A DNA stretch of 64,000 nt from Deltaproteobacteria bacterium GWB2_55_19 (GTDB lineage Bacteria; Desulfobacterota; GWC2-55-46): NCBI GenBank assembly GCA_001797465.1, contig MGPQ01000012.1:62001-126000 (forward strand), read 5' to 3'. Below are positions 1-64,000 of this stretch, piece after piece. Below the pieces are notes generated by a model. The model saw only the letters and a program-made list of their open reading frames with translations. It was not told where the DNA came from and did not search any database. Position 1 is the stretch's first letter. The number at the start of each line of letters is the position of its first letter. Made by a program: the position numbers and the translations under genes.

Positions 1-906
1 AGCGGCAATCTCGGCAAGCTCGTCTTTGGTAGCGGCGTTCCTTGAGAGGATGAATTCCCTCATTACCTTTACAGGGCACCTCTCCATCCAGTAGAGGAGC
101 TCTTCCTTAGGCCTGCATCCCTTCTCGTAATCGGCGTCAGGCCCGACGTGCCCCTTCCACCTGTATGTCTTGGCCTCTATGAGGGACGGGCCGCCGCCCT
201 TCCTGGCGCGGTTGATGGAATCCTCTGCGGCCTTGTAGACCTCGATCGCGTCGTTGCCGTCTATGCAGACGCCGTGCGAGTCGAAGGCGGAGGCGGCGTC
301 CGATATCCTGCAGGCGGACTGCCTCGCCGACTGGTGGGAGTTTGTCGCGTAGAAGTTGTTTTCGCAGAAGAAGACGACAGGGAGCTTCTTTAAAGAAGCG
401 AAGTTGAAGGACTCGTAGAGCGCGCCTTCGTCATACGCCCCGTCCCCGAAGAAGATGACCGTTACGCGGTCTTCTTTCCTGATGGATGAGGCGAGCGCCG
501 CGCCGACCCCCATGGGTATGCCGCCCGCGACTATCGCGGAGGTCCCGAGTATCCCGTTCTCGACGTCTATTATGTGCATCGAGCCGCCCTTGCCCCTGGA
601 GCATCCCGTTACCTTGCCGTAGAACTCGGCCATGAGCGGCCTCATCGCGCTCCCCTTGGCGAGCGCGTGTCCGTGCCCCCTGTGGTTCGAGAAGACGTAG
701 TCGTCTTTTCGAAGATTAAGGCAGACCCCCGTCGCTATCGCCTCCTGGCCTATGCAGAGGTGGACCGGGCACTTCATTTCCTGCTCCGGGTAGAGGTCGA
801 CGATCCTTTCCTCGAACATGCGTATGCGGAGCATCATCGCATACATGTCGATGAGCGTCTTCCGTGTCAATGTCGGGAGTCCGTATTTAAGGATATCTTC
901 TTTCAT
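1..906 (-). CDS. TPP-dependent dehydrogenase E1 component, alpha subunit (PDH/acetoin dehydrogenase-like), 3' end cut by window
   Basis: Reading the minus strand from the ATG at 906 gives 302 codons without a stop to the window edge; about 20-30 C-terminal residues should be missing. The protein shows the E1-alpha landmarks: an N-terminal MYAMMLRIRMFEER-type helix, the FSNHRGHGH segment, the TPP-binding GDGAYDEGA...ENN signature and the phosphorylation-loop-like YRWKGHVGPDADY segment. The family decarboxylates 2-oxo acids or acetoin with an E1-beta partner; no beta, E2 or E3 gene is visible because the operon continues off the left edge. It starts 16 bp after the stop of a radical SAM gene, so the two are probably co-transcribed. 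That pairing is unusual for a housekeeping PDH and hints at a dedicated biosynthetic cluster. The substrate cannot be read from the sequence. Confidence 0.88.
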   Translation of the reverse strand, partial: MKEDILKYGLPTLTRKTLIDMYAMMLRIRMFEERIVDLYPEQEMKCPVHLCIGQEAIATGVCLNLRKDDYVFSNHRGHGHALAKGSAMRPLMAEFYGKVTGCSRGKGGSMHIIDVENGILGTSAIVAGGIPMGVGAALASSIRKEDRVTVIFFGDGAYDEGALYESFNFASLKKLPVVFFCENNFYATNSHQSARQSACRISDAASAFDSHGVCIDGNDAIEVYKAAEDSINRARKGGGPSLIEAKTYRWKGHVGPDADYEKGCRPKEELLYWMERCPVKVMREFILSRNAATKDELAEIAA

Positions 907-922
907 GGGGCTAAGGGCGTCC

Positions 923-1990
923 TCAGATGAAGTTGACGTGGAGGGAGGGGTTCTTGAGCTCCCAGAGGTAGCGGTTCACCTCGTCCATCCTGCAGTTCCT
1001 CCTGCACTCGGCTGTGTCGAGCTCTCTGGAGGCGAATTCCATCACTTTTTTTCTCTTCTCGCTCTTCCATATCGCCTCAAAACCCTCCTCGTTGATGTTC
1101 CCGAGGAGGAAGCGGTCGTCTCCTAAAAACGCGCTACACGCCCATACCCCGCCCCCGGCGTCTATATATGCCCAGAATGGGAGCGCCATGCAGTGCGAAT
1201 AGCTCCTGCCCTTTTCTTCGAGCTTCCTCATGGCGTTAGACCTGAATATGACATTAAAGCGCTTATCAGATATTTTTTTGAGCTCATCGTTCAAATGCAT
1301 GTAGTCCGCGTAGCTGAAATCCTCGTACTGGTGAGTCTTGGACTTCAAGTGCTGTGAGTAGGATTTTATCACGAGGTAGTCGGCGCCTATCTCCTTAGCT
1401 TTTTTTGCAAGCAGGACCGCTTCGTTCGCGTTCTCCGGCAGGAGTATCATCTGCATCCCGACGGTCGAGGTGAGGTGATTTTCGTCCCTGAACCTCGCCG
1501 CCTTCGAGATGTTCCCGATTACCTTATCGAAGTCCTCTTCCTTTGTCCTGTGGACTTTCGCATAGGTCTCCTTTGTGGCCCCGTTTATGGAGACCTTGAT
1601 CCATGTGATGGAGGCGAGCGTTGCCTCCATCAGTTTTTGCGTAAAAAGCACGCCGTTCGAGGTGATGGCGACGTCTATGCCTGAGGCTTTTGTGTGGTTT
1701 ATTATCCCGTCGATATCCTTATGGAGGAAGGGCTCGCCTTCGCCGGCGTACATGATCGACTTTACGCCCAAACGCCCCATTTCGGTCAGGCGGTCTTTGA
1801 GGATAGCGGCGTCCAGGTGCCTCGGGTTGTATTCCATGTAATCGAGGGCGCAGTAGGTGCACCTGTGGTTGCACGCGCCGATCGGAGAAACCTCCATATA
1901 TATCGGATAGATATCGGCGCCCTTGAGCCAACTTGCGACCCTGTCGACATGAAATATCAGTTTATGGCTGTCTATCCGGTATTCGTCCAT
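923..1990 (-). CDS. Radical SAM protein with C-terminal cysteine-rich (SPASM-like) region
   Basis: The radical SAM motif CNHRCTYC lies near the N-terminus, followed by a GEGEP motif and TIM-barrel-like strands. The C-terminus carries further cysteines (CMALPFW, WACSAF, AECRRNC), consistent with an auxiliary Fe-S cluster. I chose the ATG at 1990 (MDEYRIDSHK), because the family-like sequence begins there; an in-frame ATG at 2044 would add 18 residues and has a weak AAGG ribosome site. The enzyme should cleave SAM to a 5'-deoxyadenosyl radical, but the substrate is unknown. Its downstream partner is the E1-alpha-like gene, 16 bp away. The pair resembles small-molecule or surface-glycan modification loci more than peptide maturation loci (inference). 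Confidence 0.85.
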   Translation of the reverse strand: MDEYRIDSHKLIFHVDRVASWLKGADIYPIYMEVSPIGACNHRCTYCALDYMEYNPRHLDAAILKDRLTEMGRLGVKSIMYAGEGEPFLHKDIDGIINHTKASGIDVAITSNGVLFTQKLMEATLASITWIKVSINGATKETYAKVHRTKEEDFDKVIGNISKAARFRDENHLTSTVGMQMILLPENANEAVLLAKKAKEIGADYLVIKSYSQHLKSKTHQYEDFSYADYMHLNDELKKISDKRFNVIFRSNAMRKLEEKGRSYSHCMALPFWAYIDAGGGVWACSAFLGDDRFLLGNINEEGFEAIWKSEKRKKVMEFASRELDTAECRRNCRMDEVNRYLWELKNPSLHVNFI

Positions 1991-2044
1991 GGAGTGGATA
2001 TACTCTCCCTTAGCTGGTATAAAGCCCATTAAAAAAGATAACAT

Positions 2045-2057
2045 AGGTATGATACCT
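2045..2057. promoter_or_regulatory. Short perfect palindrome in the divergent promoter region
   Basis: AGGTAT-G-ATACCT is a perfect inverted repeat immediately upstream of the long form of the radical SAM ORF. It is a possible operator for the minus-strand operon; size and position are the only evidence. Confidence 0.3.
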
Positions 2058-2145
2058 TAACAATATCAAAATTTTTCTTAAAATCTCATTAAAAGTTATT
2101 AAATGATAAGGGTTTTTAGAGCCGGTAGAAGGGACATCATTGGCG

Positions 2146-2154
2146 TGATATAAT
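2146..2154 (+). promoter_or_regulatory. Candidate extended -10 promoter of copA
   Basis: TGATATAAT matches an extended -10 element (TGnTATAAT) about 30 bp before the copA start. No convincing -35 element lies 17 bp upstream, as expected for extended -10 promoters or for activator-dependent copper promoters. Confidence 0.45.
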
Positions 2155-2184
2155 GGGGTTTGACATGGATGAAAAGGAGAGGTA

Positions 2185-4863
2185 ATGGCGATAGACCCGG
2201 TATGCGGGATGGACGTAGACCCTGAAAAGGCAAAAGGCGAGAGCCTGTATAACGGCGAAAAGGTGTACTTCTGCGCCCTTCGGTGCAAGGAGAGGTTCGA
2301 CGCGGAACCTGAAAAATACCTCGTCGGCAGGGCCGCGTTTGAAAAACTTCCGCCTGTAAACGCGCGTCCTTTAAAAGAAGACAGCCATTCCCCCAGAAAC
2401 ATCAAGAGGGTATCCCTCCCGATCACAGGCATGTCCTGCGCCTCGTGCGCAACGAAGATAGAGAAGGGGCTTACCGGATTATCCGGCATAGTAGAGGCCT
2501 CGGTCAACTTCGCGGTAGAGAAGATCAATATCTCCTATAACCCGGATGACGTACATGTCTCGGACTTTGTAAAGACCATAAAGGAGCTCGGCTATGGCGC
2601 TGGCGTGGCGTCCGTCTCTATCCCGGTAAAGGGGATGTCCTGCGCCTCGTGCGTCGAAAAAGTCACAAAGGCCTTGAATGCCGTCGATGGTGTGGTAAGC
2701 GCCTCGGTTAACTTTGCGACTGAAAAGGCGACGGTAAATTTCCTCCCTACCGTAACAGGCGTCGACGCGCTCATAAAGACGATAAACGCGGCGGGTTACA
2801 AGGGGCTCGTACCGTCCGACGAGGAAGACCTCCTCGCGAGAGACGAGAGGGAGAAGAAGGAGGAGGAGGAGAGGCTCCATTTTAGATTCATCGTCGCCGC
2901 GATAGTCGCTGTACCGGTGATGATAGGGTCTTTCGCGGCGATGATCCCCTGGGTGCCGTCTTTTTTAGGGAACAACTACCTGCTTTTCCTCCTCGCCACT
3001 CCCGTCCAGTTCTGGGCAGGATGGCGTTTTTACAGGGGGGCGTTCATAGCCGCGCGACACTTTACGACGGACATGAACACGCTCATCGCCGTCGGCACGT
3101 CTTCGGCTTACTTATATAGCGCGGCAATGACTTTCTTTCCGAATTTCTTCGAGGCGCGCTCTCTCTCAACCGGCGTCTACTTTGATACCGCGACGGCCAT
3201 TATCGCGCTCATACTCCTCGGCAGGCTCCTTGAGATGAGGGCAAAGGCGCAGACCTCGGAGGCGATAAAGAAGCTCATAGGCCTCTCTCCCAAGACGGCA
3301 AGGGTTGTGCGCGGCGGCAGAGAACTCGACATCCCGGCTTCCGACGTCGTCGAGGGGGAGATCGTCATCGTGAGGCCCGGCGAGAAGGTCCCTGTGGACG
3401 GAAAGGTCTTCGATGGGTTCTCGTCAATTGATGAATCGATGATAAGCGGAGAGTCGCTCCCGGTTGACAAAAAGCCGGGCGACATTGTAATAGGCGCGAC
3501 GATCAACAAGACGGGCACTTTCAGATACAGGGCCACGAAGGTGGGGAGGGATTCTACCCTTTCTCAGATAATAAGGCTCGTCGAAGATGCCCAGTCCTCG
3601 AAGCCGCCGATAGCGAGGCTCGTTGACGTGATAGCGAGCTGGTTCGTCCCTGTTGTCATAGCGATAGCCTCTCTTACATTCATCATCTGGCTCATATTCG
3701 GCCCCCCGCCCGCATTCACCTACGCGCTCCTTAACTTCATAGCGGTACTCATCATCGCGTGCCCGTGCGCAATGGGGCTTGCGACCCCGACTTCCATCAT
3801 GGTCGGGACCGGCAAGGGCGCGGAGAACGGGATACTCATAAGGGGAGGGGAGTCGCTTGAGACGGCGCACAAGTTGAACGCAATAGTGTTTGACAAGACC
3901 GGGACGCTCACCAGGGGCGAGCCCGCGATTACGGATATCGTGGTTGCGCACGATGTCACGATAACGTCAAAGGGGCTCTCAATGGAAGAGGGCGTCCTTT
4001 TTTATGCGGCTTCCGCCGAAAAGGGCTCCGAGCACCCGATAGGAGAGGCGATAGTCAAAAAGGCGTCGGCAAAGGGGATAGCGCTTTCAAACCCCATAGG
4101 CTTTAACGCCCTTCCCGGCCACGGGCTTATCGCGGAGGTAGACGGGAGGGAAGTCGTACTCGGCAATTTGAAGATGATGGCAGACAAAAATATCTCAACA
4201 GACGGCCTTATAAAAGACGTGGAGAGGCTGTCTGACGAGGGAAAGACCCCGATCTTCCTTGCCGTGGACAATATTGCTGTCGGCGTCATCGCAGTAGCCG
4301 ACACACTGAAGGAGAACTCTAAGGAGGCGGTCTCTGCCCTTAAAAAGATGGGTCTCACGGTCGCCATCATTACAGGCGACAACCGGAGGACGGCGACCGC
4401 CATCGGGAAGGAGCTCGGCGTCGACAGAATACTCTCGGAGGTCCTGCCAGAGGACAAGGCCAGGGAGGTAAAGAAGCTCCAGGACGAGGGGAAAAAGGTG
4501 GCGATGGTAGGCGACGGCATAAACGACGCGCCCGCGCTCGCGCAGGCCGACGTCGGCATAGCCATAGGCACCGGGACGGACGTCGCGATGGAGGCATCCG
4601 ACATAACCTTGATAGGCGGGGACTTAAGGGCCATCGTCACCGCCATCGCACTCAGCAGGGCGACTATAAGGAACGTCAGGCAGAACCTCTTCTGGGCGTT
4701 CTTCTATAACGTCCTCCTCATACCGGTTGCCGCAGGGGCCCTCTATCCGTTCACAGGGATGCTCCTCGACCCGATGTTCGCGGCGGCGGCGATGGGGCTA
4801 TCGTCCGTTAGTGTTGTTACGAACGCGCTCAGGCTTAAGAGGTTCAGACCCGCCTTGACCTGA
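2185..4863 (+). CDS. copA: Cu+-exporting P1B-type ATPase with N-terminal YHS and two HMA domains
   Basis: 892 aa. Order: YHS metal-binding domain (1-47; Cys7, Cys30, Cys34), HMA1 (GMSCASC, Cys85/88), HMA2 (GMSCASC, Cys153/156), then the P1B core with eight predicted membrane helices. The core has the CPC transport motif at 526-528, DKTGT with phospho-acceptor Asp570, SEHP, GDN and GDGINDAP. The YN in TM7 and MGLSS in TM8 are the copper(I) selectivity residues of the P1B-1 class. ATG follows a good AGGAGAGG site. The YHS domain fused ahead of HMA domains is less common than HMA-only CopA. Role: ATP-driven export of Cu+ from the cytoplasm, either for detoxification or for cuproprotein supply. 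A monohaem cytochrome gene follows after 41 bp. Confidence 0.96.
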
Positions 4864-4904
4864 CAGGTGCCCCGTGATAAAGGAGAGGCAGGAGGCTTGA
4901 GACT

Positions 4905-5264
4905 ATGAAAAAAATATCCTTTGCCGTGTTGCTCTGTCTTGCCGTTTCATCCATAGCCTTTGCCGCTCAATCGTTTGCCGAAGACCCGGCATTTAAAAAA
5001 GGCGAAGAGGCGTTCAACAAAAACTGCGTAAAGTGCCACGGAGAGAAGGCCTCCGGGACCGATAAAGGCCCGCCGCTCATTCATAAATTTTACCACCCGA
5101 ACCACCACTCGGACATAAGCTTCCGCTGGGCCGTGGAAAGGGGCGTGCGCTCACACCACTGGGGGTTCGGCGACATGCCGAAGATAGAGGGCGTCGGCAA
5201 GGAAGACACCGAGAACATCATTATCTACGTCCGCACGCTCCAGAAAGAGGCGGGTATATTTTAA
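4905..5264 (+). CDS. Small monohaem c-type cytochrome, exported
   Basis: 119 aa with a Sec signal peptide (KK, hydrophobic stretch, AFA-A around residue 20) and one haem site CVKCH (Cys41, Cys44, His45). A methionine in GDMPK near residue 88 is a plausible sixth ligand. This is the size and plan of a class I periplasmic cytochrome used as a soluble electron carrier. It lies between copA and a GrdB-like gene whose ATG overlaps its stop codon by one base (TAATG), so the three are likely one transcript. The partner oxidoreductase is not identifiable from the window. Confidence 0.93.
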   Translation: MKKISFAVLLCLAVSSIAFAAQSFAEDPAFKKGEEAFNKNCVKCHGEKASGTDKGPPLIHKFYHPNHHSDISFRWAVERGVRSHHWGFGDMPKIEGVGKEDTENIIIYVRTLQKEAGIF

Positions 5265-6067
5265 TGGGACGGTTCAAAAACAAGGTCCTCGCAAAGCTCT
5301 TGACGCGCTTTCCTGTTCTTCTCGACAGGTTCATCGAGAAGACCGCGTCTGTCGAAGTCTCCGGCATACCCTGGACGCCTGTAAAAAAGCCGTTGGAGGA
5401 CTCCGTTGTCGCGCTCATAACGACAGCCGGGGTCCATCTTAAATCCCAAAACCCATTTGACATGCTGGACAAGGCAGGCGACCCTTCGTACAGGGAAATA
5501 CCGTCAGCGACTCCGCTCTCCGAGTACATGATCACGCACGACTACTACGACCACACGGACGCGGACTCTGACTTGAACATCGTCTTCCCGATAGAGAGGC
5601 TCCGGGAGATGGATGAGAGCGGAGAGATAAAGGGGCTCGCAAAAAATAATTACAGTTTCATGGGGCATATAGACGGCAGACACATCGCTACACTCATGGA
5701 GAAGACCGCGCCAGAGGTGGCTGATTTGCTTAAACGCGAAGGCATCGATGTCGCGCTCCTCACACCCGGGGGAGGTCTCTGCAATCGGTCCGTGGGACTG
5801 ATACAGAGGGAGATAGAAAAGGCGGGGATACCGACGATTTCCGTATCCATCGTGAGAAAGTTCACCGAGGACGTGAAGGCCCCGCGCGCGGTCTTCGTAA
5901 AGTGGCCGATGGGGCACCCTTTGGGGGAGCCTGGTGTCGTCGAGACGCAGAGGGCGGTCTTATCCGCCGCTTTCAGGGCATTAAGGGAGATAAAGGCGCC
6001 GGGGACTATAATAGACCTGCCGTTCCGGTGGAAGAGGAGGGAGGACCTCAAGAAGGAGGCGTTTTGA
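5264..6067 (+). CDS. GrdB-like protein (glycine/sarcosine/betaine reductase component B family) without selenocysteine
   Basis: 267 aa, cytoplasmic. The segment LTPGGGLCNRSVGLIQREIE (from residue 166) aligns by eye with the selenocysteine site of GrdB (consensus as I recall it: TSTUGTCTRC). The selenocysteine is replaced by Gly and only Cys173 remains; there is no in-frame TGA. It is shorter than true GrdB (about 430 aa), so a full glycine or betaine reductase reaction is unlikely. Non-Sec homologues of this kind occur in deltaproteobacteria with unknown function (recollection). Translational coupling to the cytochrome gene suggests co-expression with respiratory or redox functions. I give no substrate. 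Confidence 0.75.
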   Translation: MGRFKNKVLAKLLTRFPVLLDRFIEKTASVEVSGIPWTPVKKPLEDSVVALITTAGVHLKSQNPFDMLDKAGDPSYREIPSATPLSEYMITHDYYDHTDADSDLNIVFPIERLREMDESGEIKGLAKNNYSFMGHIDGRHIATLMEKTAPEVADLLKREGIDVALLTPGGGLCNRSVGLIQREIEKAGIPTISVSIVRKFTEDVKAPRAVFVKWPMGHPLGEPGVVETQRAVLSAAFRALREIKAPGTIIDLPFRWKRREDLKKEAF

Positions 6068-6111
6068 GGTTTTTAGTCGCCTTCTTTTCAAAAGAGGGGT
6101 GATTCCGCATT

Positions 6112-6704
6112 GCGGGTTCAAGTCTGCAACCTGAACCCTTTGATTCGTGACCTGATATGAGTCTGTATTGGGCTATCTCAATTTTTTGCCCAAAGTCCTT
6201 TTTCGTGGTCCGCGCGCTTTTGGCGCATGGGCTCTTAACGCTTTCTTCCTTCCCCTCCCACGGCTCTCAGGTCTCGGCTGTTTGCGCGCCGAGCGCAAGC
6301 GGTCTAATCCGCCCCGGCGCGCTCGCCTCTGCTTTCCTTAGGCGTTCTCCGCCATGCGCCTGTGTGTTTGTAAAGACACAACGAAAAGACAAAATTTTTC
6401 GCGGGTTCAGGTTGCAAACCTGAACCCGCGATAGAGATATCACGCAACGGTATTGTTTTGTATCTAAAAAACCCCGGCGGCATGGTGAGCGTAGCATAAG
6501 GGAGGAGGGTGTGAGCGAGGCGAGGGAGGTTAGACGCGAAGCGCTCAGGGGTCGAGCGAACGGGGCAGGGGAGGCGGTAAGCAAGCGAAGCCATGCCGCG
6601 AAAGCGCGGGACGCGCAAAAAGGCTTTGGGCAGAAGGTTCGAACAGCCCATAAAAGCGTATGTTCGAATTACGAATTAATGGGTTCAGGTTTGTAACCTG
6701 AACC
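6112..6704. repeat. Composite structured repeat A (two divergent units between GGTTCAGG palindromes)
   Basis: This fills most of the 710 bp gene-free stretch between the GrdB-like and cytochrome genes. It is bounded by palindromes of the form GGTTCAGGTT-n3-AACCTGAACC (6112-6138 degraded, 6682-6704 intact). It contains one unit on the minus strand (stem GGCGCATGG 6222-6230 with 6352-6360) and one on the plus strand (GCGGCATGG 6477-6485 with 6591-6599). A third palindrome with perfect 14-bp arms and a GCA loop (6400-6430) sits between the units and is absent from copy B. The same boundaries and units recur at 15451-16103, and one unit recurs at 40555-40735. ORFs inside are not conserved in frame, so it looks non-coding. 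Confidence 0.85.
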
Positions 6705-6741
6705 GCATGAGATTATGAAAACTATTTATAATCCCACTCTG

Positions 6742-6762
6742 TCCCCCTTTATGAAAGGGGGA
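6742..6762. terminator. Hairpin downstream of the six-haem cytochrome gene
   Basis: TCCCCCTTT-ATG-AAAGGGGGA forms a perfect 9-bp stem 16 bp beyond the stop codon of the minus-strand cytochrome gene. No long U-tract follows in that direction, so it may be a weak terminator or a small intergenic palindrome. Confidence 0.4.
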
Positions 6763-6777
6763 TGAAAAGCGCCCCCC

Positions 6778-7920
6778 CTACTGCTGCTTCCTTATTATCG
6801 CGCCACCGGCGCCCTCGTTCATCGCCTTTGTGTGGCACCTGTTGCAGTCCGCGAACTTGAACGAGACCTTGCCGTGGCAGTAGCCGCAGAAGTTCCCGTT
6901 TGACATTTCAGTCATGGAGACGGGGTTTGCCCCGAGAGCTTCCTTGAATATGGACGGGTGGCAGACCGCGCATTTTATCTGCGAGGAGTGCGTCTTGTGG
7001 TCGAAGACGACCTTCTTTATGTAGACCATCGGCGGCTCGAAGAGTATGGTGTTATCCCTTATCTCGTCTTTTTGAGCGGCCTTGACAGCCGATTTTAATG
7101 GTGAAAACGCCTTCTTCTCCCTCATTAGCGTCCAGTCGATGTTCCCGAACCTGTCAAGGGGTATAGTCTTATTCGGGAGCGCCTCGGGGTTGAAGACCGA
7201 CCCGAGCCTGTCGGCGGCCTCTTTTACAGCCTTTATATCGACCTTTTTTATGTCCACGAGCTTTTCCGCCTCCGGGAGCCCGGCAGAGTGGCACCGCTTG
7301 CAGTTTTCCTTTGAGCTGAAAGCGGTCTTGCCGTTGTGGCACGCGCCGCAGACCTTGCCCTCGTCTATCCTTGCGTGCGTTATGGAGTTGGTCCCGCGCC
7401 TCATCTGGACTATATCCTGATGGCAGGCCTTGCACTCGTAGAAGAGCCGGTGGTACCAGTGGGGATAGACGACCGGCGCGAGCCCCTTAGCCTCCATCTC
7501 CATGGTCTTTTCCCTCATGACGAAGTTCCCGAGGGTCTTTTCAAACCTGTCCCACTTGGTGAGCTCGGCTACACGGGCCTCTTCTTTTTTTATCTCCGCC
7601 CTGATTATGGACTCGACCTCGTTTGCGAGCGCGTCGATGTTGTGCCAGTGCTTGTACATCGAGGCCATGGCGCTGGCGAGGTCGAGCAGTTCCATCCTCT
7701 CGGCGTAGCCCTTCTCGGGGGAGAGCGCCTCTTTCATTATCCCCTTTATCTCATCGGGCATTATCGCCTTATTGGTGCGCACCAGAAACCCGAGCGCGTC
7801 GAACCTGTTGGCCCGGTAGCTCTCCTCGAACTGCTTCCTGAAGTTCGAGGCCGCCCCGGCGGTAGTTGATAAAAACAAGATAGAGAGTACGAGTAATATG
7901 GCGGACCCGGTCTTTTTCAT
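6778..7920 (-). CDS. Six-haem periplasmic cytochrome c (c3/c7-like)
   Basis: 380 aa with a signal peptide (MKKTGSAILLVLSILFLS..AGAA). There are six CXXCH sites: C163-H167, C191-H195, C207-H211, C317-H321, C345-H349 and C359-H363. They fall into two groups of three separated by about 105 residues. Each group is preceded by a His-rich strand (HWYH near 154; DHKTHSS near 308), so it looks like two triheme c7-type modules joined by a linker. Residues 25-150 are helical and haem-free. Such proteins carry low-potential electrons in the periplasm. The gene is divergent from an HtrA-type protease gene and stands alone on its strand. Confidence 0.92.
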   Translation of the reverse strand: MKKTGSAILLVLSILFLSTTAGAASNFRKQFEESYRANRFDALGFLVRTNKAIMPDEIKGIMKEALSPEKGYAERMELLDLASAMASMYKHWHNIDALANEVESIIRAEIKKEEARVAELTKWDRFEKTLGNFVMREKTMEMEAKGLAPVVYPHWYHRLFYECKACHQDIVQMRRGTNSITHARIDEGKVCGACHNGKTAFSSKENCKRCHSAGLPEAEKLVDIKKVDIKAVKEAADRLGSVFNPEALPNKTIPLDRFGNIDWTLMREKKAFSPLKSAVKAAQKDEIRDNTILFEPPMVYIKKVVFDHKTHSSQIKCAVCHPSIFKEALGANPVSMTEMSNGNFCGYCHGKVSFKFADCNRCHTKAMNEGAGGAIIRKQQ

Positions 7921-8044
7921 CTTAAACCCCTTAGAAAAGTTTAAACCTCAAAAGTATACCAGTTTTCATCTTCTTCTTAAACCCAATTTCGTTGGACCTT
8001 TGCCGCTTATGGACTTCCTCTCTGGTTTATTGTATAAATGGGAG

Positions 8045-9115
8045 ATGTTTCTGAAACTCCGGAGACTATTGCCTGTCGTTCTCATGGCCCTCTTTGCGCT
8101 GGTACCGGAGGCCGCCCTCTGCATCTCGGCTGACGAGGGCGAGAATATCAAGGTCTACGAGGAGGCCGGGCAATCGGTCGTAAATATCGTAAGCTCCACG
8201 GTCTCATACGATTTTTTCTATAACCCCGTACCGTCTACTGGTTCCGGCTCCGGCGTGATAGTCGACAGGGCCGGGCACATCGTCACAAACTACCATGTCA
8301 TCAACGGGGCACGGGAGCTCTCGGTCACGCTTTTTGACGGGTCGAAGTTCGCGGCTGTGGCCGTCGGGGCCGACCCTGGAAACGACCTCGCGGTTTTAAA
8401 GATAAAGGCGCCCTTAAACAAGCTGAAGCCCGTCTCTTTCGGGGACTCGGCCTCGCTCAGAGTGGGTCAGAAGGCGCTCGCCATAGGGAACCCATTCGGG
8501 CTGGACAAGACGCTCACAGTCGGGATCATAAGCTCGCTCGGCAGGACGATGCGGGCGACTAACGGCAGGCTCATAAGGGATGTCATCCAGACAGACGCGG
8601 CGATAAACCCTGGCAACTCCGGCGGGCCGTTGCTGAACGGCGACGGGAAACTCATCGGCGTTAACACCGCGATATTCAGCCCTGTCAACGGCTCCATAGG
8701 CATAGGCTTCGCCATACCCGCAAACGCGGTCAAAAAGATACTCCCCGAGCTTATTGAGAAGGGCTACGTCAGGCGGCCCTGGCTCGGCATATCCGGGCAA
8801 ACGATAGACGAGCGGGACGCCGAGCCCCTCGGGCTCGGCTCAGCCGGCGTCCTCATAGCCGACGTCTACAAGGGGGCCCCCGCGCACAAGGCAGGGCTCA
8901 AGGGCTCGACGCGTAACGTAAGACTGGGGAATGTCATCATCGCCACAGGAGGCGACCTCATAACCGCCGTAAACGGCATGGCCGTGAAATCGATGGACGA
9001 GTTCAACGGGATAATGGACTCGTCCGAGGTAGGCTCGACGATAACCGTGAAGATACTCCGGGACGGTAAGGTGCGCTCCATTACCGTCCGACTCGAAGAG
9101 ATGCCGCGCGACTAA
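8045..9115 (+). CDS. HtrA/DegP-type serine protease with one PDZ domain
   Basis: 356 aa from the ATG at 8045 (MFLKLRRLLP), which gives a clean N-terminal signal sequence; the reading frame is open upstream to 7898 but that extension is not protein-like. The trypsin-like domain has the triad His84 (TNYHV), Asp114 (NDLAVLKI) and Ser192 (GNSGGP), followed by one PDZ domain (about 255-350). Role: periplasmic quality-control protease or chaperone. The ribosome site is poor (GGGAG abuts the ATG), so the exact start is uncertain. A membrane protein gene follows after 25 bp. Confidence 0.92.
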   Translation: MFLKLRRLLPVVLMALFALVPEAALCISADEGENIKVYEEAGQSVVNIVSSTVSYDFFYNPVPSTGSGSGVIVDRAGHIVTNYHVINGARELSVTLFDGSKFAAVAVGADPGNDLAVLKIKAPLNKLKPVSFGDSASLRVGQKALAIGNPFGLDKTLTVGIISSLGRTMRATNGRLIRDVIQTDAAINPGNSGGPLLNGDGKLIGVNTAIFSPVNGSIGIGFAIPANAVKKILPELIEKGYVRRPWLGISGQTIDERDAEPLGLGSAGVLIADVYKGAPAHKAGLKGSTRNVRLGNVIIATGGDLITAVNGMAVKSMDEFNGIMDSSEVGSTITVKILRDGKVRSITVRLEEMPRD

Positions 9116-9140
9116 TATTTAAAGGAGAGCAGGTTCTACT

Positions 9141-9758
9141 ATGAAAAACCAGATACGGCCCGTCTTCGTCGGGGTGCTCCTCGGGATATTCAGCATCATA
9201 TTCGGGATATTCTGGGCGATGTACCTCGCGACCCAGCACGAATCCATTCACAGGACGCTATCCATGAGCGCGCGCTCGTCAATTGAGGGGAAGTTCGTCG
9301 TAAGCCCCGGGGGTGGTCACGCTGACCATGCCGTTGGCGGGCATGCCCAGGCTGGCCACGACGCCGTTGCCGGCAAAATGATGAATGCCGAAGGGGACGC
9401 GAAGTCGATGCGCTCCATTCACTCCGACGATGAGATGGAAGAGGCCCACGAGAGGCTCACCAGAGGGCACCTCCACGCCATGGGGTTAGGCCTTATCACC
9501 ATAAGCGTTTCAGTCCTCCTCTCGTTCTTGTCCGCCTCCCATAAGATGAAGACGCTCGCCGCGACCTGCCTCGGCACGGGAGGCTTCTTTTATCCGTTCT
9601 CGTGGATAATCATGGGGTACAGGACGCCGGCCCTGGGAGCAGAGAGCGCGGCTCAGTCTGTCGTGCCTATCGCGGGCTTAAGCGCCATACTCGTCCTTGC
9701 AGGCGTCTTCTTGACGCTCTTTTTCCTGTTAAGGGACTTCGTCAAGGGGAGGCTTTAG
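9141..9758 (+). CDS. Membrane protein of unknown family with His-rich external loop
   Basis: 205 aa. One helix (about 9-31) precedes a roughly 75-residue hydrophilic loop, then three more helices (about 112-131, 136-158, 175-198). The loop contains a run rich in His and Gly (HADHAVGGHAQAGHD, residues about 60-74) and further His at 94, 103 and 110, suggesting metal or haem binding. I do not recognise the family. It follows the HtrA gene closely (AGGAGAGCAGG ribosome site) and precedes the rnf regulatory region. It could be a small membrane oxidoreductase subunit or a metal sensor; nothing in the sequence decides. Confidence 0.7.
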   Translation: MKNQIRPVFVGVLLGIFSIIFGIFWAMYLATQHESIHRTLSMSARSSIEGKFVVSPGGGHADHAVGGHAQAGHDAVAGKMMNAEGDAKSMRSIHSDDEMEEAHERLTRGHLHAMGLGLITISVSVLLSFLSASHKMKTLAATCLGTGGFFYPFSWIIMGYRTPALGAESAAQSVVPIAGLSAILVLAGVFLTLFFLLRDFVKGRL

Positions 9759-9943
9759 CGGGCCGCTCTAAAAGTCCATCTGCTTTGTTGTCTTCGACGC
9801 TCGTAACTGTGGCGTACATACGACAGTACGCCTCGTTCCTCGCTTCTCGACGCCTCGCATCTGGAGCTTTTTGAGCAACCCGCTTCGTGCAAGAGAGTTT
9901 TTCTGCAACCTGTTTGGCTTGTCACATTTTTTATATTTTCCCC
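9759..9943. other. Intergenic stretch with a repeat-like segment, no gene seen
   Basis: Bases about 9770-9885 look like a known kind of dispersed non-coding repeat. The minus strand reads as a recurrent peptide ending QLRASKTTKQMDF that I have met in unrelated genomes (recollection, not verified). No coding potential is evident. Confidence 0.35.
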
Positions 9944-9973
9944 TTGACAAGGTGCGGCCCTTTAAATTAATAT
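9944..9973 (+). promoter_or_regulatory. Candidate sigma-70 promoter of the rnf operon
   Basis: TTGACA at 9944-9949 is a perfect -35. A 17-18 bp spacer leads to TTAATA/TAATAT at 9967-9973. The predicted start near 9980 lies just before the riboswitch aptamer, giving a leader of about 225 nt before rnfC. Confidence 0.6.
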
Positions 9974-9992
9974 GGCCACACAATATACATCA

Positions 9993-10115
9993 TCTTTCGC
10001 GACTGACGGAATCAAGGTGGTTACCACCGGGGAGCGGGAGAATATATAAGTTCTTGTCGACCGTCTGGGCAACAGGTGCAGTAACACTGCCCTCTTATGC
10101 CTTGACGGTTTTTTT
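9993..10115 (+). ncRNA. ZTP (pfl-type) riboswitch with transcription-termination switch
   Basis: Stem P1 pairs TCTTTCGC (9993-10000) with GCGGGAGA (10034-10041). P2 pairs GGTGG (10016-10020) with CCACC (10024-10028). The motifs CGACTGACGG and CCACCGGGGAGCG, followed by CCGTCTGGGCA, match the ZTP aptamer consensus (GACTGGCG..., ...CCACCGGGGAGCG..., CCGCCTGGGCA). The pseudoknot is kept by a compensating change: GACGG (10005-10009) with CCGTC (10061-10065) instead of the usual GGCGG/CCGCC. A second GACGG at 10104-10108, followed by seven T, pairs with the same CCGTC to build a terminator enclosing GCAGT/ACTGC. Ligand binding would hold CCGTC in the pseudoknot and let transcription reach rnfC, an ON switch for ZMP/ZTP. 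Confidence 0.92.
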
Positions 10116-10204
10116 GTACCATAGCGGCGTCTTTATTGTGAAGCAGTCTTAACTTTTTCAGATAAGCCTTTAAAAATTCTGGATTTTTTGTTAAGATAAT
10201 AAAA

Positions 10205-11548
10205 ATGGGACACAAGACATTCGACAGGGGCGTACACCCCTCTTACTATAAGGAGCTGACGGCCTCTAAAAGGGTCGAGAGGGCCCCTCTTCCAAAGACT
10301 GTTACCATCCCCCTCCAGCAACACCTCGGCGCGGTCTGCGAGCCTATTGTCAAGAAGGGCGACCTCGTCATCGAAGGGCAGAAGATAGGCGACGTAAAGG
10401 CCTTTGTCTCTGCCCCTGTCCACGCGTCCATCAACGGAAAAGTGAAGGATATAGAGCTCTCCAATCACCCGGGCGGCATAAGGGTGTTGTCTGTCGTCAT
10501 CGAGGGCGACGGGACCGCAAAGGAATGGTCCGGGGCCGAGATAGACCTCGGCTCAATTGCGCCTGAGGCCCTCCGGGAGGCTGTACGCGAGGCCGGGATA
10601 GTAGGCATGGGAGGCGCTGGTTTCCCAACATCCGTAAAGCTCGCGCCGCCCAAAGGCAAGGCTATCGAAGCCGTCATATTGAACGGTTGCGAGTGCGAGC
10701 CGTTTCTCACAGCCGACCACAGGATAATGGCCGAGGAGCCCGGAAAGGTCGTCTGGGGCTTGAAGGCCCTTATGAGGGCGACCGGGGCGTCCAAGGGCTT
10801 CATAGGAATAGAAGAGAACAAGCCTGACGCGATCGACGCGCTCAAGAAGGCGGTCGGCGCAACGGGCATTGAGATAATAGTCCTTGAGGCCAAGTACCCG
10901 CAGGGCGCCGAGAAGATGCTTATACAGGCCGCTCTTGGCAGGAAGGTCCCGGTCGGCAAGCTCCCGCTCGACGTGGGCGTCGTAGTAAATAACGTCGGCA
11001 CGGCTGTGGCGATTTACGAGGCCCTGAATTACGGGAAACCGCTTATCGAAAGGATAGTCACCGTGAGCGGCAACGGCGTAAGGGAGCCGAAGAACCTTAA
11101 GGTAAGGGTAGGGACGAGCTTCGAAGAGGTCCTGGGCCTCTGCGGGGGGATCACCGGCGAAGGCGAAAAAGAGGTCCTGAACGGCGGCCCTATGATGGGC
11201 ATCGCACAGTCTACCTTGAGCGTCCCGGTCATAAAAGGGACTTCCGGAATAACGGTCATAGCCTCCGGCAAGATAAAGCCCGAGAAGTACGACCCCTGCA
11301 TCAAGTGCGCGAGTTGTGTATCCGCCTGCCCCATGGGGCTCATGCCGTACAGGCTCGGCGATTATGGCCTTAAACAGATGCTCGCCAACTTCAAGGACTT
11401 TGACGGACAGAGCTGCATCGAGTGCGGCTGTTGCTCTTACGTATGCCCTGCCAAGAGGCCGCTCCTCCAGTGGATAAGGATGGGCAAGTTCTTCATCCGG
11501 CGGGAGGCCCAGAGGGCGGCCGCCAAGGCTAACAATAACAAAAAGTAG
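10205..11548 (+). CDS. rnfC: Ion-translocating Rnf complex subunit C
   Basis: 447 aa. The N-terminal barrel-sandwich part and the flavin/NADH-binding core (GMGGAGFPTSVK, GCECEPFLTADHRIM) are typical of RnfC. Two [4Fe-4S] motifs follow: CIKCASCVSACP (about 364-375) and CIECGCCSYVCP (about 403-414). RnfC is the peripheral subunit that exchanges electrons with NAD(H). The ATG at 10205 has no clear Shine-Dalgarno site and follows an AT-rich segment about 90 nt after the riboswitch terminator. First gene of an uninterrupted rnfCDGEAB operon; rnfD begins 7 bp later. Confidence 0.97.
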   Translation: MGHKTFDRGVHPSYYKELTASKRVERAPLPKTVTIPLQQHLGAVCEPIVKKGDLVIEGQKIGDVKAFVSAPVHASINGKVKDIELSNHPGGIRVLSVVIEGDGTAKEWSGAEIDLGSIAPEALREAVREAGIVGMGGAGFPTSVKLAPPKGKAIEAVILNGCECEPFLTADHRIMAEEPGKVVWGLKALMRATGASKGFIGIEENKPDAIDALKKAVGATGIEIIVLEAKYPQGAEKMLIQAALGRKVPVGKLPLDVGVVVNNVGTAVAIYEALNYGKPLIERIVTVSGNGVREPKNLKVRVGTSFEEVLGLCGGITGEGEKEVLNGGPMMGIAQSTLSVPVIKGTSGITVIASGKIKPEKYDPCIKCASCVSACPMGLMPYRLGDYGLKQMLANFKDFDGQSCIECGCCSYVCPAKRPLLQWIRMGKFFIRREAQRAAAKANNNKK

Positions 11549-11555
11549 AGAGTAC

Positions 11556-12584
11556 ATGGAAGACAAAACAAACGATAAGACGGAAGTCAAATCAGCGCCC
11601 GAGGCCCCGGCAGGCCCAGGCGGCGCGAGGCTCTTTGTAACGTCCTCGCCCCACTTCCTCAATAACGAGTCTGTGCCGAAGATAATGCACACGGTCGTGC
11701 TCGCGCTCTTCCCGGCGATGGCGGCATCCGTCTATTTCTTCGGCTTCCGTGCGCTCCTTTTATACGCCATCTGCATCGGCGCGTGCTTACTCACCGAGTA
11801 CGCATTCCAGAAGTACATGAAGAGGCCAATAAAGATATACGACGGCTCTGCCATCATCACAGGCATACTCCTCGCCATGACGCTTCCGCCGGGGTTCCCG
11901 GTCTTCGGAGCGATACTCGGCTCGGTCTTCGCCATAGGCGTCGGAAAACAGCTCTTCGGCGGGCTCGGTTTCAACATATTCAACCCGGCGCTCCTCGGCA
12001 GGGCCTTCCTCATGGCCACATACCCGGTCCTTACTACCACTTGGGTGGAGCCCCGGACCGTACAGAAGGCGGTAGACGCGGTATCCGCCGCGACCCCTCT
12101 GGCGCTCATGAAGTTCGAGGGAAAGCTTACGCCAATACTCGACCTCTTTACCGGGAACGTCGCCGGGTCGCTCGGCGAGACTTCGGCGATAGCGATACTC
12201 ATAGGCGGCCTGTTCCTCAGGTACAAGGGCTATGTTAACTGGAAGCTCCCGCTCGGGTATCTCGGGTCGATGGCGATATTTTCCGGCATATTCTGGCTCA
12301 TCGACCCTTCGAAGTATCCGGACCCGCTCTTCCATTTATTCGCCGGCGGCGCGATGCTCGGCGCGTGGTTCATGGTCACAGACATGGTGACGTCTCCGAC
12401 GACTGATATCGGCCAGTGGATATTCGCGATAACGGGCGGGATAATGGCCGTTGTCATAAGGCTCTTCGGCGGGCTCCCCGAGGGCGTCATGTATTCTATA
12501 CTCTTCATGAACGCCTTTGTGCCGCTTCTTAATAAGCACACGAGGCCGAGGGTCTTCGGCGCGATAAAGGCGAAGGCCGAATAG
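11556..12584 (+). CDS. rnfD: Ion-translocating Rnf complex subunit D
   Basis: 342 aa integral membrane protein with about ten hydrophobic helices. The covalent FMN site is visible as SAATPL near residue 180 (family consensus S-x-x-T). The N-terminal 35 residues are hydrophilic and Ala/Pro-rich, a little longer than usual. RnfD is homologous to NqrB and forms the core of the cation-translocating path. Downstream rnfG starts 35 bp after its stop. Confidence 0.96.
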   Translation: MEDKTNDKTEVKSAPEAPAGPGGARLFVTSSPHFLNNESVPKIMHTVVLALFPAMAASVYFFGFRALLLYAICIGACLLTEYAFQKYMKRPIKIYDGSAIITGILLAMTLPPGFPVFGAILGSVFAIGVGKQLFGGLGFNIFNPALLGRAFLMATYPVLTTTWVEPRTVQKAVDAVSAATPLALMKFEGKLTPILDLFTGNVAGSLGETSAIAILIGGLFLRYKGYVNWKLPLGYLGSMAIFSGIFWLIDPSKYPDPLFHLFAGGAMLGAWFMVTDMVTSPTTDIGQWIFAITGGIMAVVIRLFGGLPEGVMYSILFMNAFVPLLNKHTRPRVFGAIKAKAE

Positions 12585-12619
12585 CGTTTTTTTAAAGAGT
12601 TTTTGGAGGTCTCTGGTCC

Positions 12620-13270
12620 TTGAATCCGGTAACTAAAATGTTCATGAACCTTGTCGGCGTCGGTGTGGTTTCCGGCGTGATACTCGCGGCTGTCTTCTAC
12701 AAGGCAGACCCTATGATACAGGCGAACAAGGAAAAAGAGCTGAAGGAGGCGATATTCGTCGTCCTCCCCGAGGCCAGGGACTATAAGATATTGAAGAAGT
12801 CGCTCGGCCAGGAAGAGTTCACGATGTACGCCGGACTTAACGAGGCCGGAGAGCCCATCGGCCTCGCCTTCAAGGCCGACGGCGGCGGCTTCCAGGGCAA
12901 TATCGGCGTCATGGTCGGACTCGACCTCGATTACTTGAAGCTCAAGGGCATAAGGATCCTCGACCAGCTTGAGACCCCGGGCCTCGGCAACAGGATAGCC
13001 AACCCGGAGTTCGAGGACCAGTTCAAGGGCATAGAGATAAAGCCCAAGGTCGAGTACATAAAGAACAGGAAGCCCGAGAAGCCGAACCAGATACAGTCCA
13101 TAACCGGCGCGACTATCTCCTCGGACGCGGTCGTCAAGAACATAAACAACGCGATAGAGAAGGCGCTCAAATCCTTCCCTACGAAGGAAGACCTACTTGC
13201 CGCCGAAAAGGCGGTAAAGCCGGCCTCAGCTACTGTGAAGGCAAAGGAGGCGACGGATGGCGGAAAATAA
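12620..13270 (+). CDS. rnfG: Ion-translocating Rnf complex subunit G (covalent FMN)
   Basis: 216 aa with one N-terminal membrane helix (10-27) and a periplasmic FMN-binding domain. The flavinylation motif is SITGATIS (160-167), FMN being attached to Thr165 by analogy with RnfG/NqrC. I chose the TTG at 12620 because GGAGG lies at 12604-12608; an ATG at 12638 would drop six residues. The C-terminal tail after residue 185 is Lys/Ala-rich and low in complexity. Its stop overlaps rnfE by 14 bp. Covalent attachment needs an ApbE-type flavin transferase, not seen in this window. Confidence 0.95.
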   Translation: MNPVTKMFMNLVGVGVVSGVILAAVFYKADPMIQANKEKELKEAIFVVLPEARDYKILKKSLGQEEFTMYAGLNEAGEPIGLAFKADGGGFQGNIGVMVGLDLDYLKLKGIRILDQLETPGLGNRIANPEFEDQFKGIEIKPKVEYIKNRKPEKPNQIQSITGATISSDAVVKNINNAIEKALKSFPTKEDLLAAEKAVKPASATVKAKEATDGGK

Positions 13271-13889
13271 CGGCTATTCACTCTGGTACGAGTTCAAAAA
13301 GGGGCTCTGGCAGGACATACCGCCCTTTAGATTGGTCCTCGGCACCTGTCCCACGCTCGCCGTCACGAACTCGGTCATAAACGGCTTTGCCATGGGCATG
13401 GCTACCCTATTTGTGCTCCTCGGCTCCAACATCATAATATCTGCTATAAGGAAGTATGTCGCCCCGCAGGTGAGGATCGCGGCATACGTCGTCATCATCG
13501 CGCTCCTTGTGACCGTCGCGGACATGTTCCTCGCGGCCTTTTTCCCGCCGGTATCAAAGGCGCTCGGGCCGTACGTGCCGCTCATAGTCGTCAACTGCAT
13601 CATACTCGGGCGCGCTGAGGCGTACGCGCAGAAGAACCCGGTCGTGCCGTCCATTATGGACGCGCTCGGCATAGGCATTGGCTTTACCATGAGCCTCATG
13701 GTAATGGGTTTTATAAGGGAGATACTCGGCTTCGGGTCGCTATTCAACATAAAGCTCATCCCCCCGTCCCTGTTTGAGCCCTGGATAGTGATGATACTCC
13801 CGGCGGGCGCGTTCCTCGTGTTCGGAACGCTCATAGCCGTAGTCAATTACATATCGAGCAGGAAGTCCGCCGCATCGGACAAGGCGTAA
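13257..13889 (+). CDS. rnfE: Ion-translocating Rnf complex subunit E
   Basis: 210 aa, six predicted membrane helices. LGTCPTLAVTNSVINGFAMG near the N-terminus carries the conserved cysteine that, with its counterpart in RnfA, holds the intramembrane iron site. The sequence LIVVNCIILGRAEAYA near 115-130 is diagnostic of RnfE/NqrD. Translation is coupled to rnfG through a 14 bp overlap and an AAAGGAGG site. The C-terminal tail is Ser/Ala-rich. Confidence 0.96.
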   Translation: MAENNGYSLWYEFKKGLWQDIPPFRLVLGTCPTLAVTNSVINGFAMGMATLFVLLGSNIIISAIRKYVAPQVRIAAYVVIIALLVTVADMFLAAFFPPVSKALGPYVPLIVVNCIILGRAEAYAQKNPVVPSIMDALGIGIGFTMSLMVMGFIREILGFGSLFNIKLIPPSLFEPWIVMILPAGAFLVFGTLIAVVNYISSRKSAASDKA

Positions 13890-13902
13890 AGGAGAGAGAC
13901 CC

Positions 13903-14481
13903 GTGAAGCTCATAATGATATTCATATCGGCCTCTCTCATCAACAACTTCGTTCTAACATACTTTTTGGGAATTTGTCCGTTCGTCGGCGTCTCCAACAA
14001 GACCGAGAACGCACTTAATATGGGGCTTGCGACGACCTTCGTCATGACGCTCACGGCCGCTGTGACCTGGCCGGTTTACACATACATACTCGTCAAATAC
14101 AATGTCGCGTTCCTCCAGTACGTCGCGTTCATCATACTCATAGCCGCTCTCGTGCAGTTGGTCGAGATGTACATAAGGAAGTCGAGCCCCGCGCTTTACA
14201 GGGCTTTGGGTATTTATCTCCCGCTCATCACCACGAACTGCGCGGTCCTCGGGCTCGCGCTCTTCATGGTCTTACGTAGTTATAGCTACATCGAATCCAT
14301 CATATTCGGCTTCGCCACAGGCGTTGGCTTCACGCTCGCGATCCTCATGATGTCGGGCATAAGGGAAGAGCTCGAGTTCGCGGACATTCCAAAGCCTTTC
14401 CAGGGTATATCCATTACTCTTATCGTTGCCGGCATGATGGCCCTCGCGTTCATGGGATTCGCGGGCCTTATAAGGGGTTAG
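13903..14481 (+). CDS. rnfA: Ion-translocating Rnf complex subunit A
   Basis: 192 aa, six predicted membrane helices, close in length to other RnfA/NqrE proteins. NNFVLTYFLGICPFVGVSNK contains the cysteine paired with that of RnfE across the pseudo-twofold membrane iron site, and LITTNCAVLGLALF is the second conserved cysteine segment. A GTG codon shortly before the ATG is excluded because a good AGGAGAG site fits the GTG/ATG pair at 13903. Next gene rnfB starts 3 bp after the stop. Confidence 0.96.
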   Translation: MKLIMIFISASLINNFVLTYFLGICPFVGVSNKTENALNMGLATTFVMTLTAAVTWPVYTYILVKYNVAFLQYVAFIILIAALVQLVEMYIRKSSPALYRALGIYLPLITTNCAVLGLALFMVLRSYSYIESIIFGFATGVGFTLAILMMSGIREELEFADIPKPFQGISITLIVAGMMALAFMGFAGLIRG

Positions 14482-14484
14482 ACA

Positions 14485-15345
14485 ATGGCTGGTCTTGGCG
14501 AAATGGTCCTCATATCGTTCATATCCATGGGTGGGATAGGCGCCGCGCTCGCGGGCTTCCTCGCGTATGCGGACAAGAAGCTCAAGGTCGAGGAAGACCC
14601 GATGGTCGAGGCGATCTGCGGCATACTTCCGAATACCAACTGCGGCGGGTGCGGGTTCCCCGGTTGCAGGATGCTCGCCGAAGCGCTCTTGAAGGGCGAG
14701 GCGCCGCCTAACTCGTGCGTCGCCGGCGGATCCGACACGGCGAAAAAACTCGCCGCGGTCCTCGGCATGGACCACACTGACCACAAGAGGACACTCGCCG
14801 TCGTACTCTGCAAGGGCGGGAACGCAGAGGCCGAGAGGCGCGCCTCCTACCGCGGAGAGGTCTCCTGCACCGCCGCCAATCTTACGGGCGGCGACAAGAG
14901 CTGTACATACGGGTGCCTTGGGTACGGCGAGTGCGTAGAGGCCTGCAAGTTCGACGCGATGGCCATGGACGACAACGGATTGCCCGTAGTGTTTCATGAC
15001 AAGTGCGTGGGGTGCGGCGCGTGCGCCAGGGCCTGTCCCCGCGATATCATAGAGATGCACCCTGAGGACCACAAGCTCTTCGTATACTGCAGGTCCAGGG
15101 ACAAGGGCGCGCACGCCAAGAAGGTCTGCAAGGTCTCTTGCATAGCCTGCGGCCTTTGCGTAAAGGACTGTTCTGTCTCTGACGGCATTGTTCTTAAGGA
15201 TAACCTCGCCGTCGTCGATTACGCGCTCGCCCCTCAGACCGACGAGTCCATCAAGAGGTGCCCGACGAAGTGCATATTCTTCGGAATAGAGGAGAGGGTC
15301 ACAAAGGCGAGTTTTTTCGCCTCACAGCCGAAGAGGACGGGGTAG
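14485..15345 (+). CDS. rnfB: Ion-translocating Rnf complex subunit B (ferredoxin-like)
   Basis: 286 aa. An N-terminal membrane helix (about 8-28) precedes the Fe-S domain with Cys45, 53, 56 and 61 (CGILPN...CGGCGFPGC). A cysteine-rich region follows: CTYGCLGYGECVEAC (about 137-151), CVGCGACARACP (about 173-184) and CIACGLCVKDC (about 214-224). This is the ferredoxin-accepting subunit. Three C-terminal cluster motifs make it one of the cluster-rich RnfB forms typical of anaerobes. It is the last gene of the operon, with a strong intrinsic terminator 45 bp downstream. Confidence 0.96.
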   Translation: MAGLGEMVLISFISMGGIGAALAGFLAYADKKLKVEEDPMVEAICGILPNTNCGGCGFPGCRMLAEALLKGEAPPNSCVAGGSDTAKKLAAVLGMDHTDHKRTLAVVLCKGGNAEAERRASYRGEVSCTAANLTGGDKSCTYGCLGYGECVEACKFDAMAMDDNGLPVVFHDKCVGCGACARACPRDIIEMHPEDHKLFVYCRSRDKGAHAKKVCKVSCIACGLCVKDCSVSDGIVLKDNLAVVDYALAPQTDESIKRCPTKCIFFGIEERVTKASFFASQPKRTG

Positions 15346-15390
15346 GGGGAGGCCAGAAGGCCTGAACCGACCGGCAAAATGTACTTCCGA

Positions 15391-15417
15391 AGCGGCCCCG
15401 AAAGGGGCCGCTTTTTT
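15391..15417 (+). terminator. Intrinsic terminator of the rnf operon
   Basis: AGCGGCCCC-GAAA-GGGGCCGCT is a perfect GC-rich stem with a tetraloop, followed by TTTTTT. It ends the rnfCDGEAB transcription unit. Confidence 0.93.
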
Positions 15418-15450
15418 AATGCCTATTATTTTTTAAAAAAATGCTTTGCG

Positions 15451-16103
15451 GGTTCAGGTTTGTAACCTGAACCTTTGATTCGTGACCTGATTAGTGCTTA
15501 CATGGCTATTTGAGTCTTTTAGCCTAAAGCCCTTTTGCGCGCTCCGAGCGCTTTTTGGCGATGGCTCCGAGCGCTTCCTTCCTCCCCCGCCCGCTCGCGC
15601 ACCCCTTGCGCGCTCATTTCATAGTTGTTTGCGCGCCTAGCGCAAGCGTCTAATCCGCCCGGTGCGCTCGCCTCTTCCCCCCTTAGGCGCTCTCCGCCAT
15701 GCGCCTGTGTTTTTGTAAAGACAGAACAAAAACATCTTTTTTGTTTTTCAAAACACCCCAGGCATGGGGTGAGCGACCTTAAGGGAGGAAGCCTTATGAG
15801 CGAGACGAGGGAGTAAACAGGCCGCGACAGCGGCCCTACGTGGCGAGCGGTCCTCGCCGGACTGGCAAATCCGTATCGGACAACTGTGCTTCAGGTAGAC
15901 TTAAGTGACCCGATTTGAAATTGGCCCCGCGCCGAGCGGGGGAGGGGGAGGGCGGAGGGAGCGAATCCCCATGCCGAGAAAAGCCCGGCAGGGCGCAAAG
16001 TGCTTTTGGCAGAAGGTTCGTATAGTAAATACAGGCGCGCAGTCCGAGTTAAGAATTAACGGGTTCAGGTTGGAAAACTGAACCCGCAAGACCTGAACCC
16101 GCG
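15451..16103. repeat. Composite structured repeat B (second copy of the 6112-6704 element)
   Basis: Left boundary GGTTCAGGTT-TGT-AACCTGAACC (15451-15473), then the shared segment TTTGATTCGTGACCTGAT. Right boundary 16061-16085 plus an extra half palindrome to 16103. Minus-strand unit: stem GGCGATGG (15557-15564) with CCATGCGCC (15697-15705). Plus-strand unit: GGCATGGGG (15761-15769) with CCCCATGCC (15967-15975), followed by hairpin GCCC-ggca-GGGC. The plus unit is about 80 bp longer inside than in copy A. The central palindrome of copy A is missing. The element occupies most of the 900 bp without genes between rnfB and the CYCXC gene; I see no gene in it. Confidence 0.85.
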
Positions 16104-16212
16104 ATAAACACAGGTTTATCCCCCCACATCTACACTCCATAAAAATTAACTAATCTCGCCTTAACTTGGTTTTAATCCTTTTTTGTTAATATGGCATTAA
16201 TTCAAAATCTAT

Positions 16213-16241
16213 TTGAAATTCAATTAAAAAAAGTTTATAAG
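16213..16241 (+). promoter_or_regulatory. Sigma-70 promoter of the cytochrome c maturation operon
   Basis: TTGAAA (16213-16218), exactly 17 bp of AT-rich spacer, then TATAAG (16236-16241). The predicted start point near 16248 lies only about 12 nt before the ATG at 16260, so the transcript would have almost no leader. Confidence 0.65.
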
Positions 16242-16259
16242 TAACTATTGAACGCCGAT

Positions 16260-16664
16260 ATGTCAAAAATGAACCTGAGACGCGCCGCACCGGTAATCTT
16301 CGCATTCCTCACGTTCTTTGCGCTCGCCTCCTGCTCGCAGACCGGGGTCAAAGACGCTTCAAGTCTCCGGGGCGGGGAGACGAGGCCCACCCTTTCGCCT
16401 CTCAATTACACCGGAGTGACCGCCCTGGCCTACCAGGCCGCCAGGGATATACCGGAGGTGCTCGACAGCCTGTATTGCTACTGCGACTGCGCAAAGCACT
16501 CGGGACACAAGAGCCTCCTTTCCTGCTATGTGGACGAGCATGCGGTCCACTGCGACATCTGCATAGACGAGGCGCTCATGGCATACGACCTCCACAGGCA
16601 GGGCAAGGACGCCGTTGCCATCAGGGAGGCGGTAGACGCAAGGTTCGCGCGCGCAAGTCACTGA
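16260..16664 (+). CDS. CYCXC-family (PCYCGC domain) lipoprotein
   Basis: 134 aa from the ATG at 16260; TTG 16248 and ATG 16269 are alternatives and none has a Shine-Dalgarno site. A signal peptide ends in the lipobox ALASC (Cys25). The conserved region DSLYCYCDCAKHSGHKSLL holds Cys73, 75 and 77, followed by Cys89, Cys98 and Cys101 (CDIC), matching the PCYCGC/CYCXC family, some members of which are selenoproteins. Here all positions are cysteine. The function is not established; a cysteine-rich exported protein at the head of a cytochrome c maturation operon suggests metal or thiol handling outside the membrane (inference). Confidence 0.85.
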   Translation: MSKMNLRRAAPVIFAFLTFFALASCSQTGVKDASSLRGGETRPTLSPLNYTGVTALAYQAARDIPEVLDSLYCYCDCAKHSGHKSLLSCYVDEHAVHCDICIDEALMAYDLHRQGKDAVAIREAVDARFARASH

Positions 16665-16689
16665 TAAAATCTTCAACGGAGGAGACGCT

Positions 16690-17274
16690 GTGGTCACAAA
16701 GAAGATCCTTATAGGTTTTGCCGCGGCCGGCATTATCGCCGTTGCGGGCTTCACCGGCTGTTCCAAATCGAAGGACGCCAAGGACGCCGCCCAGACCGCG
16801 GGTGGGCCGGGCCAGGAGGCCGCCCTGCAGGGGCAGGCCGCCCTGGTGAGCAACGCCGTCATTGTAGAGGACCTCAAGGCGAGGCTGAAGGAAAAGCCTA
16901 ACGACCCCGAGGTGCTCTGGAGGCTCGGCGACGCGTACTTCGAATCAAAGCAGTTCGCCGACGCCACCGAGTACTACAAGAAGGCCATACAGTACAAGCC
17001 CGACGAAACCGACATATACAACGACCTCGGACTCTCCGTCCACTACCTCGGAAAATCCGAGGAGGGGCTCAAATACATCGAGCAGGGTATAAAGAAGAAC
17101 CCGTACCACCAGAGGATATGGCTCACCAAGGGCTTCATACTCGCCTACGGCGTTGGAGACCTCCAGGGCGCGAAGACCGCGTGGGAGAAGGCCGCCGCGC
17201 TTAACCCCGAGAGCCAGATAGGCAAGGCGGCCACCGAGTTCCTCGTGCAGTTCAAAGAGAAGCCGAAAAAGTAA
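16690..17274 (+). CDS. TPR lipoprotein of the cytochrome c maturation operon
   Basis: 194 aa. GTG start with GGAGGAG 8 bp upstream. Signal sequence and lipobox FTGC (Cys24) are followed by a Gln/Ala-rich linker and three to four TPR motifs (about 60-185), e.g. PEVLWRLGDAYFESKQFADA and DIYNDLGLSVHYLGKSEEG. TPR proteins next to ResB/CcsA resemble the CcmH/NrfG-type chaperones that hold apocytochromes during haem ligation, a plausible role here. It starts 25 bp after the CYCXC gene; resB follows after 18 bp. Confidence 0.88.
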   Translation: MVTKKILIGFAAAGIIAVAGFTGCSKSKDAKDAAQTAGGPGQEAALQGQAALVSNAVIVEDLKARLKEKPNDPEVLWRLGDAYFESKQFADATEYYKKAIQYKPDETDIYNDLGLSVHYLGKSEEGLKYIEQGIKKNPYHQRIWLTKGFILAYGVGDLQGAKTAWEKAAALNPESQIGKAATEFLVQFKEKPKK

Positions 17275-17292
17275 GGGTAAGGGTATAAATAG

Positions 17293-18720
17293 ATGCAGGA
17301 TAAAGCAAAAGGAACCGGGGCCCAAAGACCCTGGCACAGGGCGGTCGGCTCAAATATCTGGTACTTTTTCAACTCGCTCAAGCTCACGCTCTTCGTCCTC
17401 ATTACGCTCGCCGTAGTCTCCATATTCGGCACGGTCGTCGAGCAGAACCTGCCGGTCGAGGAGTACCTCCAGAAGTACGGCGAGAAGTGGACGAGCTACA
17501 TATTGACCGTGCGCATCAATGACATGTACCATTCGTACTGGTTCCTGGCGTTGCTCGCTCTGCTCGCTCTGAACATCATCGTCTGCACCTTTGAGAGGTT
17601 CCCTCCCAAGTGGAAGTCATTGCTCAACCACAAGTCCGAGAAGTTCGACGTAAGGCTTATCGATAAGTTCGCCAACCACCACACCTTCGAGGTCGCCGCC
17701 TCCACGGAGGCCGTTAAGGAGAGGGTGGTTAACGCCTTCAGGAAAAAGAAGTTCGACATCATCACATCCGGGTCGGGTAGTGAGTTCCGCCTCTACGCCT
17801 GGAAAGGGCGCATAGGCAGGCTCGGTTCGGACTTCACGCACATAAGCCTCCTCTTGATCCTCCTCGGCGCGATCGTTGGCAGTTTCGCCGGGTACAAGGA
17901 CTTCAGGGCCGTATTCGTCGGCGGCGAGATGTCCGTTCCCAAGGCCGACTTCAGGTTGAAACTCGAGAAGTTCTGGATAGACTATTATGATTCCGGACAG
18001 ATAAAGCAGTACAACAGCCTCTTGACCGTCATTGAGGACGGCAAGGAGGTGCTGAAAAAGCAGATATGGGTCAACGAGCCGCTCTATTACAAGGGCATAA
18101 GGTTCTACCAGTCGAGCTACGGCACGGCCTGGAACAAGGTCTCGGAGGCCGAGATAGCGGTCAAGATGAAGGGGAAAGACCAGCACGGCGAGCCCATGCT
18201 CGTCAAATGGGAGAAGCTGACCCCGCTTGCCGGGACCAGGTACTCGGTCAAGCTTATAGGATACGCCGCGGACTTCGCCTACGACGAGGGGACGAACCAG
18301 GTGTTTTCCAAGTCCGCGGAGTCGAATAACCCCGCCATCCATCTTGAGATATACGACGGGGAGAAGCTTATCGCGACCCAGTGGCTCTTTCTCAAGTACC
18401 CGGGCATATTCCCGGCGATACCTAACGCGGATGAGGACCTCGTCTTCACCGGCTTCAGGGGCATCATGTACTCGGGGATCTCCATTAACAAGGACCCTGG
18501 CACAAACATCGTCTGGGCGGGCTCCCTGGTAATGGGGTTCGGCTTTATCCTCGCATTCTTTGTCTACCACAGGCGCGTCTGGATAGTCGTGAGGGGGTCC
18601 GGCAAGTCCACCGAGGTCAAGCTCGGCGGCATGATAAACAAGAACAACCTTGTCTTCGAGAAGGAGCTCAAGGAAATAGTCGAATCAATCAGTTCTGAAA
18701 AAGCGGGGGGTAAGCGATGA
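17293..18720 (+). CDS. resB: System II cytochrome c maturation protein ResB/CcsB
   Basis: 475 aa. Three membrane helices near the N-terminus (about 25-45, 80-95 and 190-210 by hydropathy), a large periplasmic domain (about 215-410) and a fourth helix near 415-435, the ResB plan. The segment VNEPLYYKGIRFYQSSYG is highly typical of ResB. With CcsA it exports haem and attaches it to CXXCH motifs of cytochromes such as those at 4905 and 6778. Its last codons overlap the ccsA start (ATGA, 4 bp). Confidence 0.95.
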   Translation: MQDKAKGTGAQRPWHRAVGSNIWYFFNSLKLTLFVLITLAVVSIFGTVVEQNLPVEEYLQKYGEKWTSYILTVRINDMYHSYWFLALLALLALNIIVCTFERFPPKWKSLLNHKSEKFDVRLIDKFANHHTFEVAASTEAVKERVVNAFRKKKFDIITSGSGSEFRLYAWKGRIGRLGSDFTHISLLLILLGAIVGSFAGYKDFRAVFVGGEMSVPKADFRLKLEKFWIDYYDSGQIKQYNSLLTVIEDGKEVLKKQIWVNEPLYYKGIRFYQSSYGTAWNKVSEAEIAVKMKGKDQHGEPMLVKWEKLTPLAGTRYSVKLIGYAADFAYDEGTNQVFSKSAESNNPAIHLEIYDGEKLIATQWLFLKYPGIFPAIPNADEDLVFTGFRGIMYSGISINKDPGTNIVWAGSLVMGFGFILAFFVYHRRVWIVVRGSGKSTEVKLGGMINKNNLVFEKELKEIVESISSEKAGGKR

Positions 18721-19607
18721 TCCTTTCTTTGGTATTTTTCACTTTTTCGTTCGTCTTCTATCTGGTGACCGCGCTCCTCTACATAGGCCACTGGGTCTTC
18801 AAGAAGAAATGGATCGGCCAGACCGCGACTGCCATGGCCTTTGTCGCGCTCCTCTCAACGACCATGATACTCGTCGCCCGGGCCGGAGAGTCCGGGCACG
18901 CGCCTTTCTCGAACCTCTGGGAATCGATGATGCTATTTGTCTGGGCGACTAACGCCGGCTACCTCATACTCGAGTACAAGCACAAGTTCAGGGCCATAGG
19001 CGCTTTCGTCATGGGCCTTGAGTTCATAGCCATGATCTCGGTCTCTCTTCTGCCGTACAGGTTCAAGAGCGCAGAGCCCTTGAACCCGGCGCTCCAGAAC
19101 AAGTGGCACTGGCTGATGGACGTGCTCCGTCCCTTCGGGCTGGAGAAGTACGCGATAGGCTGGCTCGACTTCCACGTCTTCACGACGTTCATCGGTTACG
19201 CCGGGTTCGCGATCTCATTCGGCCTGAGCATAATATATCTCCTCAAGGAGCGCTCGGAGGCGAAAGGGACGCAAGAAGGCGTCATGGGGGCCTTCCCTGA
19301 GGCGCGGATATTGGACGAGCTGAGTTACAGGGCGATAGCCTGGGGTTTTCCGTTCCTCGCAACCGGCATAGTCTCGGGGGCCGTCTGGGCGAACTACGCC
19401 TGGGGCACCTACTGGTCATGGGACCCGAAGGAGACCTGGTCGCTCATCACATGGTTCATCTACGCGGCCTACCTCCACGCCAGGGTCACGAGGGGCTGGA
19501 GGGGCAAGCGCGCCGCCTACATTTCAATCGTCGGTTTCCTTGCGGTAATATTCCTGTACTGGGGCGTGAGTTTCGTCCTCCCAGGGCTCCACGCGTACGC
19601 GTCGTAG
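18717..19607 (+). CDS. ccsA: System II cytochrome c maturation protein CcsA/ResC
   Basis: 296 aa, about eight membrane helices. The haem-handling tryptophan-rich motif WGTYWSWDPKETWSLITW (WWD domain) is at about residues 230-247, with conserved flanking histidines (HVF near 152; HAR near 258) as candidate haem ligands. It works with ResB as the haem exporter and cytochrome c synthetase. Start overlaps the resB stop by 4 bp. Confidence 0.96.
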   Translation: MILSLVFFTFSFVFYLVTALLYIGHWVFKKKWIGQTATAMAFVALLSTTMILVARAGESGHAPFSNLWESMMLFVWATNAGYLILEYKHKFRAIGAFVMGLEFIAMISVSLLPYRFKSAEPLNPALQNKWHWLMDVLRPFGLEKYAIGWLDFHVFTTFIGYAGFAISFGLSIIYLLKERSEAKGTQEGVMGAFPEARILDELSYRAIAWGFPFLATGIVSGAVWANYAWGTYWSWDPKETWSLITWFIYAAYLHARVTRGWRGKRAAYISIVGFLAVIFLYWGVSFVLPGLHAYAS

Positions 19608-19615
19608 ACCGGATG

Positions 19616-19653
19616 CGGAAAGGGCCCGACGCACGCGCACCGGGCCCCTTCCG
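19616..19653 (+). other. GC-rich hairpin between ccsA and the tlpA-like gene
   Basis: CGGAAAGGGCCCG pairs with CGGGCCCCTTCCG around a loop of about 12 bases, with only short T runs after it. It may attenuate read-through or stabilise the upstream message; not a canonical terminator. Confidence 0.5.
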
Positions 19654-19687
19654 TAAATTCCTTTTTCCTTAAGGGGTATAAAGAAAG

Positions 19688-20278
19688 ATGGCTGACAAGA
19701 CCGACAACGAAAAAGGCCTGCCGAAGATAGCGCTTGTAGTGATCGTCCTTGCCGTAGTCGGCATCGCCGCTTTTATCATATTCGGCCAGAGGCAGAAGTT
19801 CGAGCCCGTGGTCGCCGGAAGCGAGGCAATGGATTTCACCCTTCCGGACCTCTCAGGCAATCCTAAGAGCCTTAAGGATTTCAGGGGCAAGGTCGTCTTC
19901 CTGAACTTCTGGGCTACCTGGTGCAAGCCCTGCGAGGAGGAGATGCCTTCCATGCAGGCCCTTTACCAGGCCTTCGCCGGTCAACCCTTCGAGATAGTCG
20001 CCGTCAGCGTCGACAAGGACGGCCCCGAGGTCGTAAAGGCCTACGCCGCGAAGTACGGACTTACCTTCACCATCCTCCAGGACAGGAAGGGCGCCATTAA
20101 GGATGCCTACAAGACGACCGGCGTCCCAGAGACCTTCATCGTGGACCAGAGCGGCGTCATAGCCGAGAAGGTCTGGGGGCCGAGGGACTGGTCCGAGCCG
20201 TCGTCGTACGCTACCATTGTGGACCTCCTTAAGAACGGGCCCAAACCCAAAGAAGCCTACAAGACCGTCCGCAGATAG
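19688..20278 (+). CDS. TlpA/ResA-like membrane-anchored thioredoxin
   Basis: 196 aa with a single N-terminal anchor (about 13-33) and a periplasmic thioredoxin fold. The active site is WCKPC (Cys79, Cys82) in the FWATWCKPCEEEMP context, and the cis-proline region (GVPETFIV) is present. In system II maturation such proteins reduce the haem-binding cysteines of apocytochromes, receiving electrons from CcdA, which is encoded next. 81 bp separate it from ccsA, including a GC hairpin. Confidence 0.93.
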   Translation: MADKTDNEKGLPKIALVVIVLAVVGIAAFIIFGQRQKFEPVVAGSEAMDFTLPDLSGNPKSLKDFRGKVVFLNFWATWCKPCEEEMPSMQALYQAFAGQPFEIVAVSVDKDGPEVVKAYAAKYGLTFTILQDRKGAIKDAYKTTGVPETFIVDQSGVIAEKVWGPRDWSEPSSYATIVDLLKNGPKPKEAYKTVRR

Positions 20279-20343
20279 CCTCTAATCTTGCGTTAATATC
20301 CGGCGCGGTATGATGTCGCAGGTCCTTTAAAAGGAGTCTACCT

Positions 20344-21075
20344 ATGACTACTGAAGTCAGTCTGCCCTTAGCGTTCTTCGGCGGGATACTCTCGTTCATA
20401 TCCCCGTGCGTCCTGCCGCTCGTGCCCTCGTACATTTCGTTCGTAACCGGCATATCGTTTGAGGAGCTTACAAACGACTCTGGCAAGGAGATAAAGAAGG
20501 TCATACTGAAAAACTCGCTCATGTTTATCCTCGGGTTCTCGACGGTCTTCGTCGTCATCCTCGGATCCTCGGCCCAGCTCTTCGGCTCGCTCTTCATGGA
20601 GTACCAGGACATAGTAAGGAAGATCGGCGGCCTCGTTATAATACTCCTCGGCATCCACATAATAGGCATCATAAACTTCAACATACTCCAGAGGGACAAG
20701 CGTCTGCACTTCTTCAGGGAAAAGCCGGCAGGGCTCCTCGGGTCTTTCCTCGTGGGCATAGGGTTCGCGGCTGGCTGGACCCCGTGCATTGGGCCGATAC
20801 TCTCCGCGATATTCGCCGTCGCCGCGACCTCCGAGAACCCCTGGTCCGGTATATCCCTCTTTATAGCGTACTCCCTGGGCCTTGCCATACCGTTCCTCTT
20901 AACCTCTCTCGGCATCAACACCTTCCTCAAGCATTTCAATAAGCTCAAGCGCCACATGAGGATTATCTCAGTAATTACAGGTGCTTTCCTCATCATAACT
21001 GGGGTATTGATTTTTTCTAACTCTCTTGCTATTATAGGCGGGTATCTGAACAACCTGATGCCGAGCCTGAGTTAG
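20344..21075 (+). CDS. ccdA: Thiol-disulfide electron carrier CcdA
   Basis: 243 aa, six membrane helices. The two redox cysteines are visible in SPCVLPLVPSY (Cys22) and GWTPCIGPIL (near residue 146). CcdA moves reducing equivalents from cytoplasmic thioredoxin to periplasmic thioredoxins such as the TlpA-like protein upstream. AAAAGGAG lies ahead of the ATG. Confidence 0.95.
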   Translation: MTTEVSLPLAFFGGILSFISPCVLPLVPSYISFVTGISFEELTNDSGKEIKKVILKNSLMFILGFSTVFVVILGSSAQLFGSLFMEYQDIVRKIGGLVIILLGIHIIGIINFNILQRDKRLHFFREKPAGLLGSFLVGIGFAAGWTPCIGPILSAIFAVAATSENPWSGISLFIAYSLGLAIPFLLTSLGINTFLKHFNKLKRHMRIISVITGAFLIITGVLIFSNSLAIIGGYLNNLMPSLS

Positions 21076-21171
21076 AACGCGGGCGGGGCGGGACCTATGG
21101 CCGGGGCGATAATGCCTCCGGCCGTTGGGGCATACGCCTCTTTCGTCCTTTCCGCGTCGTATTAGGACCCC

Positions 21172-21492
21172 ATGACAAAGCCCATCATCGAAGTCTACGC
21201 AAGGAAGGACTGTACAATCTGCGACAGCCCCAAGGGTTGCGTCCTCTGCAACGACGTGAAGGACACGCTCGGCAGGGTCGGAGCCGAGATACCCTTCCAG
21301 TTCAAGGAGGTCGATATCGACGCGAGCGACGACCTCTTCAGACGCTTCAATCAGGACATCCCGACCGTCTTCATCAACGGCAAGAAGGCGTTCAAATTCA
21401 AGGTAGACGAAACCGAATTCAGGAAGAAGCTCAGAAAGGAAATCATAAAGGCGAAGTTGCTTAGTCTCCGTAACCAGAAGGCCGCTACTTAA
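21172..21492 (+). CDS. Glutaredoxin-like protein with a doubled CXXC
   Basis: 106 aa, cytoplasmic. The N-terminal strand IIEVYARKDC leads to CTICDSPKGCVLC (Cys14, 17, 23, 26). A normal glutaredoxin-like domain has one CXXC here; this one carries an insertion bearing a second pair. A DIPTVFINGKKAF cis-proline segment (about 60-72) supports the thioredoxin fold. Cys23-Cys26 align best with the usual active site, while Cys14/Cys17 could bind metal or relay electrons. It probably belongs to the redox operon, but the 96 bp gap to ccdA contains a GC hairpin. Confidence 0.8.
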   Translation: MTKPIIEVYARKDCTICDSPKGCVLCNDVKDTLGRVGAEIPFQFKEVDIDASDDLFRRFNQDIPTVFINGKKAFKFKVDETEFRKKLRKEIIKAKLLSLRNQKAAT

Positions 21493-21513
21493 GCTTCGCG
21501 CCCGCATGCATCC

Positions 21514-21557
21514 GGGGGGCAAGGGGGGCAAGGGGGGCAAGGGGGGCAAGGGGAGGG
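21514..21557. repeat. Tandem GGGGGGCAA repeat (four units)
   Basis: Four perfect 9-bp units followed by GGGGAGGGG, about 20 bp after the glutaredoxin-like gene. The G-runs could form a quadruplex on the plus strand. It is too short and regular for a CRISPR array. This lies in the 304 bp gene-free stretch 21493-21796, which otherwise holds a terminator. Confidence 0.9.
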
Positions 21558-21620
21558 GCTGGCCGTGGCGACGATATCCGCGCCATAGGGTGACGGACGC
21601 GAAACAAACTGTTTTTTCAT

Positions 21621-21646
21621 AAGGCGCTTATAGCGCCTTTTTTTTT
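21621..21646 (+). terminator. Intrinsic terminator of the cytochrome c maturation/redox operon
   Basis: AAGGCGC-ttata-GCGCCTT-type hairpin followed by an uninterrupted T run to 21646. Confidence 0.85.
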
Positions 21647-21796
21647 AACGCAGTGCCCCACGCTTTTAAAAAACAGTTTAAGATTGATTTTCTGCAAACA
21701 GTTCTGCTAATATACGCATTTGATTAAGTATTTGGGAGCCGGGGCTACTCTGCCAGCACGCAGGTTCAAGACCCGGCCAAGGCCCCGGTATCGTCC

Positions 21797-22525
21797 ATGA
21801 AGGTCATAGTCATAATCCCCACCTACAACGAGGCGGAGAACATAAGTATAGTTGTCCCCAACATACTCGGGCTCGGGCGGGAGTTCCATGTCCTCGTCGT
21901 AGACGACAACTCGCCTGACGGCACCGCGAAGGTCGTAAAAGACCTGATGAAAAAAGACGGACGGGTCATGCTCATGGAGCGCCCCGGCAAGATGGGGCTC
22001 GGCTCCGCGTATATCGCGGGTTTCAAGCGCGCGATCAAGGAAGGGGCGGACTTCATCTGCGAGATGGACGCCGACCACTCGCACGACTTCAACGATCTCC
22101 CGAGGTTCCTGAAGGAGACGGATAAATACGACCTCGTCATTGGTTCCAGGTACGCAAACGGGATAAGCGTCGTCAACTGGCCTCTGCCGAGGCTCCTTTT
22201 GAGCTACTTCGGAAATGTCTATGCGAGGCTCGTAACGGGTCTTAAGACGTTCGACAATACCGCCGGGTTCAAGTGCTTCAAGAGAAAGGTGCTCGAAGCC
22301 ATAAACCTCGACGCCATACACAGCAACGGATACGCCTTCCAGATTGAGATGAACTGGAACGTGGCGCGAAAGGGTTTCCGCACAGTTGAGATACCCGTCA
22401 TTTTCTGGGGCAGGTACTCGGGGGATTCAAAGATGTCCGGCAACATCGTCCGCGAGGCCGTCTTTATAGTCTGGAGGTTAAGGCTTGACTCCATATTGAG
22501 AAGGTTCGGCCTCAAAGGGGATTGA
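21797..22525 (+). CDS. Polyprenyl-phosphate mannosyltransferase (DPM1-like GT2)
   Basis: 242 aa. GT-A fold with IIPTYNEAENI at the N-terminus, VVDDNSPDGT (about 35-44) and EMDADHSHDFNDLP (about 92-105) holding the DXD metal site, plus GSRYANG. This is the short soluble DPM1 type that loads mannose (or another hexose) from a nucleotide sugar onto polyprenyl phosphate. The next gene, 6 bp on, encodes a GT-C-like membrane protein that could use the lipid-linked sugar, so the two form a natural donor/transferase pair. Confidence 0.92.
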   Translation: MKVIVIIPTYNEAENISIVVPNILGLGREFHVLVVDDNSPDGTAKVVKDLMKKDGRVMLMERPGKMGLGSAYIAGFKRAIKEGADFICEMDADHSHDFNDLPRFLKETDKYDLVIGSRYANGISVVNWPLPRLLLSYFGNVYARLVTGLKTFDNTAGFKCFKRKVLEAINLDAIHSNGYAFQIEMNWNVARKGFRTVEIPVIFWGRYSGDSKMSGNIVREAVFIVWRLRLDSILRRFGLKGD

Positions 22526-22531
22526 CGCACC

Positions 22532-24154
22532 GTGCTCCGCGACCTCTTAAATAAAAACGCATACACCGTCGCGCTCCTTGGTCTCCTTGTGGCGCTCTCC
22601 TACTATAACGCCCTTTTTACGCCGTTCATGTGGGACGACAAGACGCTCGTAGTCTCGAACGCCGGGCTTAAGGGCGGGTGGGAGAGCCTGCTCGCCGCCT
22701 TCAGCCCGCGTCTCTGGGGCCTCCGGGTCGACAACGAGGCGTTCAGGTCGTTTTACAGGCCCCTGCATACCGTCCTTTCGATGATCGATTACAAGATATG
22801 GGGCTTAAACCCGTTCGGGTTCCACCTCTCGAACGTAATACTCCACCTCTTCAATACGCTCCTCGTATTCGCCTTTGCATTGCGGCTCTCGGAGGAGAGG
22901 GCCGCGGCTTTTTTCGCCGCGGCGATATTCGCCGTCCACCCCGCGCATACCGAGTCGGTAACGTTCATCTCGGCCAGGGTCGATCTGCTCTCGGCGTTCT
23001 TCCTCCTCCTTTCATTCCACCTCTACGCATTCCACCCGGAGCCGGGTTACACGAGGTTCGGCCGCGGGTTCGGTATAAGGGACATTCTCTCGATGTTCCT
23101 CTTCCTCCTTGCCCTCCTTTCAAAGGAGATGGCCGTAACCATGCCGATACTGCTCGCGCTCTACACATGGTTCTTCGAGAAATGGGGGAGGCGGGCCGTG
23201 AGGGTCGCCCCGTATTTCGTCATACTCGCGCTCTACATTCTATTCAGGTTCCTCGGGCTCAAGGCCTTCGCGGGCCAGCACGGGCTCAAGGCCGACTTTT
23301 TGACGGTGGCGTTCACCGCCTCTGCCGCGGTCCTCGACTATGTGAGGCTCCTCTTCTTCCCTTATCCCCTGAAGGCCTATTACAGCATCTTCTGGCAGCC
23401 GTCTTTGAGCGCGAAGGTCATAGCGGCCTTTGTCCTCATGCTCGTCTCTCTCTTCGCGGTCCTCTGGTATCTTAACAGGGATAAAAAGCTCCACGCCTTC
23501 GCGATATTATGGACCTATATCTCGCTCCTCCCGGTCCTGAACATCGGCACGCTCGGAGAGTTCTCGATAGCGGAGCGGTACCTCTATATACCGTCTATCG
23601 GGTTTTCGATACTCGTAGGCCTCTTTTTTTCGTCCCTTTTAAAGGACCATCTCGTCGGCAAATACGCGCCATACGCCTTCGCTCTTATAACAGTAGTGCT
23701 CGTGGTGTTGACCATATCAAGGAACAGGGTCTGGAAGGACGACGTCACGTTCTATTCGGCGATGGTCGCTGGCGCGCCCGGGTCCGCGATACCGCACGCC
23801 AACCTCGGACACGCATACATGAGGGGCGGTAATATCGAGGGGGCTGTTACTGAGCTCAGAGAGGCTTCCCGCCTCTCCGGGGGGAACCCGGTCATCCATT
23901 ACGAGCTTGGTTCGTTGTATATGAAGGCCGGAAAGCTCTACGAGGCGGTCGGCGAGTTCAGGGCGGCGATAGAGATGAAGCCGGATTTTGTCGAGGCATA
24001 TAACGCGCTCGGCATCGCGTACGCAGGGCTTGGGGAGAATTCTCTCGCGCTCGATGCCTTCGAGAGCGTGCTTATATACGACCCGTTATCTGAAGCGGCG
24101 CTCTCAAACATAGCGAGGCTCAAGGCATCGAAGAGTCCGAAGGCAAGGCGCTGA
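22532..24154 (+). CDS. GT-C-like membrane protein with C-terminal TPR repeats
   Basis: 540 aa, GTG start. About eleven membrane helices (to about 390) precede a TPR region (about 405-525; e.g. AIPHANLGHAYMRGGNIEGA, PDFVEAYNALGIAYAGLGEN). FMWDDK after the first helix resembles the acidic first loop of protein O-mannosyltransferases and ArnT-like GT-C enzymes. The layout recalls eukaryotic TMTC and bacterial TPR-GT-C proteins. It probably transfers a polyprenyl-linked sugar to a protein on the outer face of the membrane (inference). The stop TGA is directly followed by the complement of the convergent gene's stop (TGATCA). Confidence 0.82.
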   Translation: MLRDLLNKNAYTVALLGLLVALSYYNALFTPFMWDDKTLVVSNAGLKGGWESLLAAFSPRLWGLRVDNEAFRSFYRPLHTVLSMIDYKIWGLNPFGFHLSNVILHLFNTLLVFAFALRLSEERAAAFFAAAIFAVHPAHTESVTFISARVDLLSAFFLLLSFHLYAFHPEPGYTRFGRGFGIRDILSMFLFLLALLSKEMAVTMPILLALYTWFFEKWGRRAVRVAPYFVILALYILFRFLGLKAFAGQHGLKADFLTVAFTASAAVLDYVRLLFFPYPLKAYYSIFWQPSLSAKVIAAFVLMLVSLFAVLWYLNRDKKLHAFAILWTYISLLPVLNIGTLGEFSIAERYLYIPSIGFSILVGLFFSSLLKDHLVGKYAPYAFALITVVLVVLTISRNRVWKDDVTFYSAMVAGAPGSAIPHANLGHAYMRGGNIEGAVTELREASRLSGGNPVIHYELGSLYMKAGKLYEAVGEFRAAIEMKPDFVEAYNALGIAYAGLGENSLALDAFESVLIYDPLSEAALSNIARLKASKSPKARR

Positions 24155-24919
24155 TCAGGCCCTCTTTGCCTTTCTTGTAAAGAATGCCTTCGAGATAGGG
24201 CTTATCTCCGCGACCTTCTTGCCCTTCATCGCCACAAGCATCCCGAAGATGAACTTTTTTTTCTTCGTCACAGTGAACCCGGCGGAGTTAAGGAGCTCTT
24301 CGAGGCTCTCTTCCGTGAACTTCTGGACGTGGGCCTCTTTCCAGACCTTGCCCTTTCCCTTTGTCCAGAAGTGCCAGATGACCCTGAAGAGCAACGACTG
24401 CTCGTTTGGCACGAGCACGAGGATCTTGCCCCGGTCCTCAAGGCACCTGTTTAGCTCTATGAGCGCTTCCCTCGGCTCGTGGAGGTGTTCGAGGACCTCT
24501 ATGGCGCTTATAAACCCGAAACTGCTGTCTTCGAAGGGGAGCTCGTAAAAGTCGGCGCAGAGGAACTTCGGCCCCCTGTGGGCCTCGTTTGCGTACTTGA
24601 TGGCCCCGAGCGAGGCGTCTACACCCGCGGACCACTTGAGACGCCCCTTTTCGCTGATCCTGTCGAGGAGCGTGCCGCCGCCGCACCCGATGTCGAGCAT
24701 CTTGGCGTCCTCGCCTTTAAGGAGGTTTGTAATCGCGGAAATCCTCCTTGAGTGCCAGAACCTCTGAAAGGGGTTTTCCGCCATGGACCTGTCGTAGTAG
24801 TCGGGCGGGACCTCGTCGTGAATATCCCGCATCTTTTTTCTGAGATCTTGCCCGGGCCTCTGCTCGACCGCCTCATGCTTGGCTTCGATTTCCGGTAGAC
24901 GTGCCAGCGATGCTTCCAT
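24155..24919 (-). CDS. Class I SAM-dependent methyltransferase
   Basis: 254 aa. Motif I MLDIGCGGGTLL (about 74-85), acidic GVDAS, and motif IV-like FGFISAIEVLEHLHEP (about 133-148). Lys-rich C-terminus (KKKKFIF), no clear membrane span. Resembles methyltransferases found in polysaccharide or lipid gene clusters. It converges on the GT-C/TPR gene with no gap between stop codons, and its promoter region (24920-25188) is shared with the DUF4390 gene. Substrate unknown. Confidence 0.88.
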   Translation of the reverse strand: MEASLARLPEIEAKHEAVEQRPGQDLRKKMRDIHDEVPPDYYDRSMAENPFQRFWHSRRISAITNLLKGEDAKMLDIGCGGGTLLDRISEKGRLKWSAGVDASLGAIKYANEAHRGPKFLCADFYELPFEDSSFGFISAIEVLEHLHEPREALIELNRCLEDRGKILVLVPNEQSLLFRVIWHFWTKGKGKVWKEAHVQKFTEESLEELLNSAGFTVTKKKKFIFGMLVAMKGKKVAEISPISKAFFTRKAKRA

Positions 24920-25188
24920 ATGTTTCAGAGCCCTCCTGCCCTTGATATGCCTCCATCTTAGTACCCCGGGGATTAAGGCATTGTTAGAAACAGAAGGGCG
25001 TTTTGTTTATTTTTCGTCCGTTACATCCTATCTACATGGCGTCTTTTAATCGCCTATTTCATCTATGCCGCGTAGCGGATCACAAGCGGCAGGCTTGCAT
25101 TTTAAGGCGGAATTGGTTAATATTTTTTTGGGTTTTCCCCTTACTCCCTATAATTTTCCGTCTTTTTGGTCCGCGTCAGGGTTTCCTT

Positions 25189-25737
25189 ATGAAGCGTCTT
25201 CTATCTTTGCTGTTTTTCCTGGCAATAATCATTTTCCCGGCATCGACAATCGCCGCCGAGGCGGCGATCGCCGGGGTAAATGTGGACCTCGACCCTTTGC
25301 GGGTGTCTTTCGAGGTCAGGGACGCCTTCACCGTCGATATAGAAGAGGCGGTAAAGAGCGGCCTGCCGACGTCGTTCAACTTCATCGTAAGGCTCTCCCG
25401 AGTAAACCCCGTATGGATCGACGAAGACATCGGAAAGTGGGAGTTCAGGCATACGGTAAAGTACGACACGCTTAAGGAAGAGTACGAGGTGAGGCTCGAT
25501 GAGGGGCTAATACGGGAGGCGCGGACAAAGGACTTCGAGGAGATGAAGTCCTTCATGTCGAGGGGGGAGGCCATCGCCATAACTCCGGCCCACCTCGTGC
25601 CCGGAGAGGTCTACGAGCTGTCTATAAAGGCGGAGCTCGACAAGACGGAATTGCCGCCGCTCCTGGACTACATGTTCTTCTTCGTGAAACTATGGGATTT
25701 TGAGACCGACTGGCATGTATACAGGTTTTCTCCTTAA
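25189..25737 (+). CDS. DUF4390 exported protein, linked to NtrY
   Basis: 182 aa from the ATG at 25189 (MKRLLSLLFFL), which gives a proper signal peptide (cleavage near IAA-EA). The frame is open to 25003 but the extra part is not protein-like. The rest is beta-rich, with SFNFIVRLSRVNP and a terminal WHVYRF, matching DUF4390 proteins that precede NtrY-type kinase genes in many proteobacteria (recollection). It may sense or present a periplasmic signal to the kinase encoded 9 bp downstream. Confidence 0.82.
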   Translation: MKRLLSLLFFLAIIIFPASTIAAEAAIAGVNVDLDPLRVSFEVRDAFTVDIEEAVKSGLPTSFNFIVRLSRVNPVWIDEDIGKWEFRHTVKYDTLKEEYEVRLDEGLIREARTKDFEEMKSFMSRGEAIAITPAHLVPGEVYELSIKAELDKTELPPLLDYMFFFVKLWDFETDWHVYRFSP

Positions 25738-25746
25738 AGGCGCGGA

Positions 25747-27969
25747 ATGAAAGATACACAGAGATTGGACGCGGAGCAGAAGAGGCGGCGTAGAGAGTTC
25801 GTCATCATACTCGTCCTCATCCCAATCGTCGCGCTCCTTACGTGGACCGAGTCGCACATATCGTCCATAAGCGGCGGGGTGCCGGTGGCGACGAACATAC
25901 TCCTCCTCGCGCTCCTGAACGTCAATATCATCCTTCTTATCCTCCTCATCTTCCTGGTCCTCCGTAACGCCGTCAAGATTTACATGGAGAGGAGGAGGAA
26001 GGTCATGGGCTCGCGCCTCATGACAAAGCTCATCACCTCGTTCGTAACGCTCACCATCGTCCCTACCTTCATCCTCTTCTTCGTCGTCATAGGTTTCATA
26101 AACCGCTCCATAGACGGCTGGTTCGCGATTAACATAGAGGGCTCTCTCCAGGAGTCGCTCGATCTCGCGCGGAACTACTACAACGACATGAACGAGCGCG
26201 TGACGGCCTCGGCGCGCTCGATAGCCATAGTCGCCTCCAAACAGGGTTTTGGCGCGGACAACGACAGGTTCAGGGCGTACCTGGACGAGAGGGTGGAGGA
26301 GAACGATTTTGCGACCGTCGAGGTCTACCACGCCGACGGCAGGAGGGTCGCGTATTCGGTGGCCCAGAGGGTCAACAGGACGACCGTCCCGGACGTCGAC
26401 CAGGAGGCGGTATTGAAGGCCCTGCGCGGCGAGGCCTCGGGGTTTGTCCAGACTCTGCAGGTGGGGGACGTCGTAAGGGGTGTAGCGCCCATACCGTCCG
26501 TCTCCAACCCGGATAAGGTCGTGGGGGCCGTGGCCGTCAGCTACTACGTTCCCAAGAGCCTCATCGACAAGATGAAGGAGATATCCGCCGCCTTCGAGGG
26601 GTACAAGCAGTTGAAGCTCATAAAGAACCCCGTGAAGGCCAAGTACTTCACGATCCTCCTCATCATAACGCTCGTAATAGTATTTTTCTCGACCTGGATA
26701 GGGAGGTACATCGCAAGAGAGATAACCGTCCCCATACAGGAGCTCGCCGAGGGGACGCATGCGGTCGCGAGCGGCAACCTGGACTTCCGGATAAAGACCG
26801 ATTCAAAGGACGAGATAGGGCTCCTCGTCAACTCCTTCAACAGGATGACCGAGGACCTCAAGGCCGGAAAGACAAAGCTCGAGGACGCGAACCTCGAACT
26901 CAGGCGGACCAATACCGAACTCGACCAGAGGAGGCGCTACATAGAGATAGTCCTCGGGAACGTCCCGGCCGGCGTCGTTTCCATCGACAAGCTCGGTAGG
27001 ATCGTCTCCATCAACAGGGTCGCGGCCGAGATACTCGGGACCGACGAGGGCTACGCGCTCGGCAAGGTCTACAAGGAGGTCTTAAGGCCCGAGGACCAGG
27101 AGGCGTTCCGCGAGATGATAAGGGAGATGAACGAGATGGGAGCGGAGTCTTTGGAGAGGCAGATAAAGGTCGCGCTTGAGGACAAGGCCATGACGGTGCT
27201 CGTAAACCTGAACGCCCTGAAAGACGAGTCCGGCAGTTATCTCGGCATGGTCGCCGTGCTCGACGACCTTACGCACCTTTTGAAGACACAGAGGATGTTC
27301 GCATGGAAGGAGGTCGCCCGCAGGATCGCCCACGAGATAAAAAACCCGCTCACGCCCATCAAGCTCTCTGCCCAGAGGCTCCGGAAGAAGTACCTGGACA
27401 GGTTCCCCGGGGACGAGGTCTTCGACGAGTGCACGACTACGATCATAAGGCAGGTAGACGAGTTGAAGACCCTTGTGAACGAATTTTCGTCATTCGCGCG
27501 GATGCCGGCCTCGAACCCGTCGCCGAACGACCTTAACGAGATAGTCCAGGAGACGGTCTCGCTCTACAAGGCCGGGCAGAGGAGGATAAGGTTCGATTCA
27601 GTCCTTGACAAGAGGCTCCCGGTGCTTGATATTGACAGGGACCAGATAAAGAGGGTGCTTATAAACCTCATCGACAACGCGATAGCGGCTGTCGGCGAGG
27701 ACGGAGAGGTGAGGGTGGAAACGCTTCTCGTAGAGGAGCTCCAGCTCGCGAGACTCGAGGTCGTCGACAGCGGGGCCGGCATACCGGCTGACGTAAAGGA
27801 GCGGCTCTTCGAGCCGTACTTCTCGACGAAGAGGTCGGGGACCGGGCTCGGCCTCGCCATCGTCAGCAACATCATAGCCGACCACAACGGCTACATCAGG
27901 GTAAAGGACAACATGCCGCACGGGACGAGGTTCGTTATAGAACTCCCCGTGAAGGCGATAACGATATGA
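25747..27969 (+). CDS. ntrY: NtrY-type membrane sensor histidine kinase
   Basis: 740 aa. Three hydrophobic segments (about 17-33, 47-72, 90-115), a periplasmic sensor region to about 298, another helix (about 299-320), HAMP (about 320-375), PAS (about 390-500), HisKA with the phospho-site in ARRIAHEIKNPLTPI (about 523-537) and a HATPase domain (NLIDNAIAAV, DSGAGIPADVKERLF, GTGLGLAIVSNI). The plan is that of NtrY, which controls nitrogen, redox or envelope responses in different bacteria. It is flanked by DUF4390 and ntrX and overlaps ntrX by 4 bp (ATGA). Confidence 0.94.
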   Translation: MKDTQRLDAEQKRRRREFVIILVLIPIVALLTWTESHISSISGGVPVATNILLLALLNVNIILLILLIFLVLRNAVKIYMERRRKVMGSRLMTKLITSFVTLTIVPTFILFFVVIGFINRSIDGWFAINIEGSLQESLDLARNYYNDMNERVTASARSIAIVASKQGFGADNDRFRAYLDERVEENDFATVEVYHADGRRVAYSVAQRVNRTTVPDVDQEAVLKALRGEASGFVQTLQVGDVVRGVAPIPSVSNPDKVVGAVAVSYYVPKSLIDKMKEISAAFEGYKQLKLIKNPVKAKYFTILLIITLVIVFFSTWIGRYIAREITVPIQELAEGTHAVASGNLDFRIKTDSKDEIGLLVNSFNRMTEDLKAGKTKLEDANLELRRTNTELDQRRRYIEIVLGNVPAGVVSIDKLGRIVSINRVAAEILGTDEGYALGKVYKEVLRPEDQEAFREMIREMNEMGAESLERQIKVALEDKAMTVLVNLNALKDESGSYLGMVAVLDDLTHLLKTQRMFAWKEVARRIAHEIKNPLTPIKLSAQRLRKKYLDRFPGDEVFDECTTTIIRQVDELKTLVNEFSSFARMPASNPSPNDLNEIVQETVSLYKAGQRRIRFDSVLDKRLPVLDIDRDQIKRVLINLIDNAIAAVGEDGEVRVETLLVEELQLARLEVVDSGAGIPADVKERLFEPYFSTKRSGTGLGLAIVSNIIADHNGYIRVKDNMPHGTRFVIELPVKAITI

Positions 27970-29336
27970 AGACCGTTCTCATAGTAGACGACGAGCAGGA
28001 CATAAGGGAGGCGCTTAAGGGCGTATTCCGCGACGAGGGGTTCGAGGTAAAGACCGCCGGGTCAGCCGAGGAAGCCCTTAAAAGGCTCGATAGCGCCCCG
28101 CCAGACCTCGTCCTCCTGGACATATGGCTCCCGGGGATCGACGGAATAGCGGCGTTGAAGGAGATAAAGGCGCGCCACCCGAACCTCCCCGTCATCATGA
28201 TATCGGGGCATGCGAACATTGAGACCGCCGTCAGGACCACGAAACTCGGCGCCTACGACTTCATAGAAAAACCCCTTTCGCTCGATAAGGTCATACTCAC
28301 CGCCGAGCACGCGCTCGAGAGGAAGATGCTCGTAGAGGAGAATACGGCGCTGCGCACCAGGGCCTTGCACAAATATGATATAATAGGCAAGTCTAGGCCG
28401 ATACAGGGGTTGAAGGCAGATATCGCGAGGGTCGCGCCGACTAATTCCTGGGTCCTCATCACGGGAGAGAACGGCACCGGTAAGGAGTTCGTCGCTCGGA
28501 ACATTCATCTCCTCTCGAACAGGTCCGGGAAGCCCTTTGTCGAGGTCAACTGCGCGGCTATCCCCGAGGAGCTCATCGAGAGCGAGCTCTTCGGACATGA
28601 GAAAGGGGCGTTCACGAGCGCGATAGCCCAGAAGAAGGGCAGGTTCGACCTCTCGGACAAGGGCACGATATTCCTTGACGAGATAGGGGACATGAGCCTT
28701 AAGACCCAGGCGAAGATACTGCGCATACTCCAGGAACAGTCTTTCGAGAGGGTAGGCGGGACAGAGAGGATAACGGTAGACGTCAGGGTAATCGCGGCGA
28801 CGAACAAGGACTTGAAAGAGCAGATAGTAAAGGGTACGTTCAGGGAGGACTTATATTACAGGCTGAACGTCATCCCCTTCCATGTGCCGCCTCTCCGAGA
28901 GAGGCGCGAAGACATCCCTCTCTTCATAGACCATTTTCTGGGTGAGTTCTGCCGGGAGACGGCGAAGGAACGCCTGAAGGTCGGCGAGGATTCCATAGAG
29001 ATACTCTCTGCCTACGAGTGGCCGGGGAACGTCAGGGAGCTCAAAAACGTCATCGAAAGGCTCGTCATCATGACCCCCGGGTCCGTCATAACCGCTGACG
29101 ACATCCCCTCTTATATAAAAGGGGCCGGGCCTGTGCACCAGAGGAACATCTTCGGGAGCGCCCTTCTAAAAGAGGCGAGGAGGGAGTTCGAGAAGGAGTT
29201 CATCTCTGTGAAACTGAAGGAGTTCGGGGGCAATATCGCAAAGACCGCCGAGGCTATCGGCATAGAAAGGAGCCACCTATATAGGAAGATAAAGAGCTAC
29301 GGTATAGAGCATGAAAACCTTGACGCCTTGAACTGA
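27966..29336 (+). CDS. ntrX: NtrX-type sigma-54-linked response regulator with GAFTSA loop
   Basis: 456 aa. Receiver domain with Asp10/Asp9 pocket (VDDEQD), phospho-Asp52 (LLDIWLP) and Lys in EKPL. AAA+ domain with GENGTGKE Walker A and FLDEIGDM Walker B. C-terminal Fis-type HTH (KTAEAIGIERSHLYRKIKSYG). The sigma-54 contact loop reads GAFTSA (about 213-218) instead of GAFTGA, which may weaken sigma-54 activation. Some NtrX proteins act without sigma-54, so this one could be a repressor or a sigma-70 regulator. Translationally coupled to ntrY, its cognate kinase. Confidence 0.93.
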   Translation: MKTVLIVDDEQDIREALKGVFRDEGFEVKTAGSAEEALKRLDSAPPDLVLLDIWLPGIDGIAALKEIKARHPNLPVIMISGHANIETAVRTTKLGAYDFIEKPLSLDKVILTAEHALERKMLVEENTALRTRALHKYDIIGKSRPIQGLKADIARVAPTNSWVLITGENGTGKEFVARNIHLLSNRSGKPFVEVNCAAIPEELIESELFGHEKGAFTSAIAQKKGRFDLSDKGTIFLDEIGDMSLKTQAKILRILQEQSFERVGGTERITVDVRVIAATNKDLKEQIVKGTFREDLYYRLNVIPFHVPPLRERREDIPLFIDHFLGEFCRETAKERLKVGEDSIEILSAYEWPGNVRELKNVIERLVIMTPGSVITADDIPSYIKGAGPVHQRNIFGSALLKEARREFEKEFISVKLKEFGGNIAKTAEAIGIERSHLYRKIKSYGIEHENLDALN

Positions 29337-29438
29337 AAAGAAGGCCTGCCACCTGGAAACCTCACCTTAGAACTAAAGCCTTTCAACATCAAAATATCCG
29401 TGTCATACATTTTTCGTGTAGCCTTGCCCAGAAATATG

Positions 29439-29466
29439 TTGACAAAATGTTTAGTTTATGTTAAAT
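29439..29466 (+). promoter_or_regulatory. Sigma-70 promoter ahead of the second sigma-54 activator
   Basis: TTGACA (29439-29444), 16 bp, TTAAAT (29461-29466) in an AT-rich island, about 50 bp before the ATG at 29521. It separates this gene from the ntrYX operon. Confidence 0.55.
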
Positions 29467-29520
29467 ATTTTGTTAATGATAACGGGATGTGTATGACTTA
29501 ATGGCTGAAAGGGGAGCGAG

Positions 29521-30930
29521 ATGAGGGGATCTTACAGGAAAGAGCGAGACATAGGGACGGTGGAGGCGATGAGGAGACCGGTAATCCTTATTATCGATAG
29601 CGATGAATCAGAAAGGGTGTCTCTTGACGCGGTCTTAAGGGACCTCTACGAGACAGTACTCGTCAATGAGGCGCATGAGGCGCTGGAGGCGATAAAGACC
29701 GGATCAGTTGACCTTGTGCTCATAGATATGGACCACCAGGTGGTTAACGGGATAGAGGCGCTCGAACTCATAAAGAAGGCGGATAGCGATATAGGCGTCG
29801 TCATGCTCTCTTCCACAGGGAGCGCGGAGCAGGCGGTCTCAGCCCTTAAGAAGGGGGCCTATGACTACATAACGAAACCATTTAACGGCGGAGACCTTGT
29901 ATCCGCGATAAAGAGGTTCACGGATACCCTGAACCTCAGAAGCGAGGTCCGCTATCTTAAAGAGGAGCTTTCCACGCGGACGAACGGAGAGATGCTGAGC
30001 GTCTCTCCGAGGATGAGGAGGGTCTTCGAAGTAATAGGAATGGTCTCTTCCACCCCCACGAACGTCCTCATAACCGGGGAGTCCGGCACCGGCAAGGAGC
30101 TTGTCGCGCGCGCTATACATTCGTTCGGGGAGAGGAAGGGGAAGCCGTTCGTCGCCTTCAACTGCGGCGCGGTCCCCTCGGAGCTTATGGAGAGCGAGCT
30201 CTTCGGACACGAAAGAGGGGCGTTTACCGGCGCGCACGCAAGGAAGATCGGGAAGTTCGAGTACGCCGACGGCGGGACGGTCTTCCTGGACGAGGTATCG
30301 ACGCTCCCCATGCACCTCCAGATAAAGCTCCTCCGGGTGCTTCAGGAGAAGTCGTTCGAGAGGGTCGGGGCGAACGTCCCCATAAAGGTGGACATCAGGG
30401 TGATCGCGGCCTCTAACGTGGACCTCGAAAAGGAGGTGAGGAAGGGGGCTTTCAGGGACGACCTCTATTACAGGCTTAAGGTAGTGCCCATAGAGTTGCC
30501 GCCGCTACGGGAGAGGCAGGAAGACATAGCGCTCCTCGCCAGGCACTTCCTCGACAAGCACAGCAAAAAATGCGGGAAAAGAGTTATCGGGATATCGGAG
30601 GGGGCAATAAAGGCCCTTATCGGATACAAGTGGCCGGGGAACGTCAGGGAGCTTGAGAACCTGATGGAGAGGCTCGTCGTCCTCTCAAGGGACGGGGTCG
30701 AGATAGGCATCGATGACCTGCCTTCGGGGATATTCGAAGCGGTGCCTGATGAGACGATGGAGGAGAGGGACTTCAAGGAAGCCCTCAGGATGTTCGAGAG
30801 GAGGTACATAATAGGCGTCCTCACGAGGACCAACTGGAACAGGGGCGAGGCGGCGCGCATCATGAAGATACACAGGAACACGCTCTTCATGAAGATGAAG
30901 GAGCTGAAGATAAGGGAGCCGAGGGGGTAA
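29521..30930 (+). CDS. Orphan sigma-54-dependent response regulator
   Basis: 469 aa. Receiver (about 20-135) with phospho-Asp69 (LVLIDMDH); the acidic pocket is present (IDSDES). The AAA+ domain is complete: GESGTGKE, GAFTGA intact and FLDEVSTL. Fis-type HTH at the C-terminus (GEAARIMKIHRNTLFMKMKEL). The start at 29521 (GGGGAG site) adds 16 residues before the receiver; ATG 29569 is an alternative. No kinase gene adjoins it; the four-PAS hybrid kinase at 31624 is the nearest. It should activate sigma-54 promoters. Confidence 0.92.
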   Translation: MRGSYRKERDIGTVEAMRRPVILIIDSDESERVSLDAVLRDLYETVLVNEAHEALEAIKTGSVDLVLIDMDHQVVNGIEALELIKKADSDIGVVMLSSTGSAEQAVSALKKGAYDYITKPFNGGDLVSAIKRFTDTLNLRSEVRYLKEELSTRTNGEMLSVSPRMRRVFEVIGMVSSTPTNVLITGESGTGKELVARAIHSFGERKGKPFVAFNCGAVPSELMESELFGHERGAFTGAHARKIGKFEYADGGTVFLDEVSTLPMHLQIKLLRVLQEKSFERVGANVPIKVDIRVIAASNVDLEKEVRKGAFRDDLYYRLKVVPIELPPLRERQEDIALLARHFLDKHSKKCGKRVIGISEGAIKALIGYKWPGNVRELENLMERLVVLSRDGVEIGIDDLPSGIFEAVPDETMEERDFKEALRMFERRYIIGVLTRTNWNRGEAARIMKIHRNTLFMKMKELKIREPRG

Positions 30931-31164
30931 GGGGCTTGAAGGATACGATATTGACGGTTATGCGGCAAAACCCATTGAGGCCAGGATGCTCAAACAGGAA
31001 GGGCGACAACGGGGAGGAGGCTGGTCAGGGTAGTATTTAACGCCCCTTAAGAACTGAAGACCTTTGCGTAATCCCATGTCTGCATGATATGAAGGGTTCG
31101 GGACTGGGTTCCCGATAATAGTCTCGGAAATGACATTTAAGGACATTTACTTAATGCGGTCCTG

Positions 31165-31569
31165 TCAGTCTTTGGCGCCGCCCCTCTCGAACTTGAGCGC
31201 GACCGAGTTCATGCAGTATCTCTTGCCAGTCGGCGGCGGGCCGTCGTCGAATACGTGGCCGAGGTGGGCGTCGCACCTGGCGCAGAGGACCTCGGTCCTT
31301 TGCGTGAAGGACGACCTGTCTCCCTCTGTCCTTATGCCCTCGTCTTCAAGCGGCCTTGTAAAGCTCGGCCACCCGGTGCCTGAATCGAACTTGTCCATGG
31401 AGCTGAAGAGCTTATTCCCGCAACAGACGCACCTGTATACGCCAGGCTCCTTGTTGTAGTTGTACTCGCCTGAAAACGCCTTTTCTGTACCGTGTTTGCG
31501 CGTGACCATGAAGGCGTCGTGGCTCAAGACCTTCCTCCACTCGTCCTCTGTCCTTATCACCCTTTTCAT
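31165..31569 (-). CDS. msrB: Peptide-methionine (R)-S-oxide reductase
   Basis: 134 aa, full family length. Zinc cysteines CVCC (47/50) and CARC (96/99); catalytic Cys119 in GKRYCMNSVAL; GTGWPSF signature. No signal peptide, so cytoplasmic repair of methionine-R-sulfoxide. The resolving cysteine is not obvious. It lies 54 bp downstream of the hybrid kinase gene on the same strand and may be co-transcribed with it. Confidence 0.95.
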   Translation of the reverse strand: MKRVIRTEDEWRKVLSHDAFMVTRKHGTEKAFSGEYNYNKEPGVYRCVCCGNKLFSSMDKFDSGTGWPSFTRPLEDEGIRTEGDRSSFTQRTEVLCARCDAHLGHVFDDGPPPTGKRYCMNSVALKFERGGAKD

Positions 31570-31623
31570 GCGTGCCTCAGTTGGATGGAGGGCGCTGGCT
31601 TGACGCCGCGCCGCACGCGGCCG

Positions 31624-34302
31624 CTATCCGCCCTTTATCACCCTGTTAACAGTCGAGCTGAACTCGGCGACGGTGTAAGGCTTGGGGATCACCGCCTTGA
31701 AGCCGGACCTTGCGAATTCGGACATGATCGGGTCGTTCGAATAGCCGCTCGATACGATGGCCTTTACAGACGGGTCTATCTGAAGGAGCATCTCCATCGC
31801 CTCTTTGCCGCCCATCCCGCCCGGCACAGTAAGGTCCATTATCACTGCGTCGAATGGTTCTCCATTGTCGCGCGCCTCCATATAGGCCTCGATCGCCTCT
31901 GCCCCGTCCTTCGCGTAGGCCGCCGTATACCCGAGCACACCGAGGATCGCGCCTGCCGTGTCCCTGACCACCTCCTCGTCGTCCATGACGAGGACCCTGC
32001 CGCTCCCGCAGACTACGGTCGAAAGGGTTTTCAAGGCCTCCGGCCTCGTGCTCCGCGATGCCGGGAGGTAAACGAAAAAGGCTGACCCCTTGCCCGGGGT
32101 CGATTCGACGGAGATATGGCCGTCGTGGTTTTTTATTATCGAATACGACGCCGAGAGGCCGAGCCCGGTGCCGTATTCCTTGGTTGTGAAATACGGGTCG
32201 AATATCCTCTCCATGTTTTCATGAGGGATGCCGACGCCGTTGTCCGCGACGGTTATCTTTACATATCTCCCGTCCTTGAGGGGGTTATCCCCTCCGGAGA
32301 CCTCCGCGTTATCGCATGATACCTTTACAACCCCTCCGTCGGGCATGGCCTGGGCCGCGTTCATGACGAGGTTCTGGATGACCTGGCTTATGAGCCCGGT
32401 GTCCGCCTCGATGGCCCAGAGGCCGTCCGGAATCGAGTACTCGGGGCGCACCGATGACCCGCTTAAGACAAAGCCGGCTGACTCGGTAACGAGTTCGGAA
32501 ACGGACGCCAGATGTTTTACAGGCGAGCCGCCCATCGAGAAGGTGAGAAGCCTGCTGGTCAGGTCTTTTGCCATCCCTATGCCGCGCTCGGCTTCCTCAA
32601 GTCTTTTGAGCGCGTCTCCTCCCGCCACAGAGCCCTTTGCGAGGAAAATGTTTCCGAGTATGCCGGTGAGCAAGTTGTTGAAGTTGTGGGCGATTCCTCC
32701 TGCCAGCACACCGAGGGACTCGAGCTTCTGGGCCTTGATTGTCTCTGTCTCAAGCGCCTTCTGCTCGGTTATGTCCTGGGTTGTGCCGAATATGGTTACA
32801 GGCTTGCCCTTGTCGCCGCGTCTCACCTCGCAGCGCGCAACGACGGTTCGGACCGTCTTGTCAGGCCTGACTATCCGGAACTCCAGGTGGTCGTTAGGCG
32901 ACCCCTCAATGCACTTCCTGACGGCCCTCTCCACGGTTTCTCTGTCATCCGGATGAACGGCCGCAATGAAGGATTCGTGTCTGGCCCCAAAGCGCTCTCT
33001 GTCGAGACCGAATATCCGGTACATCTCGTCCGACCATGTGACCTTGTCCTCGATAAGATCACGACTCCAGCTCCCTATGTGTGCCACCTTCTGGGCCTCG
33101 GCGAGGTCCTCCTGTATCTTTCTCAACGCGTCTTCGGTCTGTTTTCTTACGGTTATATCTCTCAGGGTGGCAGTTATGAGGGTAGAGCCGTTAACGGTAA
33201 AGTTCCCTATGATAAGCTCTATGGGGAATGTAGCGCCGTCCTTTTTAAGCCCTTCTAATTCGAGTACCTTTCCCTGAGACCTGCTTACGCCGGTCTCAAG
33301 GAACTTTTTAAAACCGGCCGCGTGGACGGCGCGGAACCTCTGCGGCATGAGCTCGATAATTTCTCTGCCAATGAGCTCCCCTTTGCCGTAGCCGAACATC
33401 TTCTCGGCGCTCGGGTTGGACTCGGTAATACTGCCTGATGAGTCGGCAATAATCATCCCGTCAAAGGCGGTTGAGTGGAGCATGCGGTAGCGCTCCTCGC
33501 TCTCGCGCAGAGCGTCCTCGGCGCGTTTTCTCTCAGCGTCGTCTATCCTTACGGTTATGAAGTGACTTGTCGCGCCAAGAGCGTCTTTTATCGGCGACAC
33601 CGTTACGAGGTCCCACCGCGTCTTTCCGTCCCTGGAGACGCAACAGACGTCCCCGCGCCATGTACGCCCCCCGCGAATGGTTTCCCAGAGCGAATCTATG
33701 TAAGATTTCGTGGATTCGTTATGATCGAGGAAGCAGGGCGTCGTCCCAACGGCATCTTCGCATGAGACCCCCATCGCTTCGGTAAAGCGCCTGTTCACAT
33801 ATTCTATCTTTCCGGCGGTATCCGTGATGATCACCGGCGACGGGCTCTGGTCGAGCGCTCCGGAGAGCACCGTGTTCTTTTCCGAGGATTTTTTTATCTC
33901 CGTGATATCCCGGAGAAATACGAATAAGAAACCGCCTCCAGCGTCCGTGTAATTCGCGCTTACCTCTATATTGAGTACTCGTCCGTCCTTCCTCCTGTGA
34001 TGGGTCTCGAACCGGGCATGTCCTGCCTCCAGAACCAGCGCGATATGCCTGGCGGTCTCTTCAGGCGTTTCAAGGGCCTCGACGTCGCTGATGCGCATCT
34101 TGAGGAGTTCCCCGCGGCTATAACCAATGAGTGAGCAGTACGCGTCGTTGACGTCGATGAAGCGCCCGGTTAAGTCTACTATCCAAAACCCGTCCAAAGA
34201 GGTCCGGATGATTGTCTTGTACCGTTCTTCTGTGAATCGGAGTTTCGATTCACAGTTCTTAATGCCTTCAAGCCCCATTTTTGTCTCGATGGTCTCGGTC
34301 AT
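31624..34302 (-). CDS. Cytoplasmic hybrid histidine kinase with four PAS domains and a receiver
   Basis: 892 aa, no membrane helix. PAS1 (about 20-140), PAS2 (about 148-265), PAS3 (about 266-390) and PAS4 (about 395-510, PAC-rich). HisKA has GGIAHNFNNLLTGI; the HATPase has NLVMNAAQAMPDG, DNGVGIP and GTGLGLSASYSI. The C-terminal receiver (about 770-890) shows MDDEE and phospho-Asp in IMDLTVPGG. The asparagine-rich HNFNNL box is typical of this hybrid class. It should sense small cytoplasmic signals through PAS domains; ligands cannot be told. msrB follows on the same strand, which hints at a redox signal (inference). Confidence 0.93.
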   Translation of the reverse strand: MTETIETKMGLEGIKNCESKLRFTEERYKTIIRTSLDGFWIVDLTGRFIDVNDAYCSLIGYSRGELLKMRISDVEALETPEETARHIALVLEAGHARFETHHRRKDGRVLNIEVSANYTDAGGGFLFVFLRDITEIKKSSEKNTVLSGALDQSPSPVIITDTAGKIEYVNRRFTEAMGVSCEDAVGTTPCFLDHNESTKSYIDSLWETIRGGRTWRGDVCCVSRDGKTRWDLVTVSPIKDALGATSHFITVRIDDAERKRAEDALRESEERYRMLHSTAFDGMIIADSSGSITESNPSAEKMFGYGKGELIGREIIELMPQRFRAVHAAGFKKFLETGVSRSQGKVLELEGLKKDGATFPIELIIGNFTVNGSTLITATLRDITVRKQTEDALRKIQEDLAEAQKVAHIGSWSRDLIEDKVTWSDEMYRIFGLDRERFGARHESFIAAVHPDDRETVERAVRKCIEGSPNDHLEFRIVRPDKTVRTVVARCEVRRGDKGKPVTIFGTTQDITEQKALETETIKAQKLESLGVLAGGIAHNFNNLLTGILGNIFLAKGSVAGGDALKRLEEAERGIGMAKDLTSRLLTFSMGGSPVKHLASVSELVTESAGFVLSGSSVRPEYSIPDGLWAIEADTGLISQVIQNLVMNAAQAMPDGGVVKVSCDNAEVSGGDNPLKDGRYVKITVADNGVGIPHENMERIFDPYFTTKEYGTGLGLSASYSIIKNHDGHISVESTPGKGSAFFVYLPASRSTRPEALKTLSTVVCGSGRVLVMDDEEVVRDTAGAILGVLGYTAAYAKDGAEAIEAYMEARDNGEPFDAVIMDLTVPGGMGGKEAMEMLLQIDPSVKAIVSSGYSNDPIMSEFARSGFKAVIPKPYTVAEFSSTVNRVIKGG

Positions 34303-34443
34303 GATGTTATGGGTTTTCCTTTGGTGAGTATATCGTTTATTCTAATCCTTGTCTTGAATAAATGACAGGTAAAAACAAGGCATTCTGCCTGAAGAGCTGA
34401 TCATACCCCGGGGCGCGCTGTGTTTGCCGTTTTTATTTGAAAA

Positions 34444-34472
34444 TTGCAAACTCCTGTTTTTTGTGGTATTAA
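34444..34472 (+). promoter_or_regulatory. Sigma-70 promoter of the yebC-ruv region
   Basis: TTGCAA, 17 bp, TATTAA, about 58 bp before the yebC ATG, in an AT-rich segment divergent from the hybrid kinase gene. Confidence 0.5.
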
Positions 34473-34529
34473 AAGTAATCCATCCGCTTGTTTTTTCGCA
34501 TTTTTAATACATCCGTCCGGAGGAGTTTA

Positions 34530-35282
34530 ATGTCAGGCCATTCCAAATGGGCAAACATAAAGCATAAAAAGGCCAAGACCGACGCCAAGAAGGGTAAGTC
34601 CTTCACGAAGCTCGTAAAGGAGATAATGGTAGCGGCAAAGGTGGGGGGTGGCGACCCCTCAGGCAACCCCCGCCTCCGTACGGCCATAGACAAGGCGAAG
34701 GCGGAGAATCTGCCTGCTGACAACATCGACCGCGCCATAAAAAAAGGCGCCGGAGAGCTCCAGGGGGTGAATTACGAAGAGGGTACTTACGAGGGCTACG
34801 GCCCGGCCGGGGTCGCGGTTCTTGTGAACTTCATGACCGACAACAGGAACAGGACCGCCTCTGAAGTAAGGCACCTCTTGACCCGTTTCGGCGGCTCATT
34901 GGGCCAGAGCGGGTCTGTATCCTACATGTTCGAGAAAAAGGGGCTCTTTACCTTCGACATCGGGTCCTTTACCGAAGAAAGGCTCATGGAGGCGGCGCTG
35001 GAGGCCGGGGCCGAGGACGTAGTAACGAATCAGGAAGATTCCGTTTACGAGGTCTACACAGACCCCGCGGATTTCGCGAAGGTGAGGGGGGCGTTCGAAT
35101 CAGCCGGCATTAAACCCTCGTCAGCGGACATCTCGATGATACCGAAGGTTACGGTCAAGGTTACGGGCAAACCCGTCCAGCAGGTGCTTAACCTCCTTGA
35201 GGAGCTCGAGGACCTCGACGACGTACAATCCGTATTCGCAAACTTCGACATCTCGGCGCAGGAAATGGCCAGCATAGCTTGA
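34530..35282 (+). CDS. yebC: YebC/TACO1 family protein
   Basis: 250 aa from the ATG at 34530 ([14 protein letters not shown]), preceded by GGAGGAG; an in-frame open stretch to 34488 is not part of the protein. The [21 protein letters not shown] start and [11 protein letters not shown] are family signatures. YebC proteins were annotated as transcription regulators, and homologues aid translation of proline-rich stretches. It precedes ruvC, as in many bacteria. Confidence 0.97.
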
Positions 35283-35310
35283 ACCGAAGAGCTCATTTAA
35301 CGAGGCCGCT

Positions 35311-35826
35311 TTGAAAGTACTGGGCATAGACCCCGGAAGCAGGACTACGGGCTGGGGCATAGTCGAAAAGGGTCCGGGTGGGGCGCTTAAGCACATCGCC
35401 AACGGCGCTATAAGCGTGAATGAGGCGCTCGCTCTGCCCGAGAGGCTTTTTTTTATCTCAAAAGGGCTCGAAGACGTCATAACGGAACACGCCCCAGAGG
35501 CGGTCGCAATAGAGACGGTCTTTACGCACAAGAACGTCCGTAGCGCCATCATGCTCGGCCACGCCAGAGGTGTCGCCCTACTGGTAGCGGCGTCCAAAAA
35601 CCTCCCTGTATTCGAGTACGCGCCCATGACCATAAAACTCTCCGTAACCGGCTTCGGAGGGGCGGAAAAGGACCAGGTGAAGAAGATGGTCTCCATGCTC
35701 CTTAAAACGCCCGCGCCTCTAAAGAACGACGCCTCCGACGCCCTTGCCGCGGCTGTCTGCCACATACACCACATCCGTGGCGGCGTTCCGAAGAAGGCGC
35801 ACACCGTAGTCGCGGTCAAGCCATGA
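35311..35826 (+). CDS. ruvC: Holliday junction resolvase RuvC
   Basis: 171 aa, TTG start with a GAGG site. Catalytic acids: Asp7 in LGIDPGSRTTGWG, Glu in AIETVFT (about 68) and the DASDALAAAVCH cluster (about 138-149). RuvC cuts four-way junctions brought by RuvAB. Overlaps ruvA by 4 bp (ATGA). Confidence 0.97.
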   Translation: MKVLGIDPGSRTTGWGIVEKGPGGALKHIANGAISVNEALALPERLFFISKGLEDVITEHAPEAVAIETVFTHKNVRSAIMLGHARGVALLVAASKNLPVFEYAPMTIKLSVTGFGGAEKDQVKKMVSMLLKTPAPLKNDASDALAAAVCHIHHIRGGVPKKAHTVVAVKP

Positions 35827-36428
35827 TAGCCTACATAAAAGGCGCCCTTAAGTTTAAGACGACTGAGTCCGCGATCGTCGACGTGAACGGCGTCGGCTAC
35901 GAGCTCTTCATCCCGCTCTCCACCTTCTGCAACCTGCCCGATGAAGGCGGCCTTGTAGATCTCTACGTACATACCCAGCTAAAAGAGGACGCGATACAGC
36001 TCTACGGTTTTTTGACGCCGGAAGAAAAGGCTGCCTTCCAGCTCCTCATATCCGTCACAGGTGTGGGGCCTAAGCTCGCGCGTAACATCCTCTCAGGCAT
36101 ACCGGTAGCCGACCTGGTTAACGCCATAGGGTCGTCCGACAAGGCCCGCTTGAGCACCATACCCGGCATAGGCGCAAAGTCGGCCGAGAGGCTCATACTG
36201 GAATTAAAGGACAAGGTAAAGAACCTCTCAAAGACAGGGGTGAAAGAGGCGGAGCCCAGGCTGAAGGATACTCTCTCAAACGACATAATCTCGGCGCTTG
36301 AGAACCTCGGGTACAAGGTCGCGCAGGCGGAAGAGGCGGTCAGGAAGGCCCGCGCACTCCTGCCGCAGTCCCCATTCGAAGCCATATTCAAAGAGGCGTT
36401 GAAGTTCCTTTCGAGAAAGCAGGCTTAA
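35823..36428 (+). CDS. ruvA: Holliday junction DNA helicase subunit RuvA
   Basis: 201 aa. OB fold (MIAYIKGALKFK start), helix-hairpin-helix segments (TGVGPKLARNIL and IPGIGAKSAERLILEL) and the C-terminal RuvB-binding helices. It forms the tetramer that holds the junction. Coupled to ruvC upstream and ruvB 4 bp downstream. Confidence 0.97.
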   Translation: MIAYIKGALKFKTTESAIVDVNGVGYELFIPLSTFCNLPDEGGLVDLYVHTQLKEDAIQLYGFLTPEEKAAFQLLISVTGVGPKLARNILSGIPVADLVNAIGSSDKARLSTIPGIGAKSAERLILELKDKVKNLSKTGVKEAEPRLKDTLSNDIISALENLGYKVAQAEEAVRKARALLPQSPFEAIFKEALKFLSRKQA

Positions 36429-36431
36429 GTT

Positions 36432-37460
36432 ATGGACGAGCGCGACATAGCCCCGGTAAAACTCGCCGAGGACGAGGGGATTGAGGCGACGTTAAGGCCT
36501 CGCCTCATCTCGGATTTTGTCGGCCAGGAAAAGCTCAAGGAGAATTTAAAGATATTCGTCGAAGCGGCAAAGGGGCGCGGAGAGGCGCTCGACCACGTCC
36601 TCTTCTACGGCCCGCCGGGGCTTGGCAAGACCACGATGGCGAATATCATAGCTAATGAACTTGGCGCGCACCTTCGGGCGACCTCCGGCCCTGTAATAGA
36701 AAAGGCCGGGGACTTAGCCGCTATACTCACCAACCTTGAGTCGCGCGACGTATTTTTCATAGACGAGATACACAGGCTGTCCACTGTCGTAGAGGAGATA
36801 CTCTATCCCGCGATGGAGGATTACCACATAGACATTATAATCGGGCAGGGGCCCTCAGCCCGTTCCGTAAAGCTCGACATACCCAAGTTTACGCTTATAG
36901 GGGCGACGACAAGGGCCGGCCTGCTCACCTCACCCTTGAGGGACCGCTTCGGCGTGATATTGAGGTTTGATTTTTACACGCCCTCGGAGATAAAGACGAT
37001 AGTCGTCCGCTCGGCTGCCATATTGGGGATAGAGATGACCCCTGACGGCGCACTTGAGATAGCGTCGAGGTCAAGGGGCACGCCCCGCGTCGCTAACAGG
37101 TTGCTCCGCCGCGTCAGGGACTTCGCGGAAGTTAAGGCAGGGGGTATAATTACAAAAGAAGTGGCTGACAGCGCCCTCGCCATGCTCGAAATAGACGCCA
37201 AAGGGTTTGACAAGATGGACAGGCGTATCCTCTTGACCATCATTGACAAGTTCGGCGGCGGGCCAGTGGGGATCGAGTCGCTCGCCTCGGCCCTCCACGA
37301 GGAAAAGGACGCGATAGAGGACCTCTACGAGCCGTATCTTATTCAGGAAGGCTACATAAACAGGACCCAGAGGGGCAGGGTAGCGACCCCCACAGCCTAC
37401 GCCCACGTTGGGAGGCCCTGGAGAGAGACGGGGAAGAACGGGCACGAGACCCTCTTTTAG
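36432..37460 (+). CDS. ruvB: Holliday junction DNA helicase ATPase RuvB
   Basis: 342 aa. Walker [10 protein letters not shown], Walker B FIDEIHRL, sensor GATTRAGLL and the C-terminal winged helix with [10 protein letters not shown], which is diagnostic. It is the hexameric motor for branch migration with RuvA. Ends the ruvCAB block; queH starts 33 bp later. Confidence 0.98.
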
Positions 37461-37492
37461 CTTTCATAAGTAACCAATAACATAGAGGCCAT

Positions 37493-38110
37493 ATGGAAAA
37501 CGGAACGAGGCCTGTCTCGGCGACCCCGCCAAAACGCATCCTCGTACACATCTGTTGCGGGCCCTGCTCCATAGCGCCGCTTAAATACCTCCTCAAGGGT
37601 ACATCCGAGGTATGCGGCTTCTTCCACAACCCGAACATCCACCCGAAAAAAGAATTCCTCTTACGATTAGAAGCGGCAAAGACCCTGGCGCGCCACATCT
37701 CCCTTGAGGTCATCTACGACGAAGAGTACAGGCCGCTCCCTTTTATAAAAGGGCAGAAGGCCTCTTCCGGGGACCAGAATGTCAAGCACCCTTCAAAGGC
37801 ATCAAGGTGCCTGTACTGCTACGCCGCACGGCTCGAAGAGACAGCGAAGGCGGCTGTCAAGAACGGCTTCGACGCATTCTCGTCGTCTCTTCTGTACAGC
37901 ACCTCGCAGAGGCACGACGAGATAGCGTCTATCGGGGTTGACCTTGAAATGAAATACGGCATAATTTTTTATTACAAGGATTTCCGGGCCTTCTGGCAGA
38001 CGGGGTTGGACGAATCCAAGGCCCTCGGCATTTACAGACAAAAGTTTTGCGGGTGCGTTTACAGCAGGATTGAGCGGTACGCGAACGCCAAACCCAAAAA
38101 GTCCGCATGA
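37493..38110 (+). CDS. queH: Epoxyqueuosine reductase QueH
   Basis: 205 aa. HICCGPCS (Cys21, 22, 25), RCLYCY (about 103-106) and FCGCVYS give the cysteine pattern of QueH (DUF208), the cobalamin-independent enzyme for the last step of queuosine tRNA modification. FFHNPNIHP and SSSLLYSTSQRHDEI are conserved family segments. GAGG lies 6 bp before the ATG. Overlaps the SAM synthetase gene by 4 bp (ATGA); SAM also supplies the ribosyl part of queuosine (established pathway). Confidence 0.93.
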   Translation: MENGTRPVSATPPKRILVHICCGPCSIAPLKYLLKGTSEVCGFFHNPNIHPKKEFLLRLEAAKTLARHISLEVIYDEEYRPLPFIKGQKASSGDQNVKHPSKASRCLYCYAARLEETAKAAVKNGFDAFSSSLLYSTSQRHDEIASIGVDLEMKYGIIFYYKDFRAFWQTGLDESKALGIYRQKFCGCVYSRIERYANAKPKKSA

Positions 38111-39318
38111 AGGCGCGTAACATTCTGATAGAGACCGTCAGGTGTCCTTCCGTAACTGACGAGTCTGTGGAGATAGTCGAGAGGAAGGGTGTCGGCCACC
38201 CGGACTACATCTGCGACGCGGTGATGGATAGAATTTCCGTCGCCTTAAGCCGCGAGTACACGAGGCTCTTTGGTGAGGTCCTCCATCACAACATAGACAA
38301 GGGGTTGCTGGTCGCCGGAGAGGTCGAAAAGCGATTCAAGGGCGGGAGAGTTATAAAGCCGATGGAGTTCTTCATAGGCGACCGCGCCACCTTTTCTGTC
38401 GGCAAGGTCAAGGTCCCGGTCGCGGCCATAGCCAGGGAAGCTGTCTTTGCGTGGTTCAAGGAATTTCTCCCGGGGGTGGATGTAAAAAACGACCTAAAAG
38501 TCAGGGTCGTCTTAAAACCAGGCTCAGAGGAGCTAAAGGGCATATTCTCAAGGAAAGGGAGGGTGAGGGGCGCTAACGACACCTCGGCCTCTGTCGGGTA
38601 CGCCCCTTTTACACAGACTGAGAGGGCCGTTTACGAGACAGAGCGTTTTATAAACTCCCCGGCCTTCAAGCTACGGTTCCCTGAGAGCGGAGAGGATGTC
38701 AAGGTAATGGGTATACGGAGGGGGACTGCGCTTGACCTGACTATCGCCTGCCCGCTCCGCTCGCGGCTTGTGAAGAGCGAATCCGATTACTTCAGGAAGA
38801 AGTCGGCTATCCGCGGGGCGATTAAGGAGTTTTTGTCTGACGCCCCTTTTTCATCCGTAGAGGTCAATCTCAACACCCTTGATATCAAGGGCAACGGCAC
38901 CGGCGGCGTGTATCTTACGCTCCTCGGCACGTCCGCCGAGGACGCGGACTCCGGGCAGGTGGGCAGGGGCAACCGCGTAAACGGCGTTATCTCTCTCAAC
39001 AGGCCCATGGGCACAGAGGCCGCGGCAGGGAAGAACCCGGTATCCCATGTCGGAAAGATATATACGATCCTTGCGCACCAGATGGCGAATGAGCTCTACG
39101 CGAGGCTCAAAGGCGTAGAAGAGGTCTATGTCTGGCTCTTGAGCCAGATAGGCTCCCCAATCGACGAGCCCAAGCAGGTATATGTCCGCATAGTGCCTGG
39201 AAGGTGGCTGGATAAGAAGGCGCTAAACAGAGACGCAGGGGAGATATTGGACGAACTGCTATCCGGCATAGGCGCGCTAACGCGCGAGCTCTCAAGGGGA
39301 GAGCACCCGGTCTGCTGA
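38107..39318 (+). CDS. Archaeal-type S-adenosylmethionine synthetase (MAT)
   Basis: 403 aa. The N-terminal EIVERKGVGHPDYICDAV and LHHNIDKGLLVAG, with GRGNRVNGVISLNRPMGTEAAAGKNPVSHVGKIY further on, match the archaeal AdoMet synthetase family, which is very divergent from bacterial MetK. It makes SAM from methionine and ATP. The usual bacterial MetK motif around GAGDQG is absent. The gene is translationally coupled to queH, and a MITE-like hairpin begins 3 bp after its stop. Whether a bacterial metK exists elsewhere is unknown from this window. Confidence 0.93.
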   Translation: MKARNILIETVRCPSVTDESVEIVERKGVGHPDYICDAVMDRISVALSREYTRLFGEVLHHNIDKGLLVAGEVEKRFKGGRVIKPMEFFIGDRATFSVGKVKVPVAAIAREAVFAWFKEFLPGVDVKNDLKVRVVLKPGSEELKGIFSRKGRVRGANDTSASVGYAPFTQTERAVYETERFINSPAFKLRFPESGEDVKVMGIRRGTALDLTIACPLRSRLVKSESDYFRKKSAIRGAIKEFLSDAPFSSVEVNLNTLDIKGNGTGGVYLTLLGTSAEDADSGQVGRGNRVNGVISLNRPMGTEAAAGKNPVSHVGKIYTILAHQMANELYARLKGVEEVYVWLLSQIGSPIDEPKQVYVRIVPGRWLDKKALNRDAGEILDELLSGIGALTRELSRGEHPVC

Positions 39319-39320
39319 CT

Positions 39321-39452
39321 ATCTCAAAAATTGTTATTTTTCCCGATCTCTTCGTCAGGTCGTAAATAAAAATGCTCACATATTCCCGTATATGCTCCGC
39401 TTTTTATTTCCGCCCTTTCTTGACCTCAGAAAAAATTCCTAATTTTCAGAGG
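39321..39452. repeat. MITE-like long hairpin, copy 1
   Basis: An imperfect palindrome of about 130 bp centred near 39391. Outer arms ATCTCAAAAATT and AATTTTCAGA, inner arms around CGTAAATAAAAATGCTC and CGCTTTTTATTTCCG. It is near-identical to 58560-58690. The right end AGAGGTAGCCTAAA recurs at 61663-61675, and in inverted orientation near 63936. It lies directly after the SAM synthetase stop and before the DksA-like gene. No coding function. Confidence 0.9.
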
Positions 39453-39496
39453 TAGCCTAAATCCTTTTTCTAATTTTTTTTTCAGGGAGGTATTTC

Positions 39497-39895
39497 TTGG
39501 CTAAGGATAAGAACGAAGGTTTGAGTTTGAGACAAAAGAAGCTCAAGGGGGACCTCCTCGAAATCAAGCGGAGGGAGTGGAACGAGCTCCGCGAGGAGTT
39601 CTTCGGCAGACTCGGGAGGGAGTACAATGCGGAGTTCGACAACCCGCACGACCTCGAGGAGCTCTCCATTCTGGACGTGCTGGAGGACACCGGCCTCGCT
39701 GTCGCGGATATCAAGAGAAGACGGCTCGAAGCGCTTGACGATGCGCTCCGGAGAATCGATGAGGGCGTCTACGGCGTCTGCGCCGGGTGCGGTACGGAGA
39801 TAGACGATAAGAGGCTCAAGGCAGAGCCCTTTGCCGTGTTTTGCGTCGCGTGTCAGAGGGAGAGCGAGAAAGGCGCGAAGAAGCCGACGTTATGA
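39497..39895 (+). CDS. DksA/TraR-type zinc finger protein
   Basis: 132 aa, TTG start with AGGGAGG 6 bp upstream. N-terminal coiled-coil region (about 10-45 and 68-90) and a C4 zinc finger with Cys95, 98, 116 and 119 (CAGC...CVAC). DksA-type proteins bind the RNA polymerase secondary channel and tune transcription with ppGpp. The acidic coiled-coil tip of DksA is not clearly recognisable, so it may be a relative. Confidence 0.9.
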   Translation: MAKDKNEGLSLRQKKLKGDLLEIKRREWNELREEFFGRLGREYNAEFDNPHDLEELSILDVLEDTGLAVADIKRRRLEALDDALRRIDEGVYGVCAGCGTEIDDKRLKAEPFAVFCVACQRESEKGAKKPTL

Positions 39896-39966
39896 CTTTA
39901 AAGGCCTGGCAGAAGCGCATGGCAGAGGTAGTCTAAGGGAAAAATACATTCCAGGAGGCCTCTTTG

Positions 39967-40425
39967 ATGACCGAAAGGCAGATATCAGCCGGAGGCGTCA
40001 TATTCAGGTTCAGGGAGGGCGGCATAGACGTGGCCCTCATATCCGTCAGGGGCGGCAAGGTCTGGGGCCTGCCCAAAGGCGCGGCTGAGAAGGGCGAGAA
40101 CCTCGCCAGGACCGCGCACCGGGAGGTAAGAGAGGAGACCGGCCTCGACGGGAGGATAATAGATACGCTCGGGCATATAGAGTATTTTTATACATTCAAG
40201 GAAGAGGGCGGGGGGATGAAGAGGTACTTTAAGATCGTCTACTTCTTCCTCATGGAATACATAAGCGGCAAGGTCGAGGACCACGATTCCGAGGCCGACG
40301 AGTGCAGGTGGGTTTCAATAGACGAGGCGATATCGCTGATGAGGTTCAAGGACGAAAAGGATATATTGGAGAAGGCGCGGCGGATGATAGAGGAGATTAA
40401 GAGGGCGGAGGAATCGGCATCGTGA
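39967..40425 (+). CDS. Nudix hydrolase
   Basis: 152 aa from the ATG at 39967, 8 bp after AGGAGG (a TTG three bases earlier is in frame). The Nudix box GAAEKGENLARTAHREVREETG spans about 37-59 with the REVREE metal-binding core. Family resembles diadenosine polyphosphate or nucleotide sugar pyrophosphohydrolases (KVWGLPKGA). Substrate not assignable. Confidence 0.92.
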   Translation: MTERQISAGGVIFRFREGGIDVALISVRGGKVWGLPKGAAEKGENLARTAHREVREETGLDGRIIDTLGHIEYFYTFKEEGGGMKRYFKIVYFFLMEYISGKVEDHDSEADECRWVSIDEAISLMRFKDEKDILEKARRMIEEIKRAEESAS

Positions 40426-40457
40426 GTTTTAGCCATTTGCAGAGGGTGGCGTATTAT

Positions 40458-40546
40458 GTGGGTTGGGCTTCTCTTCGTTCCGCCCAACAAAATACGTTCT
40501 TCCGACGCCTACTGGTTGTTGGGCTTCGTCCCTTAGCCCAACCTAC
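40458..40546. repeat. GTTGGGC double palindrome
   Basis: GGTTGGGC...GCCCAAC followed by GTTGGGC...GCCCAACC, nested within a larger inverted repeat (GTGGGTTGGGC / GCCCAACCTAC). Such GGTTGGGC elements are common dispersed intergenic repeats in proteobacteria (recollection). A T9 tract follows at 40547-40555, so it may also terminate transcription of the Nudix gene. Confidence 0.75.
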
Positions 40547-40554
40547 TTTTTTTT

Positions 40555-40735
40555 TGAAACACCAGGGATTGGGTGAGCGAGCGTAAGGGAGGAAGCCTTG
40601 TAAGCGAGCCGGGGGGAGTAAGGGGCGCGAAGCGCCGTAAGCGGCGAGCGCATGGGAGGGGGAGGCAGGTTGTGAGCGAATCCCAATCCCGAAAATCGCG
40701 CGGCCGGCGCGCATGCAAGCCTTCACAAAAAACGC
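40555..40735 (+). repeat. Structured repeat unit C (single unit)
   Basis: One plus-strand unit of the family in composite repeats A and B. Stem GGGATTGGG (40565-40573) with CCCAATCCC (40682-40690); internal consensus TGAGCG..TAAGGGAGGAAGCCTT; second hairpin GCGCG-gccgg-CGCGC after the stem. The GGTTCAGG palindromes are absent. Together with the GTTGGGC palindrome it fills the 461 bp without genes between the Nudix and methyltransferase genes. Confidence 0.82.
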
Positions 40736-40886
40736 TGTCCTGGATAATACTTGAGGCTCTTGCCTCGCAAGGTCTTTTTTTGGGAATAAGCGGCCCAAGG
40801 GGACGGATTTCTAACATATTCACTCTTGTCATTTCCGGTTTTTTAGGTTATTTTGTCCTTCTATTTGATCTCATGGTCCCCCATTA

Positions 40887-41870
40887 ATGCGTAAAAAGGA
40901 AAGGAAAGAGAACGCCGGAAGAGAGTCCGCCTGCTTTATCTGCAAAAGGGAGGGGGAGTTCAAGCATGGCTATGACGGGCTTGAGTTTGAGGGCGCTTCT
41001 TACAATATAAGGTTCTGCCCCTCGTGCGGGCTCGGGAAGACATTTCCTTTTCTGAGCCCGGAGCGGCTCAAAAAGATATACTCCTCGACCTACCGCGAGG
41101 ACGATTCTACCCGGTTCCCTGGCCCCCTCGAGGCGGTTATCAACATCGTAAGGACCGGGCGTTGCCGCAGGGTCGAGGCACTCGCCAAAAAAGGCCGCGT
41201 CCTCGACATCGGTTGCGGAAGGGCCGATTTTCTCCTGTTGATGAAAGGCCGGGGCTGGGAGGCTCACGGCCTTGAGCTCGACGAACGGATAAAGGAGAGG
41301 GGAGGCAAAGCCAGGGGGGTAGAGCTTAAATACGGGGGGCTCGAGGAGAACCGCTTCCCGGACGCCTTTTTCGACGCCGTCACCCTCTGGCATGTATTCG
41401 AGCACCTCTCCGACCCGGCGTGGGCCTTAGGCGAGTGCAAAAGGATTTTGAAACCCGGAGGCACGCTCGTAATAGCGGTCCCGAACGTCAAGTCGCTTCA
41501 GGCGCGAATGACCGGCAAACACTGGTTCCACTTCGACCCGCCGTTCCACCTGTACCATTACTCGGCGCTTAATTTAAGTAGGCTCCTTGAGGCGAGCTCT
41601 TTCAAGGTAGAGAAGGTAAGGCATTTTTCGTTCGAGTATAACCCTTTCGGGTTCCTCCAGTCCATATTCAACCGGATGGGGTTCAGGGCGAACCTCTTTT
41701 ATGACTTTTTGAGGTCAAGGCATCGGGGGACAGCTGAGGATTATTTCTGCATAGCCGTAATGTTCATCATGATGCCGGTGATACTCCCTTTGTCGATACT
41801 CCTTTCAATAGCTGAAGCGCTCCTCAGGCAGGGCGGCACAATAGAGGTATACGCAAGAAAACAGGGGTAG
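40887..41870 (+). CDS. Methyltransferase with N-terminal zinc ribbon and C-terminal membrane helix
   Basis: 327 aa. CFICKREGEF...FCPSCGLGKT (about 16-52) forms a C4 zinc ribbon. The SAM-binding domain shows VLDIGCGRADFL (about 104-115) and TLWHVFEHLSDPAWAL (about 168-183). A hydrophobic stretch near 286-312 suggests membrane association. This layout is typical of methyltransferases in polysaccharide or lipid loci. The adjacent ilvE starts 10 bp later, but a functional link is not apparent. Confidence 0.87.
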   Translation: MRKKERKENAGRESACFICKREGEFKHGYDGLEFEGASYNIRFCPSCGLGKTFPFLSPERLKKIYSSTYREDDSTRFPGPLEAVINIVRTGRCRRVEALAKKGRVLDIGCGRADFLLLMKGRGWEAHGLELDERIKERGGKARGVELKYGGLEENRFPDAFFDAVTLWHVFEHLSDPAWALGECKRILKPGGTLVIAVPNVKSLQARMTGKHWFHFDPPFHLYHYSALNLSRLLEASSFKVEKVRHFSFEYNPFGFLQSIFNRMGFRANLFYDFLRSRHRGTAEDYFCIAVMFIMMPVILPLSILLSIAEALLRQGGTIEVYARKQG

Positions 41871-41879
41871 AAGAAAGAG

Positions 41880-42950
41880 ATGCTTAAGACAGAGATAGAG
41901 ATAATAAAGACGCCTTCGCCGAGGCTGAAGGACTCGCTCCTTGAGAACCCCGGCTTCGGGTCGATATTCTCCGACCACATGTTCTCCTCCGTTTACAGGG
42001 AGGGGAGATGGCAGTCTCCGATGGTCATGCCCTTCGGCGATATAAGCGTCTCTCCGGCGCTCACATGCCTCCACTATGGGCAGGCGATATTCGAGGGTTT
42101 GAAGGCCTTCTATTCAAGAGACGGGCGGATAAACATCTTCAGGGTGGATAAGTACCACGAGAGGATGAACAAGTCGGCGAAAAGGCTCTGCATACCGGAC
42201 GTGCCATACGACCTCTTCATAAACGGCCTTAAGGAGCTCGTCTCGCTCGATTCCGGCTGGATACCGAAGAAAAGGGGCTTCTCCCTCTACATCCGCCCTT
42301 TCATATTCGCTTCTGACAACTTTTTGGGCGTGCGCGTTTCAGATACATACAGGTTCTTTATAATCACCTCTCCGGTCGGCGCGTACTACAAAGAAGGGAT
42401 AAACCCGGTAAGCCTCACGACCCCGGGAGAGTACGTGAGGGCCGTTAAAGGAGGGCTCGGCTCGGCCAAGACCCCGGCGAATTACGCGGCGTCCCTGCTC
42501 CCGGCTGAAGAGGCGAAGAAGAAGGGGTTCACCCAGGTCCTCTGGCTCGACGCCATAGAGCACAGGTACATCGAAGAGGTCGGGACCATGAACATGTTCT
42601 TCGTCATTGGCGACGAGCTCTCTACCCCGTCCCTTGAAGGCTCTGTCCTCTCCGGCGTCACAAGGGACTCGGTCATCATGCTCGCCGGGAAGTGGGGGAT
42701 GAAGGTCTCTGAAAGGCGGATATCAATAGACGAGGTATTCAGGGCAACGAAAGACGGGTCTTTGAAGGAGGCCTTCGGGACCGGGACCGCGGCGGTCATC
42801 TCGCCCGTGGGGCAAATCGAGCATAAGGGCGAGAGGATAACCATAAATAACAATAAGATAGGGCAGTTGTCCCAGAGGCTCTATGACACCATAACCGGGA
42901 TACAGTACGGCGAATTACCCGACGCGGACGGATGGATATATACGATATGA
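41880..42950 (+). CDS. ilvE: Branched-chain amino acid aminotransferase
   Basis: 356 aa, the long (BCAT2-like) fold type IV class. [11 protein letters not shown], the PLP-lysine region [11 protein letters not shown] (lysine near 197) and [21 protein letters not shown] are diagnostic. It catalyses the last step of Leu/Ile/Val synthesis. The other ilv genes lie 17 kb away (59984-64000). Its stop overlaps the purL ATG at 42947 (ATGA). Confidence 0.96.
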
Positions 42951-45163
42951 AGATCACTGACGTTACGATAAAAGAGCACGGGCTGACAATCGATGAGTAC
43001 AGGCGGATAGTCGATTCTTTGGGCAGGGAGCCGAACCTCCTTGAGCTCGGCATCTTCTCGGTAATGTGGTCCGAGCACTGCTCGTACAAGTCTTCGAGAA
43101 GGCACTTGAGGAACTTCCCGACAACTGGGCCGCACGTATTGCAGGGGCCGGGCGAGAACGCGGGCATAGTGGACATCGGCGACGGCCTCGCCGTCGCCTT
43201 CAAGATGGAGAGCCACAACCACCCGTCTTTCATAGAGCCTTACCAGGGCGCGGCTACGGGTGTCGGCGGGATACTGCGCGACATATTTACAATGGGCGCG
43301 CGTCCCATAGCATCCCTCAATTCGCTCAGGTTCGGCTCGCCGGAGAATAAAAAGACCGCCTTTCTTGTCGAAGGCGTCGTCGCGGGAATCGCCGGATACG
43401 GCAACTGCATAGGCGTCCCGACCGTCGGGGGCGAGGTCTACTTCAATCCGTCATATAACGGCAACTGCCTCGTTAATGTCATGACAGCCGGGCTTATGAA
43501 GAAGGACAGGATATTCAGGGGCAACGCATCCGGCATAGGCAACCCCGTCATATACGCGGGCTCCCGTACAGGGAGGGACGGCATCCACGGGGCCGTAATG
43601 GCCTCCGACGTATTCGGAGAGGGAGGCGAAGAGAGGCGTCCGACGGTCCAGGTCGGGGACCCGTTCGCGGAAAAGCTCCTCCTTGAGGCCTGTCTTGAGC
43701 TCTTCAAGACAGACTTCGTCGTCGGCATCCAGGACATGGGCGCGGCCGGGCTTACATCATCGAGCGTTGAGATGGCCGCGCGCGCGCATACCGGGTTAGA
43801 ACTCCACATAGACCTCGTCCCCAGGCGCGAGGATGGCATGACCGCCTACGAGTGCATGTTGTCTGAGTCCCAAGAGCGTATGCTCATGGTCGTAAGGAAG
43901 GGGACCGAGGAAGAGGTAAGGAAGATATTCAGGAAATGGGACCTTGAGGCCGAGGTCGTGGGCACTGTAATCGAAGGCGGGAACATCCGGATTATGGAGC
44001 GCGGAGAGGTCGCGGGCGATATACCGGTTAAGTTCCTGACCGACGACGCCCCTGTGTATGACAGACCCATAAAGAGGCCTTTGGCGCAGGACGAGCTTAA
44101 TACCCTTGATCTTAAAAAGATTGGCCTTCCGCATAATTACAACGAAACGCTAATAGCAATACTCTCATCCCTTAACGTCGCCTCAAAAGAGTGGATTTAT
44201 AGCCAGTACGATTACATGGTAAGGACCGATACGGTCGTCTGCCCAGGGTCTGACGCGGCTGTCGTAAAGATAAAGGGGACGAATAAGGCAATCGCTTTGA
44301 CCGTGGACTGCAATTCCCGTTACTGCTACCTTGACCCAAGGAAGGGCGGTGCCATAGCCGTAGCAGAGGCGGCCAGAAACCTCGTAGCCTCAGGGGCGAG
44401 GCCGATCGCATTGACCGACTGCCTGAACTTCGGGAACCCGGAGCGGCCTGAAGTGATGTGGCAGTTGACAGAGGCTATACACGGCATTAAAGACGCCTGT
44501 ATCGCGCTCGGCATCCCGGTCATAGGCGGCAACGTGAGCCTGTATAACGAGACCTCCGGGGTGTCGGTCTATCCCACGCCGACCATAGGCATGGTAGGCA
44601 TCATCGACGATTTGAAGACCCACACGACCCAGTGGTTCAAGGGCGCGGGGGACGTAGTCGCCCTCATAGGAGAGACAAAACCGGGGCTCGGCGGGACAGA
44701 ATACTTAAGCGTCGTCCACGGGCTTGAAAGAGGGGACCCGCCGGATATCGACCTGTCAGCCGAGAAGGCCGCAGAGGAGGCTTGTTTAAAGGCGGCAATG
44801 GAGTGTATAATATTGTCAGCGCACGACCTCTCCGAGGGCGGGCTCGCTGTTGCGCTCGCCGAGAGCGCATTCAACCCCAGAGGCAGTATCGGCGCCGATA
44901 TCGACTATGACGCGAAGGGCCTGCGCGCAGATGAAGGGCTCTTTGCCGAAACGCAGTCGAGGATACTCGTGACGGTGAGAGAAAAGGACGTGGCGCGGCT
45001 TAAGGCGATATGCAAGGACTCCGGCGCGCCTTTGAGCGTCATAGGAAAGACCGGCGGGGAGAGGCTTAAGATCGGCTCTTTCATCGATGTCCCGGTAAAC
45101 GAACTTAAAGAAGCCTGGGCAGGCGCGCTCGGAAGGTATCTCGCCGCCCACGCGGCAAGATAA
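42947..45163 (+). CDS. purL: Phosphoribosylformylglycinamidine synthase, small-type PurL
   Basis: 738 aa from the ATG at 42947, which overlaps the ilvE stop; an ATG at 42932 is also in frame. Length is that of the PurS/PurQ-dependent PurL rather than the 1300-residue fused form. [35 protein letters not shown] and [12 protein letters not shown] are family signatures. PurS and PurQ genes are not in the window. It makes FGAM from FGAR, glutamine and ATP. purF follows after 19 bp. Confidence 0.97.
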
Positions 45164-45182
45164 AAGGGGTTATCCGTCTATT

Positions 45183-46592
45183 ATGGAATTCCTTTCAAAC
45201 GACAGGTTCAAGGACGAGTGCGGGATATTCGGCATCTACCGCCACCCCGAGGCGGCCAACCTCACGTACCTCGGCCTCTATTCGCTCCAGCACAGGGGGC
45301 AGGAGAGCGCCGGGATAGTCTCTTCAGACGGCGATAAGCTCTATTCGCACAAGGGCATGGGGCTTGTCGCCGACGTATTCTCAAGCTCGAACATAGCCCG
45401 CCTTCACGGCTCGTCGGCCATCGGGCACGTCAGGTACTCTACGGCCGGTGAATCCCACATAAGGAACGCCCAGCCTTTTTTCGTCGAGTATTCGAGGGGG
45501 GGCATAGCCGTCGCCCACAACGGAAACCTCATAAACGCCTTGTTGCTCCGGGCGCAGTTCGAGGCATACGGCGCGATATTCCAGTCGTCGAACGATACCG
45601 AAATTATCGTACACTTGATAGCGTCGAGCAAGGAGAACTCGCTCCTCGACAGGGTCATATACGCGCTCGGGAGAGTTAAGGGGTCGTACTCGCTCCTTTT
45701 CCTCACCGAAGACACGATGATAGCGGCGAGAGACCCGCACGGGTTCCGCCCGCTTTCTCTCGGCAGGCTCAAGGGCGCGTGGGTCGTCGCCTCCGAGACC
45801 TGCGCATTCGACCTCATAGAGGCCGAGTACGTACGCGATATCGAGCCCGGCGAGATAGTCGTCATAAACGGGGAGGGGATAGCCTCCTACAAGCCGTTCC
45901 CGCCATCGAAGTACACGCCATGCGTATTCGAGTTCATATACTTCGCGAGGCCGGACTCCACCATATTCGGGGCGAACGTCCATTCGGTCAGGAAGAAGCT
46001 CGGCGAGAGGCTCGCTATCGAGCACCCGGTGGACGCCGATATCGTCATCCCGGTCCCGGACTCCGGCGTCCCGGCGGCGATAGGCTACGCCAACGCCTCG
46101 CATATACCGTTTGACAAGGGCATAGTGAGGAACCACTACGTCGGCAGGACGTTCATAGAGCCGAAGGACTCCATCCGCCACTTTGGCGTGAAGATAAAGC
46201 TTAACGCCATAAAGGATATCCTCAGGGGGAAAAGGGTCGTCGTCGTCGACGATTCCATTGTGCGCGGCACGACGAGCAGGAAGATAATAAAGATGATAAG
46301 GTCCGCCGGCGCCAGGGAAGTCCACATGAGGATAAGCTCCCCACCGACGCTCTCCCCGTGCTACTACGGAATAGACACCCCGAGGCGCGAGGAGCTTATC
46401 GCGGCGAGGCAGACGGTTGCGGAGATAAACGATTACATCACATCTGATACGCTCGGGTACCTGAGCGTCGAGGGGTTATATCAGGCTGTCAGGGACGCCG
46501 GCGGGTCCTTCTGCGACGCCTGCTTTACCGGAAAGTACCCGGTTGATATAATAAGTGTGCAGAGCGCGCCTCAGCTCGCGCTCTTTAAATAG
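45183..46592 (+). CDS. purF: Amidophosphoribosyltransferase
   Basis: 469 aa. A 12-residue propeptide precedes the catalytic cysteine of the CGIFG motif (Cys13). The PRPP loop is [14 protein letters not shown]. Cysteines at TPCVFEF, SPCYYG and SFCDACF match the [4Fe-4S] ligands of the Bacillus-type enzyme, so an oxygen-sensitive cluster is likely. It catalyses the first committed step of purine synthesis. Pairs with purL upstream. Confidence 0.97.
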
Positions 46593-46616
46593 AACAATAA
46601 CAGGAGGCAGACAGCC

Positions 46617-47489
46617 GTGAGAAGGTTCATAACATTCGTATTCCTGGCCATGGTCTCTTTGTCGGTATTCCCCGTTGTCTCGTACGCCCAGAGCGCGAAG
46701 CCGCCTGCCCAGGAAGACGACGAGCTCCAGATCGAGGAAGAGATGAAGAAAGAGGGCACGACGAAGAAAGAGGGCGCGAAAAAGCCCGTGACTAAAGAGG
46801 ACCTGCCGCCGATAAACATGGTTCTGGTAAAGGGGGGTTGTTTCGAGATGGGCGACTTCGAAGGCAACGGGGACGAGGACGAGTTGCCGGTGCACGAGGT
46901 CTGCGTGAACGACTTCTATATCGCCGATACAGAGGTGACGCAGGAGCTCTTCGAGAAGGTCATGGGGTTCATCCCAGCCTGGCGCTATAACCCGACGATG
47001 CCCAGGGACCCCAAGGACCCTGTTACATACGTCAACTGGCACCTCGCCAACCAGTTCATAAAGAGACTCAACACCATAACCAAAGGCTACTACAGGCTCC
47101 CGACCGAGGCCGAGTGGGAGTACGCGGCGCGTAGCGGCGGCAAAAAGGAGAGGTGGCCGGGGTTCAGCAACGAGGCCGAGGCCGGGTCTTACGCGTGGTT
47201 CTCGGACAACGCTGACTTCAAGCTCCAGAACGTCAAGACAAAAAAACCTAACGGGCTCGGTATCCACGACATGGCGGGTTCAGCCTGGGAGTGGGTAGAG
47301 GACAACTTCGATTTCGACTACTATCAGTCCTCACCAAAAAAAGACCCGTACGGCGCGGAGTTCTCGCTCTATAAGGGAGTACGCGGTGGGTCGATAGCCG
47401 ACGGGCCCTCAAAGCTCCGCACCACATACAGGTACGCGCTCGAGCCATCGAGGCGTATGCTAAACGTAGGCTTAAGGCTTGCCGAGTAA
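46617..47489 (+). CDS. Exported SUMF1/FGE-fold protein lacking the catalytic cysteines
   Basis: 290 aa, GTG start after AGGAGG. Signal peptide (VVSYAQ), a Lys/Glu-rich linker (about 30-60), then the SUMF1 fold: GGCFEMGD, EVTQELFEKVMG, PVTYVNWHLANQF, YRLPTEAEWEYAAR, GIHDMAGSAWEWVED and VRGGSIADGP. The C-terminal cysteine pair of true formylglycine-generating enzymes is absent, so it is probably a binding or structural member, or a non-FGE enzyme. First of four genes for exported proteins (to 51001). Confidence 0.9.
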   Translation: MRRFITFVFLAMVSLSVFPVVSYAQSAKPPAQEDDELQIEEEMKKEGTTKKEGAKKPVTKEDLPPINMVLVKGGCFEMGDFEGNGDEDELPVHEVCVNDFYIADTEVTQELFEKVMGFIPAWRYNPTMPRDPKDPVTYVNWHLANQFIKRLNTITKGYYRLPTEAEWEYAARSGGKKERWPGFSNEAEAGSYAWFSDNADFKLQNVKTKKPNGLGIHDMAGSAWEWVEDNFDFDYYQSSPKKDPYGAEFSLYKGVRGGSIADGPSKLRTTYRYALEPSRRMLNVGLRLAE

Positions 47490-47521
47490 ATCACTCTGGA
47501 GGGACTTCGGATGGTGAACCC

Positions 47522-48151
47522 ATGAGGGCCGCTTCAAGCCTCGTCCTGAGATATCTCCTCATACTCGCCATGCCGGCCGTTTTTTTCCTCTCCGGGTGCG
47601 CGGCGAGGACATTGACCGAAGAGGACGCGTACTTAAAGGTCATGAACGCCTGGACGAGGGGCGTAAAGGTCTACGAGGGCCTGGAGACGAAGCTCTACGC
47701 CTCGGCTACATACAAGGGTATCGCGTTCAGGGAGGCCTACATCGGGCGCTACGCGAAGGACAACCAGCTCGATGAGGGGTACGCAATGGCCCTCAGGGAG
47801 CGCGAGTCAGAGCTCTCTGAGAAATACAACGAGTTCTTTTTCACCGCCTACACCCCGATGGATAAGTGGAACGACTTCGATGACCCTTCCTCCATCTGGA
47901 AGCTCTACCTGGAAGACGGAAGCGGGGCGCGCCTTGCTCCGGTCTCGATTGCCAGGCTCGACGCCTCTGACCCGCTTCTGCGCGAGTTCTTTCCGTACAT
48001 GGACCTCTGGTCCACAGCCTACACCGTTAAGTTCCCCAAATATTCGGAGACAGGGACAGAGCCGATACCCGGCGCCAATACGAAGTCGATGCGTCTCGTA
48101 ATCACAGGCGTCCTCGGCAAAGGCGAGCTCGTATGGAAGTTAGGCGAGTAG
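47522..48151 (+). CDS. Lipoprotein of unknown function
   Basis: 209 aa. Signal sequence with lipobox FLSGC (Cys26). The mature part is rich in Tyr, Glu and Lys, with a helical stretch (EAYIGRYAKDNQLDEGYAMALRERESELSEKYNEFF) and a beta-rich C-terminal half ending RLVITGVLGKGELVWKL. I do not recognise the family. Overlaps the FecR/TPR gene by 19 bp, so the two are co-translated and likely act together. Confidence 0.8.
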   Translation: MRAASSLVLRYLLILAMPAVFFLSGCAARTLTEEDAYLKVMNAWTRGVKVYEGLETKLYASATYKGIAFREAYIGRYAKDNQLDEGYAMALRERESELSEKYNEFFFTAYTPMDKWNDFDDPSSIWKLYLEDGSGARLAPVSIARLDASDPLLREFFPYMDLWSTAYTVKFPKYSETGTEPIPGANTKSMRLVITGVLGKGELVWKLGE

Positions 48152-49185
48152 CTCTATCCGTCATCCCGTTTGTTTGTCTGGCCCTCTCCCTGCCGTCCGT
48201 CTCGCACGGCTCCTCCGGTTTTTTAGAGTCCTTTACCGGCGCGGTCTTTCTTAAAACCAAAGTCGCGGACAGATGGGCCCCGGCCGGTAAGGGCGCGCCT
48301 CTTGAGCCAGGAGACCGCGTAAAGACAGGCGAGGACGGCAGAGCCCTCGTAAAGCTCTCCGACGGCACTAAACTCACGATAGCGAACCTCTCGGAGCTTG
48401 AGATATCCGGCTATTCGCTCAGGAAGAGCGAGAGGTCGGGCTCTTTCTTCCTCTCATCCGGCAAGATGAGGGCGGCGGTCTCGCTCTTCCCCGGGAGGAC
48501 GGACTTCAAGGTAAAGACCCCGACCGCGGTCTCCGGCGTCAGGGGCACCGATTTTATCGTCATGAACCAGGGCGAGGCTAACGTTTTCTTTGGAGTCGAG
48601 GGGAGCGTTGAAGTAAGCGGAGAGAGGGCGAGCCCCGTTGCCCTTACTACCGGCACGATGACGGAATCGACCGCGGGGTCCGAGGCGATCCCCCCTGTCG
48701 TTGTCGAGCCGGGCACCGCGCTCGCCGAGGCGAGGGCCGACCTTGAGGCCGCGACCGACGTGGACGCGCCTGTCGTCTGGGAGCGCGTCAGGGACCTGCC
48801 GGACCTCCTGGCGAGGTGGAACCTCAACTACGGCCATTACCTCGCCGACTCCGCACGTTTCAGGGAGGCGCTCGACGTCTTCGAGATAGCCTTCGACCTG
48901 ACGGGCCTCCCAGGCATAAAGGCCGAGGCGAGGCTGGAGAGGGGGACGGTCTATTCGAGGAATATGAACGACCCAGGAAGGGCGCTCTCGGAATACACGG
49001 ATGTGATCGAGAGGTTCAACGTCGAGCCGTTCATCGAGAACGCCGTCTACTCGGCTGGGCTCATAAAGATGGAGATGAAGGATAAAGACGGGGCGCTTGA
49101 ACTATTCAGGCGCTACATCGCCGACTACCCGGCTGGCTCTCACAGGTCGACGGTGGATATATTCATCAAAGAACTGGAGAAGTGA
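48133..49185 (+). CDS. FecR-domain protein with C-terminal TPR-like repeats
   Basis: 350 aa. Signal peptide (SVSHG, about residue 25), FecR beta-rich domain (about 30-170; VKTGEDGRALVKLSDGTKL and VKTPTAVSGVRGTDFIV are typical), then TPR-like helices (about 205-345). It lacks a partner anti-sigma region or TonB receptor, so it is probably an envelope scaffold protein rather than an iron regulator. ATG 48133 lies inside the preceding gene. Confidence 0.88.
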   Translation: MEVRRVALSVIPFVCLALSLPSVSHGSSGFLESFTGAVFLKTKVADRWAPAGKGAPLEPGDRVKTGEDGRALVKLSDGTKLTIANLSELEISGYSLRKSERSGSFFLSSGKMRAAVSLFPGRTDFKVKTPTAVSGVRGTDFIVMNQGEANVFFGVEGSVEVSGERASPVALTTGTMTESTAGSEAIPPVVVEPGTALAEARADLEAATDVDAPVVWERVRDLPDLLARWNLNYGHYLADSARFREALDVFEIAFDLTGLPGIKAEARLERGTVYSRNMNDPGRALSEYTDVIERFNVEPFIENAVYSAGLIKMEMKDKDGALELFRRYIADYPAGSHRSTVDIFIKELEK

Positions 49186-49189
49186 GGCA

Positions 49190-49245
49190 GGGCGTCATAA
49201 CTAAGATTGCTTCAATGCAAACGCGCCCCTCGCAATGACAAACAG
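49190..49245. repeat. GTCATTGCGAG-type intergenic repeat
   Basis: The minus strand reads TTTGTCATTGCGAGG...GAAGCAATCTTAG, matching the widespread GTCATTGCGAG/GAAGCAATC repeat known from many bacterial genomes (recollection). It lies in the 163 bp gap before the transglutaminase-like gene. Confidence 0.7.
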
Positions 49246-49348
49246 GTGGCTTTCCGTAACCTAATTTACGATAGGCGGGATTTTCCTGTCCCGATGAGAG
49301 GCGTATATCCCCATCGCACCAGAACCGTCCTTTAAAAGGCGGACGCAA

Positions 49349-51001
49349 GTGAAGAGATTTTTAATTGTAATTTCTGCTCTCCTCGCCATCTCAAGCGGAC
49401 CGTCTTACGGGACGACGCTGGTACTGAAAGGCGATATCCATGACGAGGTCGAGGTCACGCACTCGCGCTCGTTCAAGCCCGTAGATGGGCGCATCGACTC
49501 CCTCTTGTTCAGGTTCTACAACCCGACTGACTTCAAATCCGGCGCTCTAAACCAGCGGATATCCGTACGCAGGGTCTCATACAGCCCGGAACCGGAGAGC
49601 GTTCAGACCGAAAGGGATTCCTTCGGGAATTCGTTCACAGTCGTTACCTGGAAAGATCTTGAAAAGGAAGCGACGGTGACGGAGACCTATACGGTATCCC
49701 TTTCGATAAGCTTGAACGAGGCGCGGTCACTTGTGCCATTCCCGCTCAACCCGGGGGATATTCCCCCTCCCGCGGCGAGGTTTCTGAGGACTTCTGCGCT
49801 CGTCGAGGCCAACGACGCGGAGATAAAAAAACTCGCTTCATCCATTACAACAGGCGCGCGTTCCGAGCAGGCGGCGGTCGATGCGATACTCAACTGGGTA
49901 GTCGATAACGTCAAGTACAGGTCGCCTGTCAACGACTACGGCGCGGTCTCTACACTCTTATCGAAAGAGGGCAACTGCCAGAACTTCTCTCATCTATCCA
50001 TCGCCCTTTTGCGGTCAATCGGCATACCGGCTCGTATTGCCGGAGGGGTGTCTCTCGGAAGGCCGTGGAAGGTGCCTGTCGAAGGCGGCCACCTCATACA
50101 GTCCATCGGCCAGGGCGGACACGCATGGATGGAGGTCTGGTACCCGGACCTCGGCTGGGCCCCCTATGACGCGCAACAGAGCAGGCTCTTTGTGGGCCCC
50201 CGCCACATAAGACAGACCGCCGGGATGGACTCTAAAGACATAAACGACTCATGGAGGGCCTCCCCGAAGCTCCCGCGCTTCAGCGAAAACATCTCAGCCG
50301 AGTATGTAATCGATAATATCGCCCTCTCGCTAAAGGAGACCGGGAACGCGCCTTCGAGCTATGTCATGGCCTCGTCCCTGCCTGAGCAAAGGACGGCGCT
50401 TGCGCCGCCCTTTGCTCAGGCAGAGCCGCCGGGGCTCTTGCCGAAAGGCGGTATCGTCGAGTTCGGCAACATCATGTTTGCCCCGCTCACCGATTTTTAC
50501 ACGGACATAAAGGCCGATTCAGGCCAGAGGACCTTTGACAAGGAGACCTCCGAATATGTCACAGGCGAACACACATTCGCGCAGGCCTTTGTAGTAGACG
50601 CCCCCATGAGGATGGAGGCCGTCTCGCTCGCCATGCATAAGTTCGGCGGACGCTTAGGCTCCCTCTGGATAGACGTCGTAAACGACGCGGGAGGCCGCCC
50701 GGGCATGGAAGGGATAAGAAGCCTCCCCCTCATGCTCGATACAATAGCCTATCACCCGGGATATAAGTGGTTCGACTTCAGGTTCCAGGATTTCACGGAT
50801 GAAGGAGAGTCCCTTAAACCGGGCAAGTACTGGATAATACTACGAAAATCAAGGGACGCCGTCGTAAGCTGGGCGTACACGCCCGGAAACCGCTTCGGAG
50901 GCCCAGACGACGCCCGCTCCACAGAGGCCGGGATTGACTGGCCAAATATCATGAATTATGACTTCAACTTCAAGGTAACCGGATCAATGGAAGGCGGGTA
51001 G
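49349..51001 (+). CDS. Exported transglutaminase-like cysteine protein
   Basis: 550 aa, GTG start. Signal peptide (LLAISSGPSYG). The transglutaminase core shows Cys210 (EGNCQNFSHL), His258 (GGHAWMEVW) and Asp274 (GWAPYD), so the triad is intact. The region after 330 is beta-rich and looks like a carbohydrate-binding or jelly-roll domain. Such proteins are usually peptidases or amidases of the envelope. It could modify the products of the upstream exported genes (inference). Confidence 0.87.
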   Translation: MKRFLIVISALLAISSGPSYGTTLVLKGDIHDEVEVTHSRSFKPVDGRIDSLLFRFYNPTDFKSGALNQRISVRRVSYSPEPESVQTERDSFGNSFTVVTWKDLEKEATVTETYTVSLSISLNEARSLVPFPLNPGDIPPPAARFLRTSALVEANDAEIKKLASSITTGARSEQAAVDAILNWVVDNVKYRSPVNDYGAVSTLLSKEGNCQNFSHLSIALLRSIGIPARIAGGVSLGRPWKVPVEGGHLIQSIGQGGHAWMEVWYPDLGWAPYDAQQSRLFVGPRHIRQTAGMDSKDINDSWRASPKLPRFSENISAEYVIDNIALSLKETGNAPSSYVMASSLPEQRTALAPPFAQAEPPGLLPKGGIVEFGNIMFAPLTDFYTDIKADSGQRTFDKETSEYVTGEHTFAQAFVVDAPMRMEAVSLAMHKFGGRLGSLWIDVVNDAGGRPGMEGIRSLPLMLDTIAYHPGYKWFDFRFQDFTDEGESLKPGKYWIILRKSRDAVVSWAYTPGNRFGGPDDARSTEAGIDWPNIMNYDFNFKVTGSMEGG

Positions 51002-51051
51002 GCGGATCGATACGGATAACTCTTTAACTTCAGGCGTTTTTTGTCTCTTCC

Positions 51052-51076
51052 AACCCGGCCCGCGCATAGCCGGGTT
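51052..51076 (+). terminator. Weak hairpin in the rpsB leader region
   Basis: AACCCGGC / GCCGGGTT with a nine-base loop and a short T run. It may end transcription of the transglutaminase-like gene. The remaining leader to 51267 contains small GC-rich hairpins that could be an rpsB control element. Confidence 0.45.
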
Positions 51077-51267
51077 TTCGGGGCAGTCTGTTTTTGCCCT
51101 TGCAACATGGCGCTCCATGTGATAAATATATCCGATTAAATTCGCACGCATGGTTTGGGCCGGCGGTGTCCTTGCTCAGAGGTTTCGAAGTTGGAACCCT
51201 GGGCCCTTGGATTTTCCGGTCCGCGAAACCGCGCGGAGGACAAAAACCCAAAGGGAGAGAAAAGAAC

Positions 51268-52092
51268 ATGGCTTATCTCACAATGAAACAGCTCCTCGAA
51301 TCAGGAGTGCACTTCGGCCACCAGACCAAGAGGTGGAACCCCAAGATGAAAACCTACATCTACGGCGCGAGGAACGGCATCTACATCATCGACCTCCAGC
51401 AGACGGTGAAGATGTTCAAGGAGGCTTACGACTTCGTGAAGGGTACGGCCTCCAGGGGCGGGAAGGTGCTCTTCATAGGGACCAAGAAGCAGGCCCAGAA
51501 CTCCATCAACGACGAGGCGAAGAGGGCCGGCATGGGGTTTGTCAACAACAGGTGGATAGGCGGCTTTTTGACGAACTTCGCCACCATTAAAAAGTCGATA
51601 ACGAGGCTTAAAGAACTAGACACCATGGACACCAACCCCGATTTCGCTTCCGCCACCAAGAAAGAGACTCTCATGCTCCAGCGGGAGAAGGAGCGTCTTG
51701 AAAAATCCCTGGGCGGCGTGCGCGAGCTCGCGTCCGTTCCGGATATCCTCTTCATAATCGACTCAAAGAAAGAGTCGATAGCCATAAAGGAGGCCCGGAG
51801 GCTCGGCATAAAGGTCGTCGCCATAGTCGACACCAACTGCGACCCGGACGAGGTCGATTACATTATACCCGGCAACGACGACGCCATCAGGGCCATAAAG
51901 CTCTTCGCGTCATCAATGGCGGACGCCTGTCTCGAAGGCAAGGCGATATACGAAGAGGCCTTGCAGGCGAAGGCCGACAAGAAGGAAAAGGGCGCGCAGG
52001 TAGCGGCCCCGGCGGCCGCAGTGGTTCCGCCGGCCCCAGTAGCCCCGGCGGCGCAGGCGGCCCCGGCCCCGGTAGCGCCAGCAAAGGCTTAA
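51268..52092 (+). CDS. rpsB: 30S ribosomal protein S2
   Basis: 274 aa from the ATG at 51268 ([20 protein letters not shown]), preceded by GGGAGAG; the frame is open to 51094 but that part is leader. [11 protein letters not shown]-like and [11 protein letters not shown] segments are diagnostic. The C-terminus carries a roughly 40-residue Ala/Pro/Val-rich tail after KADKKEKG, longer than in most S2 proteins. First gene of the rpsB-tsf-pyrH-frr cluster. Confidence 0.98.
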
Positions 52093-52150
52093 TAGCCGGG
52101 CTTCCCGGATAATACGAATAAAACCTTAAGGCAACAGGGGGATCCACATA

Positions 52151-52798
52151 ATGGAGATTTCCGCAACAGCAGTAAAAGAGCTCCGCGAAAAGACCGGGGC
52201 AGGCATGATGGACTGCAAAAGGGCGCTCGCGGAGTCCAATGGAGACTTTGAAAAGGCGGTCATCCACCTTCGCGAAAAGGGGCTCGCCGCGGCGGCCAAG
52301 AAGGCGTCGAGGGTAGCGTCCGAAGGCATAGTCATGAGCTACATACACGGAGGCGGCAAGGTAGGCGTCCTCCTTGAAGTCAACTGCGAGACCGATTTCG
52401 TCGCGAAGACCGACGGGTTCCTGTCGCTTGTCAAGGACATAGCCATGCACATCGCCGCCTTGTCCCCGCAGTATGTGTCGAGGAAAGAGGTTTCCGCCGA
52501 TGAGGTCGAGAAAGAGCGGCAGATATACGCCGCGCAGGCCAGAGAGTCCGGCAAACCCGACCACGTCATACAGAAGATGGTGGACGGCAAGGTCGAGAAG
52601 TTCTACAAGGACGTCTGCCTCCTCGAACAGCCGTTTGTAAAGAACCCGGACGTCACGATCGAAAAGCTCGTCGTTGACGCCATAGCAAAGCTCGGAGAGA
52701 ACATATCCGTAAGGCGCTTTACGCGCTACAAGGTCGGCGAGGGCATCGAGAAGAAGTCCGAGGACTTCGCCAAGGAAGTCGCCGCTGTACAGGGTTAA
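52151..52798 (+). CDS. tsf: Translation elongation factor Ts
   Basis: 215 aa, a short EF-Ts of the type with a single core subdomain. Starts [24 protein letters not shown] (family signature). It recycles EF-Tu. AGGGGG precedes the ATG. A long perfect hairpin separates it from pyrH. Confidence 0.97.
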
Positions 52799-52820
52799 AG
52801 GCCTTCGCGCAGTTTGGTTC

Positions 52821-52854
52821 GCCTGTACCTGCCCGGAGCCGGGCAGGTACAGGC
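52821..52854. other. Perfect 16-bp hairpin between tsf and pyrH
   Basis: GCCTGTACCTGCCCGG pairs exactly with CCGGGCAGGTACAGGC around an AG loop. There is no U-tract, so it is more likely an mRNA processing or stabilising element, or a small palindromic repeat, than a terminator. Confidence 0.7.
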
Positions 52855-52915
52855 TTTGTGTCGCCTTTCCAGCCGACGCCGCTCGTCAACTTACAGAAAG
52901 CAGGGCTTAACTTTC

Positions 52916-53632
52916 ATGCCGGACCTTAAGTACAAACGCATCCTCGTCAAATTATCCGGCGAGGCGCTCATGGGCGACAAGGAGTTCGGCACCGACACCG
53001 TGGTCGTCAACGCCATCGCCGACGAGGTAAGAGCGGTGCACTCGCTCGGCATCGAGATAGCCCTCGTCATAGGCGGCGGAAACATCTTCCGCGGCGTATC
53101 TGCGAGCGCCCAGGGCATGGACAGGGCGAACGCCGACTACGTCGGGATGCTCGCGACCGTCATAAACTCGCTCATGCTCCAGGACGCGCTCGAGAAAAAA
53201 GGCATCTTCACCCGCGTCATCTCCGCGATAGAGATGAAGGAGCTCGCCGAGCCGTATATCCGCAGAAAGGCCGTCCGCCACCTGGAAAAGGGCCGCGTCA
53301 TCATCTTCGCGGCCGGCACCGGAAACCCGTATTTCACGACAGACACAGCGGCGTCCTTGCGCGCCATGGAGATAAACGCCGACATAATACTCAAAGGCAC
53401 CAAGGTCGACGGCGTCTACGACAGGGACCCGGTTAAGGACCCTGCCGCGAAGAGGTACACGAAACTCAAGTACATAGACGTCCTGAAGGACGGCCTCAAG
53501 GTTATGGACACGACGGCCATATCCCTCTGCATGGACAACAGCCTTCCCATCATCGTATTCAGCATGAAAACGCCGGGCAACCTCATCCGCATCGTAAAAG
53601 GCGAGGAGATAGGCACCTTAGTCTCCTCGTAA
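52916..53632 (+). CDS. pyrH: Uridylate kinase
   Basis: 238 aa from the ATG at 52916 ([20 protein letters not shown]); upstream open frame is not conserved. [10 protein letters not shown], the [19 protein letters not shown]-like segment and the C-terminal [10 protein letters not shown] are characteristic. It converts UMP to UDP and is hexameric and GTP-regulated in bacteria. Confidence 0.97.
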
Positions 53633-53673
53633 TTCTTTTTATCCTTTTTCACAAAAACTCCCGAGGGGCGCGC

Positions 53674-54234
53674 ATGACAAAGGAAGATATATTCACTGAC
53701 CTAAAAAAAAGGATGGCGAAAGCCGTGGAGGCCTTCAACCACGAGCTCTCGGGTCTGCGCACCGGAAGGGCCTCGCTAACCATCCTCGACAACGTAAAGG
53801 TCGATTACTTCGGGAACCTGACCCCTGTAAAGGGGCTCGCCACGCTCTCCGTCCCGGAGAGCAGGACCATCTCCATACAGCCCTGGGACGTCTCGCAGAT
53901 ACACGCCATCGAAAAGGCTATCCAGACCTCGGGCCTCGGCTTGAACCCCTCGAACGACGGCAAGGCCATACGCATAGTGTTCCCCCCGCTTACCGAAGAG
54001 CGGAGAAAAGACCTCGTGAAGATCGCCAAAAAACACGGCGAAGAGTGCAAGGTCTCCATCAGGAACACCCGGAGAGACGCGAACGAGGATCTCAAGAAAC
54101 TCGAAAAGGACAAAAAGGTATCCCAGGACGACCTTAAGAAATACCAGCACGAGGTCCAGGACCTGACCGATAAGCAGATAGCTAAAATAGACGAGATCCT
54201 CTCGGCCAAAGAGGCCGAGATCATGGAAGTTTGA
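53674..54234 (+). CDS. frr: Ribosome recycling factor
   Basis: 186 aa. LRTGRASLTILDNVKVDYFG, PWDVSQIHAIEKAIQTSGLGLNP and FPPLTEERRKDLVK-like segments are family signatures. With EF-G it splits post-termination ribosomes. GAGGGG precedes the ATG. The 213 bp gap to uppS contains an inverted repeat (54242-54375). Confidence 0.98.
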   Translation: MTKEDIFTDLKKRMAKAVEAFNHELSGLRTGRASLTILDNVKVDYFGNLTPVKGLATLSVPESRTISIQPWDVSQIHAIEKAIQTSGLGLNPSNDGKAIRIVFPPLTEERRKDLVKIAKKHGEECKVSIRNTRRDANEDLKKLEKDKKVSQDDLKKYQHEVQDLTDKQIAKIDEILSAKEAEIMEV

Positions 54235-54241
54235 GTTAAAA

Positions 54242-54375
54242 GAAAATGCCTGGGGACCTTTTTATAAAAAGGGTGCTTGCGCACGCAAATTCTCAAATCG
54301 GAATTTTCTTGGACGGTAAGGTATAGTCGAGCGATACGATTTTACCAGTCCGGGACGGACCCCCCGGGCATTTTC
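54242..54375. repeat. Long-range inverted repeat between frr and uppS
   Basis: GAAAATGCCTGGGG (54242-54255) pairs with CCCCCGGGCATTTTC (about 54361-54375) with one mismatch. Nested inside are ACCTTTTTATAAAAAGGGT and a GGTAA...TTACC pair. It may be a decayed MITE-like element or a structured leader of uppS. Confidence 0.5.
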
Positions 54376-54447
54376 ATTGTCATGTACCTCCGCCATCCCG
54401 CCTCTATTTGGCTTGTGATGTGGAAAAGTTTGTGGTAAATTTTTAAG

Positions 54448-55185
54448 ATGGTCGATTCTTCCAGGGAAAAGCTCCCCCGACACATAGCCATTATAATGGA
54501 CGGCAACGGCCGCTGGGCGAGGCAGAGGTTTTTAAACCGCATCAACGGCCACAGGAAGGGTATCGAGGCGGCCAGGGAAGCGGTGCGCGCGTGCAGGGAG
54601 CTGGGTGTGGACTGCCTGACTCTCTACACGTTTTCAAAGGAGAACTGGAACCGGCCCGCCCACGAGGTACACATGCTGATGATGTTCCTCGAGAGCCATC
54701 TTAAAGGCGAGGAGAGGAACCTCGTCGACAACAACATCCGTTTCAGGGCCATAGGGTCCATAGCCGACCTCCCCGAGGGCGTCCGCGCCGTCGTGGCGGA
54801 CCTCGAAAACAAAACCCGCTACAACTCAGGCATGGTATTGCAGCTGGCGCTTAGTTACAGCGGGAGGGACGAGATAACCCACGCCGCTAAAGAGCTAGCC
54901 ATGCGGGTCAGAGAAGGCGCGCTGAACCCAGAGGATATAACCGAGGACGCGTTCAGCGATTGTCTCTACACCAGGGGCATGCCGGACCCCGACCTCCTGA
55001 TAAGGACGAGCGGGGAGAAGAGGATAAGCAACTTCCTCCTCTGGCAATTGGCGTACACAGAGATATACATAACCGACGTCCTCTGGCCAGACTTTACGAG
55101 GGCGCACCTCGAAGAGGCCATAAGGGATTACCAGTCCAGGGACAGACGGTTCGGGCTCGTAAAGGAAATCGGCGTAGCGGGTTGA
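54448..55185 (+). CDS. uppS: Undecaprenyl diphosphate synthase
   Basis: 245 aa. IMDGNGRWARQR (catalytic Asp near 19), TLYTFSKENWNRP and DLLIRTSGEKRISNFLLWQLAYTE are signatures of the cis-prenyltransferase. It supplies the lipid carrier for peptidoglycan and O-glycans, and for the polyprenyl-phosphate sugar pathway at 21797. No clear ribosome site precedes the ATG. Confidence 0.97.
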   Translation: MVDSSREKLPRHIAIIMDGNGRWARQRFLNRINGHRKGIEAAREAVRACRELGVDCLTLYTFSKENWNRPAHEVHMLMMFLESHLKGEERNLVDNNIRFRAIGSIADLPEGVRAVVADLENKTRYNSGMVLQLALSYSGRDEITHAAKELAMRVREGALNPEDITEDAFSDCLYTRGMPDPDLLIRTSGEKRISNFLLWQLAYTEIYITDVLWPDFTRAHLEEAIRDYQSRDRRFGLVKEIGVAG

Positions 55186-55200
55186 CACAGGCCTATGAGG

Positions 55201-55247
55201 ATATCTGAGAAAAACCTGGTTAAAGGGTTTTCTCAGATATTTTTTTC
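55201..55247 (+). terminator. Intrinsic terminator between uppS and cdsA
   Basis: ATATCTGAGAAAA pairs with TTTTCTCAGATAT and the T run continues to 55247. It would reduce read-through from uppS into cdsA. Confidence 0.75.
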
Positions 55248-55277
55248 ACCGGCAATAAGCATATCAGGGAGACGAAA

Positions 55278-56081
55278 CTGAAAAGGGTAGTCACCGGCCT
55301 TGTCCTTATATCCGTCGTCCTCTATCTGGTCCTCTATACGTCGGCCTTATTCGTGCTCGGGGCCTCGACCATACTCGCCGCGCTCGCGTTCTACGAGTTC
55401 AACAGGCTCTCATCCGTAAAGGTGAGGGACTCCTGGCTCGATTCCCTGGGTATGCTAGCCGCGCTTTCAGTGCCTTCGGCGGTTTTTTTTTGCGGTGTAA
55501 CGGCGTTCGCGCCGATGATAACAGGCGCGGTATTCGTCTTCTTTCTCTTCGGGATGTTCAGGGGGCGTGAGTTCAGGGATACGGCAAATGACGTCTCATT
55601 CAAGGCCATGGGGCTCTCATACGCGGCCCTGCCTTTCGCGTTCCTGCCGCTCATAAAGTCCATGTTCCAGGGGGAGATGTGGATACTCTTCCTCTTCGCG
55701 GTCATCTGGGCGAACGACACGCTCGCCTTCGCTGTTGGCAAAACGTTCGGCAGGACCAAGCTCTGCCCGGAGATAAGCCCGAAGAAGACGGTCGAGGGGG
55801 CGATAGGCGGGCTCATCGGGGGAATGACAGCGGCGTTTTTTTTCAGCTCCTGGATAGATGCGGGGCTTTGGGTCCTGATAGCCGCATCGATCGCGCTCGG
55901 GGTCATAGGCATTATAGGCGACCTCTCGGAGTCGGTCTTAAAGAGGTCCGCGGGCGTCAAGGACTCGGGCGCTTTGTTGCCCGGCCACGGAGGGGTCCTC
56001 GACAGGGTGGACAGCCTCCTTTTCGCGGTGCCCGCGCTCTATTATTTCCTTCAGTTCAAGACACTCTTCGCCGGCGGTTAG
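55278..56081 (+). CDS. cdsA: Phosphatidate cytidylyltransferase, probable CTG start
   Basis: 267 aa if translation starts at CTG 55278. The N-terminal sequence from there (KRVVTGLVLISVVLYLVLYT) is the expected first membrane helix of CdsA, and AGGGAG lies 6 bp upstream. The only later in-frame start is GTG 55353, which would delete that helix. About eight membrane helices; SPKKTVEGAIGG and the CdsA signature region DLSESVLKRSAGVKDSG...HGGVLDRVDSL are present. It makes CDP-diacylglycerol for phospholipid synthesis. dxr starts 2 bp after its stop. Confidence 0.9.
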   Translation: MKRVVTGLVLISVVLYLVLYTSALFVLGASTILAALAFYEFNRLSSVKVRDSWLDSLGMLAALSVPSAVFFCGVTAFAPMITGAVFVFFLFGMFRGREFRDTANDVSFKAMGLSYAALPFAFLPLIKSMFQGEMWILFLFAVIWANDTLAFAVGKTFGRTKLCPEISPKKTVEGAIGGLIGGMTAAFFFSSWIDAGLWVLIAASIALGVIGIIGDLSESVLKRSAGVKDSGALLPGHGGVLDRVDSLLFAVPALYYFLQFKTLFAGG

Positions 56082-56082
56082 G

Positions 56083-57240
56083 ATGGATAGAGAGCAAAAG
56101 GGGCTTGCGATACTCGGCTCCACTGGGTCCATCGGAACGTCCGCGCTCGACGTAGTAAGGAGATACCCTGAGAGGTTCAGGGTCGTCACTCTCGCCGGGG
56201 GGACGAATATGGAGCTCCTTAAAAGGCAGGCCGAGGAGTTCCGGCCCGAGTTAGTCTCTGTCCTTGAGAGCGACGCGGCCTCTAAACTTAAGAGAGAGCT
56301 CGGTATTCCGGTCAAGGCAGGCGCCGAAGGCGCGATAGAGGCGGCGATACACCCGGGAGTGAAGACGGTCGTCTCGGCTGTTTCAGGGGCCGCCGGGTTA
56401 CTGCCGACGGTCGCGGCCATAAGGGCGGGAAAAGATATCGCGCTCGCTAATAAAGAGACGCTCGTCCTTGCCGGTCCGCTTGTGATGGAAGAGGTAAAGG
56501 CCCGAGGCGTCCGCCTCATGCCTGTGGACAGCGAGCACAGCGCGGTTTTTCAGTCGTTGCTCGGCCACAGGGCCGAGGACCTGACGAGGGTGATACTAAC
56601 CGCTTCCGGCGGGCCGTTTCTGAAGAGACGCTCGGACTCGCTCCATTCGGTCACGCCGGATGAGGCCCTGCGCCACCCCAGGTGGAATATGGGGCGGAAG
56701 ATATCGATAGATTCGGCGACGCTCATGAACAAGGGGCTGGAGGTCATAGAGGCGTCTTTCCTCTTCGGAGTGCCGGCGGAGAAGATATCGGTCGTGATAC
56801 ACCCTGAATCCATCGTGCACTCGATGGTCGAGTACGCGGACGGCTCCGTGATAAGCCAGATGTCCTCTCCGGACATGCGGGGGCCTATCGCGTACGCGCT
56901 CTCGTTCCCGGAGCGGATCGAGGCAGGGTTAAAGAGGCTGGATTTCTCGCGCCTAATGCTCGACTTCAGCTCTCCGGAGCCGGGCAGGTTCCCGTGTCTC
57001 GCCCTTGCTTATGCGGCGCTTAAAGAGGGGGGGACCCATCCGGCGGTCCTGAACGCCGTTGACGAGGTGGCGGTAGAGATGTTCCTTAAGGGGAGGCTCC
57101 CGTTTACGGGGATACCGGAGGTTATCGCCGCCGCGCTCGGGAGGTACCAGGGCAGGCGGCTTTCATCGATAGAGGACGTGATAGAAGCAGACAGGTGGGG
57201 GAGGGAGGAGGCGCGTTCTTTAATAGAGGCGCTCAACTGA
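56083..57240 (+). CDS. dxr: 1-deoxy-D-xylulose 5-phosphate reductoisomerase
   Basis: 385 aa. NADPH site LGSTGSIGTSALDVV, the metal/substrate segment PVDSEHSAVFQ, the DSATLMNKGLEVIEA motif, and HPESIVHSMVEYADGS. Second step of the MEP isoprenoid pathway, feeding uppS. Part of the frequent uppS-cdsA-dxr-rseP order. Confidence 0.98.
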   Translation: MDREQKGLAILGSTGSIGTSALDVVRRYPERFRVVTLAGGTNMELLKRQAEEFRPELVSVLESDAASKLKRELGIPVKAGAEGAIEAAIHPGVKTVVSAVSGAAGLLPTVAAIRAGKDIALANKETLVLAGPLVMEEVKARGVRLMPVDSEHSAVFQSLLGHRAEDLTRVILTASGGPFLKRRSDSLHSVTPDEALRHPRWNMGRKISIDSATLMNKGLEVIEASFLFGVPAEKISVVIHPESIVHSMVEYADGSVISQMSSPDMRGPIAYALSFPERIEAGLKRLDFSRLMLDFSSPEPGRFPCLALAYAALKEGGTHPAVLNAVDEVAVEMFLKGRLPFTGIPEVIAAALGRYQGRRLSSIEDVIEADRWGREEARSLIEALN

Positions 57241-57247
57241 TCATAAA

Positions 57248-58549
57248 ATGACGACATTCATATCATTCATAATCGTACTTGGAATATTGATATTCATCCA
57301 CGAGCTCGGCCACTTCATGGTGGCGAAATTCTCGGGCGTTGGTGTAGAGAAGTTCTCGCTCGGGTTCGGTCCGAAGCTCATCGGCATAACGAAAGGCGAG
57401 ACCGAGTACAGGATTTCCCTCCTCCCGCTCGGGGGCTACGTGAAAATGGTCGGCGAGGCCCCTGGCGAGGAGATATCCGAGAGGGACAAAGAGAGGTCTT
57501 TCACGCACAAGTCCGTGGCCAAAAGGGCCGCGATAGTAGCGGCAGGGCCTGTGATGAACCTGCTGCTCGCCGCGCTCCTCCTCCCTGTCATCTTTATGCT
57601 TGGCATACAGGTCCCGGCGTTTCTGGATGACAAGCCGGTCGTAGGATATGTTCTGCCCGATGAGCCCGCGGCAAAAGCGGGGATACAGAGGGGTGACGTC
57701 ATAGAATCCGCCGACGAGCACGTTATCACGAACTGGGAGACGCTCTTAGCCGAGCTCTCAGAGCACCCGAAGTCTCCGGTCCATCTGAAGCTACTCCGTA
57801 ACAATGAAGAGAAGGTCGTCACCATCGTCCCGGAGCCTACGCTTGAGACGGGCGCGGGCTACGGCGGCATGTTCCCGCCGATGAAGCCGATAATAGGCGA
57901 CGTCGCCAACGGTTATCCGGCAAAGGAAGCGGGCATTCAGCCAGGGGACGTCATACTCGAGGTCGACGGAAGGACGATAACCCACTGGGCCGAACTCGAG
58001 GAGATAATACACAAGAGCGGCGAGAAGAAGACCTTCCTGATCGAGAGGGACGGTAAAAGGCTTACGTTCGAGATAACGCCGAAACACAACAAGGAGGCCG
58101 ACGTCTATCTCGTCGGCATAGGCAGGAGGGACGAGCAGGTACTCCGGAGGTACGGCTTTTTCGAATCGATCCAGAAGGGGGTCGTTGCATCCGTCGAGAT
58201 GACCGAGAGGCTCTTTGCGGTCATCAAGGGGCTCGTCCTCGGCAAGTATTCATTGAAGACCCTCGGCGGCCCGATAATGATAGCGCAGGTAGCGGGCAAG
58301 GCCGCGGAGTCGGGCTTGTCCGACCTCCTCTCGCTCGTTGCGTTCTTAAGCCTCCAGCTGGGGATAATAAACCTCTTCCCCATCCCTGTCCTCGATGGAG
58401 GCCACATATTGTTCTTCGGGATAGAGTCGGTAAAGGGGAGCCCGTTGAGCGAGAAGTTCATGGCTATCGCCCAGCAGATAGGTGTAGCGCTCCTTATCGC
58501 GCTCATGGTGCTCGTCACATATAACGACCTCTTCCGTATATTCGGATAA
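57248..58549 (+). CDS. rseP: Site-2 protease RseP
   Basis: 433 aa. Zinc motif HELGH near residue 19, two PDZ domains (about 120-200 and 210-290), and NLFPIPVLDGGH with the third zinc ligand (about 376-387). Four membrane helices. It cleaves anti-sigma factors and signal peptide remnants within the membrane. A MITE-like hairpin begins 11 bp after the stop. Confidence 0.97.
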   Translation: MTTFISFIIVLGILIFIHELGHFMVAKFSGVGVEKFSLGFGPKLIGITKGETEYRISLLPLGGYVKMVGEAPGEEISERDKERSFTHKSVAKRAAIVAAGPVMNLLLAALLLPVIFMLGIQVPAFLDDKPVVGYVLPDEPAAKAGIQRGDVIESADEHVITNWETLLAELSEHPKSPVHLKLLRNNEEKVVTIVPEPTLETGAGYGGMFPPMKPIIGDVANGYPAKEAGIQPGDVILEVDGRTITHWAELEEIIHKSGEKKTFLIERDGKRLTFEITPKHNKEADVYLVGIGRRDEQVLRRYGFFESIQKGVVASVEMTERLFAVIKGLVLGKYSLKTLGGPIMIAQVAGKAAESGLSDLLSLVAFLSLQLGIINLFPIPVLDGGHILFFGIESVKGSPLSEKFMAIAQQIGVALLIALMVLVTYNDLFRIFG

Positions 58550-58559
58550 GGTCTCAATG

Positions 58560-58690
58560 CTCTAAAAATTGTTATTTTTCCTGATCTCTGCGTCAGGGCG
58601 AAAATAAAAATGCTCACATATTACCATATATGCTGCGCTTTTTATTTTCGTCCTTCCTTGACCTCAGAAAAAATCCCTAATTTTTAGAGA
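58560..58690. repeat. MITE-like long hairpin, copy 2
   Basis: About 131 bp palindrome centred near 58624: outer arms CTCTAAAAATT / AATTTTTAGAG, inner arms GGCGAAAATAAAAA / TTTTTATTTTCGTCC. Sequence closely follows copy 1 at 39321-39452, including the ACATAT...ATATATGC centre. The minus-strand peptide RSGKITIF arises from both copies, showing they are the same element. It lies between rseP and tsaB. Confidence 0.92.
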
Positions 58691-58757
58691 TAGCCTTAAG
58701 AGTGAATTTAGTGCCTTAGTCAGCCTTCCCCTCTTTTTCAGTCGTGAGGACACGCGT

Positions 58758-59459
58758 TTGAACATACTCGCCATAGACACATCCTCAGCCTCGGGCTCAA
58801 TAGCCCTCTCCAATGATAAAAGGCTCGTGGCGGAATTGACCGTCTCCGAGGCCGGGGCGCACGCCGAGTGGCTCCTTAAATCGATAGACTCATTTCTCTC
58901 AGCAATTGGTTCTTCAATAAGCGACGTCGATTTCTTTGCCGTCACGAACGGCCCAGGCTCGTTCACCGGCCTCCGGATCGGCGTATCAGCCGTTAAAGGG
59001 CTCGCGTGGTCAACCGGGAAAAAGGCGGTAGGCGTATCCGCCCTGAAAGCGCTCTCCCTGAACCTCGCGTACTCTGAACGTCCGGTATGCCCGGTGCTCG
59101 ACGCGAGAAAGGGCGAGGTCTACTCCGCGCTCTTTAAGCCCTCCGGCGGCGTGATAGAAGAGATACTGCCTGAGACCGCGATGACTCCTCCGGCCCTCAT
59201 CGACGCGCTCTCCGTCCTTAACCTCCCTGCTCCCCCGGTCTTTATCGGGGACGGCCTTAAGGCCTATGGCGATATTTTTAAGGAAAAGGTTGCGGGCGCG
59301 TCCTTTGCACACGAGACGTTCTGGCGCATAAGGGCCTCGAATATCGCCCTCCTCGCCATACCGGAGTGCGGCCAGGACGGAGACCCCAGGGACCTCACCC
59401 CGGTCTATCTTCGCAAATCCGAGGCCGAGATAAGGGCTCTCGCCGATAAATCCAAATAG
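58758..59459 (+). CDS. tsaB: tRNA threonylcarbamoyladenosine biosynthesis protein TsaB
   Basis: 233 aa, TTG start with GAGG upstream. NILAIDTSSASGSIAL at the N-terminus and NGPGSFTGLRIGVSAVKGLAW (about 65-85) are diagnostic. It is the inactive partner that, with TsaD and TsaE, makes t6A in tRNA. Follows rseP after the MITE-like hairpin. Confidence 0.95.
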   Translation: MNILAIDTSSASGSIALSNDKRLVAELTVSEAGAHAEWLLKSIDSFLSAIGSSISDVDFFAVTNGPGSFTGLRIGVSAVKGLAWSTGKKAVGVSALKALSLNLAYSERPVCPVLDARKGEVYSALFKPSGGVIEEILPETAMTPPALIDALSVLNLPAPPVFIGDGLKAYGDIFKEKVAGASFAHETFWRIRASNIALLAIPECGQDGDPRDLTPVYLRKSEAEIRALADKSK

Positions 59460-59551
59460 GTGTGGACTTTTAGGGACTTAAAGACTATAATTCCACACTT
59501 TGCATTGGTTTTCAGCCGCCCTTTCATCGAAAACAACGGGAATCTCGAATA

Positions 59552-59580
59552 TTGACAACGCTTACCCGTTGGGTTAGTAT
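59552..59580 (+). promoter_or_regulatory. Sigma-70 promoter of the DUF465-ilvD operon
   Basis: TTGACA (59552-59557), 17 bp, TAGTAT (59575-59580). Predicted start near 59587 gives a leader of about 140 nt before the ATG at 59726. The leader contains hairpins CGGAA/TTCCG and GGCAA/TTGCC; I could not match it to a known riboswitch. Confidence 0.65.
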
Positions 59581-59725
59581 TAAAAATGAGTGTGTTTTCG
59601 CTTATTTATGGCCGGGGGCGGGTTTCGGAAAAAGGTTCCGTATGGGCAAATATGGCTTGCCGGGAGGCTTGATAACGGGTTGTTGAACGGCGCGATAATC
59701 TCTTGATTCCGAAAGGAGGCCTTTT

Positions 59726-59950
59726 ATGGTGATCCAGGACGAGGTGGTGAAAAAGCTTCTCGATGAGGACGAGGCTTTCAGGAAGGCATGCAAGGCCCAC
59801 AAGGATTACGAGAACAAGCTTGAGAAGATGGAGAAAAAACCGCTCTTAAGCGCCGCTGAGAAGGTTGAGAAGAACAGGTTGAAAAAGCTCAAACTCGCGC
59901 TCAAGGACGAGATGGAACAAAGGATCTCCAAGGCGAGAACGAGGGAATAG
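59726..59950 (+). CDS. Small DUF465 (YdcH-like) protein
   Basis: 74 aa, highly charged and almost wholly helical (Lys/Glu-rich coiled coil). The family-like segment is FRKACKAHKDYENKLEKM followed by LSAAEKVEKNRLKKLKLALKDEM. GAAAGGAGG precedes the ATG. Function of DUF465 proteins is poorly known. Sits 33 bp before ilvD and probably shares its promoter. Confidence 0.85.
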   Translation: MVIQDEVVKKLLDEDEAFRKACKAHKDYENKLEKMEKKPLLSAAEKVEKNRLKKLKLALKDEMEQRISKARTRE

Positions 59951-59983
59951 AGAGGGGACAGCCGGGGCTGTAATATATAAACG

Positions 59984-61642
59984 ATGCCGATGAGAAGCGA
60001 CAGGATCAAGAAGGGACTTGAGAGGGTCCCGCACAGGGCCCTCATGTATGCGACAGGCATACCCAAGGGCGAGATGAAAAAGCCCTTCATAGGGGTAGCC
60101 ACGAGCTTTACCGACCTTATACCCGGGCACATCGGGATGAGGGACCTGGAGAGGTTCATCGAAAAGGGCGTGCACACCGGCGGAGGTTACCCGTTGCTCT
60201 TCGGCCTGCCCGGCATGTGCGACGGCATAGCCATGGGGCATAGGGGCATGCACTACTCGCTCCCTTCAAGGGAGCTCATAGCCGACATGGTCGAAAGTGT
60301 AGCCGAAGGGCACGCCTTTGACGGCCTCATCCTCCTTACCAACTGCGATAAAATCACGCCGGGCATGCTCATGGCCGCGGCGCGTGTTGACATACCCACC
60401 ATAGTAGTCACCGCGGGCCCCATGATGACCGGAAGGTACAGGGGCGCTCGCACATCGTTCATAAGGAATACATTTGAGGCGATGGGGCGGTTCAGGGCCG
60501 GGGAGATAACCAAAGGCGAGCTCGACGCCTGCGAGACCGGGGCCTGCCCTGGCGCTGGCTCCTGCCAGGGGCTCTACACCGCTAACACAATGAACTGTCT
60601 GACCGAAGTCATGGGCATGAGCCTGCCGTGGTGCGGGACGGCGCTCGCCAACTCGGCGGAAAAGAGGCGCATCGCCTTTGACAGCGGCGTGCGCATAGTA
60701 GAGCTCGTCAAAAAGAACGTCACCCCGAGGAAGATACTGACCCGCGCGGCCTTTGAGAACGCCATAAGGGCGGACCTCGCGCTCGGGGGTTCCTCTAACA
60801 CGGTGTTGCACCTCCTTGCCATAGCGCACGAGGCGGGGGTTAAGCTCCCGCTTGAGACGTTTGACGCGCTGAGTAAAGTGACGCCGCACATAACGTCCCT
60901 TGAGCCGGTCGGCGAATATTATATGGAAGACCTCCACTGGGCCGGCGGCGTCCAAGCGGTTTTGAAGAGGCTTGAGGCCTCCATAAAGGACAACCCTACG
61001 GTCTCCGGAAAGAGGGTAAAGGCGATAATCGCCGGCGTCGACTACATAGATTCCGAGGTCATAAAGCCGCTTAATGAAGCCTACCACGCGGAGGGCGGCA
61101 TAGCCGTACTGAAAGGCAACATCGCGCCGCTTGGGGCTGTCGTAAAGCAGTCGGGCGTAAGCGAGAAGATGATGAAGTTCACCGGAGCCGCCCGCGTATT
61201 CGACTCCGAAGAGGCGGCGATGAAGGCGATACTCGCTCGCGCGGTCAAGGGCGGAGAGGTCGTTGTCATCAGGTACGAGGGGCCCAGGGGAGGCCCCGGC
61301 ATGAGGGAGATGCTCGCGCCGACGGCGACCCTCATGGGCATGGGGCTCGGGGACTCCGTCGCGCTTATAACCGACGGCAGGTTCTCAGGCGGCACAAGGG
61401 GCCCCTGCGTCGGGCACATCTCTCCGGAGGCCGCCGAAGGCGGCCCCATCGCCTTCATAAAAGAGGGTGACACCATCGAGCTCGACATCCATAAGAGGAC
61501 CCTTAATCTAAAGGTAAGCGAAGCGGAACTCAGCGAGAGGAAGAAGGCGTGGACGCCTCCGGCGCCGAAGATAAAGAGCGGGTGGTTGTCCCGGTACGCA
61601 AAGGTAGTCACGTCCGCCAATACTGGAGCGGTGCTGAAATAA
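59984..61642 (+). CDS. ilvD: Dihydroxy-acid dehydratase
   Basis: 552 aa. Fe-S cysteines in [25 protein letters not shown] and [19 protein letters not shown]-terminal [15 protein letters not shown]. It dehydrates dihydroxy acids in Val/Ile synthesis and carries an oxygen-sensitive cluster. Start at 59984; ATG 59990 (MRSDRI) is equally possible. A short palindromic remnant (61648-61671) separates it from ilvB. Confidence 0.97.
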
Positions 61643-61647
61643 AAAAG

Positions 61648-61671
61648 GGCTACATCATTTTTGAGGTAGCC
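61648..61671. repeat. MITE-like remnant between ilvD and ilvB
   Basis: GGCTAC-(12 bp)-GTAGCC, with the same end AGGTAGCCTAAA found at the right of the 39321 hairpin. It looks like an internally deleted copy keeping only the terminal repeats. Confidence 0.6.
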
Positions 61672-61686
61672 TAAAGAGAACCTATT

Positions 61687-63390
61687 ATGGAAACCAGAAA
61701 AAACGGCGCAGAGGTCTTTTTGGAGTGCCTTCTTAAAGAGGGCGTCGACACGATATTCGGCTTTCCGGGCGGCGCGGTACTGCCTGTCTACGACGCGCTA
61801 TATGATTCCAAGCTGAACCATATACTCGTCCGGCACGAGCAGGGCGCCGTACACATGGCCGACGGGTACGCGCGCGCTACCGGCAGGCCCGGGGTAGTCG
61901 TAGTCACCTCCGGCCCCGGCGCTACGAACACCGTAACCGGCATAGCCACCGCCTACATGGACTCTGTCCCGTTGGTGGTATTTACCGGGCAGGTCCCGAC
62001 GGCGCTCATCGGCAACGACGCCTTCCAGGAGGCTGACATAGTCGGTATAACGAGGCCCTGCACAAAGCACAATTATCTGGTAAAGGACATAAAGGACCTC
62101 CAGAGGATAATCAAGGAGGCGTTCTATATAGCGACTACCGGGAGGCCTGGCCCCGTGCTCGTGGACATCCCGAAGGACGTCTTCACCGCCCCGTGCGAGC
62201 TCAAGTACCCGGATAAGGTCCACATAGAGAGCTATCAGCCGAACTACAAGGGACATCCGGGGCAGATAAAGAAGGCGATGGACTTTATCCTCTCGGCCAA
62301 AAGGCCGGTCGTCTACGCCGGAGGCGGTGTAATATTATCGAACGCCGCAGAGGAACTCAAGAACTTCACGACGAAGCTCAACCTTCCGGCGACGACGACG
62401 CTCATGGGCCTCGGGAGTTTCCCCGGCACGCACCCGCTCTTCATGGGCATGCTCGGGATGCACGGCACCTACTGCGCGAACATGGCGGTTATGAACACGG
62501 ACTGCCTGATAGCAATCGGCGCGCGTTTCGACGACAGGGTCACAGGCAAGATAGACGAGTTCGCGCCGTACGCGGGAATCGTCCACGTCGACATAGACCC
62601 GACTTCCATCAGCAAGAACGTGAGGGTCGATATCCCGATAGTCGGCGACGTGAGGGACGTGTTGAAAGATATGATAAGGCTTATCCCGGCGCAGAAGGAA
62701 TTGAAGGCCTATAAGGACGGGCTCAAGGACTGGCACAATCAATTGAAGGGCTGGAACGACACTCACCAGCTCTCCTACAAGTTCGAGCCAAAGGGCAAGA
62801 TAAAGCCGCAGTACGTCGTCGAGAAGCTCTATGAGGCGACGGGCGGCGACGCGATAGTCACGACCGAGGTCGGGCAGAACCAGATGTGGGCCGCGCAGTT
62901 CTTCAAGTACGACAGGCCCCGGACGTTCATAACATCCGGCGGCCTCGGCACCATGGGTTTCGGTTTTCCCGCGGCCATAGGCGCGCAAATTGCCTGCCCT
63001 GAGGCAACTGTCATAGGGATAGCCGGCGACGGGTCGTTCCAGATGAACATACAGGAGCTCGCTACCGCCGTGCAGTACAAGTTGCCTGTGAAGATCGCGA
63101 TACTTAACAACATGGTCCTCGGCATGGTCAGGCAGTGGCAGGAGTTCTTCTACAACAAGCGCTACTCGCACACATGCGTATCAGTAGCGCCGGATTTTGT
63201 AAAGCTCGCCGAGGCCTACGGGGCCGTTGGCCTTCGTGCCAAAACCCCGGCTGAGGTCGAGGGTGTCATTAAAGAGGCGATGGCCGTGAAAGACAGGCCA
63301 GTGATAATGGATTTCAGGGTCGATCCGGCGGAGTGCGTCTATCCGATGGTCCCGGCCGGCCAGCCTTTGAACAAGATGCTTCTGGTTTAG
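61687..63390 (+). CDS. ilvB: Acetolactate synthase large subunit
   Basis: 567 aa. Catalytic Glu in [34 protein letters not shown], and the TPP motif [16 protein letters not shown]...NN. Condenses pyruvate with pyruvate or 2-oxobutyrate. ilvN starts 9 bp later with a GGAGG site inside the gap. Confidence 0.98.
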
Positions 63391-63399
63391 GGAGGTCAG

Positions 63400-63885
63400 G
63401 TGCGTCACACTATCTCAGTCCTTGTCATAAACGAGTTCGGCGTCCTTTCCAGGATATCGGGGCTCTTTTCCGGGAGGGGCTTCAACATCGAGAGCCTGTC
63501 GGTCGCCGAGACGCTCGACCCGAAGATATCGCGCATGACGATAGTCACTAGCGGCGACGACAAGGTGCTGGAGCAGATAAACAAACAACTCAATAAGCTC
63601 GTCAACGTTATCAAGGTCTACGATTTTACCGACGAAGAGCACATAGAGCGCGAGCTCGCGCTCATAAAGGTCACCTGCAACGCGGATTCGCGCGCCGAGA
63701 TACTCTCGATCGTAGACATCTTCAGGGCCAAGGTCGTTGACGTATCCCCGCGCTCGTATACGGTGGAGATAACAGGGGATGAGGAGAAGATACGCGCGAT
63801 AACGGAGTTGTTGCGCCCGTTCGGCATAAAGGAGATAGTCCGCACCGGCAGGATAGCAATGGCCCGGTCCCCGAAGCAGAAGTAG
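63400..63885 (+). CDS. ilvN: Acetolactate synthase small (regulatory) subunit
   Basis: 161 aa, GTG start 4 bp after GGAGG. N-terminal ACT domain (TISVLVINEFGVLSRISGLFSGRGFNIESL) and C-terminal ACT-like domain with DVSPRSYTVEITGDEEKI. It confers valine feedback and raises IlvB activity. Length is that of the IlvH/IlvN long form. Confidence 0.97.
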   Translation: MRHTISVLVINEFGVLSRISGLFSGRGFNIESLSVAETLDPKISRMTIVTSGDDKVLEQINKQLNKLVNVIKVYDFTDEEHIERELALIKVTCNADSRAEILSIVDIFRAKVVDVSPRSYTVEITGDEEKIRAITELLRPFGIKEIVRTGRIAMARSPKQK

Positions 63886-63935
63886 GGCAGGAGGGAGAGG
63901 CTTTTTTTCGTGTATTTTTGAAAATTGAATGTTGA

Positions 63936-63965
63936 GGCTACCTCTAAAAATAACAATTTTTAGAA
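63936..63965. repeat. MITE-like remnant between ilvN and ilvC
   Basis: GGCTACCTCTAAAAATAACA followed by ATTTTTAG; the minus strand gives CTAAAAATTGTTATTTTTAG and AGGTAGCC. It keeps both ends of the 131 bp element but lacks its middle, giving a 7-bp stem. Lies 22 bp before the ilvC start. Confidence 0.65.
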
Positions 63966-63987
63966 TAAATGAGGAGGATGGGGTTTA

Positions 63988-64000
63988 ATGAAGGTCTACT
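63988..64000 (+). CDS. ilvC: Probable ketol-acid reductoisomerase, 5' end only
   Basis: ATG at 63988, 10 bp after GAGGAGG; the first residues MKVY match the typical IlvC start. Position directly after ilvBN fits the usual ilvBNC order. Only four codons are visible, so the call rests on context. Confidence 0.7.

Follow-up and report, generated by a model that had tools for sequence, protein, structure and literature searches.

In this study, we describe a ZMP/ZTP riboswitch directly upstream of an rnf operon in a 64 kb stretch of bacterial DNA (the window, by which we mean the whole stretch analysed), and relate it to the other targets of the same switch in the class to which the window belongs. 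We consider it likely that a ZMP/ZTP-responsive transcriptional ON riboswitch controls rnfCDGEAB, within a regulon that would also take in the reductive TCA cycle and serine and purine synthesis. ZTP riboswitches are known for regulating purine and one-carbon genes, and their wiring to rnf would couple an alarm over one-carbon shortage to the fixation of carbon and the electrons that it needs.

Aptamer identity and architecture

The sole match in an Rfam scan of the window was the ZMP/ZTP riboswitch aptamer (RF01750) at 9989-10077 on the + strand, the strand of all the RNA, promoter and rnf features given below. It is full length (model positions 1-86 of 86) and scores 58.5 bits against a gathering score of 39; a chance match was rejected on its E-value of 6.5e-7 and the conservation of the aptamer in relatives. 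Covariance-model alignment and folding place the P1/P2 subdomain at 9993-10041, with P1 pairing 9993-10000 to 10034-10041, P2 pairing 10016-10020 to 10024-10028, and the conserved CCACCGGGGAGCG lying within it at 10024-10036. The P3 hairpin, placed at 10054-10072 by the same alignment, has a stem of 10054-10058 with 10068-10072 and carries in its loop (L3) the strand CCGUC (10061-10065), which by reading of the sequence partners GACGG in J1/2 (10005-10009). The resulting J1/2-L3 pseudoknot connects P1/P2 with P3, as the class requires, and differs from the Rfam consensus GGCGG/CCGCC by one compensating change, G-C to A-U. Directly 3' of CCGUC in L3 are the ligand-contact base U10066 and the stacking base G10067, equivalent to U94 and G95 of C. 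beijerinckii (PMC10687018). The window RNA is an ordinary member of the ZMP/ZTP riboswitch class. The first-pass annotation had called it a ZTP riboswitch, to be checked against the Rfam covariance model, with P1, P2 and a compensated GACGG/CCGUC pseudoknot; the score bears out the first call, and sequence and alignment the second.

Relatives of the window carry the same RNA. In nearly all of 93 related aptamers, most of which score 50-68 bits with RF01750, the pocket bases and the pseudoknot are preserved, and the GACGG/CCGUC pseudoknot is found in 91 of the 93, the A-U variant not being special to rnf. Identity between aptamers is 0.72-0.76 where the target is the same and 0.70-0.72 where it is another, a range in which target hardly separates the copies. 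In two aptamers of IDH leaders (L114 in G057 and L122 in G007), additional hairpins some 30-60 nt long lie within J1/2, 3' of the pseudoknot strand and 5' of P2, an insertion site unusual for the riboswitch class.

Promoter and terminator

A consensus scan places a sigma-70-type promoter for the riboswitch transcript, P1, at 9944-9973 (10/12): TTGACA at 9944-9949, an 18 nt spacer and TAATAT at 9968-9973, ending about 16 nt 5' of the aptamer. Matches of at least 9/12 occur within 90 nt upstream of 85 of the 93 related aptamers. On the other side, the minimum free energy (MFE) structure gives an intrinsic terminator at 10059-10115 that overlaps P3 and the pseudoknot. Its stem pairs GACCGUC.GGGCA (10059-10071) with UGCCU.GACGGUU (10098-10110), an inner hairpin pairs 10078-10082 with 10086-10090, and a U7 tract follows at 10109-10115; the leader from 9980 to 10118 folds at -46.4 kcal/mol (z -3.2 against dinucleotide shuffles). 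In a shorter transcript ending at 10090, which lacks the 3' arm of the terminator, the fold prediction retains P1/P2. The first-pass annotation had proposed that a second GACGG, followed by T7, competes for CCGTC, and both the MFE structure and the shorter-transcript fold agree with a terminator of that kind.

Because P3 and the CCGUC strand form the 5' arm of the terminator, the aptamer and terminator states are mutually exclusive, and the overlap therefore predicts a transcriptional ON switch. ON switches of the class are typically built in this way (PMC7337938, PMC10687018). The helix between L3 and the terminator arm is present in the MFE structure of 28 of 29 related rnf leaders, and the arm pairs fully with CCGUC in 74 of the 93 related leaders, so that folds and comparison of relatives alike give a terminator-type expression platform competing with P3 and the pseudoknot.

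The downstream operon

All six subunits of the Rnf complex are encoded in a single cluster (10205-15345) in the order C, D, G, E, A, B, and five of them exceed their NCBIfam TIGR cut-offs. The first gene after the switch is rnfC (10205-11548), as had been claimed from the letters alone; it matches TIGR01945 at 519 bits (cut-off 246), with RnfC_N and Complex1_51K. It is followed by rnfD (11556-12584; TIGR01946, 338 bits, cut-off 207), rnfG (12620-13270; TIGR01947), rnfE (13257-13889; TIGR01948, 234.6 bits, cut-off 213), rnfA (13903-14481; TIGR01943, 257 bits, cut-off 229) and rnfB (14485-15345; TIGR01944, 117 bits, cut-off 68.7). The rnfG match falls just below its cut-off (100.2 against 102 bits), and the gene is placed between rnfD and rnfE.

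Two further features of the neighbourhood may be recorded. Upstream of the switch, 9141-9755 encodes a predicted protein of 205 aa with no Pfam match, and at 4905-7920, near rnf, lies a cluster of cytochrome c, GRDB-like protein (PF07355) and multihaem cytochrome genes. The cytochrome c/GRDB-like cluster has a counterpart at 922-3444 of L215 in genome G012, where it adjoins a ZTP-pyrophosphatase-PntA locus.

Conservation of the pairing

We compared the places of aptamers with those of rnfC in 60 genomes. In the window's family (f1), 25 of the 27 sampled genomes with a recognisable rnfC, spread across the sampled genera, carry the aptamer immediately 5' of that gene, the exceptions being G007 and G012. 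The pairing recurs in three of four sampled genomes of family f7 and one of four of f11; it was not found in the remaining sampled families of the class, among them f4, whose sampled genomes keep the switch before IDH. A search for ZTP riboswitches ahead of rnfC in related genomes, suggested at the outset, thus had a positive outcome, and with 29 rnf leaders bearing the aptamer in relatives, an isolated case or an error of assembly was rejected as the explanation. The conservation of the switch implies that it is under selection.

Beyond the class, a sample of 297 genomes of the phylum contained 17 with a ZTP switch and 91 with an rnfC-like gene, and no ZTP-rnfC pair outside the window's class. 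Of 80 named rnfC loci, five are preceded by the aptamer, and these five come from metagenome-assembled genomes deposited as Deltaproteobacteria and originating from groundwater and a RIFCSPHIGHO2 sample. The flanks of all scanned rnfC loci not labelled Deltaproteobacteria lacked a ZTP aptamer; some of the corresponding genomes carry ZTP switches at other places. A general link between ZTP and rnf across bacteria was accordingly rejected, being seen neither in the phylum sample nor at the other rnf loci. In one genome of the phylum, a second ZTP aptamer follows the first on the same strand at a distance of about 3.2 kb (L204, G264:C87:23974-27323).

Other targets of the switch

To understand what the switch may serve at rnf, its other targets are informative. 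Four ZTP switches occur in the window genome, where they precede AGT-serA-hisZ-purA, IDH-ACL, rnfC and a CPA2 antiporter. The first gene after the 93 switches is monomeric IDH in 32 cases, RnfC in 29, a class-V aminotransferase in 19, a CPA2 antiporter in five and SucC in two, with single cases of dimeric IDH, ACL, PntA, inorganic pyrophosphatase and KUP; one site lies at a contig end. IDH-ACL is thus the most frequent ZTP target in the class, and 11 of 12 monomeric-IDH loci examined continue into both ATP-citrate-lyase-like subunits. The order aminotransferase-serA-hisZ-purA follows the switch in the window genome and in five of five relatives. In a sister order, another switch of G051 precedes sucC-sucD-korD-korA, the last two being a small ferredoxin and an oxidoreductase alpha subunit that read as KGOR from sequence, with a POR_N match at the same place. 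In G054, likewise of a sister order, a switch precedes three transhydrogenase-like genes (PntAB) and a pyrophosphatase, and in G012 one precedes a pyrophosphatase and a PntA-like gene. Elsewhere in the phylum, the switch precedes fhs in G117 and G151 and aminotransferase-serA in G249; in the phylum sample, rnf and TCA genes behind the switch were observed in the window's class alone.

Some targets are curious in themselves. At L241 (G051:C4:37992-41500) the order ZTP-IDH-ACL is kept with an IDH of the unrelated dimeric family, the switch having stayed while the enzyme was exchanged. G051 also has KUP behind a ZTP switch. In five of five genomes of the window's genus, a CPA2-type cation:proton antiporter lies behind a ZTP switch (L213, G000:C7:1-4600; L004, L018, L084, L096, L098), and it might balance ions for Rnf.

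In terms of pathway, the ACL-like enzyme has a Citrate_bind domain and is nearest, among solved structures, to citryl-CoA synthetase and citrate lyase. The sequence evidence points to an ATP-citrate lyase (or citryl-CoA synthetase/lyase) such as the reductive TCA cycle calls for, and both enzyme types fit. The window genome has two POR-type (POR_N) ferredoxin oxidoreductase genes, and in G051 a gene of this type adjoins sucCD. No match to CdhC (CODH/ACS) turned up among the sampled genomes of the class, and Rnf as a component of the Wood-Ljungdahl pathway was rejected for the window's family on this ground. Together the genes suggest an autotrophic lineage. IDH in the reductive direction consumes NADPH, KGOR and pyruvate synthase consume reduced ferredoxin, and Rnf, if powered by an ion gradient, is able to reduce ferredoxin with NADH. 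When these needs are set beside the outputs of Rnf and transhydrogenase, the target list pairs consumers with suppliers, and the repetition of this pairing aids prediction of physiology for an uncultured lineage.

Proposed mechanism and alternatives

From the computed aptamer, platform, conservation and target genes, we infer ligand binding, switching and the directions of Rnf and the TCA cycle as follows. Transcription would start just 5' of the aptamer. At low ligand, the downstream GACGG arm would capture CCGUC and the P3 strand, and the terminator so formed would stop the polymerase near 10115. A shortage of 10-formyl-THF would lead to accumulation of ZMP/ZTP, which would stabilise P3 and the pseudoknot; with the ligand bound, no terminator would form and RNA polymerase would continue into rnf. 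Rnf would then be induced together with the reductive TCA cycle, yielding low-potential electrons for carbon fixation and for synthesis of precursors (serine, glycine, C1 units, purines) whenever the alarmone signals shortage. A rise in ZTP would here mean a demand for more fixed carbon and reductant, with the serA-purA switch as the classical one-carbon and purine side of the response.

The aptamer and terminator platform, conserved directly upstream of rnfC, make it very probable that Rnf is expressed in response to ZMP/ZTP. The co-regulated IDH-ACL, serA-purA, sucCD-KGOR and transhydrogenase genes point to a purpose in reductive-TCA fixation and reductant supply, in which Rnf would take part, rather than in formyl-THF synthesis itself. 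Whether the arrangement amounts to a class-wide ZTP ON switch for autotrophy, with reductive-TCA enzymes, Rnf, transhydrogenase and serine/purine synthesis all ZMP/ZTP-responsive, is in our estimate an even question. If it does, the ZTP alarmone would in some bacteria govern both carbon fixation and the delivery of low-potential electrons. The link between ZTP and Rnf is readily testable in vitro, since ligand and assays are known.

A different purpose would be that the switch senses ZMP/ZTP and rnf mainly gives direct support to the synthesis of formyl-THF and purines. Purine and formyl-THF genes are the classical targets of ZTP switches (the 2010 survey lists them for the motif; Weinberg 2010, PMC2864571), a sister switch controls AGT-serA-hisZ-purA, and fhs comes under ZTP control in other parts of the phylum. 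Nevertheless, fhs had no detectable match in four genomes with the ZTP-rnfC pair (G008, G009, G018 and G035), the fhs and purH of the window genome lie away from its four switch sites, and the commonest target in the class is IDH-ACL, which together make a direct role in formyl-THF synthesis unlikely. The first-pass annotation had inferred a response of Rnf to one-carbon starvation, perhaps to adjust ferredoxin/NADH balance for formyl-THF synthesis: the response to ZMP/ZTP is supported by the conserved switch, but the findings on fhs, purH, CODH/ACS and the co-regulated genes leave that purpose doubtful.

It could also be that a second promoter 3' of the terminator supplies most rnf transcripts and the switch is of little effect. 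A separate promoter between 10115 and 10205 had been named at the outset as one that would bypass the switch; the window has no site of at least 9/12 there, the best being 8/12, a level at which its nearest genus-mates likewise stop. About half of the related rnf leaders (14 of 29, against 2.6 expected) do have such a site between terminator and rnfC. In family f1 it takes the recurrent form TTGAC[C/T/A/G]-N17/18-TAT[C/T]A[C/A], its -10 element in most genera usually ending some 13-22 nt 5' of the rnfC start codon (for example L007, L015, L026, L075 and L090) and the element being degraded in the window's genus. A smaller excess is seen in IDH leaders (9 against 4.4 expected) and aminotransferase leaders (5 against 2.3). 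Given the low scores in the window's genus and the conservation of the switch, we think it quite improbable that such a promoter makes the switch unimportant. Where relatives have the second promoter, the switch probably supplements basal rnf expression rather than gating it; in the window's genus, lacking a good second promoter, control by the switch should be tighter.

Finally, it is very improbable that the aptamers of the lineage changed ligand and now sense another central-carbon metabolite: this would explain TCA and Rnf targets, a set unusual for the class, but sits poorly with the near-universal integrity of pocket and pseudoknot, the high scores and the same aptamer type before serA-purA in the lineage and before fhs elsewhere in the phylum.

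Comparison with known systems

The literature searched, with Kim 2015 and supplements outside the search and priority therefore unproven, held no link between a ZTP riboswitch and rnf or the TCA cycle, and for ZTP, riboswitch and isocitrate dehydrogenase together it gave only a cancer review. In aptamer architecture, pseudoknot, pocket bases and terminator overlap, the switch of the window resembles the ON switches of C. beijerinckii pfl and T. carboxydivorans (PMC10687018, PMC7337938). It departs from the known ZMP/ZTP class (the pfl motif) in that one G-C pair of the pseudoknot is A-U throughout the lineage, and in its targets, which in this lineage are rnf, IDH-ACL, SucCD-KGOR and transhydrogenase, in contrast to the purH, fhs, folD, glyA and pfl of the known class. 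Nearer by, the switch of G249 shares with the window's family an aminotransferase-serA target; unlike the switches of G117, G151 and G249, those with rnf and TCA targets are confined to the window's class in our sample. The operon encodes the same complex as the Rnf operons of Clostridia and other anaerobes (RnfC relatives), whereas those scanned have no flanking ZTP aptamer. Thus, the RNA is ordinary and its wiring to rnf is unusual.
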